Program-made: the position numbers and the translations under genes | From: Parasphingorhabdus flavimaris | GTDB taxonomy: Bacteria > Pseudomonadota > Alphaproteobacteria > Sphingomonadales > Sphingomonadaceae | Direction: 5' to 3' | Assembly: GCF_013371215.1 (NCBI RefSeq) | Contig: NZ_JABWMH010000002.1 | Coordinates: 186,001 to 250,000, forward strand | Length of the DNA: 64,000 nt | Shown: positions 1-64,000 of the stretch, piece by piece | How positions within the stretch are numbered: position 1 is the first letter of the stretch | Layout: each line of letters opens with the position of its first letter | Notes under the pieces: model-generated | Seen by the model: only the letters and a program-made list of their open reading frames with translations | Told to the model about the DNA's origin: nothing | Databases searched by the model: none

Positions 1-2
1 AG

Positions 3-950
3 GCGGTTTGGATCGGCTTTCCCGGCGATCCGGCGGAATGGCCGGCGGGACGGGAAGCCGCCCAGCGCGAAGTTGCGGCCTTTGCCGATGCGATTGCCGA
101 TGACGGCGCTGGCGAGGCGGTTGTTCTGGTGTGCCGCGATGCGGCTGATCAGGATATCGCCCGATCGCTGGTTCAGCCCTGCGTAAATCTTGTTGTTGAA
201 CCCTTCGGCGATATCTGGTTGCGCGACAGCGCGCCGGTTTTTGTCGCGGGTCCCAGCGGGCTTGATGGCCGGAACTTTCGCTTCAACGGCTGGGGCGGCA
301 AATATGAAATGGCCGGTGATCAGGATATCGGTCAGCGGCTGGCACAGCGGTTTGACCTGCCGGTCAGCGAGCAGGACTGGATATTGGAAGGCGGCGCTAT
401 CGATGGCGATGGCGCAGGCCGGCTGATCACCACCGCGCAATGCGTCCTCAACCCCAACCGCAACGACGGGCTGGACAGGGAGCAGGTCGCCGGGCGGTTG
501 CGCGATGCTCTGGCGGTGCAGGATATCTGCTGGCTGGGAGACGGGCTGGCGGCCGACCATACCGATGGCCATGTCGACAATCTCGCACGTTTTGTGGCTC
601 CGAATAGGGTTGCCATTCCGCAAGCAGATAATGCTGACGATCCCAATGAAGCGATATTCGACGATGCCGCAGCGCGCGCCGCTGCATCGGGATTGCAGGT
701 CGTTCGCCTGCCTTCCGCCGGACGATATGAAGTCGACGGAGATATCGCGCCGGCCAGCTATATGAATTTCTATATCGGCAACAGGGTGGTGGCTGTGCCG
801 CAATATGGGGCGGCAAATGATGCCAAGGCGGTCGACCAGATCTCCGCGCTGTTTCCGGACCACAAGGTGATCGGGCTGTCCAGCCAGGCGCTGCTTCGCG
901 GCGGCGGCAGTTTTCACTGCATATCGCAGCAGATCCCGCAGACAGATTAG
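3..950 (+). CDS. aguA: Agmatine deiminase (5' truncated by window edge)
   Basis: Hydrolyses agmatine to N-carbamoylputrescine and ammonia in the putrescine route from arginine. The open frame runs from base 3 without a start, so the true N-terminus lies outside the window; 315 residues are visible. The first codons read AVWIGFPGDPAEWP, the family's conserved N-terminal block. Other family motifs are DIWLRDSAPVF, the LEGGAIDGDG segment, a DHTDGHVDN segment, and the C-terminal GGGSFHCISQQ, whose Cys is the nucleophile of the peptidyl-arginine-deiminase-like fold. The partner enzyme aguB lies two genes downstream on the same strand. The assignment is firm; only the missing start is unresolved. 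Confidence 0.95.
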   Translation, partial: AVWIGFPGDPAEWPAGREAAQREVAAFADAIADDGAGEAVVLVCRDAADQDIARSLVQPCVNLVVEPFGDIWLRDSAPVFVAGPSGLDGRNFRFNGWGGKYEMAGDQDIGQRLAQRFDLPVSEQDWILEGGAIDGDGAGRLITTAQCVLNPNRNDGLDREQVAGRLRDALAVQDICWLGDGLAADHTDGHVDNLARFVAPNRVAIPQADNADDPNEAIFDDAAARAAASGLQVVRLPSAGRYEVDGDIAPASYMNFYIGNRVVAVPQYGAANDAKAVDQISALFPDHKVIGLSSQALLRGGGSFHCISQQIPQTD

Positions 951-1027
951 TCCTTTATTACATATTGTCTCCCCGTGAACACAGGGTAGAGATGGGGGCA
1001 GAGAATATTAATCGAGAGGAAAATATC

Positions 1028-1882
1028 ATGAAAAATCTACTGATGGCGAGCGCTTCGCTGGCACTGCTGGCAATGGCCGCTCCCGTTACCGCCAAACATC
1101 ATGCAAAAGACGGCGCGGAAATGACCGACGCCAGCCTGCAATCGGTTCTGTCGCATGAGCGCCGCGCCGGGGACAAGGCCCGTGACATGTATCGCCATCC
1201 AGCCGAAACGCTGAGCTTCTTCGGTGTCAAACCGGAGCATACAGTCGTCGAATATGGACCAGGCGGCGGCTGGTACACGCGCGTGCTGGCGCCTTATCTT
1301 GCCGCAAGCGGACGATATATCGCGATCAATGCCGACAGCTCGTCCAGCAGCTTTGCGGATCGCGCGCGCGAAGCGCGGACAAAGGGCTGGCCCGAAAGCT
1401 TTCCGGAAACGGCGGCCAAGTGGACCGGTGTTGACGCCGGCAAGATACTTGCCTTCGAAAGCGACGAGATGCCGGATGACATGAAGGGCAAGGTTGACCG
1501 GATTTTGATATTCCGCTCGTTGCACGGTATGCTCAACGGAAACCGGGCGGACTCCGAACTGCGCGCCCTGCGTGATATGCTCGCCGATGAAGGGATGGTC
1601 GGCGTCGTCCAGCACCGGGCCAAGAAGGACGCATCCTATGCCATGTCCAACGGCACCAAAGGATATCTGAAACAGTCGTCGGTCATCGCCCTGTTCGAGT
1701 TGAACGGCTTTGAACTGGTCAGCCAATCCGAAATCAACGCCAATGCCAAGGACAAGTCCGACTATGACCGCGGCGTCTGGACATTGCCTCCGGTTCTGGC
1801 GCTGGGCGACAGCGACAAGGCCAAATATGAAGCGATTGGCGAATCCGACCGCATGACATTATTGTTTAAGAAGCGTCCTTAA
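1028..1882 (+). CDS. Exported class I SAM-dependent methyltransferase-like protein
   Basis: A 284-residue protein with an N-terminal signal peptide (MKNLLMASASLALLAMAAPVTA). The mature part resembles the secreted methyltransferase-like proteins common in sphingomonads. A Rossmann motif I is visible as VVEYGPGGGWYTRVLAPYL, followed by GRYIAIN. The start at 1028 is preferred because GAGAGGA sits 8 bases upstream and the signal peptide begins there; an earlier in-frame start at 965 would add 21 non-signal residues. It lies between aguA and aguB, but its substrate cannot be read from sequence. Export is odd for a SAM-dependent enzyme, so it may bind another ligand or be catalytically altered. Confidence 0.8.
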   Translation: MKNLLMASASLALLAMAAPVTAKHHAKDGAEMTDASLQSVLSHERRAGDKARDMYRHPAETLSFFGVKPEHTVVEYGPGGGWYTRVLAPYLAASGRYIAINADSSSSSFADRAREARTKGWPESFPETAAKWTGVDAGKILAFESDEMPDDMKGKVDRILIFRSLHGMLNGNRADSELRALRDMLADEGMVGVVQHRAKKDASYAMSNGTKGYLKQSSVIALFELNGFELVSQSEINANAKDKSDYDRGVWTLPPVLALGDSDKAKYEAIGESDRMTLLFKKRP

Positions 1883-1900
1883 GCCGCTAATGGGGCTGCT

Positions 1901-2749
1901 ATGACCAATTTATCCGTAGCAGCCCTGCAGCTGCCCCTGAGCGGCGATGAACAGGCCAATATCTTCGCCGTCAGCGGCCTGATCGCCGAAGCGGCGGAGC
2001 AGGGTGCCCAGATCATCCTGCCTCCCGAACTGTTTGCCGGACCCTATTTCTGCAAGACCGAAGACGAGGCGCTTTTTGCGCTGGCGCAGCCGGTGAATGA
2101 AAGCACGCCGGTTTTGGCCATGCAGAAGCTGGCCAAGCAATATGGCGTCGCCATTCCGGCGAGCTTTTTCGAACGGGACGGCCAGCATTATTATAACAGC
2201 CTCGCGATGATCGATGCCGGTGGCGAGATCATGGGCGTCTATCGCAAAAGCCATATTCCCGACGGACCCGGCTATGAGGAGAAATTTTATTTCCGCCCGG
2301 GCAATACGGGTTTCAAGGTCTGGGATGTATTCGGCACGCGGGTCGGCGTCGGCATTTGCTGGGACCAATGGTATCCGGAAACGGCGCGGGCCATGGCGCT
2401 GATGGGCGCGGAAGTCCTCTTCTATCCCACCGCAATCGGCTCCGAACCCTATGACGCCGACCTCGACACCAGCCGCATGTGGCGCCGGGCGATGCAGGGC
2501 CATGCGGTGAGCAACTGCATGCCGGTGGTCGCCAGCAACCGCATCGGCGTCGAAGCGGAGCAGGCCTTTTACGGCCACAGTTTCATCACCAATGAATGGG
2601 GCGATCTGGTGACGGAATATGGCTCGCAGGAAACCGGCGTGCTGACGGCGTCACTCGATCTCGAACAGGCGCGCAAGCATCGTGCCGGCATGGGCTTTTT
2701 CCGGGACCGGCGGCCGGAGCTTTATGGGCGGCTGGCCGAGGACAAATAG
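1901..2749 (+). CDS. aguB: N-carbamoylputrescine amidohydrolase
   Basis: A 282-residue nitrilase-superfamily enzyme that converts N-carbamoylputrescine to putrescine, CO2 and ammonia, completing the reaction begun by AguA. The three catalytic segments are visible: the Glu in ILPPELF, the Lys in YRKSHIPDGPGYEEKFYF, and the Cys in GVGICWDQWYPE. The ARAMALMGAEVLFYPTAIG and YGHSFI segments also match the AguB subfamily. The start follows the preceding stop by 18 bases with a weak GGGGC upstream. The 3' end overlaps the convergent uracil-DNA glycosylase gene by 28 bases. Confidence 0.95.
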   Translation: MTNLSVAALQLPLSGDEQANIFAVSGLIAEAAEQGAQIILPPELFAGPYFCKTEDEALFALAQPVNESTPVLAMQKLAKQYGVAIPASFFERDGQHYYNSLAMIDAGGEIMGVYRKSHIPDGPGYEEKFYFRPGNTGFKVWDVFGTRVGVGICWDQWYPETARAMALMGAEVLFYPTAIGSEPYDADLDTSRMWRRAMQGHAVSNCMPVVASNRIGVEAEQAFYGHSFITNEWGDLVTEYGSQETGVLTASLDLEQARKHRAGMGFFRDRRPELYGRLAEDK

Positions 2750-3402
2750 ACCGCCTGCTCGAACACTTGTTCAAACATCGCCACCGTGAGCCGCCCCGTA
2801 TTCAGATTATAGCGGCTGCAGTGGTAGCTATCGATCAGAACACGGCCGTCAGGGAGGGCGTGGTGCGCGCCGTGGGCGAACTTGTTATCCGCCAATCTGA
2901 GTCCTTCCATCCGGATGATGCTGTCATGGGCGATTTTGCCCAGCGCCACTATGACCCGCAACCGGGGCAGGGCGCGGATCGGTTTCTTGAGATAATCGCG
3001 GCAATTGTTGATCTCGGCCCCGGTCGGCTTGTTTTCCGGCGGCAGGCATTTGACAGCGTTGAGGATGATGGCACCGTTGAGAGTGATGCCGTCGGCTGGA
3101 TCATTGGCGAATTGACCATTCACAAATCCATATTTGGAGAGGGTGGCAAACAGCGTTTCGCCCGACGCGTCGCCGGTAAACGGTCTGCCGGTCCGGTTGG
3201 CGCCTTCGGTGCCCGGCGCGAGGCCCACGATGGCCAGCCATGCCTCGGGGTCACCGAAAGCAGGGACGGGCGCGTTCCACCAGTCCGGATGTTTCCTGCG
3301 CAGGCTTTTGCGCAGGCCGACCAGTCGCGGACAGCGGCGGCAGCCTCTTGGCGCTTCCGCAGCGGGAAGTGGGGCAAAAGCAAGGGGGCCATGATCGCTC
3401 AC
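2722..3402 (-). CDS. Type-5 uracil-DNA glycosylase (UdgB-like)
   Basis: A 226-residue Fe-S uracil-DNA glycosylase, probably family 5 (UDGb), which removes uracil and other deaminated bases. Motif A reads GLAPGTEGANRTGRPFTGD, with the N-R-T-G-R block typical of UDGb and without the catalytic Asp/Glu of families 1 and 4. The C-terminal motif is DSYHCSRYN. Cys residues near the N-terminus (GCRRCP) and at NAVKCLPPENKP fit the 4Fe-4S ligands. The start is a GTG with AGGCGGGG just upstream on the minus strand. It is convergent with aguB. Confidence 0.9.
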   Translation of the reverse strand: MSDHGPLAFAPLPAAEAPRGCRRCPRLVGLRKSLRRKHPDWWNAPVPAFGDPEAWLAIVGLAPGTEGANRTGRPFTGDASGETLFATLSKYGFVNGQFANDPADGITLNGAIILNAVKCLPPENKPTGAEINNCRDYLKKPIRALPRLRVIVALGKIAHDSIIRMEGLRLADNKFAHGAHHALPDGRVLIDSYHCSRYNLNTGRLTVAMFEQVFEQAVYLSSASRP

Positions 3403-3443
3403 AGCCCCCCGCCTAAATTCAATCGGACTGGTCGTCCAGATGA

Positions 3444-3809
3444 TTAGTCTTTCAGTTCAGCCGGAACGATGCCGCCGGCGGCCGCGATCTTGTTCATGAC
3501 CTGCTTGTGCAGCAAGATATTGTCTTCGGCGGACCCGCTATAATCGCTGTTGCCGAGTTCCTGCGCCAGTTCCTTGCGGTTGCCATAGCTGGCGTCGATC
3601 TGGATCAGCTTCATCAGGTCTACGATCGAGGTGCGCCAGTTTAGCTTGTCCGATCCCGGGATGCTGTCGAGCCGCGAGGCCACGTCGACTTCGCTGATCG
3701 CTGCACGCTCGACCGGTGCTGCTGCCGGTGCTGCGGTTTTCGCTTCGGGTTCCGCTGCCTTGGCTTCGCCGCCAAAGATCGCGTTCTTGATTTTTCCGAA
3801 AATGCTCAT
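3444..3809 (-). CDS. DUF3597 domain protein
   Basis: A 121-residue cytoplasmic protein. It starts MSIFGKIKNAIFGG, has an Ala/Pro/Glu-rich linker (about residues 15-35), and then the compact helical DUF3597 domain, including LNWRTSIVDLMKLI, KELAQELG and the C-terminal HKQVMNKIAAAGG. No enzymatic motif is visible and the family has no firm function. A good GGAGCAAGAC leader precedes the start. It is divergent from the DUF937 gene. Confidence 0.88.
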   Translation of the reverse strand: MSIFGKIKNAIFGGEAKAAEPEAKTAAPAAAPVERAAISEVDVASRLDSIPGSDKLNWRTSIVDLMKLIQIDASYGNRKELAQELGNSDYSGSAEDNILLHKQVMNKIAAAGGIVPAELKD

Positions 3810-3920
3810 GTCTTGCTCCTTTTTGAATTGGGGCTTCCTCGTCCGGCTTTTGCCAGGCTACGCCCTTGGCTTATCATTTCGATGTTCACGGTCGTGGAGT
3901 CAATTGCCCTTGTCTCCTGA

Positions 3921-3939
3921 TGACGGCGATGTGCCGTCA
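3921..3939. promoter_or_regulatory. Perfect 7-bp palindrome in divergent promoter region
   Basis: Within the 247-base divergent spacer between the DUF3597 and DUF937 genes, TGACGGC is followed by a 5-base spacer and then GCCGTCA. It could be an operator for either gene or a small hairpin. On the minus strand the right arm lies inside TTGACGGCACATCGCC, which resembles a -35 hexamer. Its role is inferred only from symmetry and position. Confidence 0.35.
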
Positions 3940-4056
3940 AATCGTTGTAAACACTCGTAACACTGCGGATTAGCCGGTTTCTGGCCCGAAAATATGCTAG
4001 GGGCTGGGCAAGCAATGATTCAACACATGCCGTTAGGGCCAAGTAGGAGAGCGACG

Positions 4057-4632
4057 ATGAATATTATGGACATGTTGCAGCAGTCGGGTGGCATCGGCAC
4101 GATGGCCAAGGAACTGGGCGTCAACGAAAGCGTCGCGCAAGCGGGCGCCGCAGCCCTGTTGCCCGCCATATTGGGCGGCTTCAAGAAGACGACCCAGGCG
4201 CAACCAAGCGGCCTCGACGGGCTCGGCGGATTGCTGGGCCAGCTCGGCGGTGGCGGACTGCTCGACAGCGTGCTTGGCACCCAGCCGACTCCGGTAAGCA
4301 AGGGCAATGAAGTGCTCGGCCAGATTTTCGGTTCCAAGGAAGTTAGCCGGACCGTTGCCGCGGGCGCGGAACAGCAGACCGGAATCAGCAGCGATCTGCT
4401 CAAGAAAATGCTGCCGGTTGTTGCCATGATGGTGGCCGGATATATGGCCAAGGAAAGCTCTGGCAGCGCCGGGAATGGCGGCGGACTGGGAGGCTTGATC
4501 GGTGGTCTGCTCGGCGGCGGCAGCAAGACATCTGGAGGCGGTCTCGGCGGTGTCGCCTCGATGCTCGACCTGAACGGCGATGGCAATCCTCTGGATGACA
4601 TCATCGGCATGGCCGGAAAACTGGTCCGCTGA
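4057..4632 (+). CDS. DUF937 domain protein with C-terminal Ca-loop-like motif
   Basis: A 191-residue DUF937/YidB-like protein, inferred cytoplasmic because no signal peptide is seen. The N-terminal helical part (MNIMDMLQQSGGIGTMAKELG) is followed by AAALLPAILGGFKK and Gly/Leu-rich segments. The C-terminus reads LDLNGDGNPLDDIIGMA, an EF-hand-like D-x-N-x-D-G loop also seen in the next gene. The start at 4057 has AGGAG 10 bases upstream; an in-frame ATG at 3994 lacks one. No function is established for the family here. Confidence 0.85.
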   Translation: MNIMDMLQQSGGIGTMAKELGVNESVAQAGAAALLPAILGGFKKTTQAQPSGLDGLGGLLGQLGGGGLLDSVLGTQPTPVSKGNEVLGQIFGSKEVSRTVAAGAEQQTGISSDLLKKMLPVVAMMVAGYMAKESSGSAGNGGGLGGLIGGLLGGGSKTSGGGLGGVASMLDLNGDGNPLDDIIGMAGKLVR

Positions 4633-4659
4633 ACCAACTTCTACTGAAGGATATAGACT

Positions 4660-5040
4660 ATGAATATGCTTGAAAAAATCATGGATATGCTGCCCGAAAA
4701 TTTCAGCATCGACGATATTGCGGAAAAAGCCGGAATGACGGCTGACGAAGCGAAAAAGGGCGGTGAAGCCCTGTTCGCAAAATTGCGCGACGGCAGCACC
4801 GACCAGGTGACCGCAATCAGGGAAGCGGCCGCTGAAGCCGGTGTTGATGCTGAAAAGCTCAAGGGCCTGTTGCCTGCTCTGGCGGAAAAAGCCGGTCTCG
4901 ATGGCGAGGGCAGCCTGATGGACAAGCTCACCGGAGATGAAGGCCTGCTCGGCAAGGCGACCAGTTTTCTGGATCGCGATGGCGACGGAAATCCGATCAA
5001 CGACATCACCAATATGGCGAAGGGTTTCTTCAAGAAATAG
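4660..5040 (+). CDS. Hypothetical helical protein with DxDGDGNP C-terminus
   Basis: A 126-residue acidic, mostly helical protein lying 27 bases after the DUF937 gene with AAGGATATAGACT as its leader. Two similar helical units are seen (FSIDDIAEKAGMTADEAKKGG and AAAEAGVDAEKLKGLLPALAE). The C-terminus FLDRDGDGNPINDITNMAKG matches the C-terminus of the upstream DUF937 protein, suggesting a shared terminal module. The 3' end overlaps the convergent nfeD gene by 11 bases. Function unknown. Confidence 0.8.
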   Translation: MNMLEKIMDMLPENFSIDDIAEKAGMTADEAKKGGEALFAKLRDGSTDQVTAIREAAAEAGVDAEKLKGLLPALAEKAGLDGEGSLMDKLTGDEGLLGKATSFLDRDGDGNPINDITNMAKGFFKK

Positions 5041-5509
5041 GTTTGGATTCCAGTATTGCGGTGTCTTCCAGCGCTTCCAGCCGGAGGACACCGCCCTCGA
5101 CCGCTGCGACCCTCGCAACGGTCCCTTTTTCCATATTCGGACCCTTGGCTTTCCATTCGCCATCCGCGACTTTCACTCGTCCGCTGGTGGACGAAATCGC
5201 CTCTACGACGGTGACGGTCCGTCCGACCAGTTGCGCCGAACGGTTGTTGAGCAACGGGCTTTCGCTCTTGACATTGTGGGTCAGGTACCACCGGCGCCCG
5301 CCGAGCACAGCGGCTATGGTGGATAGTCCGAATACGGTAAGCTGACCGGCAAAGGTCATGTCGATGAACAGCGACAGGACTCCGGTCACCGCTGCTGCTG
5401 CTGCCACCCAGATCAGGAATACGCCGGGCACGAACAGCTCCGCCAGCGCTAACAGTGCAGCTATGCTAAGCCAGACATATTCCGGATTGTTGATCGAGAA
5501 ATCATCCAT
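5030..5509 (-). CDS. NfeD-like membrane protein
   Basis: A 159-residue protein of the short NfeD class: two or three N-terminal membrane segments (YVWLSIAALLALAELFV, FLIWVAAAAAVTGVLSLFI, and LTVFGLSTIAAVLGG) followed by a small OB-fold domain (LVGRTVTVVEAIS, GRVKVADGEWKAKG). It lies 26 bases downstream of the SPFH gene, the usual arrangement for these partners, and is proposed to work with it in membrane microdomains or quality control. The family and operon pairing are clear; the cellular role is inferred. Confidence 0.9.
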   Translation of the reverse strand: MDDFSINNPEYVWLSIAALLALAELFVPGVFLIWVAAAAAVTGVLSLFIDMTFAGQLTVFGLSTIAAVLGGRRWYLTHNVKSESPLLNNRSAQLVGRTVTVVEAISSTSGRVKVADGEWKAKGPNMEKGTVARVAAVEGGVLRLEALEDTAILESKPIS

Positions 5510-5535
5510 GGCTCATACTCCGCTCGATACCGGGA

Positions 5536-6504
5536 TCATCCGTCCTGATTGTCAAAGGGTCCCTTGCGCCGGGGCGGTGGCGTGATGGCATGACCATCTT
5601 CGCCCAGTGCCGCTTTGGCGAGCGCGCCGATGCCGCCGAGCGATCCGATCAGCTGGGTGGCCTCTACCGGGAATAATATGGTTTTCGCGTTGGGCGAGGT
5701 GGCGAATTTTTCGACCGCCTTCACGTAATCCTGCGCGACGAAATAATTGATCGCCTGCGCGTTGCCGCCGGCAATCGCTTCGGACACCATCTCGGTCGCT
5801 TTCGCTTCGGCCTGGGCCTCACGTTCGCGGGCTTCCGCGTCGAGGAAGGCGGCTTCCTTGCGGCCCTCGGCCTGCAAAATCTGGCCCTGTTTTTCGCCTT
5901 CGGAACGAAGGATTTCGGAAGCGCGTGCGCCTTCCGCATCGAGGATGTTGGCGCGTTTCTCGCGTTCGGCCTTCATCTGGCGCGCCATCGCGTTGACGAT
6001 ATCCTGAGGCGGGCGAATATCCTTGATCTCGACCCGGGTAATCTTGATCCCCCAAGGCGTCGTAGCATCGTCGATCACGGTCAGCAGCCGTGCGTTGATC
6101 TCGTCGCGCTTGGACAATGTTTCGTCAAGGTCCATCGATCCCATGACGGTGCGCAGGTTGGTGGTGACGAGGTTGAGGATCGCATTGTAGAGATCATTGA
6201 CCTCATAAGCCGCCTTGGCGGCATCGAGGACCTGGAAGAATACCACGCCGTCGGTGGAGATCATCGCATTGTCCTTGGTGATGATTTCCTGTCCGGGAAT
6301 GTCCAGCACCTGTTCCATCATGTTGACCTTGCGGCCGACGCGATAGAGAAATGCCGGATAGAAATTGAACCCCGGTTGTGCCGTGGTCGTGAACCGGCCA
6401 AAATATTCGATTGTATAATGATAGCCCTGCCGGACGATCTTGATGCTCGCAAAAAGATAGATGATGGTGACCAATAGCACCAATAATAATAGCGAAACGC
6501 CCAT
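5536..6504 (-). CDS. qmcA: SPFH/stomatin-family membrane protein (QmcA-like)
   Basis: A 322-residue SPFH protein. One N-terminal membrane anchor (VSLLLLVLLVTIIYLFASI) is followed by the band-7 domain, with EYFGRFTTTAQPGFNFY, DNAMISTDGVVFFQV and DIRPPQDIVNAMARQMKAER, and a coiled-coil rich in Glu, Ala and Arg. Members assemble in the membrane and associate with proteases or NfeD partners. ATG 6504 is preferred over ATG 6510 because AGGGAG stands 7 bases before the former and only 1 base before the latter. Confidence 0.92.
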   Translation of the reverse strand: MGVSLLLLVLLVTIIYLFASIKIVRQGYHYTIEYFGRFTTTAQPGFNFYPAFLYRVGRKVNMMEQVLDIPGQEIITKDNAMISTDGVVFFQVLDAAKAAYEVNDLYNAILNLVTTNLRTVMGSMDLDETLSKRDEINARLLTVIDDATTPWGIKITRVEIKDIRPPQDIVNAMARQMKAEREKRANILDAEGARASEILRSEGEKQGQILQAEGRKEAAFLDAEAREREAQAEAKATEMVSEAIAGGNAQAINYFVAQDYVKAVEKFATSPNAKTILFPVEATQLIGSLGGIGALAKAALGEDGHAITPPPRRKGPFDNQDG

Positions 6505-6606
6505 TTCCATTCTCCCTTGCGAACCGTCTCATTATCATTGATTATTTGCGCGATAATGCCAAGGGAAAAGCGAATTATTAGGGTTAGAAAAAGGGTGCTT
6601 GTTGCA

Positions 6607-9638
<3,032 letters not shown>

Positions 9639-9647
9639 GAGCTTTGA

Positions 9648-9866
9648 ATGAATTTCGTGATCGAAGCGAAAATATTGTTGCTGATGTTTGTCTGGCCTGC
9701 GGGTCAGGCGGAAAGCACTCCGCTCTGGATAAACGACGTCTATGCGACGGTCGAAAGCTGCGAACAGGGCGCTTCCGAGCGGAAGGCAATGATCGAGACG
9801 GAATATGGTGCGGACGCGCGCGTCGACCATTATTGTTTTGATGCCGACGATCGCATGGACAAGTGA
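9648..9866 (+). CDS. Small exported protein between guaB and rsmB
   Basis: A 72-residue protein with a short signal-like N-terminus (MNFVIEAKILLLMFVWPAGQAES), then a soluble part with two Cys residues (VESCEQGAS and DHYCFDADD) that could form a disulfide. TAGGAGCTTTGA gives a strong ribosome site before the ATG, and the stop overlaps the GTG of the next gene (GTGA), which indicates translational coupling and supports it as real. No family is recognised. Confidence 0.72.
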   Translation: MNFVIEAKILLLMFVWPAGQAESTPLWINDVYATVESCEQGASERKAMIETEYGADARVDHYCFDADDRMDK

Positions 9867-11041
9867 CCCCCTCGGCACGGCTGCAGGCCGCGATAGAGAT
9901 GCTGGACTGGATCATTGCCGCAGCACGGGACAATGGCGCGTCTGCGGACAATATCGCGAAGAAATTCTTCAAGGAACGGCGCTACGCCGGATCGGGTGAT
10001 CGGCGCGCCATTCGCGAGCTGGTCTATTCCGCCATCCGGCGCTGGGGAGACCGGCCGGAAAGCGGCAGGCAGGCGATGCTTGGCCTGATCGACGAACAGC
10101 CCGAATTGCGAGAGCTTTTTACCGGCACGGCCTATGGGCCTGCTGCAATCGAAGCGGATGAAGCCGTCGCCGGCGGCGCGCAAATTCCTGAATGGCTGGC
10201 CGACCGGTTTGCCGGTCTGATCGACGAGACCGAACGCAGGGCGCTGTTTGACCGCGCGCCGTTGCACGTGCGGGTCAACGGCCAGCGTTCGACGGATCTG
10301 GAAGTGAAGTCGGCATGGCCGGACGCCGTCGCGCTGGCGCTGCCCCATGCTTATGAGCTTCCGACCGGTACACAGCTGGAAGACAAGACATTGTTCCGCG
10401 AAGGCGCAATCGAGATTCAGGACCTCGGTAGTCAGGCCATCGCCATGGCTGGCGCCGCCGCCAAGCCGGAACTGGTCCTCGATATGTGCGCGGGAGCGGG
10501 CGGCAAGACGCTGGCCCTGTCTGCGATGCTTCCTCCGGAGAGCAGGATTATCGCTGCGGACACCGATCGCGGTCGGCTGAGCCGGATAGAGCCGCGGAAG
10601 CGGCGGGCCAGTGCGCGAAATATCGAAACAATCTTGCTCGCGCCCGGCAAGGAAATCGAAGCGCTGGACCATCTGAAGGCCAAATGTGATCTTGTGTTGA
10701 TCGATGCGCCCTGCAGCGGGACGGGCACCTGGCGGCGCAACCCCGAATTGCGCTGGCGAATGACGCCCAAACGGCTAGACCATACGACAGAATTGCAGCA
10801 GAGGCTGATGGAGCTGGGCAGCGAGATGGTCAGGCCCGGCGGGCGGCTGGTCTATGCTGTCTGTTCGCTGCTTGACGCGGAAGGTGGCGACCAGACCGAC
10901 CGGTTTCTCGAAAACCATCCGCAATGGCGGGAAATATCGATTGATTTGCCGATTGGCCGCCCATATCGTAAAGGTTCTCTTCTTTCACCGTATCATGACG
11001 GAACGGATGGCTTTTATTTTACGTGCCTCGAAAAATTGTGA
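9863..11041 (+). CDS. RsmB/NOP-family RNA (cytosine-5) methyltransferase
   Basis: A 392-residue enzyme that methylates cytosine in rRNA. An N-terminal NusB-like helical region (ARLQAAIEMLDWIIAAA, AIRELVYSAIRRWGDRPE) is followed by a class I methyltransferase fold. SAM motif I is DMCAGAGGKTLALSA, motif IV is DAPCSGTGTWRRNPE and motif VI is YAVCSLLDAEG, so both catalytic Cys residues are present. It begins with GTG in a 4-base overlap with the small upstream gene. Confidence 0.93.
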   Translation: MTPSARLQAAIEMLDWIIAAARDNGASADNIAKKFFKERRYAGSGDRRAIRELVYSAIRRWGDRPESGRQAMLGLIDEQPELRELFTGTAYGPAAIEADEAVAGGAQIPEWLADRFAGLIDETERRALFDRAPLHVRVNGQRSTDLEVKSAWPDAVALALPHAYELPTGTQLEDKTLFREGAIEIQDLGSQAIAMAGAAAKPELVLDMCAGAGGKTLALSAMLPPESRIIAADTDRGRLSRIEPRKRRASARNIETILLAPGKEIEALDHLKAKCDLVLIDAPCSGTGTWRRNPELRWRMTPKRLDHTTELQQRLMELGSEMVRPGGRLVYAVCSLLDAEGGDQTDRFLENHPQWREISIDLPIGRPYRKGSLLSPYHDGTDGFYFTCLEKL

Positions 11042-11110
11042 TAGCAAATCATGTTAAGCCAGCATGCAGATGAGCCTGGCTATGGTCGCGAGAGTCTATT
11101 GGAGCTGATT

Positions 11111-11641
11111 ATGCGTTTTTCACCGGCCGTTGTTGCCTTGTCCCTTGTTTTTGCCACCGTTTCCAGCGCCGGTTTCGGCCAGTCTGCCGATATCGATATC
11201 AAGCAGCGTTCGGTCGAATATATGCAATTGGGTGAGGCGGCGCAGAAGCGCGACGAGCTCGATCTGGCTGCGGATCTTTACGAAACGTCGCTGGCCGTCG
11301 ATCCGCGCAATGGTTCGGCCTTCATCGCCCTGGCGCAGATCGCCCGGGTACAGGGCCTGCCCGGAAAAGCAATCCGCTTGTATCGCGAAGCGCTGATCCT
11401 GGACCCGAATAATCTTGATGCACTGGCCGGGCAGGGCGAGGCCCTGATCCAGCGCGGTGCAACCGAAAAAGCGCGCGTCAACTTGTCGCGGATCGAAACA
11501 TTGTGCCGGTCGCGCTGTGCGCAAACCGATCAACTGGCCTCGGCGATCAAGCTAGCGGACAAGAAGCCCGTGCTGTCTGCGGAAGCGGTCACGCCAAAAC
11601 CGCAGATCGGTGACGAAGAGCCGACGACAGAAACGCCCTGA
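11111..11641 (+). CDS. Exported TPR protein
   Basis: A 176-residue protein. After a signal peptide (MRFSPAVVALSLVFATVSSAGFGQS) it has about two to three tetratricopeptide units (GEAAQKRDELDLAADLYETS, NGSAFIALAQIARVQG, GKAIRLYREALILDPNN), a CRSRC cysteine pair and a Pro/Glu/Thr tail. It probably mediates protein contacts in the periplasm. The start has TTGGAGCTGATT upstream. It ends 20 bases before the convergent DUF481 gene. Confidence 0.85.
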   Translation: MRFSPAVVALSLVFATVSSAGFGQSADIDIKQRSVEYMQLGEAAQKRDELDLAADLYETSLAVDPRNGSAFIALAQIARVQGLPGKAIRLYREALILDPNNLDALAGQGEALIQRGATEKARVNLSRIETLCRSRCAQTDQLASAIKLADKKPVLSAEAVTPKPQIGDEEPTTETP

Positions 11642-11661
11642 CAGGCCGTCCTTCGGGATGT

Positions 11662-12612
11662 TCAGAAATCGTAGACCAGAGACGCGCGGCTGAGCGTATC
11701 GGTTTTCGCGCGACCAGCCTGCGGGTTGGTTTCATGCTCGATCGTATAGGACAGGCGCGTCGACAGGCTGCCGATCAATTTTGCATCAAGCGCCGAGGTG
11801 GCGGTAAATGTCGTGTTGTCGCTGTCAATGACGGCAACCGCCGAGGTAAATCCCTGCGCATCGCTGGCATAGGTTCCGCCAGCGTCCTGCGAAAATTTGA
11901 GATGGTCGGTAATCTTCCAGTCGAAATCCAGTCCGACCAGCGCGGCAAGGCTGCTTTTTGTGTCTCCGCCTGCGAAATCGGTAACCCGGATTGCCGGGCC
12001 GGCCTTGATGGAGAGCCGAATATCGTCGGTACTGACCAGTTCGTAACCCAAGCCGCCTGACAATGTGTAGCGGGCGGAAAAGCCCTGGAAACGATCCCGT
12101 TCAAACTGGGCAAGACCGTAAGCGTAAAGCCGTTTGTTGAACTTGTAATTCGGCTCGAGGGTCGCGCTCAGCTGATCGCGGGTGGTTTTTCCCCCGTTGG
12201 TTTCATAATCGGCGCGAGCCTTGAAATTCATCCGCCATTTGACCGCATCCTTTACCAGCTTGATGCCACCGGTGACCCCTAAATTGCGCGTGTTTCCGGT
12301 CGAGCGGAATCCGCCCAGTTCGCCTTGGCCTTCCCAGTTTGCAAACAGGCCTGCCTCTTGTTTTTCCAACAGGGCGGCCGCCGCCTGTTCCGCCCGTTTA
12401 TTATTGTATTCGGCGAGGAGAGCATCGATCTCGGCCTGATCATCGGGGTTTGTTGCCTTGGCAATCTTGACGATCGCGAGCACGTCCTGATTGTTTCCGG
12501 AAGCGATGGCGGCGTCGATCATCGCTTTTACGGGATCGGGGAGCGCAGCCGAAGCAGGCGTGGAAATGCTCGCTGCCGCGAGAATTGCGGTCGCTATCGC
12601 AGGTCTAGACAT
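11662..12612 (-). CDS. DUF481 outer-membrane beta-barrel-like protein
   Basis: A 316-residue exported protein: signal peptide MSRPAIATAILAAASISTPASA, an alpha-helical segment (AIASGNNQDVLAIVKIAKAT, AALLEKQEAG), then a DUF481/YdiY region of alternating beta strands (WEGQGELGGFRSTGNTRN, FKARADYETNGGKTT, LSYTIEHETN) ending in SRASLVYDF, whose terminal Phe is typical of outer-membrane barrels. It is the last gene of the esterase-rppH-DUF481 minus-strand run, 23 bases after rppH. The frame also opens at 12729 but that would overlap rppH. Confidence 0.87.
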   Translation of the reverse strand: MSRPAIATAILAAASISTPASAALPDPVKAMIDAAIASGNNQDVLAIVKIAKATNPDDQAEIDALLAEYNNKRAEQAAAALLEKQEAGLFANWEGQGELGGFRSTGNTRNLGVTGGIKLVKDAVKWRMNFKARADYETNGGKTTRDQLSATLEPNYKFNKRLYAYGLAQFERDRFQGFSARYTLSGGLGYELVSTDDIRLSIKAGPAIRVTDFAGGDTKSSLAALVGLDFDWKITDHLKFSQDAGGTYASDAQGFTSAVAVIDSDNTTFTATSALDAKLIGSLSTRLSYTIEHETNPQAGRAKTDTLSRASLVYDF

Positions 12613-12635
12613 AAATATATCCCGGATAATATTGA

Positions 12636-13124
12636 TTAAATCAGCGGTCCGAATTCTTTGAGAACCGCGCGATACAGGTCCCTTTTGAACGGAACGATGA
12701 TATCTGGCAAGCCCGCGGGGTCGGTCCATTTCCAGTCGACAAATTCCGGATGCTCGGTCTGGATATCAATATGGCCGTCGTCGCCTGTGAAACGCATCAG
12801 AAACCAGCTTTGCCGCTGGCCGCGATATTTGCCCTTCCAGACCTTGCCGAGCAGTTCGTCGGGAAGGTCGTAGAGATATTCCTCCCTGGTCCGGCCAATG
12901 ACCTGGACATGGTCTTCAACCACGCCGGTTTCCTCACGAAGTTCGCGCAAGGCAGCGGCTTCGGCCTCCTCGCCTTTGTCAATCCCGCCCTGAGGCATCT
13001 GCCATGCATCGGGATAGAGGCTGTCGGCCGCGTCCAGCCTCTGGCCGACGAACACCTGACCTTCGCGGTTGGCGAGCATGATACCGGCGCACGGGCGGTA
13101 CGGGAGTTTGCTGTAATCCTTCAC
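12636..13124 (-). CDS. rppH: RNA pyrophosphohydrolase (NUDIX)
   Basis: A 162-residue NUDIX hydrolase that removes pyrophosphate from mRNA 5' ends to trigger decay. The conserved N-terminal LPYRPCAGIMLANREGQVFVG and MPQGGIDKGE lead into the Nudix box (ALRELREETG). The later FKRDLYRAVLKEFGPL also fits RppH. The GTG at 13124 overlaps the upstream stop (GTGA) and gives the normal length for the family; the frame reaches a TTG at 13148 that I consider less likely. Confidence 0.92.
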   Translation of the reverse strand: MKDYSKLPYRPCAGIMLANREGQVFVGQRLDAADSLYPDAWQMPQGGIDKGEEAEAAALRELREETGVVEDHVQVIGRTREEYLYDLPDELLGKVWKGKYRGQRQSWFLMRFTGDDGHIDIQTEHPEFVDWKWTDPAGLPDIIVPFKRDLYRAVLKEFGPLI

Positions 13125-14065
13125 AGGCTGGCGAGCAGCGTCTTCCAAGCTGCTATCATCTTGTCGACATCCTGCTGGGCTGAGGGCACCGCCTTGCGGA
13201 TATTGATGAAGCCGTGAACGTTTCCGGCCATTTCGATGAAATGCGTATTCACGCCGTGGCGGATCAGATCGGCGGCATAATCGCGTCCCTGGTCGCGCAG
13301 CGGATCGAGGCCGGCAGTGACCAGAACCGTTGGCGGGGTCGTCGCGAGATTACCAAGATAGGGCGATACGTTGATATCGTCATCCTCTGGCGCATAATGA
13401 CTGTCGAAATATTCCATTGTCGCCTTGGTAAGCAGGAAACCCTCGGCAAATTCGTCCATCGAGCCGCCTTCTGCGTCCATGCGGGTGGCGGGATAAATGG
13501 GGAATTGGGCGATGACGGGAACGGCAGCGGGCGAGGCCGCAAATTCTTGTGCGACCACCAAGGCGAGGTTGCCGCCCGCGCTATCGCCGCAGGGAACCAG
13601 GCCGCTGATATCAAGCTTCAACTGTTCCTGATGGTCGGCAACCCACCGGGTTGCAGCGAGACTGTCCTGTGGTGCTGCCGGGAAGGGCGCTTCCGGAGCC
13701 AGGCGATAGTCGACCGCGATGACCGGAATATCCATTTCGTGTGCGATATAGGTGCAGAAACTGTGGTGGGATTCGAGGTCGCCGATCACAAAACCGCCGC
13801 CATGGTAGAACATGATGACGGGTGTTTCCGCGCTTCGATCGGCCTGACTGTCGTACAGCCGCAACGCTATGTCGCCGGCGGGGCCGGGGCAGGCAATATC
13901 TTCGATCCGCGCCAGTTCGACCGGATCGGCTTCGAGCATCGCCCCCATCATATTGTACATTTCGCGGGCTGCAGCGGGTTCCAGTTCCGACATCAGCGGC
14001 TGGTCGGACTGCGCCATCATCGTCAAAATCATTTGCACATCTGGGCGTACATAAGCGTCAGTCAT
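13121..14065 (-). CDS. Alpha/beta hydrolase of the hormone-sensitive-lipase type
   Basis: A 314-residue cytoplasmic esterase. It shows the oxyanion motif YHGGGFVIGD, the nucleophile elbow GDSAGGNLALV, the acid in TAGLDPLRDQG and the catalytic His in GNVHGF. This is a complete HSL-family triad; short-chain esters are the likely substrates. GGAGATGATAG is a good ribosome site for the ATG. It is the first gene of a minus-strand operon with rppH. Confidence 0.93.
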   Translation of the reverse strand: MTDAYVRPDVQMILTMMAQSDQPLMSELEPAAAREMYNMMGAMLEADPVELARIEDIACPGPAGDIALRLYDSQADRSAETPVIMFYHGGGFVIGDLESHHSFCTYIAHEMDIPVIAVDYRLAPEAPFPAAPQDSLAATRWVADHQEQLKLDISGLVPCGDSAGGNLALVVAQEFAASPAAVPVIAQFPIYPATRMDAEGGSMDEFAEGFLLTKATMEYFDSHYAPEDDDINVSPYLGNLATTPPTVLVTAGLDPLRDQGRDYAADLIRHGVNTHFIEMAGNVHGFINIRKAVPSAQQDVDKMIAAWKTLLASL

Positions 14066-14247
14066 CTATCATCTCCAACCTGTTAACCGACCGATTAGAT
14101 CAGCCTGTGTTCACTAGGCAAGCGCTAATCGGGTGCTCCGCCCCAAACAAATGCTTTATCCCTATTAGTTTTTGTGGTTTGAAGCGGACAGCATTGCTGC
14201 TCTAGAGCGGGTTGCGTAATAATAAGCAAAGGCACGGAAAATCTATC

Positions 14248-16140
14248 ATGGCCACCGCAGTGAAGCAGGAAGAACCCAATAGTCCCCACCCGGACGGCGC
14301 AGAAAATGTCGTCGTCCGCTTTGCCGGCGACAGCGGCGACGGTATGCAGCTGACCGGAGGGCAGTTCACCCTCTCGACGGCACTGGCCGGCAACGATCTG
14401 GCGACTTTCCCGGATTTTCCGGCAGAAATCCGCGCGCCTCAAGGGACGCTGTTCGGTGTTTCCGCGTTCCAGATCAACTTTGGCTCGCGCGCGATCGAAA
14501 CCGCCGGTGACCAACCGGATGTGCTGATCGCGATGAACCCGGCTGCGCTGAAGACCAATGTTCAGGCGGTCCGCGCCGGTGGACTGGTGATCGCCGATGA
14601 AGGTGAATTCGGAAAGCGCAATCTCGACAAGGCGCATTACGAGACCAACCCGCTGGAAGATGGCTCGCTCGCCAAATGGCAGTTACTCAAGCTCAATATT
14701 TCCCAGCTGACGCTCGACGCCGTGAAACCCTTCGGCCTTGGTAACAAGGAAGCCTTGCGCTGCAAGAATATGTGGACGCTGGGTCTGGCCCTGTGGATGT
14801 TCGAGCGTGATCGCGAACCGATTATCCAGTGGCTGAAAAGCAAATTTGCCAAATTGCCGGATATTGCAGAGGCGAATATTGCCGCGCTCAACGCCGGACA
14901 TGCTTATGGCGAAACCGCCGAAATTTCCGGCGACGGACTGGGTGGCGGGCATATCACGCCGCACAAGGTGGACCGCGCTCCCGCCGACGCGGGGACATAC
15001 CGGACGGTAACCGGAGCGGAATCGCTTTCTCTCGGACTGGTTGCGGGCGCGCAGCTGGCCGGTTTGCCGATGTTCTTCGGTGGCTATCCGATAACGCCGG
15101 CCTCGGCGATCCTCCACCATCTCTCCCGACTGAAGGAATTCGGGGTGACAACCTTTCAGGCGGAAGACGAAATCGCCGCGATCTGCGCCGCCATTGGTGC
15201 AAGCTATGCCGGCCTGCTCGGGATCACCTCGTCGTCCGGTCCCGGTATCGCGCTGAAAGGCGAAGCCATGGGACTGGCGATCATGACCGAACTGCCGCTG
15301 GTGATCGTCAATTCGCAACGCGGCGGCCCATCGACCGGCCTGCCGACGAAGACCGAACAATCCGACCTCTATCAGGCGGTCTATGGCCGCAATGGCGATG
15401 CGCCGATGCCGGTCATCGCCGCACGTTCACCCGAAGACGCTTTCTACTGCGCCATCGAAGCGGTGCGGATCGCGGTGCAATATATGACTCCGGTGATGCT
15501 GTTGACCGATGGCTATATCGCCAATGCGGCGGAGCCCTGGAAGATTCCCGACGTCGATACGCTCGAGCGTTTTCCGGTCAGCTTCATGACCGAGAAGCCC
15601 GATGATGGGCCGTTGCTGCCTTACAGCCGTGACGAAAATCTCAAGCGCCCCTGGATCAAGCCGGGAACGCAGGGCCTGATGCACCGGATTGGGGGGATCG
15701 AGAAGGGTGTGGATACCGGCCATATCGAATATGGTCCGGCCAACCACCAGACCATGACCGAAATCCGGCGGGACAAGATACTCGGTGTCGCGGACAGTAT
15801 TGGTGATCAGGATCTTGCTTACGGCAAGGCGGGTGCCAAGCTGGCGGTCGTCGGCTGGGGTTCGACCTACGGACCGATCCATCAGGCCGTGGCGCGCGCA
15901 GGCGCGGCGGGTGAGGATGTGGCCCATGTCCATATCCGCAACATCTGGCCATTGCCGAAAAATCTCGGCGAATTGCTCAAGAGCTTTGACCGGATCATTG
16001 TTCCGGAAATGAACACCGGACAGTTGAAGACGATCTTGCGCGACCAATATCTGGTCGATGCGAAGCCGGTCAACAAGGTGTCCGGTCAGCCATTTACCAT
16101 CGCCGAAATTGCTGCGGTGATTGAGGAGAATCTGTCATGA
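14248..16140 (+). CDS. korA: 2-oxoacid:ferredoxin oxidoreductase, fused gamma-alpha subunit
   Basis: A 630-residue subunit in which an N-terminal gamma domain (VRFAGDSGDGMQLTG, FPAEIRAPQGT) is fused to the alpha domain (FFGGYPITPASAILH, ITSSSGPGIALKGEAMG, NSQRGGPSTGLPTKTEQ). With KorB it oxidatively decarboxylates 2-oxoglutarate (or a related 2-oxoacid) to the CoA ester, reducing ferredoxin. ATG 14248 is preferred; the frame opens 12 codons earlier at a TTG. Its stop overlaps korB by 4 bases (ATGA). No ferredoxin gene is nearby. Confidence 0.93.
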   Translation: MATAVKQEEPNSPHPDGAENVVVRFAGDSGDGMQLTGGQFTLSTALAGNDLATFPDFPAEIRAPQGTLFGVSAFQINFGSRAIETAGDQPDVLIAMNPAALKTNVQAVRAGGLVIADEGEFGKRNLDKAHYETNPLEDGSLAKWQLLKLNISQLTLDAVKPFGLGNKEALRCKNMWTLGLALWMFERDREPIIQWLKSKFAKLPDIAEANIAALNAGHAYGETAEISGDGLGGGHITPHKVDRAPADAGTYRTVTGAESLSLGLVAGAQLAGLPMFFGGYPITPASAILHHLSRLKEFGVTTFQAEDEIAAICAAIGASYAGLLGITSSSGPGIALKGEAMGLAIMTELPLVIVNSQRGGPSTGLPTKTEQSDLYQAVYGRNGDAPMPVIAARSPEDAFYCAIEAVRIAVQYMTPVMLLTDGYIANAAEPWKIPDVDTLERFPVSFMTEKPDDGPLLPYSRDENLKRPWIKPGTQGLMHRIGGIEKGVDTGHIEYGPANHQTMTEIRRDKILGVADSIGDQDLAYGKAGAKLAVVGWGSTYGPIHQAVARAGAAGEDVAHVHIRNIWPLPKNLGELLKSFDRIIVPEMNTGQLKTILRDQYLVDAKPVNKVSGQPFTIAEIAAVIEENLS

Positions 16141-17168
16141 ACGAGATGACGAAAATCACGACCACGCTGAAAGACTGGGAAACCGACCAGGAAGTACGCT
16201 GGTGCCCGGGCTGTGGCGATTACGCCATATTAAAGGCCGTACAGCGGACCATGCCCGATCTGGGGGCTGATCCGTCCAATACGGTCTTCATCAGCGGTAT
16301 CGGCTGCTCCTCGCGCTTTCCCTATTATATGGAGACTTATGGTTTCCATACCATCCATGGTCGCGCGCCAGCCGTAGCGACCGGCGTCAAGCTGGCCAAT
16401 CCGGAGCTCGACGTCTGGATCATCACCGGTGACGGCGATGCGCTGTCGATCGGCGGCAATCACACGATGCATTTGCTGCGCCGCAATCTCGACTGCCAGC
16501 TGATGCTGTTCAATAATGAAATTTACGGGCTGACCAAGGGCCAATATTCGCCGACCAGCCGTCAGGGCACCAACAGCCCCTCGACCCCTTATGGTTCGGT
16601 CGACAGGCCGGCATCGCCCTGCGCGTTCGCGCTCGGCGCTGGCGCACGTTTCGTTGCCCGCGGGATCGACATCCACAAGGGACTTCCCGATGTGCTGAAA
16701 GCCGCGCATGCCCACAAGGGTACGTCCTTCATCGAGATTTTCCAGAATTGCATCGTCTATAACAAAGATGTGTTCGAGGAATTTGCGGCCAAGAAAACCG
16801 CAGCCGACACCCAGCTGCATCTGGTAAACGGCGAACCGATGCTGTTCTCCAAGGGTGAAAAGGGCATCACGCTTAACCGCAAGACGCTGCAACTGGAAGT
16901 TGTCGATGTTGTCGATGGCGACTGGGCAGCGGCTGACGTGATTGTCCATGATGTCACCAACCGCTCGGTCGCGCATATGCTGATCGAGATGCAGTTCGGC
17001 GAATTCCCGATGGCACTGGGCGTGCTCTATGACGATCCGCGGCCGACTTTCGAGGCGGCTGTTGTGGCACAGAACGCTGCCGCAGCGGCTGGCAAGAAGC
17101 CGGATTTGCAGGCGTTGCTGAACAAGGGGCAGACCTGGACGGTGACGGAGGACGGGCCGGAACTGTAA
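16137..17168 (+). CDS. korB: 2-oxoacid:ferredoxin oxidoreductase, beta subunit
   Basis: A 343-residue thiamine-diphosphate-binding subunit. Likely 4Fe-4S ligands are the WCPGCGDYA pair, the Cys in GIGCSSRF and the Cys in FQNCIVYN. The TPP signature starts at ITGDGDALSIGGNHTMH and ends in LFNNEIYGLTKGQYSPTS. The HGRAPAVATGVKLANP segment is typical of KorB. Translation is coupled to korA. The pair is complete and should be functional; 2-oxoglutarate is the likeliest substrate but is not proven by sequence. Confidence 0.94.
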   Translation: MNEMTKITTTLKDWETDQEVRWCPGCGDYAILKAVQRTMPDLGADPSNTVFISGIGCSSRFPYYMETYGFHTIHGRAPAVATGVKLANPELDVWIITGDGDALSIGGNHTMHLLRRNLDCQLMLFNNEIYGLTKGQYSPTSRQGTNSPSTPYGSVDRPASPCAFALGAGARFVARGIDIHKGLPDVLKAAHAHKGTSFIEIFQNCIVYNKDVFEEFAAKKTAADTQLHLVNGEPMLFSKGEKGITLNRKTLQLEVVDVVDGDWAAADVIVHDVTNRSVAHMLIEMQFGEFPMALGVLYDDPRPTFEAAVVAQNAAAAAGKKPDLQALLNKGQTWTVTEDGPEL

Positions 17169-17177
17169 AGATTCGGG

Positions 17178-17205
17178 ACTCGCACGAAGACACGAAGGCA
17201 CTAAG
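17178..17205 (+). repeat. Left arm of inverted repeat flanking the GxxExxY gene
   Basis: The sequence CTCGCACGAAGACACGAAGG and following CACTAAG lies 10 bases after the korB stop. It matches, with about four mismatches in 28 positions, the reverse complement of the segment at 17611-17642, so the two arms bracket the GxxExxY gene. The repeating CACGAAG/CACAAAG rhythm is visible in both arms. Confidence 0.75.
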
Positions 17206-17213
17206 ATGTCGGC

Positions 17214-17603
17214 GTGGAACGTATTGAAGAATTCGCCAAAGTCTGTGTTGATTGTGGTTTCTGGCTGCACAAGGAGTTGGGCCCGGGACTGCTTGAATCT
17301 GCCTATGAAATATTGCTTTGCGAGAGTTTGAAAGAGAAAGGTCTTTCTGTCGAAAGACAGAGGATCATTCCTATCGTCTTCAAGGGACGAGTATTGGACG
17401 AGGCCTTTCGGGCTGACTTGATCGTTGAAAATCGACTGTTGATAGAGTTGAAGTCTACCGAACGCTACGCCCCTGTTCACGCCAAGCAGCTGTTGACCTA
17501 TCTGCGTCTGATGGATTTGCCGCTCGGTTTCCTGATGAATTTTGGCGCAGCCACTTTCAAAGAAGGCGTAAAACGGATAGCCAATGATTATTATGCAATC
17601 TAA
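17214..17603 (+). CDS. GxxExxY protein
   Basis: A 129-residue member of the GxxExxY family (PD-(D/E)XK-like fold has been proposed). The name motif is present as GPGLLESAYEILLC, followed by LIVENRLLIELKSTERYAP, whose E-L-K resembles the catalytic end of a nuclease core, and LLTYLRLMDLPLGFLMNFG. The start is a GTG. Codons are more AT-rich than in neighbouring genes and the gene is bounded by an inverted repeat, both suggesting separate acquisition. The biological role of the family is not established. Confidence 0.88.
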   Translation: MERIEEFAKVCVDCGFWLHKELGPGLLESAYEILLCESLKEKGLSVERQRIIPIVFKGRVLDEAFRADLIVENRLLIELKSTERYAPVHAKQLLTYLRLMDLPLGFLMNFGAATFKEGVKRIANDYYAI

Positions 17604-17610
17604 GCACTTC

Positions 17611-17642
17611 TTTCTTTGTGACTTTGTGTCTTCGTGTGAGCA
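17611..17642 (-). repeat. Right arm of inverted repeat flanking the GxxExxY gene
   Basis: Read on the minus strand this is GCTCACACGAAGACACAAAG followed by TCACAAAGAAAG, the partner of the arm at 17178-17205. It ends 6 bases before the TTG start of the next gene and so replaces the region where a Shine-Dalgarno would normally be. Confidence 0.75.
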
Positions 17643-17648
17643 AAAAAT

Positions 17649-18704
17649 TTGGACAATCTGACCCACAGCCTTGCCGGTGCCGTTCTCGGCCAGATGGGGC
17701 TCAAGAAAAAAACCGGCCTCGGCATGGCGACGCTAATCATCGCCGCCAATATTCCGGATATCGACGCGGTGGCGACCTTGCTCGACGGGGTGCAGCATCT
17801 GGCGATTCGGCGCGGGATCACCCACGGGCCGATCGCGATGTTGTTGCTGCCGCTGCTGCTGACCGGGATCATGATCGGCTTTGACCGCTGGCAAGGGATG
17901 CGGGGGAAGCGGCCTGCTGATCGCCTGCCGATCCACAGGGGCTGGTTGCTGGCGCTGGCCTATATCGGCTGTCTCAGCCATCCGGCGCTCGACTGGCTCA
18001 ACAGCTATGGCATCCGCCTGCTAGAGCCCTTTTCATCGCAATGGTTTTATGGCGACAGCATCTTCATCATCGATATCTGGATCTGGGCGGCGCTGATCGC
18101 GGGCCTGTGGCTTTCGCGGCGGCGCGAGAAGAAGCGGGCTGGCAACTGGCAGCGACCCGCGTGGATCAGCTTTGCTGCGGTCTGCGCCTATATCTTTGCC
18201 AATGGCATGATCACCGGCAAGGCAGAAGCGGAGACTGCGAAAGCGGTCGAACAAATGATCGGGGCGGCGCCTGAACTTGTGGTGGCCAATCCGATACCGG
18301 TGATGTTCTGGAAACGGGATATGCTCTGGCAGATGCCGATTGCTCCCGATTCGGACGTTCCCGGAGAAAATCAATATGGTGCGGGAGCCTATAGTCTCTT
18401 CAATCGAGAACAGCCGATGCCCGATGGCGCGATCGTGAAAAACTTGATGATCAATGAGATAATTCGCTATTCGCGGGACACCGACAAAAATGTCGATGCG
18501 TTTCTATTCTGGTCCCGGCTACCTGTAATCCGGGAAAATGTAGAGCTGGAGTCCGAGCAAGGGGTGTCGATACAATTTGGTGATATGCGGTTTCTTGATC
18601 CGATCGTCGCCGATAGGTTTTCCGTGCGGCTTGTTGTTCCATGGAATATCTTCATGGAGACAGCTAATGAAAGGGGTATAAAGGAAGGCTCTGTTGTCGA
18701 ATGA
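17649..18704 (+). CDS. DUF457 membrane-bound metal-dependent hydrolase-like protein (YdjM type)
   Basis: A 351-residue inner-membrane protein. It begins with the family's DNLTHSLAGAVLGQMGLKKK, contains PDIDAVATLL and HGPIAMLLLPLLL, and has further membrane segments at GWLLALAYIGCLSHPALDWL (with conserved H and D), IIDIWIWAALIAGLWL and WISFAAVCAYIFANGMI, then a soluble C-terminal domain. The conserved His/Asp residues suggest a metal site but no activity is established. It must start at the TTG because the family motif begins there. It overlaps the photolyase gene by 4 bases (ATGA), so the two are co-translated. Confidence 0.85.
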   Translation: MDNLTHSLAGAVLGQMGLKKKTGLGMATLIIAANIPDIDAVATLLDGVQHLAIRRGITHGPIAMLLLPLLLTGIMIGFDRWQGMRGKRPADRLPIHRGWLLALAYIGCLSHPALDWLNSYGIRLLEPFSSQWFYGDSIFIIDIWIWAALIAGLWLSRRREKKRAGNWQRPAWISFAAVCAYIFANGMITGKAEAETAKAVEQMIGAAPELVVANPIPVMFWKRDMLWQMPIAPDSDVPGENQYGAGAYSLFNREQPMPDGAIVKNLMINEIIRYSRDTDKNVDAFLFWSRLPVIRENVELESEQGVSIQFGDMRFLDPIVADRFSVRLVVPWNIFMETANERGIKEGSVVE

Positions 18705-20089
18705 CAAAACCCAAAATTATCTGGTTCCGCCGCGATCTGCGCCTTTCTGACCAGGCGGCTGTGGCCGCCGCGTCCGACAGCCCCGTCATCCCGGTCTATA
18801 TTCTCGACGATGAAACGCCGAAACACCGCATCATGGGCGGGGCTTCGCGCTGGTGGCTACACCGGTCACTGGAAGAATTGGAAGCATGTTTGCAGAGTCT
18901 GGGGTCGCGGCTGATCCTGCGGCAGGGGCCGGCTGCAGAGCATTTGGCCGAAATTGTCAAATCGAGTGGCGCGGATGAAATCCATGCGTTGCACCATTAC
19001 GAGCCGTGGTGGATCAATGCCGAGAGGATGTTGGAAAAATCTCTCGGCGACGAGGCCCGGCTGATCCTGCACGACGGCAATTATCTGCTGCCGCCTGGGA
19101 CGGTGACGACCGGAGCCGGTACGCCCTATAAAATCTACACGCCGTTCTGGAAGGCGCTGCGCCAGCATATGCCGCCGGGGGAAGCCGCTCCCGCGCCTGA
19201 AAGCCTCGATGCACCGGACAACTGGCCGGACAGCGATGCTCTGGACGACTGGGGGCTCTTGCCGACCAAGCCGAACTGGGCCGCCGCTTTTGGTGACCAT
19301 TGGCAACCCGGGTCGGCGGGCGCGGAGGATAATCTCGAGGATTTTGCCGACAAGGCGGCGGACTATGACGAGGGCCGCAACCTGCCGTCTGAGGAACTGG
19401 TCTCCCGCCTGTCGCCGCATCTGCATTTCGGCGAGATCAGCCCGGCGACGGTCTGGAACCGGCTGGCGGGGCAGGGGAGCAAGGTCGAGACCTATCTTAA
19501 GGAGCTGGTCTGGCGCGACTATGCGCAAAATGTGATCGACCAGTTCCCGCAATATGGCGGCGAGAGCTATCGCGAGAAAATGCGCGCGCTACCGTGGCGG
19601 GATTTGGGCGATGATGCGGTGAAGGCCGATTTCGGGGCCTGGTGTCAGGGCCGGACCGGCTATCCGATCGTCGATGCCGGGATGCGGGAATTGTGGGCGA
19701 CCGGCTGGATGCACAATCGTGTCAGGATGATTGCGGCGAGCTTCCTGATCAAGCATCTGCTGATCGACTGGCGCGAGGGCGAGAAATGGTTCTGGGACAC
19801 TCTGGTCGACGCCGATTACGCCTCCAACAGCGTCAACTGGCAATGGGTGTCGGGCACCGGCGTCGACAGCAACATGTTCGTGCGGATCATGGCGCCGCTG
19901 ACGCAGTCGGAAAAGTTCGATGCGGGCGATTATATCCGCCAATGGGTGCCGGAACTGGCGGAAATTGATGATCCTTATATTCACGATCCGGAGGATCATG
20001 GTTGCAGGCCGGCGGATTATCCCGCCAAGATCATCGGCCACAAGGAGGCGAGACAACGCGCCCTCGGCGCTTATGCAAAGGTCAAATGA
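18701..20089 (+). CDS. phrB: Deoxyribodipyrimidine photolyase (class I CPD type)
   Basis: A 462-residue flavoprotein that repairs UV-induced pyrimidine dimers with light. The N-terminal antenna domain begins IIWFRRDLRLSDQAA. The FAD domain has LSPHLHFGEISP, WCQGRTGYPIVDAGMRELWA, GWMHNRVRMIAASFL, and WFWDTLVDADYASNSVNWQW, including the Trp residues of the electron-transfer chain region. The ATG lies inside the stop of the DUF457 gene. Assignment is secure; repair of (6-4) products is less likely given these class I motifs. Confidence 0.96.
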   Translation: MTKPKIIWFRRDLRLSDQAAVAAASDSPVIPVYILDDETPKHRIMGGASRWWLHRSLEELEACLQSLGSRLILRQGPAAEHLAEIVKSSGADEIHALHHYEPWWINAERMLEKSLGDEARLILHDGNYLLPPGTVTTGAGTPYKIYTPFWKALRQHMPPGEAAPAPESLDAPDNWPDSDALDDWGLLPTKPNWAAAFGDHWQPGSAGAEDNLEDFADKAADYDEGRNLPSEELVSRLSPHLHFGEISPATVWNRLAGQGSKVETYLKELVWRDYAQNVIDQFPQYGGESYREKMRALPWRDLGDDAVKADFGAWCQGRTGYPIVDAGMRELWATGWMHNRVRMIAASFLIKHLLIDWREGEKWFWDTLVDADYASNSVNWQWVSGTGVDSNMFVRIMAPLTQSEKFDAGDYIRQWVPELAEIDDPYIHDPEDHGCRPADYPAKIIGHKEARQRALGAYAKVK

Positions 20090-20103
20090 GCCGGGGAATT
20101 GAA

Positions 20104-20139
20104 ATCTGCGCGCCGGGCAGCTATCACTGGAGCGCAGAT
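20104..20139. terminator. Weak hairpin after the photolyase gene
   Basis: An 8-bp perfect stem (ATCTGCGC/GCGCAGAT) with a 20-base loop lies 15 bases after the photolyase stop. There is no T-tract, so it is at most a weak or Rho-assisted end, or an mRNA 3' stabiliser. Confidence 0.3.
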
Positions 20140-20249
20140 CACAAGGATATCGGGTCGATGAACGAGTAGGTCGCCGTCAGGCACTATCAAAATATGCGCG
20201 CTCCAGTCCGCCGGGCTGGACATTTTGACACCTATATTCAGGATCTATC

Positions 20250-21032
20250 ATGCACAGATTATCAGGAAAATTTTGCCTTATCACCGGTGCTGCCCGCGGC
20301 ATCGGCAAGGCGATTGCCAGGGCCTTTGTCGACGAAGGCGCGACGGTTCTGCTTACCGACTGCGATGCCGAGATGCTGCAGGCCGCCGGGGAAGAACTGG
20401 GCTGCGACACATTGCCGCTGGACGTGGAGCAGGAGGCGGACTGGGAACGACTTGCCGCCTTGCACCCGAGGGCCGATGTTGTGGTCAATAATGCGGGCGT
20501 CACCGGCTTTGAAAAGGGCGTGGGGCCGCATGACCCGGAAAATGCCTCGCTCGAAGACTGGCGCGCTGTCCACCGGGTCAATCTGGACGGGACCTTTCTC
20601 GGCTGTCGCTATGCGATCAGGGCGATGAAGGACAAGGGAACGGGATCGATCATCAACATCTCGTCGCGCTCCGGGCTGGTCGGCATACCCGGCGCAGCGG
20701 CTTATGCCTCGTCCAAGGCCGCCATCCGCAACCACAGCAAGTCGGTTGCGCTTTATTGTGCGCAGCAGGGCTGGCAGATTCGCTGCAATTCGATCCATCC
20801 CGCCGCGATCATGACGCCGATGTGGGAAACGATGCTGGGCGAGGGCGAAGCGCGGGCAGAATCGGAAAAGGCTTTGGTCCGCGATACGCCGCTGCAGCGG
20901 TTCGGCAAGGACAGCGAAGTGGCGGCGATCGCGGTGCTGCTGGCATCGGACGAAGCGACCTATATCACCGGCTCGGAACTCAATATCGATGGCGGCATTC
21001 TTGCCGGGTCGGCAGCGGCCCCGGGAAGCTGA
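20250..21032 (+). CDS. Short-chain dehydrogenase/reductase
   Basis: A 260-residue classical SDR. NAD(P) binding is shown by [17 protein letters not shown] and VVNNAGVTG. The catalytic Ser-Tyr-Lys set is in [18 protein letters not shown] and ASSKAA. An Asp near the end of the second beta strand (LLTDCDAEM) suggests NAD preference. The C-terminus carries [17 protein letters not shown]. It is followed by the cyclopropane synthase gene after 67 bases. The substrate is not evident; 3-hydroxyacyl or alcohol substrates are both possible. Confidence 0.9.
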
Positions 21033-21099
21033 CCGGTCACCGGGAACTAAGGGATAGTTCTACGTTGCCAAGCGGTTAACGCTGGTCCATATTTGCGCC

Positions 21100-22344
21100 A
21101 TGAACGTCGAAACTCCCAAACGCGGGCAGCATCTGCTGGATGCGCGCAAACGCTTTGCCACCGGCAGCGGTTTTTTCGCGCGCCTGTTCGCGCCGGGCTT
21201 TCACCATATTCTCGACCGGATCGATGCGGGCATGGATCATGGCACGTTCGAGGGCAAATTGCCCGACGGGACCACTAGAATATTGGGCGGCCGCGGCGAC
21301 GGGCCGATGGTGACGGTCGATCTGCACAGCTGGAATGCCCTGCTGCGGCTGATCAACGGCGGATCGGTCGGCTGGTATCGGGCATGGGAACTGGGCGAGT
21401 GGGAAAGTGACGATCTGGTGTCGGTGTTCGACCTGTTCACCCGCAACCGCGAGGGGCTGAAAAGCACCGGTCGGGCTTCCGGTTTTTTCAACTGGGTGGT
21501 CAAGCGTCATCACAAGAAACGTGGCAATGACAAACGGCGCGCACGGCAGAATATTCAATATCATTATGACCTCGGTAACGATTTCTACCGCCTTTGGCTT
21601 GACGAGAGCATGAGCTATTCCAGTGCGATTTTTTCTAATAAAAACAATAGCCTGGCTGATGCACAGCATGACAAGATCGCGTCCATTGCGGAGCGGTTGT
21701 TGGCCAGTCCAGGCGACAGCGTGCTGGAAATCGGCTGTGGCTGGGGCTCGCTTTCCGGCAGTCTGGCGCGCGATCATGGTCTTGACGTGACCGGCATTTC
21801 GCTGTCCGACGAGCAGACCGCCTGGGCGCGGGAACATCATCCCGAGGCCCAGTTCCTGATACAGGATTACCGCGACGTGGAGGGGCAATATGATGCCATC
21901 GCCAGCGTCGAGATGGTCGAGGCGGTCGGTCAGCAATATTGGCCCGATTTTCTCGATTGCATCGCGCGAAACCTGAAGCCCGGCGGCCGGGCGGCGGTGC
22001 AATATATCTCGATTGCCGATGATATTTTCGAACAATATGCCTCCAGCGCCGACTTTATCCAGACCTATATATTCCCCGGCGGCATGCTGCTTTCGGAAAG
22101 CCGCTTCCGGGCACTGGCCGAGGAGCGCGGGCTGCAATGGAGCGACCAGCAGAATTTCGGCCTCGACTATGCGGAGACGCTGAGAATCTGGCGCGAGCGT
22201 TTCGACGATGCGGTCGAACGCGGGGCACTGCCGACCGGTTTCGACGAGCGGTTCGTCCGGCTCTGGCGTTTCTATCTCGCTTATTGCGAAGGTGGTTTTC
22301 GCGGCGGCGGCATCGATGTCGCACAGGTTACATTGATAAAATAA
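21100..22344 (+). CDS. cfa: Cyclopropane-fatty-acyl-phospholipid synthase family enzyme
   Basis: A 414-residue SAM-dependent enzyme that would add a methylene bridge to unsaturated phospholipid acyl chains. The N-terminal lipid-binding part (HHILDRIDAGMDHG, LLRLINGGSVGWYRAWELGEW) is followed by the catalytic domain: NIQYHYDLGNDFYRLWLDE, SYSSAIFSN, VLEIGCGWGSLSGSLA, IASVEMVEAVGQQYWPDF, and YIFPGGMLLS. All the conserved blocks are present. It lies 20 bases upstream of a lipoprotein serine hydrolase, so the two may be co-transcribed. Confidence 0.92.
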   Translation: MNVETPKRGQHLLDARKRFATGSGFFARLFAPGFHHILDRIDAGMDHGTFEGKLPDGTTRILGGRGDGPMVTVDLHSWNALLRLINGGSVGWYRAWELGEWESDDLVSVFDLFTRNREGLKSTGRASGFFNWVVKRHHKKRGNDKRRARQNIQYHYDLGNDFYRLWLDESMSYSSAIFSNKNNSLADAQHDKIASIAERLLASPGDSVLEIGCGWGSLSGSLARDHGLDVTGISLSDEQTAWAREHHPEAQFLIQDYRDVEGQYDAIASVEMVEAVGQQYWPDFLDCIARNLKPGGRAAVQYISIADDIFEQYASSADFIQTYIFPGGMLLSESRFRALAEERGLQWSDQQNFGLDYAETLRIWRERFDDAVERGALPTGFDERFVRLWRFYLAYCEGGFRGGGIDVAQVTLIK

Positions 22345-22364
22345 ACATAATAGCGGGAGAACGG

Positions 22365-23570
22365 ATGATGAGGATTTTGGGGACATTGGCATTGCTGGGC
22401 GCAACCTGCCTGAGCCTGACGGCGTGCGAGCAGGTGCAGAAAGCGGCGGCCGACGTTGCCGGTCTGCCGACCGACAAGAATATCCTGTTCTGGACCGATG
22501 CACAGCGCGACAAGGCTTTCCGGATGATGGACACATTGGCCCCGTCCAACACGATTGAAGCTGGTGATAATCCACGGAAACTGGAGGCCGGAAATCCGCT
22601 GCCGGACAGTTTCGAAATTGCCGGCAAACCGCTGTCGATCAGCGAATATATGGAGCAGCAAAGGCTGGCCGGGATGGTCATTTTGCAGGATGGCAAGATC
22701 CGCAAGGAAGAATATCGCCGCGATTTCGAACAGGACGACCGCTGGACCTCTTTCTCGGTTGCCAAGTCGCTGGTCTCGACGCTGGTCGGTGCGGCGATCA
22801 AGGACGGGCATATCAAGTCGATCGACGATCCGCTGACCGCCTATATCCCGGAGCTCAAGGGCAGCGGCTATGACGGGGTCACGGTATTGCAGCTGCTGAC
22901 CATGACCTCGGGGGTGAAGTGGAACGAGGATTATGCCGATCCGAAATCCGATGTGGCGCTGTTCAACGAAACCAAGCCGGTCGACGGCATGGATCCGATC
23001 ATCGTCTACATGAAGACGCTGGAGAACGAAGCGACGCCGGGCACGCGCTGGCAGTATAATACCGGCGAGACCAATCTGATCGGGGTGCTGGTGGCAAAGG
23101 CAACCGGCAAGACATTATCTGAATATCTGTCCGAAAAGGTCTGGAAGCCTTATGGCATGGGGCAGGATGCGGAATGGCTGCTCAACGAAGGCGGCAAGGA
23201 AATCGGCGGTTGCTGCATTTCCGCGACGGTTCGCGACTATGCGCTGTTCGGACAGTTTGCGATGGACGGCGGCAAGATCGGCGGGACTTCGGTCGTGCCC
23301 GACGGCTGGTTTGCCAAGGCCGGCAAGAAACAGGCGGACATTGGCGCACCGGGACGCGGCTATGGCTATCAGTGGTGGACCTTTGATGACGGCAGCTTTG
23401 CCGGTCAGGGCATTTTCGGCCAGGGGATCTTTATCGATCCGGCGCACAAGCTGGTAATTGCCACCAACGGCAACTGGCCGAGCGCGTCACCCGACGAGCA
23501 GAAGAACCAGCGGAACGCCTTTTACGAAGCGGTGCAGAAATATGTGGCGGCAGAGCCGCCGGTCAGCTGA
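22365..23570 (+). CDS. Lipoprotein serine hydrolase (class C beta-lactamase family)
   Basis: A 401-residue exported lipoprotein. The signal peptide ends in a lipobox (CLSLTAC). The penicillin-binding fold has SxxK as FSVAKSLVSTLVG, the YxN-like YNTGETNLIG, and GYQWWTF and GQGIFGQGIFIDP near the third motif. It could act on peptidoglycan, esters or amides; resistance function is not implied. The tandem ATG start is preceded by GCGGGAGA. The 3' end overlaps the convergent SDR gene by 8 bases. Confidence 0.9.
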   Translation: MMRILGTLALLGATCLSLTACEQVQKAAADVAGLPTDKNILFWTDAQRDKAFRMMDTLAPSNTIEAGDNPRKLEAGNPLPDSFEIAGKPLSISEYMEQQRLAGMVILQDGKIRKEEYRRDFEQDDRWTSFSVAKSLVSTLVGAAIKDGHIKSIDDPLTAYIPELKGSGYDGVTVLQLLTMTSGVKWNEDYADPKSDVALFNETKPVDGMDPIIVYMKTLENEATPGTRWQYNTGETNLIGVLVAKATGKTLSEYLSEKVWKPYGMGQDAEWLLNEGGKEIGGCCISATVRDYALFGQFAMDGGKIGGTSVVPDGWFAKAGKKQADIGAPGRGYGYQWWTFDDGSFAGQGIFGQGIFIDPAHKLVIATNGNWPSASPDEQKNQRNAFYEAVQKYVAAEPPVS

Positions 23571-24264
23571 CCTGGAAATGCTCGCCGGTTTCGAAATCGC
23601 TGGCGAGTATTTCCACCAGCCGGTCGGCGACCGCCGAGGGTGGCTTGAGACTGGCCGGATCTTCGCCCGGATAGGCGCTGGCGCGCATTTCGGTGCGGGT
23701 CTTGCCGGGATCGACAATCGCCGTGCGAATCTTGCCCAGATTGCGCATTTCTTCACCATAACTGAGCACAAGTGTCTCAAGAGCGGCTTTTGATGCACCA
23801 TATGCGCCCCAAAATGCACGCGGCTTGCGACCGACGCTGCTGGTGATTGCCAGCAGGCGGGCGTTTTCGCTTTTGCGGAGCATCGGATCAAATCCGGCAA
23901 TCAGGGCCTGCTGTGCGATCAGATTGAGCGTCAGGACCTTGTTGAATTCCTTGCCATCAATGGCGGGAACCGGTCCCAGCGATCCGAGCATGGCGGCGTT
24001 GAGCACGAGGATATCGAGCCCGTCCCATCGACCGGAGATTGCGGTGGCGAGACGCCCGATGCTGTCGCCGTCGGTCAGGTCGAGCGGCGCGATGGTCGCG
24101 TTGCCGCCGGCCTGATGGATCTGCTCTTCGATCTTTTCGAGATCGTCGGCGCTGCGCGCGGTGATGACGACATGGGCGCCTTCTTTCGCCAGGGCGAGGG
24201 CGGTCGCCGCACCGATACCGCGGCTTGCACCCGTAACGAGCGCCAGTTGACCTTCAAACTTCAT
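23563..24264 (-). CDS. Short-chain dehydrogenase/reductase
   Basis: A 233-residue SDR unlike the one at 20250. It shows LVTGASRGIGAATALALA, LVLNAAMLGSL (NAA in place of the usual NNAG) and the active site ITSSVGRKPRAFWGAYGASKAA. Arg in TARSADDL after the second strand suggests NADP. It sits 2 bases downstream of purF on the same strand, so it is probably co-transcribed with purF although a functional link is not apparent. Confidence 0.88.
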   Translation of the reverse strand: MKFEGQLALVTGASRGIGAATALALAKEGAHVVITARSADDLEKIEEQIHQAGGNATIAPLDLTDGDSIGRLATAISGRWDGLDILVLNAAMLGSLGPVPAIDGKEFNKVLTLNLIAQQALIAGFDPMLRKSENARLLAITSSVGRKPRAFWGAYGASKAALETLVLSYGEEMRNLGKIRTAIVDPGKTRTEMRASAYPGEDPASLKPPSAVADRLVEILASDFETGEHFQVS

Positions 24265-24266
24265 AG

Positions 24267-25790
24267 TCAGTTCGCGGATTGCTTGAGGCGGGGCAGGTCG
24301 CCGGATGGTTCATGGTCCCGCGCCGTGCCGGATGAATCCGATCGCTCGTTGAGCATCGTCAGCTGGTCCGTTTCCTCCTCGCCATCGCGGTCGGTGAGAA
24401 CGGTCGGATAGGCGCCGGTGAAACAGGCGTCGCAATATTGCGGCTGGAGATCGTGGCGGGTGTCTTCACCCGCAGCGCGGTAGAGACCGTCGATCGAGAC
24501 AAATGCCAGGCTGTCGGCCTGGATGAATTCGCGCATTTCCTCGATCGATTTGCGGGCGGCGAGCAGCTTTTCCCGCTTCGGCGTGTTCACACCATAGAAG
24601 CAGCTGTGCATCGTCGGCGGGCTGGCGATCCGCATATGGACTTCGGCAGCACCGGCTTCGCGCATCATCTGGACGATCTTGAGGCTGGTGGTGCCGCGCA
24701 CAATCGAGTCGTCGACCAGCACGATTTTCTTGCCGTTGACCAATGGCCGGTTGGCATTGTGCTTCAGTTTGACTCCGAGATGGCGAACGCCGTCGCCCGG
24801 CTGGATGAAGGTCCGACCGACATAATGCGACCGGATGATGCCCAGTTCGAACGGGATGCCCGATTGTTCGGAAAAGCCGAGCGCGGCAGGCGTGCCGCTG
24901 TCCGGCACCGGGATGACATAATCCGCATCGACCGGGCTTTCGATCGCCAGCTGCGCGCCGATCCCCTTGCGCACGCTGTAAACCGAGCTGCCATCGACAA
25001 TCGAATCGGGGCGCGAGAAATAGACATGTTCGAAAATGCAGGGCCGGGCCTGATTGTTCGGGAAGGGACGATGGGAGCGCAGTTCACCGTTGGTAACCAC
25101 GATCAGTTCGCCGGGTTCGACGCTGCGGACATATTCGGCGCCGACCAGATCGAGCGCAACGGTTTCGGAAGCGAAGACATAGGCTTCGCCAATCCGGCCC
25201 ATCACCAGCGGACGGATGCCGAGCGGATCGCGGCAGGCAATCATGCCTTCGGCGGTCATGCAGATCAGAGAATAAGCGCCTTCGACCTGCTTCAGGGCAT
25301 CGATGAACTTGTCGAGCAGGGTGCGATATTTGGATGTGGCGACGAGATGGATAATGACCTCGGTGTCACTGGTCGACTGGAAAATCGAGCCATGGCGGAC
25401 CAGTTCGTCCCGCAGTGCCAGGGCATTGGAAATATTGCCATTATGGGCGATGGCGAAGCCGCCGGACGCGAGGTCGGCTTCGAGCGGCTGGACGTTGCGC
25501 AACGTGCCCGCGCCGGTGGTCGAATAGCGGACATGGCCGCAGGCGGAATCGCCGCGCAGCCGGTTGATTATTTCTTCGCTGTCGAAATTACCGGCGACCG
25601 GGCCGAGCGCGCGGTGGCTGTAAAATTCCTTGCCGTTGCGGCAGGTGATGCCGGCGGCTTCCTGACCACGGTGCTGGAGGGCGTGGAGGCCGAGCGCAAC
25701 CATGGCGGCGGCGTCGTCAATGCCGGCGATCCCGAACACGCCACACTCTTCCCGTAGCTTGTCGTCATCAAACGGGTGGGTTGTCAGCAT
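24267..25790 (-). CDS. purF: Amidophosphoribosyltransferase
   Basis: A 507-residue enzyme that makes phosphoribosylamine from PRPP and glutamine, the first committed step of purine synthesis. The N-terminus MLTTHPFDDDKLREECGVFG carries the short propeptide and the Cys nucleophile of the class II glutaminase. FAIAHNGNISNALALRDEL and the PRPP loop VLVDDSIVRGTTSLKIV are present, followed by ASPPTMHSCFYG. It is convergent with nothing; a 177-base spacer separates it from the divergent hisI. Confidence 0.97.
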   Translation of the reverse strand: MLTTHPFDDDKLREECGVFGIAGIDDAAAMVALGLHALQHRGQEAAGITCRNGKEFYSHRALGPVAGNFDSEEIINRLRGDSACGHVRYSTTGAGTLRNVQPLEADLASGGFAIAHNGNISNALALRDELVRHGSIFQSTSDTEVIIHLVATSKYRTLLDKFIDALKQVEGAYSLICMTAEGMIACRDPLGIRPLVMGRIGEAYVFASETVALDLVGAEYVRSVEPGELIVVTNGELRSHRPFPNNQARPCIFEHVYFSRPDSIVDGSSVYSVRKGIGAQLAIESPVDADYVIPVPDSGTPAALGFSEQSGIPFELGIIRSHYVGRTFIQPGDGVRHLGVKLKHNANRPLVNGKKIVLVDDSIVRGTTSLKIVQMMREAGAAEVHMRIASPPTMHSCFYGVNTPKREKLLAARKSIEEMREFIQADSLAFVSIDGLYRAAGEDTRHDLQPQYCDACFTGAYPTVLTDRDGEEETDQLTMLNERSDSSGTARDHEPSGDLPRLKQSAN

Positions 25791-25967
25791 ATCTCACCTG
25801 GCTTCTAAGTGGTCGGGCGGGGAATGCCTGCCATATAGGTTTGAAACAGGGCTTTGTCTGCCCCCAATGTCATAAAATCATCATATCGGGCGATTGAGCA
25901 AGCCGCTACGGCATCAATAGCGCCATTAGCCGTTGCGCATAGGCCGATCGGGTCTTAATTCACCGCT

Positions 25968-26339
25968 ATGACAGACAGAAAAAATGATCCCGAAACCGGC
26001 ACTATGCTCCAGCCGAAATATGATTCGAACGGTCTGGTCACCGCGGTGGTCACCGATGATTCGTCCGGCGAGCTGCTGATGCTGGCGCACATGAATGCCG
26101 AGGCGCTGCAATTGACGCAGGATAGCGGGGTCGCCCATTTCTACTCCCGCAGCCGCCAGTGTCTGTGGAAGAAGGGCGAAACATCGGGCAATATATTGTC
26201 GGTCACCGAGATGCGGATCGATTGCGATCAGGATGCGCTGTGGATCAAGGCTGTACCGGCCGGCCCCGCCTGCCATACCGGCCAGACCAGTTGCTTCTAT
26301 CGCAAGATTGTTGCCGGAAAGCTGGAACCGGTCGCGTGA
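25968..26339 (+). CDS. hisI: Phosphoribosyl-AMP cyclohydrolase
   Basis: A 123-residue zinc enzyme that opens the adenine ring of phosphoribosyl-AMP in histidine synthesis. Motifs are LMLAHMNAEALQLT, AHFYSRSRQCLWKKGETSGN and the metal-binding DCDQDALW and PAGPACHTGQTSCFYR. It is the single-domain form without HisE. It is isolated from other his genes. Its stop overlaps the GTG start of the following lipoprotein gene (GTGA). Confidence 0.95.
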   Translation: MTDRKNDPETGTMLQPKYDSNGLVTAVVTDDSSGELLMLAHMNAEALQLTQDSGVAHFYSRSRQCLWKKGETSGNILSVTEMRIDCDQDALWIKAVPAGPACHTGQTSCFYRKIVAGKLEPVA

Positions 26340-26860
26340 GACTTGCCGTTGCGCTGCTGTTGACAATGTCTCTGGCAGGTTGTGGCGCCGGTGAGTCCGG
26401 GCCAGACGAGCAGGCTGCGGAAGTTTCCTCGCTGGAACAGGCGGCGATCGATGCCGGCGTCATACCCGATGTCCGCAAAGTCACCTTGTCTGGCGCTTTC
26501 GAGCGGCAAAGCGATCTCGGCACCGACAGTTTCTGCGCGGTCGGCAATGACGAGAATGGCTATCAGGTCGGGATGATCGCCGTTTTCGGGCCGGACAGCA
26601 AATGCGAGGGCATGGGCGAAGCGGAGCGCGATGGCGAAAATGTCCGGATCACCCTCAACAGCGAAGAAAAATGCAGCTTTACGGCGCGTTTCGATGGTGT
26701 CGAGCTGAAAATGCCGGGCGCGCTGCCCGATAGCTGTGCGAGCTATTGCAGCCCGCGGGCGGGTTTCAACGGAGTCAGCTTCTACATGATCGGGGAGGGT
26801 GACGCGGTCGCCCGTTCTACCAGCGGTCGTGATTTCGACAATCTGTGCCCGGCTCCCTAG
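26336..26860 (+). CDS. Small cysteine-rich lipoprotein
   Basis: A 174-residue predicted lipoprotein starting with GTG; the signal VRLAVALLLTMSLAGC has a clear lipobox. The mature part has about six further Cys (for example DSFCAVGN, DSKCEGMG, EEKCSF, DSCASYC), suggesting a disulfide-stabilised periplasmic domain. The open frame begins at 26159 inside hisI, but the signal peptide and GTGA overlap with hisI mark the true start. No family is recognised. Confidence 0.8.
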   Translation: MRLAVALLLTMSLAGCGAGESGPDEQAAEVSSLEQAAIDAGVIPDVRKVTLSGAFERQSDLGTDSFCAVGNDENGYQVGMIAVFGPDSKCEGMGEAERDGENVRITLNSEEKCSFTARFDGVELKMPGALPDSCASYCSPRAGFNGVSFYMIGEGDAVARSTSGRDFDNLCPAP

Positions 26861-26862
26861 GC

Positions 26863-26898
26863 TTGACGTTTACGTTAGCGTAAGCTATGAAGCGGGCA
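26863..26898 (+). promoter_or_regulatory. MerR-type promoter and operator, probable leaderless transcript
   Basis: A -35-like TTGACG (26863-26868) and a -10-like TATGAA (26886-26891) are separated by 17 bases. The spacer contains the palindrome TTACG-TTAG-CGTAA (26870-26883). An operator inside the spacer is the standard MerR arrangement, and the sequence resembles sites of LiuR-like regulators. The ATG of the regulator starts 7 bases after the -10 element, where transcription would begin, so the mRNA is likely leaderless. All this is read from sequence; no start-site data. Confidence 0.6.
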
Positions 26899-27335
26899 TG
26901 TCGCAATCGCCAAGCCATGCTGAAATTGACACGCCCGACCTGCAAAACCGGGAGGCCTTTACCATTTCCGACCTGTCGGAAGAATTTGGTGTAACCGCGC
27001 GGGCTTTGCGTTTCTATGAGGATGAGGGGCTGATCGCTCCGAACCGCAAGGGACTGTCGCGCGTATATACCAAACGTGACCGGGCGCGCCTTGCCTGGAT
27101 CATGCGCGCCAAGAATGTCGGTTTCAGCCTGATCGAAATTCGCGAGATGATCGACCTTTATGACGTTGGTGACGGTCGCAAGACGCAGATGCAGGTCACC
27201 GTCGAAAAATGTCAGGAAAAGGTCGATACGCTGAAAAAGCAGCGCGCCGACATCGACAGTTCGATCAAGGAACTGACCGGCTTTATAAAGACTGTGCAGG
27301 ACGCCATGGCGGACGCAAAAGCCCAGCATCAATAG
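26898..27335 (+). CDS. MerR-family regulator (LiuR-like)
   Basis: A 145-residue regulator. The winged helix-turn-helix begins FTISDLSEEFGVTARALRFYEDEGLIAPNR (residues about 20-50), followed by VYTKRDRARLAWIMRAKNVGFSLIEI and a C-terminal coiled-coil (VEKCQEKVDTLKKQRADIDSSI). It lacks an evident metal-binding Cys set. The next gene encodes an acyl-CoA dehydrogenase, and in proteobacteria relatives (LiuR type) control branched-chain amino-acid or fatty-acid catabolism. The palindrome in its own promoter suggests autoregulation. Confidence 0.9.
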   Translation: MSQSPSHAEIDTPDLQNREAFTISDLSEEFGVTARALRFYEDEGLIAPNRKGLSRVYTKRDRARLAWIMRAKNVGFSLIEIREMIDLYDVGDGRKTQMQVTVEKCQEKVDTLKKQRADIDSSIKELTGFIKTVQDAMADAKAQHQ

Positions 27336-27388
27336 AGGATTGACGCCGGTACCATCCGGTTGCCCCATTTGAGTAGAAAGTATTATTT

Positions 27389-29191
27389 ATGCCTAGCTAT
27401 ACCGCGCCTGTTGGCGAAGTCCGTTTCATCCTCAACGAAGTTCTCAATCTGGAGAGCTATGCGAACCTGCCCGGGTTCGAAAATGCGACGCCGGAAATGG
27501 TCGACGCGATCCTGACCGAGGCCGGCAGATTTTCCAGCGAGGTCCTGCATCCGCTCAACCAGTCCGGCGACGAAGAAGGCTGCACCCGTCATGAAGACGG
27601 ATCGGTCACGACGCCAAAGGGTTTCAAGGAAGCCTATCAGCAGCTTACCGACGGTGGCTGGACGACCCTGTCATCGCCGGAAGAATTCGGCGGCCAGGGC
27701 CTGCCCCGGGTGATCGGCAATGCGGTGATGGAGTTCATGGTCTCGGCCAACCAGGCGCTGGAAATGTACACCGGCCTGACCCAGGGCGCGATTGCATCCA
27801 TTCTCACCGAGGGCAGTGAAGAGCAGAAGCAGACTTACGCGACCCAGATGATCTCCGGCAAATGGACCGGAACGATGAATCTGACCGAAGCGCATTGCGG
27901 TACCGATCTCGGCCTGATCCGCACCAAGGCGGAACCGATGCCCGGCGGCAGCTACGCGATCACCGGCCAGAAGATTTTTATCTCTGCCGGCGAGCATGAC
28001 ATGGCGGAAAATATCATTCACCTCGTGCTGGCCAAGACCCCGGGCGCGCCCGACAGCTCCAAGGGCATTTCGCTCTTCATCGTGCCGAAATTCCTCGTCA
28101 ACGATGACGGCTCGCTGGGCGAACGCAATGGTGTCAGCTGTGGTTCGATCGAGGAAAAAATGGGCATCCACGGCAATGCAACCTGCGTGATGAACTATGA
28201 CGGTGCCACCGGCTATATGGTCGGCGAAGAGAATAAGGGTCTGCGGGCGATGTTCATCATGATGAACGCGGCGCGTCTGGGCGTTGGCCTGCAGGGGCTG
28301 GCGCAGGGCGAAATCGCCTATCAGAATGCGGTGATCTATGCCGGTGACCGTCGCCAGGGCAGGGCGCTGACCGGTGCCCAGGATCCGGAAGAGAAAGCGG
28401 ATACGCTGTTCGTCCACCCGGACGTGCGCCGGATGCTGATGGACGGCAAGGCGTTTACCGAATCCATGCGCGCGCTGGTTCTGTGGGGCGCTTTGCAGGT
28501 CGATCTGGCGGACAAGGCCGAAAGCGAAGACGAGCGGCAAATGGCCGACGATCTGGTCAGCCTGCTGACGCCGGTGATCAAGGGCTATGGTACGGCCAAG
28601 GGCTATGACATCTGCACGGAATCGCAGCAGGTCTATGGCGGACACGGCTATATCAAGGAATGGGGCATGGAACAGTTCGTGCGCGATGCGCGGATTGCCA
28701 TGATCTATGAAGGCACCAACGGCATCCAGGCGATGGATCTGGTCGGTCGCAAGCTCGGCCAGAATGGTGGCCGCGCCGTCCAGGCCTTCTTCAAGGTGGT
28801 TGCCGACGAGATTGCGGAAGCCAAGGGTCACGAAAAACTCTCCGGATTTGCCGAAGCCCTCGAAAAGGCCAACGGCGAGCTGCAGAAAGCGACGATGTGG
28901 TTCATGCAGCACGGCATGGCCAATCCGAACAACGCCGGCGCCGGCGCTTATCATTACATGCACATCATGGGCATCGTATCGCTCGGACTGATGTGGCTGC
29001 GGATGAGCAAGGCGGCGCAGGCCACACTTGACGCGGGTACGGACAATCCGAAATATTACGAAGCCAAGCTGGTGACCGCGCAATATTTTGCCGAGCGCTT
29101 CCTGCCCGACACCGGATCGCTGCGTCGCAAGATCGAAGGCGGTGCCGACGCGATCATGGCACTCGACCCTGAAATGTTCGGGGTCGCCTGA
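27389..29191 (+). CDS. Acyl-CoA dehydrogenase with C-terminal extension (DmdC-like family)
   Basis: A 600-residue FAD enzyme. The N-terminal block [19 protein letters not shown], the FAD/substrate region [21 protein letters not shown], and the catalytic region [19 protein letters not shown] with its Glu are visible. The 600-residue length and the C-terminal domain match the subfamily annotated as acyl-CoA or 3-methylmercaptopropionyl-CoA dehydrogenase. The exact acyl-CoA is unknown. It follows the MerR gene by 53 bases and is likely under its control. Confidence 0.92.
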
Positions 29192-29200
29192 TCCGATCGG

Positions 29201-29986
29201 TCAAGCGGCTTCATTCTGTTCTGCTTGTCGATAGGCTTCTTCCCAATGACCCAGGTTTCGCCGGGCATCCTGCACAAAGGGTGACCGGCGAATGCCCCAT
29301 ATTGCCAGATCATTGGCAAGCCTGCCGAGAAACCGCATCGGGCGTTTGACCTGGATCAGCAGGATGACCCGGCGCTGATCCGTCCGGTTGTGGACTTCGT
29401 GATATTGGCTGTCATCAAAGACCAGCCACTTGCCCGTTTCCCAGAAACAGTCGGTATCTTCGATCTGTATCACGCAATCCTCAGGCCTGTCGGGAATGAT
29501 CAGACCCAGATGACAGGTCACCAGACCGTGGGTCACCCCGCGATGGCGTGGGATGACGGCTCCGGGCTCGAGGATCGAAAAAAAGGCCGAATTGAGATCG
29601 GGAATTTGGCGGACCAGTTCCGCCGTCGCCGGAGCGCGGGCGCAATTTTCCGGCACTTCATAGCCATAGCCGACCAGAAAGAACGAGCGCCAGTTGCCAT
29701 CACCGGCAATTCGCGCGTGATCGGGAGAAATATCGTTGAGCGGCGGCACGGCATCGCGATGCCGCAGGATCGCGGCTGCTTCCTGGGCGATGGTTTGCCA
29801 GTTCTCGGCCAGATGATCGGTCCACGGAAACGCGCTGGCCTCGATGATCGATCCGTTGGGAATTTTTGACTGGGCCGCGGATATTCTGTTCATCGACCCG
29901 CGCAGGCGCTTGCCGAGCCTTATGATCAACGGTCTACCGCTTCCCGCCGCCGCCGTGGATATCTGCGGAACCTTCTTCGTGGACAT
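29201..29986 (-). CDS. Aspartyl/asparaginyl beta-hydroxylase family protein
   Basis: A 261-residue Fe(II)/2-oxoglutarate-dependent oxygenase-like protein. The AspH/LpxO-type core includes PGAVIPRHRGVTHGLVTCHL with the first metal His, KWLVFDDSQYHEVHNRT with the second, and DQRRVILLIQVKRP with the 2-oxoglutarate-binding Arg. Possible substrates are a lipid A acyl chain or a protein; which is not visible. A second, more divergent member lies at 36329. The protein has a basic N-terminus (GKRLRGSMNR) without a clear signal peptide. Confidence 0.9.
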   Translation of the reverse strand: MSTKKVPQISTAAAGSGRPLIIRLGKRLRGSMNRISAAQSKIPNGSIIEASAFPWTDHLAENWQTIAQEAAAILRHRDAVPPLNDISPDHARIAGDGNWRSFFLVGYGYEVPENCARAPATAELVRQIPDLNSAFFSILEPGAVIPRHRGVTHGLVTCHLGLIIPDRPEDCVIQIEDTDCFWETGKWLVFDDSQYHEVHNRTDQRRVILLIQVKRPMRFLGRLANDLAIWGIRRSPFVQDARRNLGHWEEAYRQAEQNEAA

Positions 29987-30239
29987 GGCTCACAACCTTT
30001 TCGTTGATTTGGCCCAGACCCGTTCTTCTGAATTATATCCGGAATTGTGACCATTTTTCGACAAACTGGTGCCGACAATCTGTCAAAGCCGCTCTTCCGC
30101 AGCCGGTCCCGACAGATTGTGCAAATTTGCCGATGAATTGCAGAAAACAGCCGTTTAGCGCCGCTGTGAACCATATGGTCGAAGGGTGATGGACCCGGCA
30201 TCGGAAATCGGCCAGCAAGGGGGTGACAGGGGAATGATA

Positions 30240-30258
30240 TGCATAAGGAGTATATGCA
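30240..30258 (+). promoter_or_regulatory. Hairpin presenting the ribosome site of the following gene
   Basis: TGCATA (30240-30245) and TATGCA (30253-30258) can pair into a 6-bp stem whose 7-base loop is AGGAGTA; the ATG follows directly at 30259. The Shine-Dalgarno lies in the loop, so folding could modulate ribosome access. The stem is AU-rich and short, so the effect is uncertain. Confidence 0.35.
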
Positions 30259-30531
30259 ATGCATTCCAAAAAAGCCGCAAACCACCTCCGCCGGATGGTG
30301 CCTTTTCTGATTACCGCATCCCTGGGATTATCGGTTACAGCCAGTGCCGCAGAGCCCGAACTTTCGGACGAAGTGCCGTCCGAAATCCCGGCCCCGACTC
30401 TGGATACCGACGGTGATGGCGTCATGGACGCATGGGATCGCAGCGGAGACGGACAACCGGACGCATGGGACACCGATGGCGACGGACAGCCCGATGCGCT
30501 CGACAATGATGGCGATGGAAAGCCTGACTAG
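30259..30531 (+). CDS. Small secreted protein with DxDGDG calcium-binding repeats
   Basis: A 90-residue exported protein. A signal peptide (about residues 1-31) is followed by a Pro/Glu segment and four thrombospondin-type-3-like repeats: DTDGDGVMDAWD, RSGDGQPDAWD, TDGDGQPDALD and NDGDGKPD. Such loops bind calcium in other proteins. AAGGAG lies 9 bases before the ATG. It is monocistronic, ending before a strong hairpin. Its role is unknown. Confidence 0.82.
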   Translation: MHSKKAANHLRRMVPFLITASLGLSVTASAAEPELSDEVPSEIPAPTLDTDGDGVMDAWDRSGDGQPDAWDTDGDGQPDALDNDGDGKPD

Positions 30532-30554
30532 GCCAGATATTCGATTATTATTGA

Positions 30555-30583
30555 AACACCGGGCCTGATTCTGGCCCGGTGTT
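30555..30583. terminator. Convergent terminator hairpin
   Basis: An 11-bp perfect stem (AACACCGGGCC and GGCCCGGTGTT) with a 7-base loop lies between the convergent 30259 gene and the 30584 gene, starting at the latter's stop codon. There is no long T-tract on either side, but its strength and position suggest a shared end for both transcripts. Confidence 0.7.
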
Positions 30584-31327
30584 CTACTGATACTGGCCGG
30601 GCGTCTTGTTGGTTTCGAACACTTCCTCGAACATGCTGAGCATTGCTGCCTTGCTCTGCCGGTCCGCCGATGCGTCATATTTGACTGCGTCCATCGACCG
30701 GGAGCTGCTGTTGATATCGGTAAATCCGTGGAGCACGCCGGAATAGATGTGAACGTGGCAATCGGCGCCGGAAATATCCATTTCCTCCTGAAAAGAGCGA
30801 ACCTGTTTCGGCGGTACCAGCGGGTCGGCGCGGCCCTGAAACACCAATATCCTGCTTTTTATCGTCCCGCGCTTGGCTGGCAACGGTGTTGCCAGCAAGC
30901 CGTGAAAGCTAACCACTATCGCGATGTCCTCGCCGCCGCGGGCCATTTCCAGCACGATTTCTCCGCCCATGCCATAGCCGATCGCGCCGATCCGGTGGTT
31001 GCCGAGCTTTGACCGTTCGCGCAATTCGGTGAGCGCGCAGCGGAACCGCTCGCGGTAATATTCGGCATCCGCGCGCAGCTCGTTCGCCAGCGTGCGGGCT
31101 TCGCGCATGTCCTCGACGAATCCCTTGCCGTAAATATCACAGACCATCGCGCTATAGCCGAGCGCGGCCAGCCATCTCGCCCGATCATACATCTGCTTGG
31201 TCGGACCGGTGATGGTTGGCACGATCAAGATCGCCCCGCGCGGATAACGGCTGGGTTGAGCCATATATCCGGCCAATTCTACGTCACCGTGTCGATAGGT
31301 GAACTGCTGGACCTCGATGGAGCTCAT
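30584..31327 (-). CDS. Dienelactone-hydrolase-family protein lacking the nucleophile
   Basis: A 247-residue alpha/beta-hydrolase of the DLH family. The fold is clear: [24 protein letters not shown], the nucleophile elbow, then [13 protein letters not shown] with the acid and [10 protein letters not shown] with the His. At the elbow the sequence is [15 protein letters not shown], where family members have Cys or Ser at the third residue of G-x-C-x-G-G; here it is Gly. Either the enzyme is inactive, works differently or acts as a binder. The start overlaps cysK (ATGA), so it is translated with cysK. Confidence 0.86.
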
Positions 31328-32244
31328 TCTTCGGGCAAGAACTCTGGAACCGACAGATAGCGTTCGCCGGTGTCATAATTGAAGCCGAGGATTCTGGCCT
31401 CAGGGCCGAGATCCGGAAGCTTTTGCGCAATCGCCGCCAGCGTCGCGCCGGATGATATGCCGACCAGCATTCCCTCTTCCCTCGCGGCTTTCAGCGCCAT
31501 GGCCTTGGCGTCGGCCGGTTCGACCTTGATTGCGCCGTCGATGGACTGGGTGTGGAGATTGCCCGGGATGAAGCCGGCACCAATGCCCTGGATCGGATGG
31601 GGACCCGGCTGGCCGCCGCTGATCACGGGAGAGGCAGAGGGTTCGACGGCATAGACTTTCAAATGGCTCCAATGTTCCTTCAGCACTTCTGCAACACCGG
31701 TGATATGACCGCCCGTTCCGACGCCGGTGATGATCGCGTCGAGCGGATCATCCTTGAAATCATTGAGAATCTCTATGGCGGTGGTGCGCTTGTGGACTTC
31801 GAAATTGGCGGGATTTTCGAATTGCTGCGGCATCCATGCGCCGGGAGTCTGGTCGATCAGCTCCTGTGCCCGTTCGATCGCGCCCTTCATGCCTTTTTCT
31901 TTCGGGCTGAGATCAAAGCTCGCGCCATAGGCGAGCATCAGGCGCCGGCGTTCGAGCGACATCGACTCGGGCATGACCAATATCAGTCTGTAACCCTTGA
32001 CCGCCGCCACCATCGCCAGCCCGACGCCGGTATTGCCCGATGTCGGCTCGATGATTGTGCCGCCGGGCTTGAGCGCGCCGGATTTTTCCGCATCTTCGAT
32101 CATCGCAAGACCGATCCGGTCCTTGATCGATCCGCCCGGGTTGGAGCGTTCCGACTTGATCCAGACATTGGCGTCGCCGAACAGGCGCTGCATCTTGATA
32201 TGGGGAGTATTTCCGATTGTTTCGAGAATGTTATTGGCAATCAT
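31324..32244 (-). CDS. cysK: Cysteine synthase A
   Basis: A 306-residue PLP enzyme that makes cysteine from O-acetylserine and sulfide. The PLP Lys is in [15 protein letters not shown], the substrate loop is [12 protein letters not shown], and the phosphate-binding loop is [14 protein letters not shown]. The C-terminal segment ([14 protein letters not shown]) is typical. It lies 15 bases after the MFS gene on the same strand and overlaps the DLH-like gene. Confidence 0.95.
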
Positions 32245-32259
32245 TATCCTGCACTCCTG

Positions 32260-33576
32260 TTATCTTTTCATTCCTGCTGCCGGTTCGGATTCGAGATCTT
32301 CCGGCGGATCAAATGTCTTGGCAGCACCGAGTTGGGGGAACAGGCGCGACCATAGTCCGGTGACCACTATAGCACCGGCACCGCCCGCGACAATGGCCGC
32401 AATCGGTCCGACCAGAACCGCGAGGCCTCCGGACAGTGCGTCGCCAAGTTCGTTTGATGCGCTGATCGTCATCTGGCTGACCGCGCCGACGCGTCCGCGC
32501 TTGGCGTCCGGCGTGTGCAGCTGGATCAGGGAACTGCGGACATAGACCCCGAACATGTCGGCGGCACCGCATATTCCGAGGCAGGCCATCGAGAGATAGA
32601 GGTTGGTGCTGAGACCGAAGCCGATTGTGCCCAGACCAAATACGGCCATGGCAACCAGCATGCTGTTGCCGACATTCTTGCTCAGCGGGGCGAAGGAAAA
32701 GATCAGCGCGACGATCACCGCGCCCACGGCCGGCGAGGCCGCCAGCAGCGACAGGCCGATTTCACCGGCGTTTAATATATCCTTGGCAAATACCGGGATC
32801 ATGGCGGTTGCACCGGCGAGGAACATGACCAGCAGGTCAAGCGTGATTGCTCCCAGCACCAGCTTGTTGGTCCAGACATAGGCCATGCCGTCGCCGACCT
32901 GTTGCAGCGGGCTTTTGGTCTTGTCGGCTGCAGCCCGCGGCACCGGGCCGATCAGGAAAATCGCCAGCGTCGCCAGCGTATAAAGCGCTGCGCAGACAAA
33001 ATAGGGCAGGGCCGCATCGACCTTGTAGAGCGGGCCGGCCATGCCGGGACCGGCTATGACGCCGACTTGCCAGGCGATGGTCGAGAGCGCAATCGCGCGG
33101 GGCAACGATGCCTTCGGAACAAGATTGGGCGCCAGTGACGTGATTGCGGGTCCCAGAAAGGCACGGCAAATGCCGAGCAATACGGCAATCACGTAGATCG
33201 ACCCGAGCGTGATTCCGCCCGACGCGGTCATCAGGCCGAGCGCAAGCGCAATCAGGGCCTGCGCCGCGAGCACGATGCGGGCGATCCAGCGGCGATCCAT
33301 ATGGTCGGCGACCCAGCCGACCAGCGGGGTCAGGATGAACAGTGGCACGAACTGGAGCAATCCGAGCAGACCCAATATGCCGGCCGACGCGCTTATGCCC
33401 ATGTCCTCACGCGCCAGATTATAGGCCTGCCAGCCGAGGATCAGCATCATCGCATAAAGCGCGAACATCGACGCCAGGCGCGAGAACCAGAGATAGCGAT
33501 AATTGGCTATGGTAAAGGGATGTGGTGCGGGGCTGATCACGAGATGACTGCTAGCGATTCCCGTAACTTGCTGCAA
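32260..33576 (-). CDS. MFS transporter (EntS/MFS_3-like)
   Basis: A 438-residue membrane transporter with about 12 hydrophobic segments. The family signatures include NYRYLWFSRLASMFALYAM near the N-terminus and LVGWVADHMDRRWIARIVL (loop 2-3 motif), resembling MFS_3/enterobactin-exporter-like members. It is transcribed with cysK. The open frame starts at a TTG (33576) with no clear ribosome site; a GTG at 33540 is an alternative. The substrate is unknown. Confidence 0.86.
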   Translation of the reverse strand: MQQVTGIASSHLVISPAPHPFTIANYRYLWFSRLASMFALYAMMLILGWQAYNLAREDMGISASAGILGLLGLLQFVPLFILTPLVGWVADHMDRRWIARIVLAAQALIALALGLMTASGGITLGSIYVIAVLLGICRAFLGPAITSLAPNLVPKASLPRAIALSTIAWQVGVIAGPGMAGPLYKVDAALPYFVCAALYTLATLAIFLIGPVPRAAADKTKSPLQQVGDGMAYVWTNKLVLGAITLDLLVMFLAGATAMIPVFAKDILNAGEIGLSLLAASPAVGAVIVALIFSFAPLSKNVGNSMLVAMAVFGLGTIGFGLSTNLYLSMACLGICGAADMFGVYVRSSLIQLHTPDAKRGRVGAVSQMTISASNELGDALSGGLAVLVGPIAAIVAGGAGAIVVTGLWSRLFPQLGAAKTFDPPEDLESEPAAGMKR

Positions 33577-33707
33577 TCAATTCATGCCCGCACGGAAAGA
33601 TTCGGACGCCCCGCAGTTCGTCGAATATGGCTGGCCAAGCGACCGGCGACTATGCCAATCAACAGGTACGATAATAATCGAATGGAATATTCCCCGGGGA
33701 GATGAAA

Positions 33708-35432
33708 ATGAAAATGCGCAATCTATTGCTGGCGGTATCGCTGGCCGCCTTGACCGTGAGCGGATGCAAGAAAATCGAGGCCGAACCGGTCGCGGCGATG
33801 AAGATTGATCAATCGAGCGCCTGGGGCAGCTATCTCTCCGGCTTTCTGGACGGTTATTTCCCGGTAAATCCGAATTTCGCCGTCTATCAGGGCAAGCATG
33901 AATTTGACGGCCAGCTTCCCGACTGGAGCGCTGAAGGCCTCAAAAAGGCCGTCGACATCCGCAAACAGGCGATTGCCGACGCGCTGGCGATCGACGCTGC
34001 CGACCTGAGCGAAGCGGAAAAATTTGAACGGGATTATCTGGTCAACGTGATGGAGGGCGAGCTTTTCTGGCTGGAAACCGCTGACTCTCCACACAAGAAT
34101 CCGGCTTATTATGTCGGCGCGCTCGATCCCAATGTCTATATCGCCCGGCCCTATGCGGATGCGGCAACGCGGATGAAGGCGTTTATCAAATATGCCAATG
34201 CGGTCCCGGTGGCGGCCCAGCAGATCAAGGACAATCTGAAGCTGCCGCTGCCCGAAACCTATCTCAAATTCGGGCAAGCCGGCTTCGGCGGTTTTGCCGA
34301 CTATTTTACCGGGGACGCAAAGGCCGCCTTTGCCGAGGTGAAGGATCCCGAACTCCAGCGACAGTTTGATGTTGCCGCGGCGGCGGCGGCTGCGGCGATG
34401 AAGGACCTGGCGGGTCATATCGGCTCGGTTCCGGCGACCAGCGACGGCTTTGCACTGGGCGCCGAAAAATTTGCCGCGATGGTGAGCAAGACCGAGGGCG
34501 TCAATGTCTCGCTCGACGAACTGGAAGCCATCGGTCGGGCCGATCTCAAGCGCAACCAGGCGGCTCTGGCCAAGGCTTGCGGCAAATTTGCGCCGGGCGC
34601 GAGCATCGTTGACTGTTTTGCGAAAATGGCAGCCAACAAGCCGGAGAAGGGGCCGGTGCAGGAAGCCCGCGACCAGTTGCCGCCATTGCGCGAATTTTTG
34701 ATCGAGAAAGATCTCGTGAGCATCCCCGGCACCGAAGTCGCGCAAGTCGAGGAATCGCCGCCCTACAACCGGCAGAACAGCGCCTATATCGACATTCCCG
34801 GACCATATGAAAAAGGCCTGCCGAGCGTCTATTATATCTCGCCACCGGACCCGTCCTGGGACGAGGCAACCCGCGCCGCCTATATTCCCGGCAAGATGGA
34901 TCTGCTCGGCACCACGATCCACGAGGTCTGGCCCGGCCATTTTCTGAACTTCCTCCACGCCAACCGCGCCGAATCGATCTTTGGCAAATTGTTCGTCGGC
35001 TATGCCTTTGCCGAAGGCTGGGCCCATTATACCGAAGAGATGATGGTCGAAGCCGGCCTGCACGATGGTGATCCGGAAACCAAAATCGGGCAATTGTCCA
35101 ACGCGCTGCTGCGCAACTGCCGCTATCTCTCGGCCATCGGCCTGCACGCCCGCGGGATGACGGTCGAGCAGAGCCTCGATATGTTCCGGAAGCAATGCTA
35201 TCAGGACCTTGGCAACGCCACCCAGCAGGCAGCGCGCGGAACCTATGATCCGGCCTATCTCAACTATACAATGGGCAAGCTGATGATCCGCAAGCTGCGC
35301 GAAGACTGGACCGGCGGTGATCGTGGCAAATGGAAGGCCTTCCACGACGAATTCCTCAGCTACGGTGGACCGCCGATTCCGATGGTCCGCAAGGCGATGA
35401 TGAAGGAAGCCGAAGCCAGGGCGGTCTTCTAG
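33708..35432 (+). CDS. DUF885 lipoprotein, probable metallopeptidase
   Basis: A 574-residue exported lipoprotein; the lipobox is LTVSGC. The DUF885 domain has a zinc-site-like TIHEVWPGHFLNFLHA and a second segment FAEGWAHYTEEMM, as in gluzincin peptidases of the family, so a periplasmic peptidase is likely. In-frame ATGs occur at 33702, 33708 and 33714; 33708 is best spaced from CGGGGAG. It ends before a GC hairpin at 35448. Confidence 0.9.
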   Translation: MKMRNLLLAVSLAALTVSGCKKIEAEPVAAMKIDQSSAWGSYLSGFLDGYFPVNPNFAVYQGKHEFDGQLPDWSAEGLKKAVDIRKQAIADALAIDAADLSEAEKFERDYLVNVMEGELFWLETADSPHKNPAYYVGALDPNVYIARPYADAATRMKAFIKYANAVPVAAQQIKDNLKLPLPETYLKFGQAGFGGFADYFTGDAKAAFAEVKDPELQRQFDVAAAAAAAAMKDLAGHIGSVPATSDGFALGAEKFAAMVSKTEGVNVSLDELEAIGRADLKRNQAALAKACGKFAPGASIVDCFAKMAANKPEKGPVQEARDQLPPLREFLIEKDLVSIPGTEVAQVEESPPYNRQNSAYIDIPGPYEKGLPSVYYISPPDPSWDEATRAAYIPGKMDLLGTTIHEVWPGHFLNFLHANRAESIFGKLFVGYAFAEGWAHYTEEMMVEAGLHDGDPETKIGQLSNALLRNCRYLSAIGLHARGMTVEQSLDMFRKQCYQDLGNATQQAARGTYDPAYLNYTMGKLMIRKLREDWTGGDRGKWKAFHDEFLSYGGPPIPMVRKAMMKEAEARAVF

Positions 35433-35447
35433 CGATTATGGCAACCA

Positions 35448-35473
35448 GGGGTGCCTGCCGGCGCAGGCGCCCC
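35448..35473 (+). terminator. GC-rich hairpin after the DUF885 gene
   Basis: An 11-bp stem (GGGGTGCCTGC with GCAGGCGCCCC, one G-U pair) and a 4-base loop lies 16 bases after the stop codon. There is no T-tract. The sequence resembles a common sphingomonad GC hairpin, so it could be a repeat or a terminator. Confidence 0.45.
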
Positions 35474-35603
35474 GTTGCGCCCGTTAAGGCTGGTCCTTAA
35501 CATTCCCGCCACCGCCGTACCGCTGCGGGACGGCCCGAAAAACGGCGGTTTCTTGCCCGCATATCCATGGTAAATACTCCCTTAACGAATGGAGTATTCA
35601 GTG

Positions 35604-36296
35604 ATGGTCGAAAAAATCGCATATCGGGTGAGCGCGTCGATCCTGCTGCTGACGGGCCTGGCAATTGTCGCGATGCTGGTCATGGGACTGACCCGCGCCG
35701 ATGCCGGCTCTTCTTCCCAGCGGACGACCGAAGCCGTTGCCGACAGCGCGGCACCCGAAGCGGTCGTGGAGAATGTCTCCGTGGCCGGGCCGATTGCGGA
35801 GCAACCAGCTGAAATTGTGGATAAACTCCCGCTGAGTGACAAATTTGTGGTTAAGCGCATCCTCCAGATCGACGAGCCTTTTGTGCACGGCTATTTCAAA
35901 TGGGACGACGAGGGCGTGCCAGCGGGTGAGCTGGTGGTGACGGTCGATCTTAAGGCCGAGAGCATTTCGGTCTTTCGCGGCGGCTATGAAATCGGAGCTG
36001 CGGTGATCACTTTCGGCGACTCGCTCAAGCCCACACCGACCGGCGTCTTCCCGATCACCCAGAAGAACAAGGACCATGTCTCCAATATCTACGGTTCGCC
36101 CATGCCCTATATGATGCGACTGACCAATGACGGGATTGCGATCCACGCCTCGGACGTCAAATGGGGCTGGGGCACACGCGGCTGCATCGGCGTACCACTG
36201 GAATTTGCACGGCTTTTGTTCGAGCAGGCCAGCCTCGGTGACCGGGTGATTGTCACCAACGGCAAGATGATGGGTGTGGGCGACTCCATATTGTAG
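35604..36296 (+). CDS. L,D-transpeptidase (YkuD domain)
   Basis: A 230-residue protein with an N-terminal membrane anchor or signal (SASILLLTGLAIVAMLVMGL), an Ala/Val/Glu-rich linker, then the YkuD domain: LVVTVDLKAESISVFRG, TPTGVFPITQK, and the active site AIHASDVKWGWGTRGCIGVP. The Cys nucleophile is present; the second His of the usual motif is Arg and the H-to-C spacing is short. It would cross-link peptidoglycan or attach envelope proteins. ATG 35604 is preferred because GGAG lies 9 bases upstream. Confidence 0.88.
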   Translation: MVEKIAYRVSASILLLTGLAIVAMLVMGLTRADAGSSSQRTTEAVADSAAPEAVVENVSVAGPIAEQPAEIVDKLPLSDKFVVKRILQIDEPFVHGYFKWDDEGVPAGELVVTVDLKAESISVFRGGYEIGAAVITFGDSLKPTPTGVFPITQKNKDHVSNIYGSPMPYMMRLTNDGIAIHASDVKWGWGTRGCIGVPLEFARLLFEQASLGDRVIVTNGKMMGVGDSIL

Positions 36297-36328
36297 GACT
36301 GGATCCCCGCGATACCAATCGATGAACG

Positions 36329-37396
36329 CTAGATTTCAACCGGTTTCTGATAATCGTTGATTGCCTCGAAAATGGTGGTCAGTGCACGGCGTTCGTCTTC
36401 GGAGATTTCCGGACGCCAGATTTCGAACAGCAAGATCACCCGTCGCTGATCGCTGCGGTTCCAGGCTTCATGCTCGAAACTGTCGTCAAAAATAAGTGCT
36501 TCTCCCGCTTTCCAGGGACGGGTTTCTCCGCCGACACGCAAGGCACAATCGGGCGGCAGCACCAACGGGATGTGGCAGATCAGCCGGGTGTTGAGCATGC
36601 CATAATGTGGCGCAATGTGGGTCCCCGGTTCAAGCACAGAATAAAGGGCCATGGGAGAACGATCCTGAATAACCGGGATCGGCGCGCCTGCCAACGCAGC
36701 CATGGTCTTCGGGCAATGAACCGAGTTTTCCGTAACTTCGATGCCGTCTTTCCAGAAATAATGGGCACCCCAACTGGGATCGTCGAGCAGCGGGTTATTG
36801 GGCCGGGGCCGGTTGGGCTGGCCCTGTACATAGGGTTCGAATTCCTGCGTCCGCGTAATCACGCCTTGCAATTCTTCCTGCATGTCCGGAATGGCAGCTT
36901 CCAGTTCGACCAGCCACGGAAATTCCGATCTTTCGTAAAATTCCCGCTGTGGCATGCCAGGGTAATAGAACACCGAAGGCTTCTGGTAGAATATTTCCTT
37001 GCGACCCATAAGCAGGTCGATGGCCTGGCGAACCGGGATCGGTGTGTCGTTGCCGGCCAGTCCGGATTCATCCAGTTTGCGGAACAAAAAGGCTTCAAAA
37101 CGGCCATGGGCCCCGGCCAGAAATTCTTCCGCCTGCTTGATCTTGGGCCGTAAGTCATCTGAAACCGCCGCACCCACGCTGACCATATTCAATGCCGCCT
37201 TGTAAAAACCGTTTGCCGCGCGGTCATCATTGGTCCTGGCCTTGAGTTCGCCCATCATGAACAGGGCCGTCAGATGGCGCTTGTCGATCGACAGCAGTCT
37301 TTGTAATGCCTTTTCTTCGCCGGTAACATCGCCGCTGTGCAATGCGGCTTCCGCCTCTCCAAGCAAGGATTCGATAGTTTCAGGATGTATGCTCAT
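36329..37396 (-). CDS. Aspartyl/asparaginyl beta-hydroxylase with N-terminal TPR-like region
   Basis: A 355-residue relative of the gene at 29201, with an extra helical, TPR-like N-terminus (about residues 1-100: GEAEAALHSGDVTGEEKALQ, NGFYKAALNMV). The oxygenase core has LEPGTHIAPHYGMLNTRLICH, ALIFDDSFEHEAWNRSDQRR and VILLFEIWRP. It retains the two metal His and the 2-oxoglutarate Arg. The true start is the ATG at 37396; the frame opens further at 37465. Both paralogues end with the same DQRRVILL block. Confidence 0.88.
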   Translation of the reverse strand: MSIHPETIESLLGEAEAALHSGDVTGEEKALQRLLSIDKRHLTALFMMGELKARTNDDRAANGFYKAALNMVSVGAAVSDDLRPKIKQAEEFLAGAHGRFEAFLFRKLDESGLAGNDTPIPVRQAIDLLMGRKEIFYQKPSVFYYPGMPQREFYERSEFPWLVELEAAIPDMQEELQGVITRTQEFEPYVQGQPNRPRPNNPLLDDPSWGAHYFWKDGIEVTENSVHCPKTMAALAGAPIPVIQDRSPMALYSVLEPGTHIAPHYGMLNTRLICHIPLVLPPDCALRVGGETRPWKAGEALIFDDSFEHEAWNRSDQRRVILLFEIWRPEISEDERRALTTIFEAINDYQKPVEI

Positions 37397-37816
37397 GGCC
37401 GGTTTATAGCGCAGTCCCTCGAGTAGACAAGCGGGTCCACAGATAGATTTGCCGACCCTGTTCATGGTGGCAAAAGGGCCACTTAAGATGATCCGGACGT
37501 GGCAAGCGTTGTTGATTTGTGCTGATTTCTAGAGCAACTGGCTGACGAGAATATTATGTCGGCAAGCAAGGCTCAAGCCTTACAAAAGCCTTTTGACTTC
37601 CTATATGTTCAATAGGCCTTCGTGATTGCCAATCTGCAATCCCCACCGGCATTGTCTCTTCACGCTCAAAAATTCCTTTGATCGGCTTTCCTGAGGCAGG
37701 ACATCATTCGCAGCACTATCGTTTGAGTTTGTTCGCCGTCTGCCGATCCGGTCGCTTGTTTTCTTTGCAATGACCCGCTGGCTGCCGCGCGAAAACCACC
37801 CCTGGAAGGAAATATC
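37397..37816. other. 420-base non-coding spacer
   Basis: Between the divergent AspH-like gene and the small gene at 37817. It holds no plausible coding frame. A 6-bp inverted repeat (AAGGCT-CA-AGCCTT, about 37567-37580) is the only symmetrical element I noticed. Promoters for both flanking genes must lie here, but I cannot place them with confidence. No tRNA-like fold was recognised. Confidence 0.5.
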
Positions 37817-37957
37817 ATGGCCAAGTCACAGAAGAAATCCAATCGCGAGGTCCGCAAACCCAAGGCTGAGAAGAAAAAGACCAATGCGTCCAATCCTTCG
37901 GCCAAGCCGGGCGTAGTGGCGGGCCTTGAAAACATGAAAAACAATCGCGGGTCCTAG
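37817..37957 (+). CDS. Small basic Lys/Asn-rich protein
   Basis: A 46-residue, very basic protein. The sequence begins MAKSQKKSNREVRKPKAEKK and ends GVVAGLENMKNNRGS. Similar short proteins with MAKSQKKS starts are common in sphingomonads. TGGAAGGA gives a good ribosome site 9 bases before the ATG. It may bind nucleic acid, judging only from its charge. It is followed within 40 bases by another small gene. Confidence 0.75.
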   Translation: MAKSQKKSNREVRKPKAEKKKTNASNPSAKPGVVAGLENMKNNRGS

Positions 37958-37993
37958 GATGACAATCCGGACGCCAAATACAGGACAAAGATA

Positions 37994-38236
37994 ATGCGCG
38001 TAAAAGCCGCTACATGCCGCGAACAGGAAGCGCGGCAACTCGATCTCGCTGCCAATGACCCTCTAGAGACCCGTCGCATCGTCGCTGCGGCTGCCGCCAA
38101 GGCATGGGGTCTCGAAGCGATCCAGGCCGAAAGGCGAGAAGCCGGCCATCTCAGCCCGCGCGACAAGCTCGACGCGGAGATCACGTCCGAATTTGCCGAT
38201 GAAGACGCCGCAAACGCGTTGCAGGGCGGCTCCTGA
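37994..38236 (+). CDS. Small helical Ala/Glu-rich protein
   Basis: An 80-residue soluble protein predicted to be mostly helical: QEARQLDLAANDPLETRRIV, AAAAAKAWGLEAIQAERREA, and DKLDAEITSEFADEDAAN. AGGACA precedes the ATG. It is followed directly by the 37-residue membrane protein gene. No family function is recognised; its place in the small-gene cluster suggests co-expression with its neighbours. Confidence 0.7.
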   Translation: MRVKAATCREQEARQLDLAANDPLETRRIVAAAAAKAWGLEAIQAERREAGHLSPRDKLDAEITSEFADEDAANALQGGS

Positions 38237-38237
38237 C

Positions 38238-38351
38238 ATGGAGCTTCGGCTGATAGTTGCCTATAGCCTGATCGTGCTGCTGGTTGGCGGTCTGAGCGCG
38301 GTCGTGATCGTTATCCGCAAGAAAAACAAAAGGAAACGCGGGGAATATTGA
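38238..38351 (+). CDS. 37-residue single-pass membrane protein
   Basis: A very short protein: a predicted transmembrane helix (LIVAYSLIVLLVGGLSAVVIVI) followed by a strongly basic tail (RKKNKRKRGEY). The ATG at 38238 begins one base after the previous gene's stop; the preceding CAGGGCGGC gives a plausible ribosome site. The positive-inside rule places the tail in the cytoplasm. Confidence 0.68.
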   Translation: MELRLIVAYSLIVLLVGGLSAVVIVIRKKNKRKRGEY

Positions 38352-38394
38352 GGGATGATGTCCCGGGTCCGCCGATCAAGGACGCGTTTGGTGA

Positions 38395-38423
38395 TTGACA
38401 GTTGCGGTCGATATGTGCACTAT
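38395..38423 (+). promoter_or_regulatory. Candidate promoter of the toxin-antitoxin pair
   Basis: A consensus TTGACA (38395-38400) is followed after 17 bases by CACTAT (38418-38423), a weak -10, about 38 bases before the toxin start. Position and a perfect -35 hexamer support it; the -10 is poor. Confidence 0.42.
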
Positions 38424-38460
38424 GGTGGACAATTGAGATGTGTAGCGTCATGATTGCTGG

Positions 38461-38754
38461 ATGGTTCAGATCGTTCGCACCGGGGTTTATGAGCGTTGGG
38501 TCCGGAAACTCAAGGACCGTCATGCAGTGGCTCGCATTTCGGTTGCTATCCGCAAGATTTCGCTGGGCAATTTGGGAGACGTCAAGCCGGTCGGCGGAGG
38601 CGTAAGCGAGGTCAGGATTGATTATGGTCCAGGATATCGGCTCTATTTTGTACAACGCTCGAGTGGCCATATCGTCATCTTGCTGTGCGGCGGCACAAAG
38701 AAACGGCAGGGTGCCGATATCGCGCGGGCGAAGGAAATGGCAGAAAACCTGTGA
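38461..38754 (+). CDS. RelE-superfamily toxin, HI1419 family
   Basis: A 97-residue toxin of the HI1419 family of addiction-module killer proteins. Conserved blocks are YERWVRKLKDRHAVARISVAI, GNLGDVKPVGGGVSEVRIDY, GPGYRLYFVQ and ILLCGGTKKRQGADIARAKEMA. Relatives cleave mRNA on the ribosome. The toxin gene precedes the antitoxin gene, the usual order in this family. It is the only toxin-antitoxin module in the window. Confidence 0.93.
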   Translation: MVQIVRTGVYERWVRKLKDRHAVARISVAIRKISLGNLGDVKPVGGGVSEVRIDYGPGYRLYFVQRSSGHIVILLCGGTKKRQGADIARAKEMAENL

Positions 38755-38762
38755 GTATCGTG

Positions 38763-39050
38763 ATGGCTGATAAACTGGAATTGAAACCCTGGGATGTTAC
38801 CGAATATCTCGACAGCGAAGAGATGATCGCGGAATATCTGGCGGTTGCCTTCGAGGAGGGTGATTCCGAACTGATTCGCGTCGCGCTGAATGATGTCGCG
38901 CGCGCGCGCGGGATGACCGATCTGCAAAAGCAGACCGGCCTGTCGCGATCCGCGCTCTACAAGGCGCTGGGCGAGGGCGGTAATCCGACGCTCGACACGC
39001 TGCTGGCGATATTGAAGGCGCTGGGGGTGAAGATGTCGGTGGTGGGGTGA
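38763..39050 (+). CDS. HI1420-family antitoxin
   Basis: A 95-residue partner of the preceding toxin. It begins LKPWDVTEYLDSEEMIAEYLAVAFEEGD and has a C-terminal helix-turn-helix DNA-binding part (MTDLQKQTGLSRSALYKALG, GNPTLDTLLAILKALGVKM), so it probably neutralises the toxin and represses the operon. The ATG is used here; a GTG at 38751 overlapping the toxin stop would give a slightly longer, coupled protein. Confidence 0.92.
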   Translation: MADKLELKPWDVTEYLDSEEMIAEYLAVAFEEGDSELIRVALNDVARARGMTDLQKQTGLSRSALYKALGEGGNPTLDTLLAILKALGVKMSVVG

Positions 39051-39059
39051 AGGCTCAAG

Positions 39060-39273
39060 CCCCTCCTCTTCAGAGGAGGGGGTGGGGTGGTGGCGAGGCA
39101 AAGCCGAGCTTGCGCGAAAAAGCCACTCACCGGCATCGACCCGGTTCGCGGTTATTCCATTCCATGAAAGTGAGAGATTGATAGAGGTCTGCCTGCGTTC
39201 GCAAAATTCAGAAATTGGCATCAAACCAATTTCCTCATAAACCACCCCTATCCCCTCCTTTGAAAAGGAGGGG
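39060..39273. repeat. Paired palindromes, family A (REPIN-like)
   Basis: Two 10-bp hairpins with 2-base loops face each other. The left has arms CCCCTCCTCT and AGAGGAGGGG (39060-39081), the right CCCCTCCTTT and AAAGGAGGGG (39252-39273). Each carries a GGGGTGG-type tail pointing to the interior (right one reversed). The outer 7 bp are the same and the inner 3 bp differ in a compensatory way. This is the pattern of a REPIN. A second copy is at 47780. Confidence 0.75.
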
Positions 39274-39286
39274 GTGAGAGCAGAAC

Positions 39287-39379
39287 CGTTCGTGGTGAGC
39301 CTGTCGAACCACTGCTTCTCGCCGCTAGAGGTCGTTGAGCTGCGCTCGCCCTTCGGGTCGACAAGCTCAGGACGAACGG
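39287..39379. repeat. Inverted-repeat element, family D
   Basis: The segment begins CGTTCGTGGTGAGCCTGTCG (39287) and ends with its imperfect complement, ...GTCGACAAGCTCAGGACGAACGG (39355-39379 region), enclosing about 45 bases. This is a common sphingomonad dispersed repeat. Together with the family A pair it fills most of the spacer between the antitoxin and uvrD. Confidence 0.7.
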
Positions 39380-39408
39380 ACGTGTAGCCTTAATATTACC
39401 GGTAGCCC

Positions 39409-41727
39409 TCAAGCCACCTCGACAAAACTATCCAGCACCCGCTTGTCGCCTGACTTCTCGAACGCAATCTCCAGCTTGTTGCCTTCCTTCACCTTCACTT
39501 CGCCATAGCCGAATTTGGTGTGGAAGACGCGCATGCCGACCGTTACGTCGTCGCGGCCCTTGCTGCCGAGCGAGACGGCGCTGCGGCGGGCTTCCTTTAT
39601 GTTTTTCGGGGTCTTGTCGAAGCCCGATGATGCGGCGCGCTGCCAGCCGGGGCCGCGTTTTCCGGCGCGGGTGGCATTGGCCGAGGCGAGGTGGGCGAAC
39701 GGGTCGCTGTTCTCGCTCCAGTTGGCGCGCCACAGGCTTTCGCCGCCGCTCATGCTGCTTTCCTGATCGATATGGTCCTCGGGCAATTCGCCGATGAAGC
39801 GTGAGGGGATCGCGCTGTTCCACTGGCCGTAGATCCGCCGGTTGGCGGCGTGGAAGATCGTGCATTTCTTGCGGGCGCGGGTGATCGCGACATAGGCGAG
39901 GCGGCGTTCTTCCTCGAGGCTGGCTATGCCGCCCTCGTCAAGGCTGCGCTGCGAGGGAAACACGCCTTCTTCCCAGCCGGCGCAAAAGACATATTCATAT
40001 TCGAGGCCTTTTGCGCCGTGCATGGTCAATATCGTGACCTTGGCCTCGTCGTCGCGTGCGTCATTGTCCATGACGAGGCTGACATGTTCGAGAAAATCGC
40101 CGAGCGTTTCATATTCCTCCATCGCGCGGGCGAGTTCGGTGAGATTCTCGAGGCGACCGGCGGCTTCGGTGGAACGGTCGGCCTGGAGCATCGTCGTATA
40201 GCCGCATTCGTCGAGCACGATCCGGGTCAGTTCGGCGTGATCGGTGACGCTGGCCAGTTCCCGCCATCGCCCGAAATTGCGCATCAGTGCGAGCAAGGTG
40301 CTGCGCGCGCGGGTCGGCAGTTCGTCGGTATCGCAGATAGTGAGCGCGGCGGCGGCCATGGAGATACCCTGGGCCCGGGCAAGGCGGTGGACCTTTTCCA
40401 CAGTTTTATCCCCAAGGCCGCGCTTGGGCGTGTTGACGATCCGTTCGAAGGCGAGATCGTCGGCGGGCTGGGCGATTACCCGCAGATAGGCGAGGGCATC
40501 GCGGATTTCCTGACGCTCGTAAAAACGGAAGCCACCAATGATCTTGTAGGGCATGCCAATCGAGATGAAGCGGTCCTCGAACTCGCGGGTCTGGAACTGG
40601 GCGCGGACGAGGATCGCGACATCGTTGAGCGATGCCTGCTTGATCTGCTGCAGCGCCTCGATCTCGTCGCCGGTACGCCGGGCCTCCTCGGGACCGTCCC
40701 AGACGCCGACAACCTGTACTTTTTCGCCTTCGGTTTCCTCGGTCCACAATGTCTTGCCGAGACGACCCGAGTTGTGGTTGATCAGCCCCGATGCGGCGGC
40801 CAGAATATGCGGGGTGGATCGGTAATTCTGCTCCAGCTTGACCACCTTTGCTTCGGGAAAATCCTTCTCGAAGCGCAGGATGTTCGCGACCTCCGCGCCG
40901 CGCCACGAATAGATCGACTGGTCATCATCGCCGACGCAGCAGATATTCTGATGGCTCTGGGCGAGCAGTCGCAGCCAGAGATATTGCGAGCTGTTGGTGT
41001 CCTGATATTCGTCGACGAGAATATATTTGAACCGCTCCTGATAGCGTTTCAATATCTGCCGGTCGGTTTTCAGCAGGTTGAGAATATGGAGCAGAAGATC
41101 GCCGAAGTCGCATGCGTTGAGCGCGATCAGTCTGGCCTGATAGGCAGCGTAAAATTCCTGGCCGCGGCCATTGGCGTAGCGTTCGTTTTCACTGGCATCG
41201 AGGTCCTGGGGATTGAGCCCCCGGTTCTTCCACTGGTCGATCAGGCCGGCCAGCATCCGTGGGGGCCAGCGTTTCTCGTCAATCTCGGCGGCGCGGATCA
41301 GCTGCTTGAGCAGGCGAAGCTGGTCATCGGTATCGAGAATGGTAAAATTGCTCTGCAGGCCGACCAGCTCGGCATGCTGCCGCAGCATTTTCGCGCCGAT
41401 GCTGTGGAAGGTGCCGAGCCACGGCATGCCTTCGAAACTCTCGCCGACGATTGACCCGATCCGTTCCTTCATCTCGCGGGCGGCCTTGTTGGTGAAGGTC
41501 ACCGCGAGAATCTCGCTCGGCCAGGCCTTGCGCGAAAAGACGATATGCGCCAGCCGCCGGGTGAGGGCAGCGGTTTTGCCGGTGCCTGCGCCAGCCAGCA
41601 CCAGTACCGGGCCTTCGGTCGTGAGAACGGCTTCGCGCTGCGGCGCGTTCAATCCCTTCACATAAGGCGGATCGGATTCTTGCGGATGTTTGACAGGTTC
41701 GGACACGCGTGAACAGTTAGGGAACAT
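39409..41727 (-). CDS. uvrD: UvrD/PcrA-type DNA helicase
   Basis: A 772-residue superfamily-1 helicase for nucleotide-excision repair and replication. Motif I is LAGAGTGKTAALTRRLAH, motif II is VDEYQDTNSSQYLWL, and others are DDDQSIYSWRGAEVAN, LEQNYRSTPHIL and VTILTMHGAKGLEYEYVF, with AITRARKK near the end. The C-terminal HTKFGYGEVK tail is typical of UvrD/PcrA. ATG 41727 is the choice; the frame opens at a TTG (41742), and a GTG at 41706 is possible. No ribosome site stands out. Confidence 0.94.
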   Translation of the reverse strand: MFPNCSRVSEPVKHPQESDPPYVKGLNAPQREAVLTTEGPVLVLAGAGTGKTAALTRRLAHIVFSRKAWPSEILAVTFTNKAAREMKERIGSIVGESFEGMPWLGTFHSIGAKMLRQHAELVGLQSNFTILDTDDQLRLLKQLIRAAEIDEKRWPPRMLAGLIDQWKNRGLNPQDLDASENERYANGRGQEFYAAYQARLIALNACDFGDLLLHILNLLKTDRQILKRYQERFKYILVDEYQDTNSSQYLWLRLLAQSHQNICCVGDDDQSIYSWRGAEVANILRFEKDFPEAKVVKLEQNYRSTPHILAAASGLINHNSGRLGKTLWTEETEGEKVQVVGVWDGPEEARRTGDEIEALQQIKQASLNDVAILVRAQFQTREFEDRFISIGMPYKIIGGFRFYERQEIRDALAYLRVIAQPADDLAFERIVNTPKRGLGDKTVEKVHRLARAQGISMAAAALTICDTDELPTRARSTLLALMRNFGRWRELASVTDHAELTRIVLDECGYTTMLQADRSTEAAGRLENLTELARAMEEYETLGDFLEHVSLVMDNDARDDEAKVTILTMHGAKGLEYEYVFCAGWEEGVFPSQRSLDEGGIASLEEERRLAYVAITRARKKCTIFHAANRRIYGQWNSAIPSRFIGELPEDHIDQESSMSGGESLWRANWSENSDPFAHLASANATRAGKRGPGWQRAASSGFDKTPKNIKEARRSAVSLGSKGRDDVTVGMRVFHTKFGYGEVKVKEGNKLEIAFEKSGDKRVLDSFVEVA

Positions 41728-41825
41728 CGGCGACGGCGGCAAGTGGATTAGGGCCTTTTGGGGAACTTTTCACCATCAGGATCATTATCTCCCTACCGGA
41801 TTGGCCGGGTATGAAGGAGATTGAA

Positions 41826-42158
41826 ATGAGCAAGCGATTGATATGGAGCGCCGTTGCGGCAACCGGATTGATGATCGGTGGCGTGGCAAATGCAAATCAG
41901 CCTGAAGACGCTACACAGGCGGCGAAGCCGGCGGCTGCGAAAGCCGGGCAGACTGTCACCGTTGACGGGAAAGAAGTCGCGGTCTGCACAAAGGATGTGC
42001 AGGATAGCTGCATCAATCCGCGCGCGGCCGGACTGAACTGGGGCAATCGGCCGCTGGATTATTGGCCCGGCAAACCCGCGAGCGAGAAAGACCCGGTGAG
42101 TCAGGAGCAGCCCGAGCCGATGGACGAGCCATCTAACGACGACCAGCCATCTACCTAA
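41826..42158 (+). CDS. Small exported acidic protein
   Basis: A 110-residue protein with a signal peptide (MSKRLIWSAVAATGLMIGGVANA), then an Ala/Lys stretch, a segment with two Cys (VAVCTKDVQDSCINPRAAG) and a Pro/Glu/Asp tail (EQPEPMDEPSNDDQPST). AAGGAGATTGAA is an optimal ribosome site. The start codon context matches that of the genes at 42302 and 43905. Function unknown. Confidence 0.78.
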   Translation: MSKRLIWSAVAATGLMIGGVANANQPEDATQAAKPAAAKAGQTVTVDGKEVAVCTKDVQDSCINPRAAGLNWGNRPLDYWPGKPASEKDPVSQEQPEPMDEPSNDDQPST

Positions 42159-42176
42159 GATCAGTCTGTTATATCC

Positions 42177-42209
42177 GGCGGGGCCTGGTCGAACGGCCTC
42201 GCCGCTTTT
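42177..42209 (+). terminator. Rho-independent terminator
   Basis: A 9-bp stem (GGCGGGGCC and GGCCTCGCC, one G-U pair) with a 9-base loop is followed by GCTTTT, 18 bases after the stop of the 41826 gene. It is a credible moderate terminator on the plus strand. Confidence 0.6.
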
Positions 42210-42301
42210 CATGCTCCTGACCCAAAGGACAGGTTGAATAAAATGTTGCGGCGCACCATTTGTTAACTAATGGACGCCAAAGCACCCCCACGGAGTTTGA
42301 A

Positions 42302-42427
42302 ATGAGCAAAAGACTGACCACGAGCGCGATTGTAGCTACATTGATGATGGTTGCGACCAGCTTTTACAGCACGGCGCAGCACAATCAGACCGAAACCGCT
42401 TCACGCACGGTGCTAATGGGCGGTTAA
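42302..42427 (+). CDS. 41-residue exported peptide
   Basis: Reads MSKRLTTSAIVATLMMVATSF then YSTAQHNQTETASRTVLMGG. The N-terminal half is a typical signal or membrane segment. ACGGAGTTTGAA is a strong ribosome site. The stop overlaps the rsmD stop on the opposite strand. It resembles a short version of the preceding gene. The coding call rests on the leader sequence and signal-like start. Confidence 0.6.
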   Translation: MSKRLTTSAIVATLMMVATSFYSTAQHNQTETASRTVLMGG

Positions 42428-42972
42428 TCCGTCTCCGGGCGCAGGATGTGAAGCCGCGCCTTGCTGCTGTTGCGCATAATATCCAGACCAAAGCCCTTTA
42501 CGACAACCTCTTCATCCCTGCCGGTCTCGACCGCGATCCAGCTTGATGGTGCGAACCATCCGTGACGACCGAGCTTGTCCAGAGCGACCGCTCCGGCGCC
42601 CGAATCATAGGGTGGATCCATCAGGATCAGGTCATAGGGCTTGCGGGCCTGACCAAGATGCAGAACCGAACCGATCCGGACATCGCTAACGGCACCGGCA
42701 TCAAGTTTTTCGATATTCTTCTCCAGTGCCCTGATCGCGTCACGATCCTGTTCGACAAAGGTGCAATGGGCAGCGCCGCGCGACAAAGCCTCGAGACCCA
42801 GCGCACCGGATCCGGAAAACAGGTCGAGTATCTGCAAGTCTTCGAAATCACCGAGCCGGCTGGTCAGCATCGAAAATAACCGTTCGCGGGTGCGGTCGGC
42901 GGTTGGACGGGTTATCTCGCCTTTGGGGGCAACGATGGTCCGGCCCCGCCATTTACCAGCAATTATGCGCAT
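42424..42972 (-). CDS. rsmD: 16S rRNA (guanine-966 N2)-methyltransferase
   Basis: A 182-residue SAM-dependent enzyme that methylates G966 of 16S rRNA. It begins MRIIAGKWRGRTIVAPKG, with RPTADRTRERLFSML, SAM motif I LDLFSGSGALGLEALSRGA and catalytic motif ILMDPPYD. It lies 27 bases after the pseudouridine synthase gene, a frequent neighbour. Confidence 0.95.
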   Translation of the reverse strand: MRIIAGKWRGRTIVAPKGEITRPTADRTRERLFSMLTSRLGDFEDLQILDLFSGSGALGLEALSRGAAHCTFVEQDRDAIRALEKNIEKLDAGAVSDVRIGSVLHLGQARKPYDLILMDPPYDSGAGAVALDKLGRHGWFAPSSWIAVETGRDEEVVVKGFGLDIMRNSSKARLHILRPETD

Positions 42973-42999
42973 CTCGTTCCGTCCGTCCTGAGCCTGGTC

Positions 43000-43809
43000 T
43001 TATTTCAACGACTTGCGAAATTGCACCAGATCATGCTGCCGCACGACCTCGATCTCGCCTTTTTGCAGATCACCAAGGACGAACGGGCCGTAACGGGTCC
43101 GGATCAGGCGCGATACTTCGAGTCCGAAATGTTCCAGCACCCGGCGCACTTCGCGGTTCTTGCCTTCGGTCAGGGTCATTTCGATCCACTGGTTGCGGCC
43201 GGTGCGCCGTTCGAGATTGGCGGTAATCGGGCCATAATGCATGCCCTCGATCGTGATGCCGCGATAGAGTTCCTCGAGCTGGTTCTGGCTTATGTCGCCG
43301 AACGTCCGCGCCCGGTAGGTGCGTTCGATACCGTTTTTGGGCAATTCCATCTCGCGCTTGAACTCGCCGTCTGTGGTCATCAGCAACAGACCCTCGGTGT
43401 TCATGTCGAGGCGACCGATCGGCATCACCCGTTCCATGTCGGGCAGGACATCGTAAATTGTCTTCTTGCCGGAAAAATCGCGTTCCGCGGTCAGATAGCC
43501 ATTGGGCTTGTGAAAACGGTAGAGCTTGGCGGGCGCCGGTTCGGCAACCGGGTTGCCATCGACGGTTATTCCGGTCAGGTTCTTGAGCAACAGCGAGGGA
43601 TGTTCGACAAGATTGCCGTTCAGTTCAATCCGCCCGGCTTCGATCATCCGCTCGATTTCGCGCCGCGATGCGACTCCGGCACGGGCGAGAAGCTTGGCAA
43701 TGCGCTGCCCTTCGCGGGCCTCGCTCGGCGCTGGTGCCGGTTTGGCCGCCGATTTTGCTCCGGGGGTCGGTTTTGCGCGATATATCTTGGGTTTTTTATC
43801 TTCGGTCAT
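43000..43809 (-). CDS. rluB: Ribosomal large-subunit pseudouridine synthase (RsuA/RluB type)
   Basis: A 269-residue enzyme. The Ala/Lys/Pro-rich N-terminus (about 1-34) precedes an S4 RNA-binding domain (AKLLARAGVASRREIERMIEAG) and the catalytic domain with the active Asp in PIGRLDMNTEGLLLMTTDG. The C-terminal EGKNREVRRVLEHFGLEVSRL is characteristic. Pseudouridylation of 23S rRNA is likely; distinction of RluB from RluE/RsuA cannot be settled by eye. Confidence 0.9.
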   Translation of the reverse strand: MTEDKKPKIYRAKPTPGAKSAAKPAPAPSEAREGQRIAKLLARAGVASRREIERMIEAGRIELNGNLVEHPSLLLKNLTGITVDGNPVAEPAPAKLYRFHKPNGYLTAERDFSGKKTIYDVLPDMERVMPIGRLDMNTEGLLLMTTDGEFKREMELPKNGIERTYRARTFGDISQNQLEELYRGITIEGMHYGPITANLERRTGRNQWIEMTLTEGKNREVRRVLEHFGLEVSRLIRTRYGPFVLGDLQKGEIEVVRQHDLVQFRKSLK

Positions 43810-43904
43810 GGCCGAGACGCATGGCCGAAAAAAGCTCTGGCTGCAATCTGTAACCTGTGGTGCAGTGCCTGCGAATATCGATTGTCGGCCTAACGGAGTT
43901 GGAA

Positions 43905-44684
43905 ATGAGCAAGATTATCACAAGCCTGTTGATCGGAGGTGCGGCTGTTGCCGGATTTGTCGGTATTCAACTGGCTCCGACATCGGCCGTCAGTTCCGCT
44001 CAGCTAACGACACCCGCCAGCCCTCCCGATGCCACCGGAACCCCCCGTCCGGTGGTCATCGAGCTGTTCACCAGCCAGGGATGTTCGTCCTGTCCCCCCG
44101 CAGATTTGCTGGCCAGTCGGCTGGCGAAAGACGACTCCCTGCTGGTGATCACGCGGCCTGTGACCTACTGGGACCGGCTCGGCTGGAAGGACACGCTGGC
44201 GCGCGAAGACAATAGCGCGCTGCAACGCGCCTATGCGGCCAAGGGCCATGAAGGGGCAGGGGTCTATACTCCTCAGATGGTGGTCAATGGCGGCGGTGGA
44301 GCAGTGGGGTCTCGCGAAAATGACATCCGCTCGCTGGTTCGCCGCGCGGATGCAACCGGTCCTTCGATCTCAACGTCCGTCAATGTCGATGGCGCGGTGA
44401 CGGTATCGATCAAAGGCAAATCGGATTATCTCGCCGGGATTTCGCTGATCGCGCTGAGTTCTTCCGAAAGCGTTCGGATCGGACGCGGCGAAAATGGCGG
44501 ACGAACGATGCATTATACCAATGTCGTCAAGGCCGAGCAGAATCTGGGCAGCTGGCGCGGGCGGCCGATGGAATTTGTTGTCTCTCCGGAAAATTTCAGG
44601 ATCAGCGGCGCGGACAAATATGCAATCATCTTGCAGCGCCCCGGTGCGGGGCCAATTGTCGCGGCCAGGCTGCTGGATATCTGA
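43905..44684 (+). CDS. DUF1223 exported protein
   Basis: A 259-residue DUF1223 protein with a signal/anchor (SLLIGGAAVAGFVGIQLA), then the family's thioredoxin-like motif IELFTSQGCSSCPPADLLA and YTPQMVVNGGGGAVG. The CSSC pair resembles a redox motif. It starts at 43905 with CGGAGTTGG upstream. It is divergent from rluB. Confidence 0.9.
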   Translation: MSKIITSLLIGGAAVAGFVGIQLAPTSAVSSAQLTTPASPPDATGTPRPVVIELFTSQGCSSCPPADLLASRLAKDDSLLVITRPVTYWDRLGWKDTLAREDNSALQRAYAAKGHEGAGVYTPQMVVNGGGGAVGSRENDIRSLVRRADATGPSISTSVNVDGAVTVSIKGKSDYLAGISLIALSSSESVRIGRGENGGRTMHYTNVVKAEQNLGSWRGRPMEFVVSPENFRISGADKYAIILQRPGAGPIVAARLLDI

Positions 44685-44757
44685 CCCGCGACAAAATCAA
44701 GCTGGCATTCAGGTGAATAGGCGCTAATGATTCCCGCAGTTCGAGGGAGAATCTGGC

Positions 44758-46455
44758 GTGAGTGAGCAGGTAGAAAAATTGGGATGGCGCAAAGTACTCG
44801 CGTCGCTGGGCAATCGCAAAACCCTGTTCATGACAATCTTCGGTTTCGCCGCGGGCCTGCCTTATGCGCTGCTCCTGGGAACCCTCTATGCATGGCTCTC
44901 TGATGCCGAGGTCGATCTGGAGACGATGGGCGTGTTTTCGCTGATCGGACTGGCTTACGCGTTCAAGTTTCTCTGGTCGCCTGCGCTGGATCGCATAGAC
45001 GTCCCGATCCTGAAAAGGCTGGGAAAGCGCAAGCAGTGGATCGTGACCGCGCAATTGTTGCTCGGCTTCATTCTGGTTGTGCTGGCCACGCTCAATCCGG
45101 TTTCGGCGCTAGGATTATTTTCCCTGTTGGCAGGGATAGGCGCTTTTGCTTCGGCCACGCAGGATGTCGTCATCGATGCATGGCGGGTCGATGTCGCCGA
45201 CGAAGTGGCCACCATCGATATTCTTTCTACTGTTTATCAGATGGGCTACCGGATCGCCGCGCTGGTTGGCGGCGCACTGGCGCTATTTCTCGCCGAACGG
45301 ACCGACTGGCCAACAGTCTATCTGACCATGGGAGCGATCATGCTGCTGATCGGTTTTGCCGGTCTGTTTGCGCCCGACGCAGAGACAACCGTCCAGACCG
45401 CCACCGAAATGGCCGACGAGCACGGCCTGCGGAAAACCGGCCAGCTTGATCCGCGGGTGCGGGGATGGGCGCTGCTGGCCGTTGCGATGCTGTGGGGCTG
45501 GGCCTTGTTGACGGTCGGGACATTCATGGTCCGGTCGCTGGGCAGCGATGCGGAGACGCGTCCTGATTCCGTCGCATTCATCTCGACGATGGGGCCGCTG
45601 ATTGTCGTGGCAACGGTTGTCATTCCGGTTCTGATTTCGGCATTTCTGGTGCGCCTGGAGCGCAAGGGGCAATATCTTCTGACCAGGGATGTGCCCGCTG
45701 AATCCACCGCCGGACGGTTTCTTGATCATGGCTATCGCGCGCTCGTGCTTCCCCTCACCGAATTTGTCGGACGGCTGGGCTGGGCGCTGATCGTCATATT
45801 GGGTCTGGTTCTGACCTATCGGATCACGGACTCAATCTGGGGTAGCTTTGCCTATCCATTCTATCTGGGCGAGCTTCAATATACCAAGGACGAAGTGGCC
45901 GTGGCGTCGAAGTTCTTCGGAATCGGCGCGTTGATGATCGGTCTTGCGGCGGGCGGCTATATGCTCACCACTCTGGGTCGGATGTTGACGCTTACCCTGG
46001 GTGCTGTTCTCGCGGCTGCGACCAACCTGCTCTATGCCGATCTGGCGAGAGGCGGGGCAGTGGTGCAATCGGTCAGCGATCTGACCGGCTTTACCTGGCT
46101 GGTTGCCAACCTCGGCGGGGATGCCGGGCTTGCGAAGCTGATGATGGCGATTGCCGGCGAGAATATTGCGGTCGGCATCGCCGGAGCGGCCTTCGTCGCC
46201 TATCTGTCGTCGATTGTCGCCAAGGGCTATAGCGCGGTCCAATATGCGCTGCTTTCATCGCTTACGATGCTGGTCGGGACATTGGGCCGCGGAGCACTGG
46301 GCCAGATGATCGAGGAGCAGGGCTATTTCCAGGTCTTCATCCTGACCACGCTCATGGGCGGAATCGCGGTGATAATCTGCATCGTCGAATGGATACGCAT
46401 TTCGCGTCTCGGGGCCCGGTCGGGAGTCGATCAGACCGCCTTGAAGGGCGTCTAG
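44758..46455 (+). CDS. ampG: AmpG-family muropeptide permease
   Basis: A 565-residue MFS transporter that imports anhydro-muropeptides for cell-wall recycling. The N-terminus has FGFAAGLPYALLLGTLYAWL and AYAFKFLWSPALDRI; TQDVVIDAWRVDV is a hallmark of AmpG. About 14 hydrophobic segments are seen. The start is GTG with GAGGGAGA upstream. It overlaps the convergent folC by 4 bases. Confidence 0.92.
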   Translation: MSEQVEKLGWRKVLASLGNRKTLFMTIFGFAAGLPYALLLGTLYAWLSDAEVDLETMGVFSLIGLAYAFKFLWSPALDRIDVPILKRLGKRKQWIVTAQLLLGFILVVLATLNPVSALGLFSLLAGIGAFASATQDVVIDAWRVDVADEVATIDILSTVYQMGYRIAALVGGALALFLAERTDWPTVYLTMGAIMLLIGFAGLFAPDAETTVQTATEMADEHGLRKTGQLDPRVRGWALLAVAMLWGWALLTVGTFMVRSLGSDAETRPDSVAFISTMGPLIVVATVVIPVLISAFLVRLERKGQYLLTRDVPAESTAGRFLDHGYRALVLPLTEFVGRLGWALIVILGLVLTYRITDSIWGSFAYPFYLGELQYTKDEVAVASKFFGIGALMIGLAAGGYMLTTLGRMLTLTLGAVLAAATNLLYADLARGGAVVQSVSDLTGFTWLVANLGGDAGLAKLMMAIAGENIAVGIAGAAFVAYLSSIVAKGYSAVQYALLSSLTMLVGTLGRGALGQMIEEQGYFQVFILTTLMGGIAVIICIVEWIRISRLGARSGVDQTALKGV

Positions 46456-47774
46456 TCCGGGACCTGCTCGTTCGCTTTCAGCACATCGCCGACCAGATAG
46501 AGTGAACCGGCAATCAGCACGGTCCTGCCCGCATCTGGCGACAGGCCGGTTAACGCCGCGGTCACGTCGCTGGCTTCGTTCAACGGCGCATCCATTTCGG
46601 GATAGTTTTCACGACCATGTGATTCATGCCCCGGAACCGGAACCACGGTCACGCTCGCCAGCTTGTCCTGCAGCGGCGTGATGATCGCGGCGGGGTCCTT
46701 GTTCGCCAGCATTCCGATCACCAGATCGATCGACCCCGCTTCATGGTCCGCGAAATATCTGGCGAGGGCGAGACCGGCGCTGGCATTGTGCCCGCCGTCG
46801 ACCCAGATCCCGGCATCGGCTGGCAGAAGGCGCGTCACCGGACCGGCGACCAGATGTTGCATCCGGCCGGGCCATTGCGCCCAGCCCATCGCGGCCCTGA
46901 GCGCGGCGTCCGAAATGGCGAGCGCGTCCTGATGGCGCAGCATGGCGATGGCGAGCGCTGCATTGTCCGTCTGATGGGCACCGGCGAGGGCCGGCTGGGG
47001 CAGATCGATCCTGCCTTTCCGGTCGATATAGTGAAGCTGGCCTTCGTAAATGGCCGCATCCCATTCGCCGCCGCGCGGAAAATGCTGCGCCCCGACCGCT
47101 GCAGCATGATCGGCGATCACCTGCAGCATTTCCGCAGCATATTTTTGCGTCAGCAGCGGCGCGCCCTTCTTGGCGATACCGGCTTTTTCCCACGCGATCC
47201 GGACGATCGGTTCGTCCGGTGTGCCCGCTTCGGGGGAGAGCAGAAAGCCTTCATGATCGATGCCGAGCGCCGCGATTCCGGTCGCGACCGGGCGGGCGAT
47301 GACGTTGGTTGCATCGAGCCGGCCGCCGAGACCGACCTCCAGGATGCAGGCATCGGCGGGGGTTTCGGAGAAGGCGAGGAAGGCTGCCGCTGTCGTCGCC
47401 TCGAAAAAGCTCGGATTGATATCCTCGCTGATGTCGAGCACCCTTGCGAGCAGTTCGGCTAGATAGTCGTCCTCGACCAGCTGGCCCGCCAGCCGGATGC
47501 GCTCGTTGAAGCGAACCAGATGCGGGCTGGTATAGACATGGGCCTTGAGTCCTTCCGCCTCGATTGCGGCGCGCAGGAAGGCGCAGGTCGAACCCTTGCC
47601 GTTGGTGCCGGCGACGTGGAAGACGGGGGGCAGTTTTTCATGCGGATTGCCGAGACGGTTTAGGACTTCGCTGATCCGCTCCAGCCCGAGCACATCGCGG
47701 CCAGGCGAGAGCATCTCGAGCCGGTCGAGCTGTTTCTGGACCGCCGGATCATCGGAACGCGCGCCGTCAGCCAT
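46452..47774 (-). CDS. folC: Bifunctional folylpolyglutamate/dihydrofolate synthase
   Basis: A 440-residue ligase that adds glutamate to folates and makes dihydrofolate. The ATP-binding loop is VAGTNGKGSTCAFLRAA, followed by HVYTSPHLVRFNERIRL, EVGLGGRLDATNVI, and WVDGGHNASAGLALARYF. It is the last gene of the trp-accD-folC run and is separated from accD by a family A repeat. Confidence 0.95.
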   Translation of the reverse strand: MADGARSDDPAVQKQLDRLEMLSPGRDVLGLERISEVLNRLGNPHEKLPPVFHVAGTNGKGSTCAFLRAAIEAEGLKAHVYTSPHLVRFNERIRLAGQLVEDDYLAELLARVLDISEDINPSFFEATTAAAFLAFSETPADACILEVGLGGRLDATNVIARPVATGIAALGIDHEGFLLSPEAGTPDEPIVRIAWEKAGIAKKGAPLLTQKYAAEMLQVIADHAAAVGAQHFPRGGEWDAAIYEGQLHYIDRKGRIDLPQPALAGAHQTDNAALAIAMLRHQDALAISDAALRAAMGWAQWPGRMQHLVAGPVTRLLPADAGIWVDGGHNASAGLALARYFADHEAGSIDLVIGMLANKDPAAIITPLQDKLASVTVVPVPGHESHGRENYPEMDAPLNEASDVTAALTGLSPDAGRTVLIAGSLYLVGDVLKANEQVPD

Positions 47775-47779
47775 CTACT

Positions 47780-47886
47780 CCCCTCCCGCTCGCGGGAGGG
47801 GCCGGGGGTGGGCCTGAATAATGAAATCGGCGGTTCTGATCATGGATGATATTCCCACCCCTAACCCCTCCCGCAAGCGGGAGGGG
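47780..47886. repeat. Paired palindromes, family A, second copy
   Basis: Two identical 10-bp hairpins (arms CCCCTCCCGC and GCGGGAGGGG) lie at 47780-47801 (loop TC) and 47865-47886 (loop AA), with GGGGTGG-type tails pointing inward. They fill the accD-folC spacer. The inner three stem base pairs differ from the copy at 39060 in a compensatory way. Confidence 0.75.
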
Positions 47887-47890
47887 GGAA

Positions 47891-48745
47891 TCAAGCGGCG
47901 GTTTTCCATGCCATCAAATAGCCCATGATCTGCGCCAGTGTCGCGCGCAGTTCCTTGCGGTGTACGACCATGTCGACCATGCCGTGCTCGAGCAGATATT
48001 CTGCGGTCTGGAAACCCTCGGGCAGTTTTTCGCGGATCGTATTCTCGATCACCCGCTGTCCGGCAAAGCCGATCATCGCGCCCGGTTCGGAAATATGCAC
48101 GTCGCCGAGCATCGCATAGCTTGCGGTAACGCCGCCGGTGGTCGGGTCGGTCAGCACGACGATGAACGGGATACCCGCCTCGCGCAGCATCGAGATCGCC
48201 ACCGTGGTCTTGGGCATTTGCATCAGCGACAAAATGCCCTCCTGCATCCGCGCACCACCGGCGGCGGTGAAGATGATATAGGGGCACTGGTCCTTGAGCG
48301 CGCGCTTGGCGCCATCGACAAAGGCCTGACCCACGGCCAGTCCCATCGAACCGCCCATGAAGGCAAAATCCTGTACCCCGACAACGCAGGGGATATTCTC
48401 GATGGTGCCCTGGGCGTTGATCAGCGCATCCTGTTCGCCGGTCTTGTTCCGCGCATCTTTCAGCCGGTCGCTATATTTCTTCTGGTCCTTGAACTTGAGC
48501 GGATCTTCCTGGACCGCTGCCCAGGGAATCATTTTCCAGCTATTCTCGTCCATGATCTGGGCGAAGCGGGTCATCGGACCAATGCGGCCGTGATGCTCGC
48601 ATTTCGGGCAGATGTGCATATTTTCCTCATATTCCTTGAGGAACACCATCGCTTCGCATTTCTTGCACTTGTGCCAGAGATTATCGGGCGTTTCGCGTTT
48701 GGTGATCGACGCGATCTTGTTGCGGACATTGCTTAGCCAGCTCAT
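47891..48745 (-). CDS. accD: Acetyl-CoA carboxylase carboxyltransferase beta subunit
   Basis: A 284-residue subunit of acetyl-CoA carboxylase. The N-terminal zinc ribbon is visible ([12 protein letters not shown] and [10 protein letters not shown]), then the carboxylase core with [35 protein letters not shown], and [13 protein letters not shown]. The start is followed upstream by a family B repeat in the trpA-accD spacer. Confidence 0.95.
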
Positions 48746-48762
48746 ATTATCATTCCTCTATT

Positions 48763-48833
48763 CCGTTCGCATCGAGCGAAGTCGAGATGCCTGCGCGTGC
48801 GGCCTGTGTCTCGACTGCGCTCGACACGAACGG
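48763..48833. repeat. Inverted-repeat element, family B
   Basis: A 71-base element in the trpA-accD spacer. The left arm begins CCGTTCGCATCGAGCGAAGT and the right arm ends CTCGACACGAACGG, its imperfect complement. It is nearly identical to the element at 51008; the differences lie in the short central part. Confidence 0.8.
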
Positions 48834-48842
48834 TGTACGATT

Positions 48843-49640
48843 TCAAATCTCTCTGGCCGTCCTGATAGCATCGGACAGCGACTTTACATAGTCCCTGACA
48901 TAAGGCGCGGCGTCTTTTCCGTGTTCGCCGACAATTTCGACGATCGCCGAGCCGACAACCACGCCATCGGCGACCTTCGCGATATCGGCGGCCTGTTCGG
49001 GTGTGCGGACGCCAAAGCCGACCGCGACCGGCAGGTCGGTGCCCGCTTTCAGGCGTGTGACCGCTTCCTCGATGCTCGCCTGTGCCGCCTGTTGCTGGCC
49101 GGTGATGCCGGCGACCGAGACATAATAGAGAAAGCCGCTGGCGTTGTTGAGAATTTGCGGCAGACGCTCGGCATCGGTGGTCGGGGTAGCGAGGCGGATC
49201 ACCGCGACATCCTTTGCGCGCAGGGCGTCGCCGAGGCTTTCGTCTTCCTCGACCGGGATATCGACGCAGATCACCGCATCGACACCGGCGTCGACGCAGG
49301 CATTGGCGAACCAGTCGGAGCCGCGGATGGTCATCGGATTGGCATAGCCCATCAGCACCAGCGGCGTATCGGGATGGCGCTGGCGGAATTCTCTGGCCAT
49401 GTTGAAGATGTCAGCGGTTTTCGTGCCCGCGGCGAGACTGCGGATATCCGCTTCCTGGATCGAGGGGCCATCGGCCATCGGGTCGGTGAACGGCATGCCG
49501 AGTTCGATCACATCGGCACCGCCCTCGACGAGGGCGTCGAGGATCGCGCCGGTGTCGGCAGGGGTCGGATCGCCCGCGGTGACGAAGGCGACGAGGGCCG
49601 CGCGGTCGGCGGGGAAGGATTGGGAGAGACGATCAGTCAT
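48843..49640 (-). CDS. trpA: Tryptophan synthase alpha subunit
   Basis: A 265-residue subunit that cleaves indole-3-glycerol phosphate. The catalytic Glu is in VIELGMPFTDPMADG and the Asp in ICVDIPVEED. VAVGFGVRTPEQA and VVGSAIVEIVG form the phosphate site. It follows trpB after a 121-base spacer holding a family C repeat. Confidence 0.95.
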   Translation of the reverse strand: MTDRLSQSFPADRAALVAFVTAGDPTPADTGAILDALVEGGADVIELGMPFTDPMADGPSIQEADIRSLAAGTKTADIFNMAREFRQRHPDTPLVLMGYANPMTIRGSDWFANACVDAGVDAVICVDIPVEEDESLGDALRAKDVAVIRLATPTTDAERLPQILNNASGFLYYVSVAGITGQQQAAQASIEEAVTRLKAGTDLPVAVGFGVRTPEQAADIAKVADGVVVGSAIVEIVGEHGKDAAPYVRDYVKSLSDAIRTAREI

Positions 49641-49657
49641 TGTGAAAAACCCATAAG

Positions 49658-49752
49658 CTCGTCACCCTGAACTTGATTCAGGGTCCATTTCTGTTCTTGA
49701 GGCAGGCTCTGCGATGGCTTGATGGATGCTGAAACAAGTTCAGCATGACGAG
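49658..49752. repeat. Paired palindromes, family C
   Basis: Two 8-bp hairpins sit in the trpB-trpA spacer. ACCCTGAA/TTCAGGGT begins at 49664 and ATGCTGAA/TTCAGCAT begins at 49726, in inverted orientation around a 40-base interior. They belong to the CTGAACTTGTTTCAG-type dispersed repeat of sphingomonads. The first bases of the two copies show compensatory stem differences. Confidence 0.75.
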
Positions 49753-49761
49753 CGTATATTT

Positions 49762-50994
49762 TCATATCTCCGTCCCCAGCGCCTCGGCGACGGTGAAAAT
49801 ATCCTTGTCGCCGCGACCGCAGAGGTTCGCGAGAATGATCTTGTCGCGGTCCATCTTCACCGCTTCGCGCGTCACCGCGGCGATTGCGTGGCTCGGCTCG
49901 AGCGCGGGGATGATGCCTTCGGTGCGGCAGAGCAGCTGGAAGGCGTCGAGCGCTTCTTTGTCGGTGGCGCTGTCATAATCGACGCGGCCGGATTCTTTCA
50001 GCCAGCTGTGCTCGGGGCCGATGCCGGGATAGTCGAGGCCGGCACTGATCGAATGGGCTTCGGTGATCTGGCCGTCTTCGTCCTGCAGCAAATAGGTCTT
50101 GTTGCCGTGCAATATGCCGGGGCCGCCGCCGGCGAGGCTTGCTGCATGTTCCTTGTCGAGACCATGGCCGGCCGCCTCGATGCCGAGCATCTTCACGTCC
50201 GGATCATCAAGAAACGGGTGGAACAGGCCGATGGCATTGGAGCCGCCGCCGATCGCCGCGACCAGCATATCGGGCAGACGCCCGACGCGCTCCAGCATCT
50301 GGGCGCGGGCTTCCTTGCCGATCACGCTTTGAAAATCGCGGACCAGTTCGGGATAGGGATGGGGACCGGCAGCGGTGCCGATGATGTAGAATGTGTCGTG
50401 GACATTGGCGACCCAGTCGCGCAGCGCCTCGTTCATCGCGTCCTTCAGCGTCGCCGCGCCGCTGGTCACCGGGACCACTTCGGCGCCGAGCAATTTCATC
50501 CGGAACAGATTGGGTTTCTGCCGCGCGACATCGGTCGCGCCCATGAAGATGGTGCAGGGGAGGCCAAAGCGGGCGCAGACGGTTGCCGTGGCCACGCCAT
50601 GCTGGCCGGCGCCGGTTTCGGCGATGATCCGGGTCTTGCCCATGCGCATGGCGAGCAATATCTGGCCGATGCAATTGTTGATCTTGTGCGCACCGGTATG
50701 GTTGAGCTCGTCACGCTTGAACCAGATTTGCGCGCCTTTTCCTTCCGGCGCATCCTTGCGGACTTCCTCGGTCAGGCTCTCGGCATAATAGAGCGGCGAG
50801 GGACGGCCGACATAATTTTGCAGCAGGTCGTTGAACTCTTCCTCGAACGCCGGGTCGGCCTGCGCCGCGCGATAATGTTTTTCCAGGTCGAGGATCAGCG
50901 GCATCAAGGTTTCGGCGACATAGCGGCCGCCGAATTCGCCGAAATGGCCACGGTCATCAGGCTGGTTGCGGAAGCTGTTGGGTGTGTCGTTCAT
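49762..50994 (-). CDS. trpB: Tryptophan synthase beta subunit
   Basis: A 410-residue PLP enzyme that joins indole with serine. The PLP Lys is in [17 protein letters not shown], the catalytic Glu in [16 protein letters not shown], and the phosphate site in [13 protein letters not shown]. The N-terminus ([20 protein letters not shown]) is normal at 50994. An in-frame extension to 51072 is translated from the adjacent repeat and is rejected. Confidence 0.96.
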
Positions 50995-51007
50995 GGGTCT
51001 GAAATTT

Positions 51008-51078
51008 CCGTTCGCATCGAGCGAAGTCGAGATGCATCTGTGACCGGCCTGTGTCTCGACTGCGCTCGACACGAACGG
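51008..51078. repeat. Inverted-repeat element, family B, second copy
   Basis: A 71-base element in the trpF-trpB spacer. Its outer arms match those of the copy at 48763-48833; about eight bases differ in the centre. The element lies 13 bases upstream of the trpB start, so it probably supplies part of the mRNA leader. Confidence 0.8.
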
Positions 51079-51081
51079 ATG

Positions 51082-51729
51082 CTATCCGGCTTCATCAAAT
51101 TCCCGCACCGCTTGGCAAAAGGCGGCGATTCTGTCCACCTGTTTGACGCCGGGCGCGGATTCGACGCCGGAGGAGACATCGACCAGCGGCGCGTGGGTCG
51201 CGTGCAGGGCATCGGCGACATTGTCGGGATCAAGGCCTCCTGCGAGGCCCCAGTCGAGCTTGTGGTCGTGATCCGCCAGCAAAGACCAGTCGAAGCTCGT
51301 GCCTGTGCCGCCGGGCAAGGCCTTGGCAGGAGCGTCGAACAGAAGCCGGTCGGCAGCACCGACATAGCGCGCGCTTTTTGCCAGCGTCGGCTTGTCCTTC
51401 ACGCCAAGAGCCTTCCAGATTTCCAGTCCGCTATTGTCGGCCACCAGCTTCAGCCAGTCCGGCGTTTCGCTGCCGTGAAACTGGATGACATCGGGTTTGA
51501 CGTCGCCGATCGCCTTGCCGGTCGATTTCGGATCGGCGTTGACCAGCAGCAGCACCGTCTTGACCCGCTGTGCGGCATAGGTGCGCAGCTCGGCCGCGCG
51601 TTCCAGCGACACATGGCGCGGGCTTTTCGGGAAATGGACGAGGCCGATATAGTCGGCGCCAGCGTCGATGGCTGCATCGATGGCGGCTTCGGTGGACAGG
51701 CCGCAGATCTTGATTTGGGTTTTTGTCAT
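51082..51729 (-). CDS. trpF: Phosphoribosylanthranilate isomerase
   Basis: A 215-residue TIM-barrel enzyme of tryptophan synthesis. The active-site Cys is in IKICGLSTEAAI, with IGLVHFPKSPRHV, IQFHGSETPDWL, and LAGGLDPDNVADAL near the end. The start is at 51729; the frame also opens at 51765 inside a family C repeat and is rejected. Confidence 0.94.
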   Translation of the reverse strand: MTKTQIKICGLSTEAAIDAAIDAGADYIGLVHFPKSPRHVSLERAAELRTYAAQRVKTVLLLVNADPKSTGKAIGDVKPDVIQFHGSETPDWLKLVADNSGLEIWKALGVKDKPTLAKSARYVGAADRLLFDAPAKALPGGTGTSFDWSLLADHDHKLDWGLAGGLDPDNVADALHATHAPLVDVSSGVESAPGVKQVDRIAAFCQAVREFDEAG

Positions 51730-51759
51730 GGGAGGGCTAATAGCGAGGCAAGCCATGTT

Positions 51760-51880
51760 CGTCATCCTGAACTTGTTTCAGGATCCCGCGAGACTGTGTT
51801 GTGCCGGTGGAGGTCCTGAAACGAGTTCAGGATGACGTCTCCTCATTCAGGATGACGTTTCTAAGTTCAGGAAGACGACT
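51760..51880. repeat. Paired palindromes, family C, with degenerate tail copies
   Basis: In the pyrF-trpF spacer the pair ATCCTGAAcTtg... and TCCTGAAACGAGTTCAGGAT (51762-51834) is followed by two further TTCAGGATGACG/TTCAGGAAGACG half-units ending near 51880. The tail copies look like remnants of duplication of the right half. This is the longest repeat array in the trp block. Confidence 0.75.
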
Positions 51881-51905
51881 CTATCGGAGTCGGGCCGCGC
51901 TGGTT

Positions 51906-52580
51906 TTAAAGCGTCGCCTCGATCGCCCGCGCTGCCGCGTTAGGGTCCTCCGCTCCGGTAATCGGCCTGCCGATTACCAACAGGCTGGCGCCATTGTTGC
52001 GCGCCTGTTGCGGGGTCACCGCGCGTTTCTGGTCGCCCATCGCGCCGCCCTTGGGGCGCAGGCCGGGGACGACGAAAAAGCCGTCCTTCCAGATCTTGTG
52101 CGCCGCGCCGACTTCGTTGCCGGAACAGACGATGCCGTCCAGTCCCGCTTCGCGTGCGAGATCGGCGAGCCGTTCGACCTGATCATGGGGTGTGCCCTGA
52201 TAGCCGATCTTGCCCATGTCATTCTGGTCGAGAGAGGTCAGCAATGTCACACCGACCACCTTTGTATGTTCGTTGGCGGCGGCCTTGGCATCTTCCATCA
52301 TCGCGCGCCCACCCGAAGCGTGGACCGTGACCACCGCCGGTTCGAGCATGTTGATCGCCTGCATCGCCTTGGCGACGGTATTGGGGATGTCGTGCAACTT
52401 GAGATCGAGAAAGATCGGCAGATCGAGCTTCTGGATTTCGTGCACCCCGTGATGGCCATGGGCGCAGAAAAATTCGAGGCCCAGCTTGAGGCCACCGACA
52501 TGGCCTCTGACCGATTTTGCGATCGTGATGGCCTGTTCGAGGTCGGGCGTGTCGAGAGCGACAAAGACGGGATTGCTCAT
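51906..52580 (-). CDS. pyrF: Orotidine-5'-phosphate decarboxylase
   Basis: A 224-residue TIM-barrel enzyme that makes UMP. The catalytic segment is FLDLKLHDIPNTVAKAM, preceded by VFVALDTPDLEQAI and GLKLGLEFF. RPITGAEDPNAAARAIEA closes the fold. The start (MSNPVFVAL) overlaps lapA by 4 bases (ATGA). The open frame extends to 52733 but that part belongs to lapA's other frame. Confidence 0.95.
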   Translation of the reverse strand: MSNPVFVALDTPDLEQAITIAKSVRGHVGGLKLGLEFFCAHGHHGVHEIQKLDLPIFLDLKLHDIPNTVAKAMQAINMLEPAVVTVHASGGRAMMEDAKAAANEHTKVVGVTLLTSLDQNDMGKIGYQGTPHDQVERLADLAREAGLDGIVCSGNEVGAAHKIWKDGFFVVPGLRPKGGAMGDQKRAVTPQQARNNGASLLVIGRPITGAEDPNAAARAIEATL

Positions 52581-52921
52581 AACCCGGTCGCCTTGTCGGC
52601 GCCGACAGACGACACAGCCGGGGCGGGTTCGGCTACCGGCGATGGCGTGGGTGCCCGGCTGGGCGCGGTTGGCGGTGCCACGGGCGGCCTTGCTGCGTCC
52701 TCCAGCGTCTTGATCCGGCGCTGGAGCCGCCATTTGGAGCCTCTCAGAAGCAGCCAGGTCGGCAGGAAGCCAAGCAGGAAGGCGCCGACGACGAAAGTCG
52801 AGACCCGCGCCTCGATGACCGCGGCGACGATATCGAGCGAAGCCCGCGCTTCATTCGTCCACCAGAAAATGAAGGTCGCCACCAGCAGGAGAACCCAGAA
52901 CAGGATTTTGATAAATTGCAT
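52577..52921 (-). CDS. lapA: LapA-domain membrane protein
   Basis: A 114-residue protein with two N-terminal membrane segments (ILFWVLLLVATFIFWWT, FVVGAFLLGFLPTWLLLRG), a short coiled region (WRLQRRIKTLEDA) and a Pro/Ala-rich tail. It matches the LapA/DUF1049 family found upstream of pyrF and trpF in alphaproteobacteria. Translation is coupled to pyrF. Confidence 0.88.
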   Translation of the reverse strand: MQFIKILFWVLLLVATFIFWWTNEARASLDIVAAVIEARVSTFVVGAFLLGFLPTWLLLRGSKWRLQRRIKTLEDAARPPVAPPTAPSRAPTPSPVAEPAPAVSSVGADKATGL

Positions 52922-53005
52922 GACTCACCTTTTTTCGTTCCGGGACTATCCTAGTCCCAAAAAAGACAAGTGACCAGAAGCTATGCAATTGTTACGAAAA
53001 CGGTT

Positions 53006-54307
53006 CTACTTTCCGAAGACGCGATCGAAAATCGTGTCGACATGTTTGAAATGATAATCGAGGTTGAACCGCTCTTCCAGTTCTGCGTCGGAGAGTTTTG
53101 CGCTGACGTCCGGATCGGCCTTGAGCAGATCGAGCAGGGCGATTGCGCCGTCCGATTCCCAGACCTTCATCGCGTTGCGCTGGACGATGCGATAGCTGTC
53201 CTCGCGGCTTATGCCGGCCTGGGTGAGCGCCAGCAATACCCGCTGCGAGTGGACCAGACCGCCCATCCGGTCGAGGTTTTTCTGCATCCGCTCCGGATAG
53301 ATGAGCAGCTTGTCGATCACGCCGGTCAGGCGCACCAGCGAAAAGTCGAGCGTGATCGTCGCATCCGGTCCGATCATCCGCTCGACCGAACTGTGCGAAA
53401 TATCGCGTTCGTGCCAGAGCGCGACATTTTCCATCGCCGGCAGGGCGTAGCTGCGGACCATGCGGGCGAGGCCGGTGAGATTTTCGGTGAGGATCGGGTT
53501 GCGCTTGTGCGGCATCGCGCTCGAACCCTTCTGGCCCGGCGAGAAATATTCTTCCGCTTCGAGCACTTCGGTGCGCTGCAGATGGCGGACCTCGACGGCG
53601 AGTCGTTCGACCGAGGACGCGATCACACCAAGCGTGGCGAAAAATTGCGCGTGACGGTCGCGCGGGATCACCTGGGTCGAGATCGGTTCGACCGTGAGGC
53701 CGAGTTTCCCGGCGACATGTTCCTCGACCTTGGGATCGATATTGGCGAAGGTGCCGACGGCGCCGGAAATTGCGCAGGTGGCGATTTCCTTGCGCGCGGC
53801 GACCAGCCGTTCGCGGTTGCGTTCGAACTCGGCATAGGCCTGAGCAAGCTTCAGGCCGAAGGTGACCGGCTCTCCGTGGATGCCATGGCTGCGACCGATG
53901 GTCGGGGTGAATTTATGTTCATAGGCCCGCTTCTTGATCGCCGCGAGCAGGTCGTCGATATCGGCCAGCAAGATGTCGGAGGCGCGCGCCAGCTGCACCG
54001 CAAGGCAGGTGTCGAGAACATCGCTCGAGGTCATTCCCTGATGCATGAAGCGGGCTTCATCACCGACATTTTCTGCGACATTGGTCAGGAAGGCGATCAC
54101 GTCATGCTTCACCTCGCGCTCGATCTCGTCGATCCGCGCGACATCGAACTTGCCCTTGGCCCAGATCGCCGCTGCCGCTTCTTTTGGCACCACGCCGAGC
54201 TCCGCGAGGGCGTCGGTCGCGTGCGCTTCGATTTCGAACCAGATCTGGAATTTCGATTCGGGTTCCCAGATGGCAACCATTTCGGGACGGGAATAGCGTG
54301 GAATCAT
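53006..54307 (-). CDS. purB: Adenylosuccinate lyase
   Basis: A 433-residue enzyme of purine synthesis that acts on SAICAR and adenylosuccinate. The N-terminus is MIPRYSRPEMVAIWEPESKF, with TSSDVLDTCLAVQLARA, GRSHGIHGEPVTFGLK and the signature GSSAMPHKRNPILTENLTG. It is divergent from the phosphofructokinase gene. Confidence 0.97.
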   Translation of the reverse strand: MIPRYSRPEMVAIWEPESKFQIWFEIEAHATDALAELGVVPKEAAAAIWAKGKFDVARIDEIEREVKHDVIAFLTNVAENVGDEARFMHQGMTSSDVLDTCLAVQLARASDILLADIDDLLAAIKKRAYEHKFTPTIGRSHGIHGEPVTFGLKLAQAYAEFERNRERLVAARKEIATCAISGAVGTFANIDPKVEEHVAGKLGLTVEPISTQVIPRDRHAQFFATLGVIASSVERLAVEVRHLQRTEVLEAEEYFSPGQKGSSAMPHKRNPILTENLTGLARMVRSYALPAMENVALWHERDISHSSVERMIGPDATITLDFSLVRLTGVIDKLLIYPERMQKNLDRMGGLVHSQRVLLALTQAGISREDSYRIVQRNAMKVWESDGAIALLDLLKADPDVSAKLSDAELEERFNLDYHFKHVDTIFDRVFGK

Positions 54308-54420
54308 TTTTGGTCCTTGGACAAAGAGGATGATTGCGGCAATGAAGTGCCTTGATTTGCCGCTCCGCTAGCAGCTACGAATTGAGTCGGCAATGCGGCC
54401 GCGGAAACAGGGAGAATAAA

Positions 54421-55521
54421 ATGCGATTGGCAGTGCTCACCGGCGGCGGGGATGTCCCGGGCCTCAATCCCTGCATCCAGTCGATTGCGACTTCCGCCTG
54501 GCAGCGCGGCTGGGACGTGGTCGGGTTGCGTCGCGGCTGGGAAGGGGTGCTGGAAATCGACCCTTCTGATCCCTGGGCCAATGAAAATAGCGTGATGATG
54601 CTCGACAAGGACCGGGTCCGCGGCATCGACCGCCAGGGCGGTACGATATTGCACAGTTCCCGCTGTGATCCGCGGGTGACCGACGAAGGTGACCAGACGC
54701 AAAAGGTGCTCGATACCCTTGACGCTCTCGAGGTCGATGTCCTGATCACCATGGGGGGAGACGGTACGCTGCGCTTCTCCGCCTATCTGTCCAGCCTCGG
54801 TCGCAACGTCATCTCGATCCCCAAGACGATGGACAATGATGTCTATGGCACCGACTATTGCATCGGCTTCTCGACCGCCGTCACCCGCTCGGTGCAGGCG
54901 ATCAACTCGCTGCGGACCACGGCGGCCAGCCACGAACGAATTGCTGTGATAGAATTGTTTGGCCGCCGGTCGGGGGAAACCGCGCTGCTGTCCGGCTTTC
55001 TCTCGCAGGCGGACCGGACGGTGATTGCCGAAGTGCCGGCAGACATGGACGTGCTGCTGCCCTTGCTGCTCGGCGACAAGCAGGCCAATCCCGAGTCCTA
55101 CGCAATCTGTCTGGTGTCCGAAGGCGCCAAGCTGTCCGGCGCGACCGATTTCGCCGACGAGATCAACAAGTCGAACACCAGCCGCACCGGCCTCAATATC
55201 GGTACCCAGCTGGCGCGGGAAATCGAGGCGCGCAGCGACGAGCGGACGATCGTGCAGGAACTGGCTTATCTGATGCGGGCCGGGGAACCGGACGCGATGG
55301 ATCGGATGGTGGGCTTTGCCTTCGGCGCACTGGCGGTGCAGCTGATCGAGCAGGACAGGATGGCCAATATGGTCTGCCTGACCGATGGCAATTACGGCGT
55401 CGTGCCGATCGGAACGCTGCTCGAAGATAGCAAGGGCGTCAATGTTTCGGGGCTTTATGACGCGAACCAGTATCGGCCCAATCTGATCCAGGTCGAAGGC
55501 ATGCCGATGTTCCTTTATTGA
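54421..55521 (+). CDS. 6-phosphofructokinase-like protein
   Basis: A 366-residue PFK-family enzyme. LTGGGDVPGLNPCIQSI is the N-terminal phosphate loop, TMGGDGTLRFSAYL holds the metal and gamma-phosphate position, PKTMDNDVYGTDYCIGF holds the catalytic Asp-x-Asp, and IELFGRRSGETAL the later motif. Gly at the position that is Asp in pyrophosphate-dependent enzymes, together with Lys at PKT, is the combination known in ATP-using group III enzymes. The donor is inferred. Start at 54421 because GGAGAATAAA precedes it. Confidence 0.9.
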   Translation: MRLAVLTGGGDVPGLNPCIQSIATSAWQRGWDVVGLRRGWEGVLEIDPSDPWANENSVMMLDKDRVRGIDRQGGTILHSSRCDPRVTDEGDQTQKVLDTLDALEVDVLITMGGDGTLRFSAYLSSLGRNVISIPKTMDNDVYGTDYCIGFSTAVTRSVQAINSLRTTAASHERIAVIELFGRRSGETALLSGFLSQADRTVIAEVPADMDVLLPLLLGDKQANPESYAICLVSEGAKLSGATDFADEINKSNTSRTGLNIGTQLAREIEARSDERTIVQELAYLMRAGEPDAMDRMVGFAFGALAVQLIEQDRMANMVCLTDGNYGVVPIGTLLEDSKGVNVSGLYDANQYRPNLIQVEGMPMFLY

Positions 55522-55536
55522 GGGCTGGCCGGTTCT

Positions 55537-56241
55537 CTAGATCAGCCCCTTCGACCGGAAGGATGTATGCCCGTCGCGGCCGATGACGATATGATCGTGA
55601 ACGGCGATGCCCAATGTGGCCCCGGCGGCGCAAATGTCGCGGGTGATTGCAATATCCTGCCGGCTCGGCGTGCTGTCACCGCTCGGGTGGTTGTGCACCA
55701 GGATGATCGCGGCTGATCCCAGAGCCAGCGCGCGCTTGATCACCTCGCGGGTATAGATGGCCGCCTGGTCTATCGATCCTTCGCTGACCAGTTCATCCCG
55801 GATCAGCCGGTTCTTGCTGTCGAGATGCAGCACCCGCACCCGTTCGTGGGCGAGATGCGTCATGTCGGCGCGCAGATAATCGAGCAAGGCCTGCCAGCTC
55901 GCCAGGATCGGTTGCTGGCGGACGGGTTCGGAGATCAGCCGCAGGGCCGCCATCTGGACCACTTTCAGCGCAGCGACGCTGGTGTCTCCCATGCCGGGGA
56001 AATTTCCCAGCATGTCGGCGTCGGCGACCAGCAGCCTTGCAAAACTGCCGAATTCGTCGATCAGCCGGTTGGCGAGCGGTTTTGTGTCGCGGCGCGGGAT
56101 GGCCAGCGCGAGCAGATATTCGACCAGTTCATGATCGTGCAGTCCGTCCGACCGACCGGTCAATATGCGTCGTCGCAGCCGGGCGCGATGACCGCCGCGA
56201 TGCCTTGACCGTTCGGACCTGTTTCCCTGTGGTTCAACCAT
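55537..56241 (-). CDS. radC: RadC-family JAB domain protein
   Basis: A 234-residue protein with an N-terminal helix-hairpin-helix-like part (ELVEYLLALAIPRRDTKPLA, FPGMGDTSVAALKVVQ) and a C-terminal JAB/MPN+ metal site: AIILVHNHPSGDSTPSRQD, with an upstream Glu in LVSEGSIDQ. The family's role in DNA repair is doubtful; the domain looks catalytically intact. The start is ATG 56241. The frame continues upstream to 56529 but this has no support. Confidence 0.92.
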   Translation of the reverse strand: MVEPQGNRSERSRHRGGHRARLRRRILTGRSDGLHDHELVEYLLALAIPRRDTKPLANRLIDEFGSFARLLVADADMLGNFPGMGDTSVAALKVVQMAALRLISEPVRQQPILASWQALLDYLRADMTHLAHERVRVLHLDSKNRLIRDELVSEGSIDQAAIYTREVIKRALALGSAAIILVHNHPSGDSTPSRQDIAITRDICAAGATLGIAVHDHIVIGRDGHTSFRSKGLI

Positions 56242-56392
56242 GGGATTCCTATAATCAGAACAAATAGAGAACTTGTCACATAAGCAGAAAACAGGCCGAA
56301 TATGTCCAATGTTCAAAATCCGGTTGCAAAAACTGGTCTGCCCAGACACTTGTACATTGCATCTTAAGGAAGACTTCTGCATTTCACCTGCG

Positions 56393-59300
56393 ATGGAGGA
56401 AGAAATCGTCAATGACCCAATCGGTCGCCGCTCCCGGTTTCGACTGTTCGGCGGGATATTGCTTGTTCTGATTCTTCTCGCGCTGATCGTTCTTTGGATC
56501 AGCCGGACGACCCTCGCCGACAATGTCATCCAGTCCGAACTGGATCAGATGAATGTCGAAGCCACTTATGAAATCGACGATATCGGGCTCCGTAAACAGG
56601 TCATTCGCAATCTGGTGATCGGCGACCCCGATCGCCCGGACCTGACCGCCGAACTCGTGGAAGTCGGCAATTCGCTGTCGATCGGCGGCGTCGGCATCAA
56701 CTGGGTGCGCGCGAGTGGCGTGAAGCTGTTCGGGCGACTGGAAAATGGCAAGCTCAGCTTTGGCGAACTCGACAAGTTTACCGATCCCGAAGATGACAGC
56801 CCGCTGGCGCTTCCCGATATGTGGCTGGGCCTGACCGATGCGAAGCTTCGCATCGACAGCGAATATGGGATCATCGGGCTGGCGCTGAACGGGCAGGGCG
56901 AACTACACGACGGGTTCAGCGGAGAAATTGCGGCGATCAGCGAAAATTTGACCGCTGGCGGATGCCGCCTCGGCAAACCGACTTTCTTTGGCGAGATCGC
57001 TATTCGCGACAAGAAGCCGCATTTGCAGGGGCCACTGCGGTTGCCAGCGGTGAGCTGCGGCGATCTTGATCTGAGCGCGGAAGATTTCGCGGCGCGGCTC
57101 TCGGTCGACCTTGGCGAGGATCTGGCCAGCTGGTCGGGCAACGTCGGCCTGATCGGCGGACCGCTTCGCTACGCGGATTATTCCGGGCAGGAAATCAAGG
57201 CGACCGTGAACTTTGCCGGTGATTTCAGCCAGAGCGAAGGCGATGTGGATCTGACCGCCAGTGGATTGCAATCCCCTTATGGCCGCGCAAATTCCTCGCG
57301 GATCGAAGGGCCGTTCGCGCTTGGCTACGGACCCGGGCCGATGACCGCCAGCTTCACCGGACAGCCGGAAATGCGTGGCGTCCAGGTGGCGCAAAACCTG
57401 TTGCGGCAGGCTGGCAGCCTGGCGGCATCGACAGCGGGTACGCCGGTTGGCCCCATTGCCGACAAGCTCGCAAAAGCGGTTCAGCTGGCCGGAAACGGAC
57501 TGGATATTTCCAGCGACATCAAATTTTCCAAGGGGTCGGGGCGGACCACGCTGGCGCTCAATGCGATGGCAGCCCGATCGCGATCCGGTGCCAGGCTGAC
57601 GCTGAGCGACCCGTTGCTGCTGGCCTTCACCGACAAGAATATCCGGATGCTGGCCGATGGAAATATCCGGCTGGCTGGCGGCGGTTTTCCTGATGCCAAG
57701 TTCGTCCTCGATGATGGCAGCCTTTCCCGCGGATTTTCGGGTCGGCTGGAAATGGCGGCCTATCAGGCCGGTTCGGCAAATCTGAAAATTCCGACGCTGG
57801 TATTTTCGCCGACCCGCCAGGGCGGAACGGACATCGACGGGCGGATCATGTTGACCGGCCCGCTCGCTGACGGACAGATCACCGGCCTGCAGGTGCCGAT
57901 AAGTGGCAATATCGCGCGCAATGGTAATTTCGCGCTGTTCCGCCAGTGTATCAACCTGCAATTTGCCAGCCTGCGCACCGCATCCTTGCGGGCCGGGCCG
58001 ACCAGCGCGCGATTATGCCCGCAGGGCAATGCTATCGTCTCGGGCAACCGGTCGGGTGTCAATATTGCGGCCAATGCACCGTCGCTCAATCTGGACGGCA
58101 CGCTCGGCAATACGCCCTTGTCGATCTCGAGCGGGATGCTCGGATTTTCCATGGCGAACGGCCTCCAGGCGCAAAATGTCGGGATCAGGCTGGGAACCGA
58201 AGACAGCATGACCCGGCTGGACATGGCGGTGCTCAGCGCCGCGTTCGGGCGCAACCTATCCGGCCGGATAGAGGGCGCGTCCGGCAAGGTGGCGAATGTT
58301 CCGCTGTTGATGGAAAATATCGACGGCGACTGGCGCTATGAAAATGGAAAGTTTCTGGCCGATGCCAGCCTGCTGGTCCGCGACGAGCAGCAGGTCGAGC
58401 GCTTCCGGCCTTTGATCAGCAACGATGTCGAGATCGCTTTCGATGGCAATGACCTGACGGCCACCGGCTTGCTCCGTGAGCCGGAAAGCCTGGTCTCCAT
58501 TGCCGCGGTCGACATTGTTCATGCCATGGGCAGCAGCAAGGGAAGGGCGCTGATCGACATTCCCTCGCTGATGTTCGACGAACGGCTCCAGCCGGAACAG
58601 CTGACCCCGCTGACCCTGGGTGTGATCGCCAATGTCGAAGGCGAAATCTCGGGAGCGGGTCGGATCGACTGGGACAGTTCGGACGACGGTATAAGAAGCG
58701 GCGGAACATTCCGCACCAACGGCATCAATCTCGCTGCTGCCTTCGGTCCGGTAACCGGCCTGGCAGGGGAGATTACATTTTCCGATCTGCTGGCGCTCGA
58801 GACCGGTCCGGGTCAGACGGTGAGCCTGTCAGAGGTCAATCCCGGTGTCGCGGTTTTCAACGGCCAGATCCGCTATCGTCTGCTCCCCGACTTCAAGGTC
58901 GAGGTCGAGGGCGGAGAATGGCCCTTTGCAGGCGGCAGATTATATCTCGAGCCAACCATATTGGACCTGAGCGAAGAAGCCGAGCGGCGGCTGCAATTCA
59001 CCGTCGAGGGCATTGATGCGGCGCAGTTCCTGACCCAGTTCGACTTCGAGAATATGACCGCGACCGGCGTGTTCGACGGCAAACTGCCGATGGTGTTCGA
59101 TCAGGACGGCGGCCGGGTGGTCGGCGGTTATCTGGTGGCGCGCGAGGGCGGCGGCACGGTCGCCTATGTTGGCGAGCTGACCTATGAAGACATGGGGACG
59201 ATGGCCAATTATGCCTTCAACGCGCTCAAATCTATCAAATATCGCAATCTGACCATCGGTATGGACGGTGATATCGCTGGCGAGATTGTGACCGAAGTGA

Positions 59301-59536
59301 AATTCGACGGGTTGCAGCAAGGCGAGGATGCGAGTCGGAATTTCATCACCAGGCAGCTCGCCCGTATTCCGATCCAGTTCAACGTCCGTATCGAGGCGCC
59401 CTTCATGCAATTGATGAGCAGCGCCAAATCCTATTACGAGCCGGAATTGCTGGTCGGGCAGAATCTGCCCGCCCTGTTGCGTGCGCAGGAAGCCCGCGCC
59501 AAGGCCGCGGTAGAGGCTCTGAAAGAAGATGAATAA
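56393..59536 (+). CDS. ydbH: YdbH-like intermembrane transport protein
   Basis: A 1047-residue AsmA-like protein anchored by one membrane segment (LFGGILLVLILLALIVLWI). The long remainder is repetitive beta-strand, typical of groove-forming lipid transporters that bridge the envelope; the final part (TFSDLLALETGPGQTVSLSE, TATGVFDGKLPMVFD) matches YdbH. ynbE and ydbL follow, as in E. coli. The start is uncertain: ATG 56393 has no clear Shine-Dalgarno, although AAGGAAG lies about 25 bases upstream. Confidence 0.88.
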   Translation: MEEEIVNDPIGRRSRFRLFGGILLVLILLALIVLWISRTTLADNVIQSELDQMNVEATYEIDDIGLRKQVIRNLVIGDPDRPDLTAELVEVGNSLSIGGVGINWVRASGVKLFGRLENGKLSFGELDKFTDPEDDSPLALPDMWLGLTDAKLRIDSEYGIIGLALNGQGELHDGFSGEIAAISENLTAGGCRLGKPTFFGEIAIRDKKPHLQGPLRLPAVSCGDLDLSAEDFAARLSVDLGEDLASWSGNVGLIGGPLRYADYSGQEIKATVNFAGDFSQSEGDVDLTASGLQSPYGRANSSRIEGPFALGYGPGPMTASFTGQPEMRGVQVAQNLLRQAGSLAASTAGTPVGPIADKLAKAVQLAGNGLDISSDIKFSKGSGRTTLALNAMAARSRSGARLTLSDPLLLAFTDKNIRMLADGNIRLAGGGFPDAKFVLDDGSLSRGFSGRLEMAAYQAGSANLKIPTLVFSPTRQGGTDIDGRIMLTGPLADGQITGLQVPISGNIARNGNFALFRQCINLQFASLRTASLRAGPTSARLCPQGNAIVSGNRSGVNIAANAPSLNLDGTLGNTPLSISSGMLGFSMANGLQAQNVGIRLGTEDSMTRLDMAVLSAAFGRNLSGRIEGASGKVANVPLLMENIDGDWRYENGKFLADASLLVRDEQQVERFRPLISNDVEIAFDGNDLTATGLLREPESLVSIAAVDIVHAMGSSKGRALIDIPSLMFDERLQPEQLTPLTLGVIANVEGEISGAGRIDWDSSDDGIRSGGTFRTNGINLAAAFGPVTGLAGEITFSDLLALETGPGQTVSLSEVNPGVAVFNGQIRYRLLPDFKVEVEGGEWPFAGGRLYLEPTILDLSEEAERRLQFTVEGIDAAQFLTQFDFENMTATGVFDGKLPMVFDQDGGRVVGGYLVAREGGGTVAYVGELTYEDMGTMANYAFNALKSIKYRNLTIGMDGDIAGEIVTEVKFDGLQQGEDASRNFITRQLARIPIQFNVRIEAPFMQLMSSAKSYYEPELLVGQNLPALLRAQEARAKAAVEALKEDE

Positions 59537-59618
59537 TCCATTCAGCGAGGGGAAAGCGACGATGCTTTATCAGACAAGGCAATTGACGGATCGACCATAT
59601 GGTGCGATTCGTTTTAAA

Positions 59619-59804
59619 ATGAGGAGTTTAACCACCAGCGGCCTGATCTTGGGAGCAATGATGACACTTTCCGCCTGTGTGCAGGTTTCTGCGCCGGACA
59701 AGCCGATCGTCATCAACCTCAATATCAATATCAAGCAGGAAGTGGTGTATCGCCTCGACGGTGATGCGAAAGATTTAATCAACGAGGAAGCGGATATTTT
59801 CTGA
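59619..59804 (+). CDS. ynbE: YnbE-like lipoprotein
   Basis: A 61-residue lipoprotein with signal MRSLTTSGLILGAMMTLSAC and mature CVQVSAPDKPIVINLNINIK followed by DLINEEADIF. Length and sequence match E. coli YnbE, which associates with YdbH at the outer membrane. An in-frame ATG at 59562 with GAGGGGAA upstream would add 19 residues; the shorter form fits a lipoprotein signal better. The stop overlaps the ydbL start (TGATG). Confidence 0.88.
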   Translation: MRSLTTSGLILGAMMTLSACVQVSAPDKPIVINLNINIKQEVVYRLDGDAKDLINEEADIF

Positions 59805-60199
59805 TGTTTGACTATGTAAAGAAAAACAAGGCCTTGGCTGTAATCGCTGGACTGGCGCTGACCGCCGTCGTCGCCGTTCCGGTCATGGCACAACGCGACC
59901 CCGCCTATGAAGCTGCGCGCTCGTCGGGAAAGATTGGCGAGAAGCCTGACGGCTATCTCGGTTTTGTGACCGCGCCGTCACCGGCGATCAAGGCGCTAGT
60001 CGAGGATATCAATATCAAGCGCAAGGCGGCCTATACCCGCAAGGCGCAGGAAACCAATTCGACGGTCGAGCAATTTGCCTTCACTTCGGGCTGCAACCTG
60101 ATCATGCGGACAGCGCAGGGCGAGAAATACCAGACACCGGCCGGCACCTGGAATACGCGGGACGCGAGCGAACCGGTCCGGGATTCGCGCTGCCCCTGA
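59804..60199 (+). CDS. ydbL: YdbL-like DUF1318 protein
   Basis: A 131-residue exported protein. The signal VIAGLALTAVVAVPVMA is followed by the DUF1318 region: EAARSSGKIGEKPDGYLGFV and NIKRKAAYTRKAQET. It completes the ydbH-ynbE-ydbL operon; in E. coli YdbL modulates YdbH/YnbE assembly. The C-terminus has two Cys (GCNLIM and SRCP). Confidence 0.9.
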   Translation: MFDYVKKNKALAVIAGLALTAVVAVPVMAQRDPAYEAARSSGKIGEKPDGYLGFVTAPSPAIKALVEDINIKRKAAYTRKAQETNSTVEQFAFTSGCNLIMRTAQGEKYQTPAGTWNTRDASEPVRDSRCP

Positions 60200-60220
60200 G
60201 CGGGTTTGAAGCGGAATGAC

Positions 60221-60257
60221 AAAAAAGCGCGCCGATCCGATCGGCGCGCTTTTTTTT
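60221..60257. terminator. Strong bidirectional terminator
   Basis: A GC-rich stem (GCGCGCCG and CGGCGCGC, loop ATCCGAT) is flanked by A6 on the left and T8 on the right, so it can terminate ydbL from the left and mntP from the right. Confidence 0.92.
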
Positions 60258-60262
60258 GGTCG

Positions 60263-60823
60263 TCAGACTGCGAAGAACTGCTGCAAAATGAAGATTTTCG
60301 CTCCCAGGCCGATCAGTATCAGCCCACCCAGCACCTCGGCCCATTTTCCGACCCTTGTGCCCATCAGCGCGCCCAGAAAGACACCGGGATAGGTCATCAG
60401 CGATGTGGTCAGTCCGATCACCAGGCATGCCAGCAGGATCGGGGCGCCAAAGCTGGGGAGGGTGATCCCGGCGACAGCGGCGTCAATACTCGTGGCGACC
60501 GCCATGACTAGCAAGGGCCAGATCGCCAAATCCTTGCTGGGCATTCCCGGATCGCGATCAAAACCTTCCCGGATCATCCGCAGACCCAATATGCCGAGGA
60601 GGAGGAAGGCAATCCAGTGAGCCACCGATTGCATGACAGCGGCAAAAGCCATCCCGAGAGTCCAGCCGAGCAGGGGCATGACGGCCTGGGCCAGCCCGAA
60701 AGCAAAGCTCATTCGCAAGGCGGCGGAGCGGCTGGGGCGAGCGGATGCACCGTGGGCGACTGCTGCGGCAAAGGCATCCATTGCCAGGCCCAGTGACAGT
60801 AGGACAAGGGTTGCGAAAATCAT
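60263..60823 (-). CDS. mntP: MntP-family manganese efflux pump
   Basis: A 186-residue inner-membrane protein with six hydrophobic segments and the family's acidic motifs GLAMDAFAAAVAHGA and VATSIDAAVAGI. It would export Mn(II). Start at 60823. No yybP-ykoY-type manganese riboswitch is recognised upstream, nor an evident MntR-like operator. Confidence 0.9.
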   Translation of the reverse strand: MIFATLVLLSLGLAMDAFAAAVAHGASARPSRSAALRMSFAFGLAQAVMPLLGWTLGMAFAAVMQSVAHWIAFLLLGILGLRMIREGFDRDPGMPSKDLAIWPLLVMAVATSIDAAVAGITLPSFGAPILLACLVIGLTTSLMTYPGVFLGALMGTRVGKWAEVLGGLILIGLGAKIFILQQFFAV

Positions 60824-61090
60824 CGTCGCGGCCTGAAGTTTTTTGATCGGGAATTCAATAGCCCTGTCATGTAATTCTTCTCGGGCGGCACGCATCCTGA
60901 GGCCGTTTCTTTGCGTGACCGCTAGCTGGCCGCTTTCGCAGCGGAATTGTCATTTGTCATCTGCGACAGGCACGGAACATATGCGCAGGATCGGATCAGG
61001 GTGCTTCTATCTGGCCGTATGGCAGAACCACCCTTGATGTCGAACGGCTTCTCCAATACCTTTGTCAGGCAGAGATGCGGGGGATTGCCG

Positions 61091-62998
61091 ATGTTCAGAC
61101 TAAAGTCGCTATTCGGGCTGGGTGATGCCATTGGCCGTTTTCGTTTCTGTCTGCTCGCTGCGTTGCTGGTCGCCGCCTTTTCTGATTTTTCCGCAGAAGC
61201 CATCATTGTCGCGCAGAAAAACCCCAATCTGGTCGAAGGCAAGATCGCAATCGGTCTGCGCGAGGAATTGGGCGAGAATAGCGCGGAAATCGAGCGTATA
61301 TTGCGCGAAAATCCGAAGGTCCGGATCGGCTGGCCGAGCGAGTTTGAAATCGGTGCCGATCCCGAATGGCCCGATAATTTCTACCTGATCGACATGAACC
61401 ATCCGGGTGCCAGTTCGACCTACCGGAGCTGGAAGCAAGTTGGCGGTTCCAGCGAAACATCGGAGAAGGAGCCCATATTTGTAGGTCGGCTGGATGACGG
61501 GAGCTTCGCAACCGGACTGGACGGGGAATTGCAGAAAATCATCCGGCGCAAGGCACTGCTTGCAATGGATAATCCCGCGGATTTTTTGAAAGATACCGAT
61601 ATTTGCGTCAGTCATGCGGACGATTATGCCTGTTCGCCACCGGCGGATCCAAGGGGGCTGGAAACAGGTCGGCCGCTCGGGCTGGAAATTCGGCTCAGCC
61701 GGAAAAATGAGCGGGCACAATTTGTCTATGTGCTCATGGTCAAGCCGGACCACGAGATCGAATGGATATTCCGGAGCGACAAGGACGAGCCTATTGCCCC
61801 CGGTGTTGTCGTTCTGGCAAATTTCAATCGCCAGCCGTTCAAGTTTGAAGAAGCGGGAGTTCATAGATTTCTGGTCATCACCTCTGAAAATCCGGTCAAC
61901 GAGGCCATTTTTTCTTCCGGGAGCGAAGGCCGGATTGAAAGCAGTCAATGTCAGAGTGTTCTGGAACGTATCCTCTGCCAGGCGCTGACCGGTGCGGCGG
62001 ACCCTCTGCTCACGCAAGAGATGTTTCTGGCAAGCAGCGGGAGCTGGAGCACAAGTTATGTCAATTACCGGGGCTTTGAACTCATGGCTGAATATGTCGG
62101 CGGCGGGGTGGCCGTGCCGCCCGGTTTTGCGCCCTGGCAGGTTCAGATCCGGTCGACGGTCAAATATACGCCGGAGCAGATTGAGAAGGACAAGGCGCTC
62201 GGCAGGGCAGGCAAGTTTCTCTGGAAACAGACGGAATATCAGCGCTACCATCGCTGCGGCGGATCGCTGATCGCACCGGACATCGTGCTGACGGCCGCCC
62301 ATTGCGTAGCCAAACCGCCGGTCGATGGCGACAAGGTGCTGACCGCACGCGAAGTGCTCGCGGGGACACAGAGCCTTGTTCGCGGTGGACAGCCCTACAG
62401 GATTGTGTCGGTAGTCTTTCACCAGGGCTACAGGCCGGGCAACCCCCGGGATGACATCGCCATCTTGCGGATTGCGCCGAAAGGCAGGAGAGTAGCGCCG
62501 ACACCGATACGGTTGGCAGATAGCCGATCCAGTCTGGCACCGGTCGATCCCGGAAGCCTGATCCAGGTCCTGGGATGGGGCTTTACCGAAGTCGTGCAAC
62601 GGGGCGAACGCCATGAAATGACCCAGGCAGGACCGCAATTTGCCGAACCGGACCTCAGAATCGCCAACATGGCCGTACTCGACCCGCAAAAATGCCGTGC
62701 GGTCCGCGGCTATCGCAATGTCGTCGTCGACAAGATTTGCGCGGTGACACCGACCAACCGCGGGCCGGATGGAACGACCTACAGCTGTCGGGGCGACAGC
62801 GGCGGGCCGGTGATCCGGCAGGTCAACGGGAAAAAGGTGCAGGTTGGTCTCGTCGCCTGGGGCAAGGGCTGCGGAGCGGTTGAGGACGGGCAACAGAATC
62901 CGTCGCTCTTTGTCGATCTGGCGAAATATTCCGGATGGATAGGCCGGGCAATGGAGCTGGCGCGCACCACCAAAAACAGATCGGTGCCGCTACGTTGA
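61091..62998 (+). CDS. Exported S1-family serine protease with long N-terminal region
   Basis: A 635-residue secreted protein. A signal/anchor (FRFCLLAALLVAAFSDFSA) precedes about 350 residues of unassigned, probably beta-rich sequence with a part (FVYVLMVKPDHEIEWIFRSD) that recalls DUF4384-type domains. The trypsin-like domain covers the last third: RCGGSLIAPDIVLTAAHC (His), RDDIAILRI (Asp), SCRGDSGGPVIRQ (Ser), with the expected Cys pairs. The residue 6 before the Ser is Tyr rather than Asp, so trypsin specificity is not expected. Start at 61091 with GGGGGATT upstream. Confidence 0.9.
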   Translation: MFRLKSLFGLGDAIGRFRFCLLAALLVAAFSDFSAEAIIVAQKNPNLVEGKIAIGLREELGENSAEIERILRENPKVRIGWPSEFEIGADPEWPDNFYLIDMNHPGASSTYRSWKQVGGSSETSEKEPIFVGRLDDGSFATGLDGELQKIIRRKALLAMDNPADFLKDTDICVSHADDYACSPPADPRGLETGRPLGLEIRLSRKNERAQFVYVLMVKPDHEIEWIFRSDKDEPIAPGVVVLANFNRQPFKFEEAGVHRFLVITSENPVNEAIFSSGSEGRIESSQCQSVLERILCQALTGAADPLLTQEMFLASSGSWSTSYVNYRGFELMAEYVGGGVAVPPGFAPWQVQIRSTVKYTPEQIEKDKALGRAGKFLWKQTEYQRYHRCGGSLIAPDIVLTAAHCVAKPPVDGDKVLTAREVLAGTQSLVRGGQPYRIVSVVFHQGYRPGNPRDDIAILRIAPKGRRVAPTPIRLADSRSSLAPVDPGSLIQVLGWGFTEVVQRGERHEMTQAGPQFAEPDLRIANMAVLDPQKCRAVRGYRNVVVDKICAVTPTNRGPDGTTYSCRGDSGGPVIRQVNGKKVQVGLVAWGKGCGAVEDGQQNPSLFVDLAKYSGWIGRAMELARTTKNRSVPLR

Positions 62999-63014
62999 TT
63001 CGCAAGGCAGACAC

Positions 63015-63043
63015 AAAAAAGGCCTGAAAAGTCAGGCCTTTTT
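63015..63043. terminator. Bidirectional terminator
   Basis: Stem AAGGCCTGA and TCAGGCCTT with a short AAAAG loop, flanked by A-run and T5, lies between the convergent S1 protease and repeat-lipoprotein genes and can serve both. Confidence 0.88.
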
Positions 63044-63065
63044 CGATAATTATTACGACAAAATT

Positions 63066-63344
63066 CTACTGGTCGTCGGAACCCTGGTCGTCCGATCCCT
63101 GGTCATCGGAACCTTGATCGTCGGAACCCTGATCATCAGAACCCTGTTCATCCGATCCCATCTCGTCTGACATCGCATCGCCAGCCATCGCATCGCCAGC
63201 CATCGCATCGTCAGCCATCGCGTCTTCAGCCATGGCGTCTTCTGCTACAACTTCTTCCGTTGCAGCTTCATCGGCTGGCGCACCGCATGCCGTTACACCG
63301 ATCGAAAGTGCAACGACGGCTACACTTGTGAATATCTTGCGCAT
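63066..63344 (-). CDS. Lipoprotein with DAMAx and GSDDQ tandem repeats
   Basis: A 92-residue lipoprotein. The signal MRKIFTSVAVVALSIGVTAC is followed by an acidic low-complexity tail: about five DAMAx pentamers (AEDAMAEDAMADDAMAG), then GSDEQ and five GSDDQ units to the stop. CAGGGGGATGATA provides a strong ribosome site. Acidic repeats may bind cations; no family is known. The repeat number is likely variable between strains. Confidence 0.85.
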   Translation of the reverse strand: MRKIFTSVAVVALSIGVTACGAPADEAATEEVVAEDAMAEDAMADDAMAGDAMAGDAMSDEMGSDEQGSDDQGSDDQGSDDQGSDDQGSDDQ

Positions 63345-63375
63345 ATTATCATCCCCCTGAAATTTGGTGTCGCAA

Positions 63376-64000
63376 TCATATAAAACCCAGTTGCAATAGC
63401 AAGGCCTTAAATTGCGGGTCCTTCCTGACCGGATCGAGCAATGGATCGTTGAGAAGATAGACCAGGCCCGAATCCCTGGCATCAAGCGCTTGCTTCAACG
63501 TGGAAAATGTCTTGTCCGCATCGCGCCATTGGGCCCAGATCTGGGCCTGCTGATACAGGCCATTGTCACCATGTTCTGCAATCAGGCGGTCAAGATATTG
63601 GCGAGCGGTTGCGTCGTCGCCGGTCCGGATACTGATAATCGCCTGAGAAGGTAGCGTGATCATGTCGTTAGACTCGCGGGCAAAGGCCTCGCTGGCCTTG
63701 TCCAATTCACCCATCGCCAGATAGGCGCGCCCGATATCGCCATTGACGCTGTTTCTCTTCGGATTTATTTTGAGTGCCTGCCGGGCAGAGCGGATCGCTT
63801 CCTCATATTGCCCGCCGGCATATTTGATGATGCCCTTGGAGCGGAACACCGATGCATTGAGCGGATCAAGCGACGCCGCCCGGTCGATGGCCTGATAGGC
63901 TTCTCCGAATCGTCCGGTTCTCGCGCAATAGATTGCGAAACGGCTGAACACATCGATATTGCTTTTTGCCAGGGCATAGGCCCGGTCGTACGGCTTGCGG
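63376..64000 (-). CDS. TPR-repeat protein, N-terminus outside the window
   Basis: The frame stays open to the right edge, so only the C-terminal 207 residues are visible. They hold several tetratricopeptide units: ARTGRFGEAYQAIDRAASLD, AGGQYEEAIRSARQALKINP, GDIGRAYLAMGELDKASEAF, and then DNGLYQQAQIWAQWRDADK. The C-terminus resembles the ends of transcriptional regulators or adenylate-cyclase-like TPR proteins (DPVRKDPQFKALL), so an N-terminal effector domain beyond the window is possible. Confidence 0.8.
   Translation of the reverse strand, partial: RKPYDRAYALAKSNIDVFSRFAIYCARTGRFGEAYQAIDRAASLDPLNASVFRSKGIIKYAGGQYEEAIRSARQALKINPKRNSVNGDIGRAYLAMGELDKASEAFARESNDMITLPSQAIISIRTGDDATARQYLDRLIAEHGDNGLYQQAQIWAQWRDADKTFSTLKQALDARDSGLVYLLNDPLLDPVRKDPQFKALLLQLGFI

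Follow-up and report, generated by a model that had tools for sequence, protein, structure and literature searches.

A GxxExxY nuclease gene between octamer arms at a korB-DUF457 junction suggests an overlooked kind of nuclease-and-palindrome element

Our analysis of a 64-kb window from Parasphingorhabdus flavimaris (the whole stretch of DNA that was analysed) centres on a 462-nt block, bounded by arms, that lies between korB and a DUF457/YdjM gene. We give even odds, a probability of roughly 0.5, to the reading that this block is a selfish palindromic unit of the REP/RAYT kind with an unrelated enzyme, a minimal Cas4-like PD-(D/E)XK nuclease. This main reading is supported by an empty junction in relatives, by matched arms, by similarity that runs from arm to arm, by gene-less copies and by remnants that keep their arms. 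Somewhat more tentatively, we propose that GxxExxY nucleases across bacteria may be the enzymes of undescribed and widespread palindrome-spreading elements, which would recognise tandem-octamer arms, move rarely and spawn gene-less palindromes. Arms are found without the gene in the host genome, and units of gene and arms are found in many phyla; together these therefore suggest an overlooked kind of nuclease-and-palindrome genetic element.

The block and its junction

The gene for the beta subunit of a 2-oxoacid:acceptor oxidoreductase, korB (16137..17168, plus strand), is the left neighbour of the unit, and 10 nt separate its stop codon from the left arm (17179..17206, plus strand). This arm is 28 nt long and consists of CTCG followed by three octamers, CACGAAGA CACGAAGG CACTAAGA, so that the CACGAAG/CACAAAG-like rhythm described in the initial annotation is real. 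The GxxExxY gene follows (17214..17603, plus strand; GTG start, 129 aa, PD-(D/E)XK nuclease) and then the right arm (17613..17640, minus strand), an inverted copy of the left arm that begins 406 nt beyond it and is 86% complementary, which confirms the imperfect inverted repeat of about 28 bases that had been claimed around the gene. The consensus of the octamers, which stand in tandem, is CRCNRAGN, with the right arm largely complementary. No longer inverted repeat is among those listed for 16000-19500, and a 24-mer from the left arm, searched with at most 3 mismatches, matches the 64-kb window at the two arms only and 100 shuffles not at all. In a predicted single-strand DNA fold of 17170-17648 the arms pair with each other, and the fold as a whole is mildly stabler than shuffles (z -1.94; 5 of 100 shuffles do as well). 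Scans of 16900-17900 returned no promoter-like site and one terminator-like site, neither result rising above shuffles.

The right neighbour is the DUF457/YdjM gene (PF04307; 17649..18704, plus strand), which starts with TTG here and with ATG in relatives that lack the unit. As described earlier, the right arm abuts this start codon, but the distance from its end to the TTG at 17649 is 8 nt rather than 6; reading the sequence by eye, we likewise see no GGAG-like Shine-Dalgarno motif before the TTG. The gene is also AT-richer than its surroundings, as had been stated, with a GC content of 46.7% compared with 58.3% in korB, 56.7% in DUF457 and 59.1% in the window.

The same junction in related genomes indicates how it may have come to look like this. 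DUF457 could be located in 31 of 32 genomes of the genus. Four of them (G007, G009, G012 and G021) have an empty site, where the korB stop codon is followed after 6 nt by a DUF457 start that reads ATGGA(T/C)AA; another 12 have a spacer of about 210 nt with no GxxExxY match, and in G017 the spacer is shorter. The unit or part of it is present in 14 of the 31. Nine complete carriers have a gap of 472-481 nt between korB and DUF457, G022 carries the unit in a gap of 536 nt, G005 has an internal deletion (358 nt) and G004 has a unit cut by the contig end. In G008 and G025, with gaps of 108 and 120 nt, the GxxExxY gene is gone, and what remains is the left arm in full, a portion of the right one and scraps of the gene's ends. 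DUF457 starts with TTG in 13 of the 14 carriers, the exception being ATG in G022, versus ATG in all 17 non-carriers (TTG in 0 of 17). The empty sites and this split in start codons therefore bear out both an insertion at the gene boundary and a displaced leader with a changed start codon, as the initial annotation had supposed, and from such alignments we take the 462-nt block to be an insertion at the korB-DUF457 junction. Nothing definable as a target-site duplication was seen at the korB site. Read by eye, the site is occupied in several genera, and on a gene tree the GxxExxY genes from it cluster, with 4 changes compared with 9.5 in shuffles (site labels assigned by eye; L130 left out of the tree).

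Separately, the 3' half of DUF457 (window 18171-18704) has 52-61% DNA identity to nine carriers, compared with 86-94% for the 5' half, and G004 alone has 95% identity over the 3' half; these alignments make a recombination inside the DUF457 gene possible.

Probable movement and exchange of the unit

We compared 647 pairs of loci that have a core match above 300 nt and are flanked on both sides by at least 700 nt. In 243 of them the match is confined to the unit or its vicinity, many of these being diverged and ending inside the gene. Between L114 and L115, two sites of one genome, a match of 468 nt at 75.6% identity extends from left arm to right arm, and the match between L037 and L045 begins and ends at the arms. 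No unit-confined pair among the 647 exceeds 75.6%, so that moves to new sites are slow or rare, and the apparent age of these pairs counts against our main reading. Copy numbers are low, with one GxxExxY gene in 36 and two in 13 of the 52 genomes that have a match. The pair L001-L122 was dropped as a case of one unit at two sites, as its left flanks are alike.

Exchange between species can be looked for at the korB site. Between G001 and G002 the gene has 10 differences in 381 positions, compared with 105 in 960 for korB (p 1.2e-7), with dS of 0.084 versus 0.537, and for G000 and G003 there are 21 differences in the gene and 119 in korB (p 1.5e-4). This contrast suggests that species have exchanged the unit at this site. 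Across two allele groups the reverse holds, with 74 of 381 differences in the gene and 114-130 of 960 in korB (for instance 114 of 960 for G000-G010), and G010-G028 shows no contrast in either direction (p 0.13); misaligned korB dN/dS values involving G022 are left out. Units at unrelated sites that are alike from arm to arm, and likeness between species that is confined to the unit, support the earlier suggestion of a small mobile unit, if indirectly.

Could the nuclease retain the unit rather than spread palindromes? In a homing-like scheme it would cut empty junctions or palindromes without the gene, a copy that bears the unit would serve as template for repair and so bring the unit in, and the gene, by separating the arms, would protect the unit. 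The gene lies exactly between the arms as this would require, the low divergence of the gene relative to korB in G001-G002 is similarity of the expected unit-confined kind, and the korB site is filled in several genera by genes that cluster on the tree. On the other hand, between the two allele groups (G000-G010 above) the gene is more diverged than korB, arms of 24-30 nt offer little homology for repair, and vertical descent with ordinary recombination could yield the same mosaic. We consider this scheme unlikely, at perhaps one chance in five, though it survives better than the other alternatives.

Arms with and without the gene

If the arms are ends of a unit, the two arms of a locus should match each other. 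For 131 distinct loci we scored the best alignment of the left flank with the reverse-complemented right flank. The scores of the loci's own pairs sum to 4440, versus 2442 +/- 67 in 10,000 permutations (maximum 2744), a comparison that does not give a clean probability because related loci are in the set. The own score is at least 28 in 76 of the 131 loci, a level also reached by 10% of mismatched pairs because arm types are common to several loci; in 38 of the 76 the own right flank outscores all 75 others, and the own right flank is the best partner in 37 of the 131. Very different arms can be common to both sides of one locus (e.g. L110, L116, L117, L131 and L161). When the right flank is reversed without being complemented, 0 of 131 loci reach 28. 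Against the main reading, however, 55 of the 131 have no strong inverted pair and 23 reach 28 in direct orientation. Moreover, template-switch correction of quasi-palindromes is an alternative source of such matching, and the matching seen here could stem from it.

What the initial annotation missed is that the arms of the window's unit also form dispersed gene-less palindromes. In the host genome CACRAAGNCACRAAG (at most 1 mismatch) has 35 matches, 31 of them outside the window's unit, versus 4 for the reversed control, and CGCNAAGNCGCNAAG has 15 versus 1, seven of the 15 being on contig C5, at the second GxxExxY gene or next to it. Twelve gene-less places examined in this genome comprise nine short hairpins, with loops of 8-45 nt, and three single arms. 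The host's second GxxExxY unit (L001; G000:C5:152766-153567) has CGC-type arms and an extra inverted arm pair alongside.

One gene-less palindrome, at C4:246044, was followed in 30 loci of the genus, the host's included. A palindrome of CAC or CGC type is present in 10 of the 30 (the host among them), the place is cleanly empty in 12, with the neighbouring genes 5 nt apart, other palindromes stand at the same point in 5, and 3 have 433-448 nt of other sequence. This polymorphism of filled and empty sites implies that gene junctions gain and lose gene-less palindromes, and the one at C4:246044 gives the impression of a general landing point for palindrome families. A candidate target-site duplication, ATGAC(C), is found on both sides of most filled copies, which constraints from gene overlap explain equally well. 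A second palindrome, at C1:243091, is wholly or partly kept in 12 of 30 loci, the alignment falling short of the stretch in the other 18. The gene-deleted remnants of G008 and G025, as aligned above, suggest one way in which a gene-less copy can arise.

Two further observations concern these repeats. At C4:246044 and its orthologous loci L284-L288 the species differ in palindrome family (CCGTTCGTGCTGAGCTTGTCGAAGC..., GTCACCCTGAACTTG...). At L004:1104-1220 (G000:C1, near 242700) lies another dispersed repeat, about 73-117 nt long, that ends near a CCTTCTCCC/GGGAGAAGG hairpin; genomes of the carriers' group each have many partial matches to it.

Do palindromes and nuclease gene occur together? 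Across 296 relatives, in counts that include the units' own arms and over related genomes that are not independent, a GxxExxY match is present in 17 of 20 genomes with at least 6 CAC-type matches versus 35 of 276 others (p 9e-12), and outside the host genus in 6 of 8 versus 21 of 256 (p 1.6e-5). For CGCRGAG the corresponding figures are 11 of 16 genomes with at least 6 matches and 41 of 280 others (p 4e-6), with a match in 0 of 32 genomes of the host's genus; its reversed control was not used because three-unit runs match it backwards. The octamer counts also lean to whichever arm type the genome's own unit has when 16 CAC-armed are compared with 12 CGC-armed genomes (p 0.002 and 3e-6; arm types assigned by eye). 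Some genomes count against the main reading: the CGC-armed G097 and G152 are rich in CAC-type matches (39 and 22), and palindromes occur without any GxxExxY match in 3 of the 20 CAC-rich and 5 of the 16 CGC-rich genomes. Those without a match include G103 (16 CAC-type matches) and G167 (10), and among the CGC-rich G100 (30), G124 (26), G133 (8) and G052 (7); in G008 (7 CAC-type matches, 82% complete) the gene is represented solely by the korB-site remnant.

Palindromes in genomes that lack a GxxExxY match could reflect movement by RAYT or some other enzyme, with GxxExxY as a trapped passenger that is kept for a host function. The host genome does have one intact and one broken Y1_Tnp gene, and other palindrome families do occupy the junction at C4:246044. 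Yet both Y1_Tnp loci lack an octamer pair within about 1.5 kb, the arm type leans to the type of the unit, and the family sits inside such arms in many phyla, so that we regard the passenger idea as improbable, a little more so than homing. RAYT itself was rejected as the mover, there being no arms near the intact or the broken Y1_Tnp gene of the host.

The breadth of the association comes from a scan of species genomes, where the best matches listed comprise at least 80 GxxExxY loci, 74 of them with enough flank. Among these listed matches a forward octamer pair lies within about 130 nt upstream in 51 of 74 and a reverse pair within 150 nt downstream in 37 of 74; both arms are present at 29 and neither at 15, and the listed loci with both arms come from at least ten named phyla. 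For control windows of these 74 listed loci the counts were 11 and 10 of 1763 (about 0.6%). The initial annotation had staked its reading on the same arms flanking other GxxExxY genes, and at these listed loci they were found rather than absent. Against the main reading, an octamer pair in the wrong orientation is found at 12 of the 74 listed loci upstream and at 10 downstream. The pattern read backwards gives 9 and 6 of the 74 listed, a control that is partly unclean, as CGCRGAG runs match the pattern backwards. Other genes bracketed by arms were sought in the 80 listed loci, and the bracketed genes were mostly GxxExxY, with a few other or probably spurious ORFs.

In 18 of 20 GxxExxY-bearing genomes of many phyla, taken from the matches listed, CRCNAAGNCRCNAAG is at least three times as frequent as its control, e.g. 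251 versus 4 in Sphingopyxis, 147 versus 13 in a planctomycete, 63 versus 2 in Nostoc and 140 versus 4 in Roseiflexus; the 20 were selected for having GxxExxY, so that these counts alone do not test for an association. Below that ratio are G313 (28 versus 12) and the Geobacter genome of L161 (1 versus 3), which has another arm type. Matches are few in G303, G305 and G311, and in G310 all 11 are on one strand and array-like.

In G310 (C11:78559-79567) matches to CGCCAAGCCGCCAAG share a strand and are spaced by about 110 or 220 nt; these are probably not palindromes but parts of a repeat-rich array. Arrays of octamer arms surround the GxxExxY gene of L164 and recur in its genome (G307:C37:28426-31184, 37482-37702). 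In many Sphingomonadales, GxxExxY lies repeatedly just upstream of a gene with a fabG-like start, judged by eye, and the right arm is often missing (L036, L039-L041, L043, L045, L046, L056, L128, L133 and others).

The nuclease, its possible role and known systems

The protein matches the GxxExxY/PDDEXK_3 family in Pfam (PF13366, E 1.1e-35, 123 bits, cut-off 22) and in NCBIfam (TIGR04256, E 8.3e-36, 122.9 bits, cut-off 35). In an alignment of 78 sequences E28, D68, E78 and K80 never vary, while at least 90% keep Q92 and Y96; the window's protein holds E28, D68, E78-x-K80 and Q92xxxY96, and its catalytic set, E, D, ExK and QxxxY, which we take to be the PD-(D/E)XK motif set, is thus intact. Where it can be estimated, dN/dS of the gene is 0 to 0.2, and the protein is therefore kept functional. 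The predicted structure (pLDDT 94.5, pTM 0.89) has as its nearest solved fold Cas4 SSO0001 (4ic1; E 9e-4, TM 0.52 by query length), the sole hit with E below 0.001, followed by Cas4 Pcal_0546 (4r5q, E 6.4e-3) and, with weaker values, alkaline and lambda-type exonucleases; a search of solved structures by sequence gave no match at E up to 1. Judging from this model, with Cas4 as the nearest folds and the catalytic residues invariant, the protein is most likely an active, minimal nuclease of the RecB/Cas4 type. It resembles Cas4/RecB-type PD-(D/E)XK nucleases in fold and motif set. Cas4 has an iron-sulphur cysteine cluster; GxxExxY, in contrast, has 129 aa that comprise the core only, with no cysteine among the conserved columns of the 78 sequences.

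How could such an enzyme act on its arms? In our main reading the protein would recognise the octamer arms in folded form (a cruciform, or a hairpin in single-stranded DNA) or perhaps as duplex DNA, and would cut at or near them. Copies of the palindrome, some carrying the gene and some not, would then be placed by host repair or replication at other gene junctions or at the corresponding site of a related genome. In this scheme the copy that bears the gene would be a rarely moving source and the gene-less palindromes its non-autonomous derivatives. To our knowledge PD-(D/E)XK enzymes do not act as transposases on their own, which counts against this main reading.

The arms might instead be operator or docking sites, for autoregulation or for marking self DNA in defence, and not mobile ends. 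Left arms commonly end no more than about 15 nt from the start codon (its position set by homology), where an operator would lie, and in PADLOC the protein has weak similarity to a defence-associated PDDEXK profile (E 0.0038) and to Cas4 (E 0.043). However, sharp arm-to-arm ends at unrelated sites and polymorphic gene-less copies need the arms to be copied, and the protein has no PHROGs family match at E up to 1 and 0 matches in 50,697 phage records. We hold this view to be quite improbable. A phage origin was rejected on the same 0 matches in the phage records; among 72,556 plasmid records, 8 have a GxxExxY match.

The closest parallel is offered by REP/REPIN sequences and their RAYT (TnpA_REP) enzymes, the REPtrons, described in the accessible parts of two papers (PMC3116915, PMC8266576) as dispersed intergenic palindromes, with inverted doublets and a nuclease gene, in which repeat and enzyme have co-evolved. 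As in REPtrons, there are dispersed small intergenic palindromes, gene-less yet like those beside the gene (35 matches versus 4, nine hairpins), and an associated nuclease gene that is mostly single-copy (36 of 52 genomes with a match). Unlike in REPtrons, the enzyme is PD-(D/E)XK and not HUH, the gene lies inside the palindrome between the arms, and the arms are tandem octamers; no HUH Y1 transposase was found beside the repeats, the Y1_Tnp loci being without an octamer pair within about 1.5 kb. A GTAG or CGTC tag (names as in PMC3733652) marks the foot of REP palindromes. Within 12 nt of the feet, on both strands, neither tag occurs at the window's unit or in 8 of the 9 host hairpins, and the hairpin at C4:246044 has one GTAG. 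As both the HUH enzyme and the tag are absent, we do not file the GxxExxY system under REP/RAYT. If the main reading holds, the system would parallel REP/RAYT with an enzyme from another nuclease superfamily: such repeats could pair with a nuclease other than an HUH transposase, a set of intergenic palindromes would have an origin, and there would be an explanation for gene junctions being split and start codons rewritten by such elements, as for DUF457 here. The octamer arms and gene-less copies give the GxxExxY family a testable substrate and role.

MITEs and small insertion sequences are a second comparison. As in these, terminal inverted repeats surround one gene and bound a mobile block, and internally deleted copies keep their ends. 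The differences are that the unit has no transposase domain, the sole family match in Pfam and NCBIfam being the PD-(D/E)XK protein, that it measures 462 nt in all and that no unit-confined pair among the 647 compared exceeds 75.6%. The Rpn proteins have the PD-(D/E)XK fold but belong to a different Pfam family, and we know of no palindromic arms for them. As recombination-promoting nucleases, Rpn proteins (PF04754) are linked to DNA mobilisation in the parts available of PMC5350276 and PMC10327210.

Finally, the arms, which can pair across the gene and of which the right one abuts the DUF457 start, could belong to an RNA-level element that pairs in a korB-GxxExxY-DUF457 transcript for cutting by RNase III or for control of translation, but left-right mismatches are of G.U type in 62 cases and of A.C type in 60 (p 0.93), so that pairing looks DNA-level with no sign of an RNA stem, and Rfam gave two matches, both far below cut-offs. 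TIGR02436, the four-helix intervening-sequence protein, had no match in the host genome, an uninformative result as that search's control was also without signal. We hold this RNA-level reading to be very improbable indeed. Intervening sequences of 23S rRNA with an S23/four-helix protein are bracketed by inverted repeats. That of Coxiella is a selfish element of 428 nt with one small ORF, as given in the accessible part of PMC4990558. The GxxExxY unit differs from these in lying outside rRNA, in having an unrelated protein and in having no RNA-level pairing bias, the mismatches lacking the G.U-tolerant compensatory change of the rRNA type. An RNA stem or intervening sequence as the main reading was rejected on the G.U/A.C comparison and on the lack of any near-cut-off Rfam match.

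In the accessible parts of open-licence papers (including PMC8934634, PMC3733652, PMC12085832 and PMC9756366) we found no tie between GxxExxY and palindromes or arms, and, in the open-licence papers, no described function for these proteins, which are present in many phyla. Where GxxExxY or PF13366 is named in the accessible text, it is in passing: as a gene beside a reverse transcriptase, in a table of algal-virus genes and as a domain expanded in microalgae.
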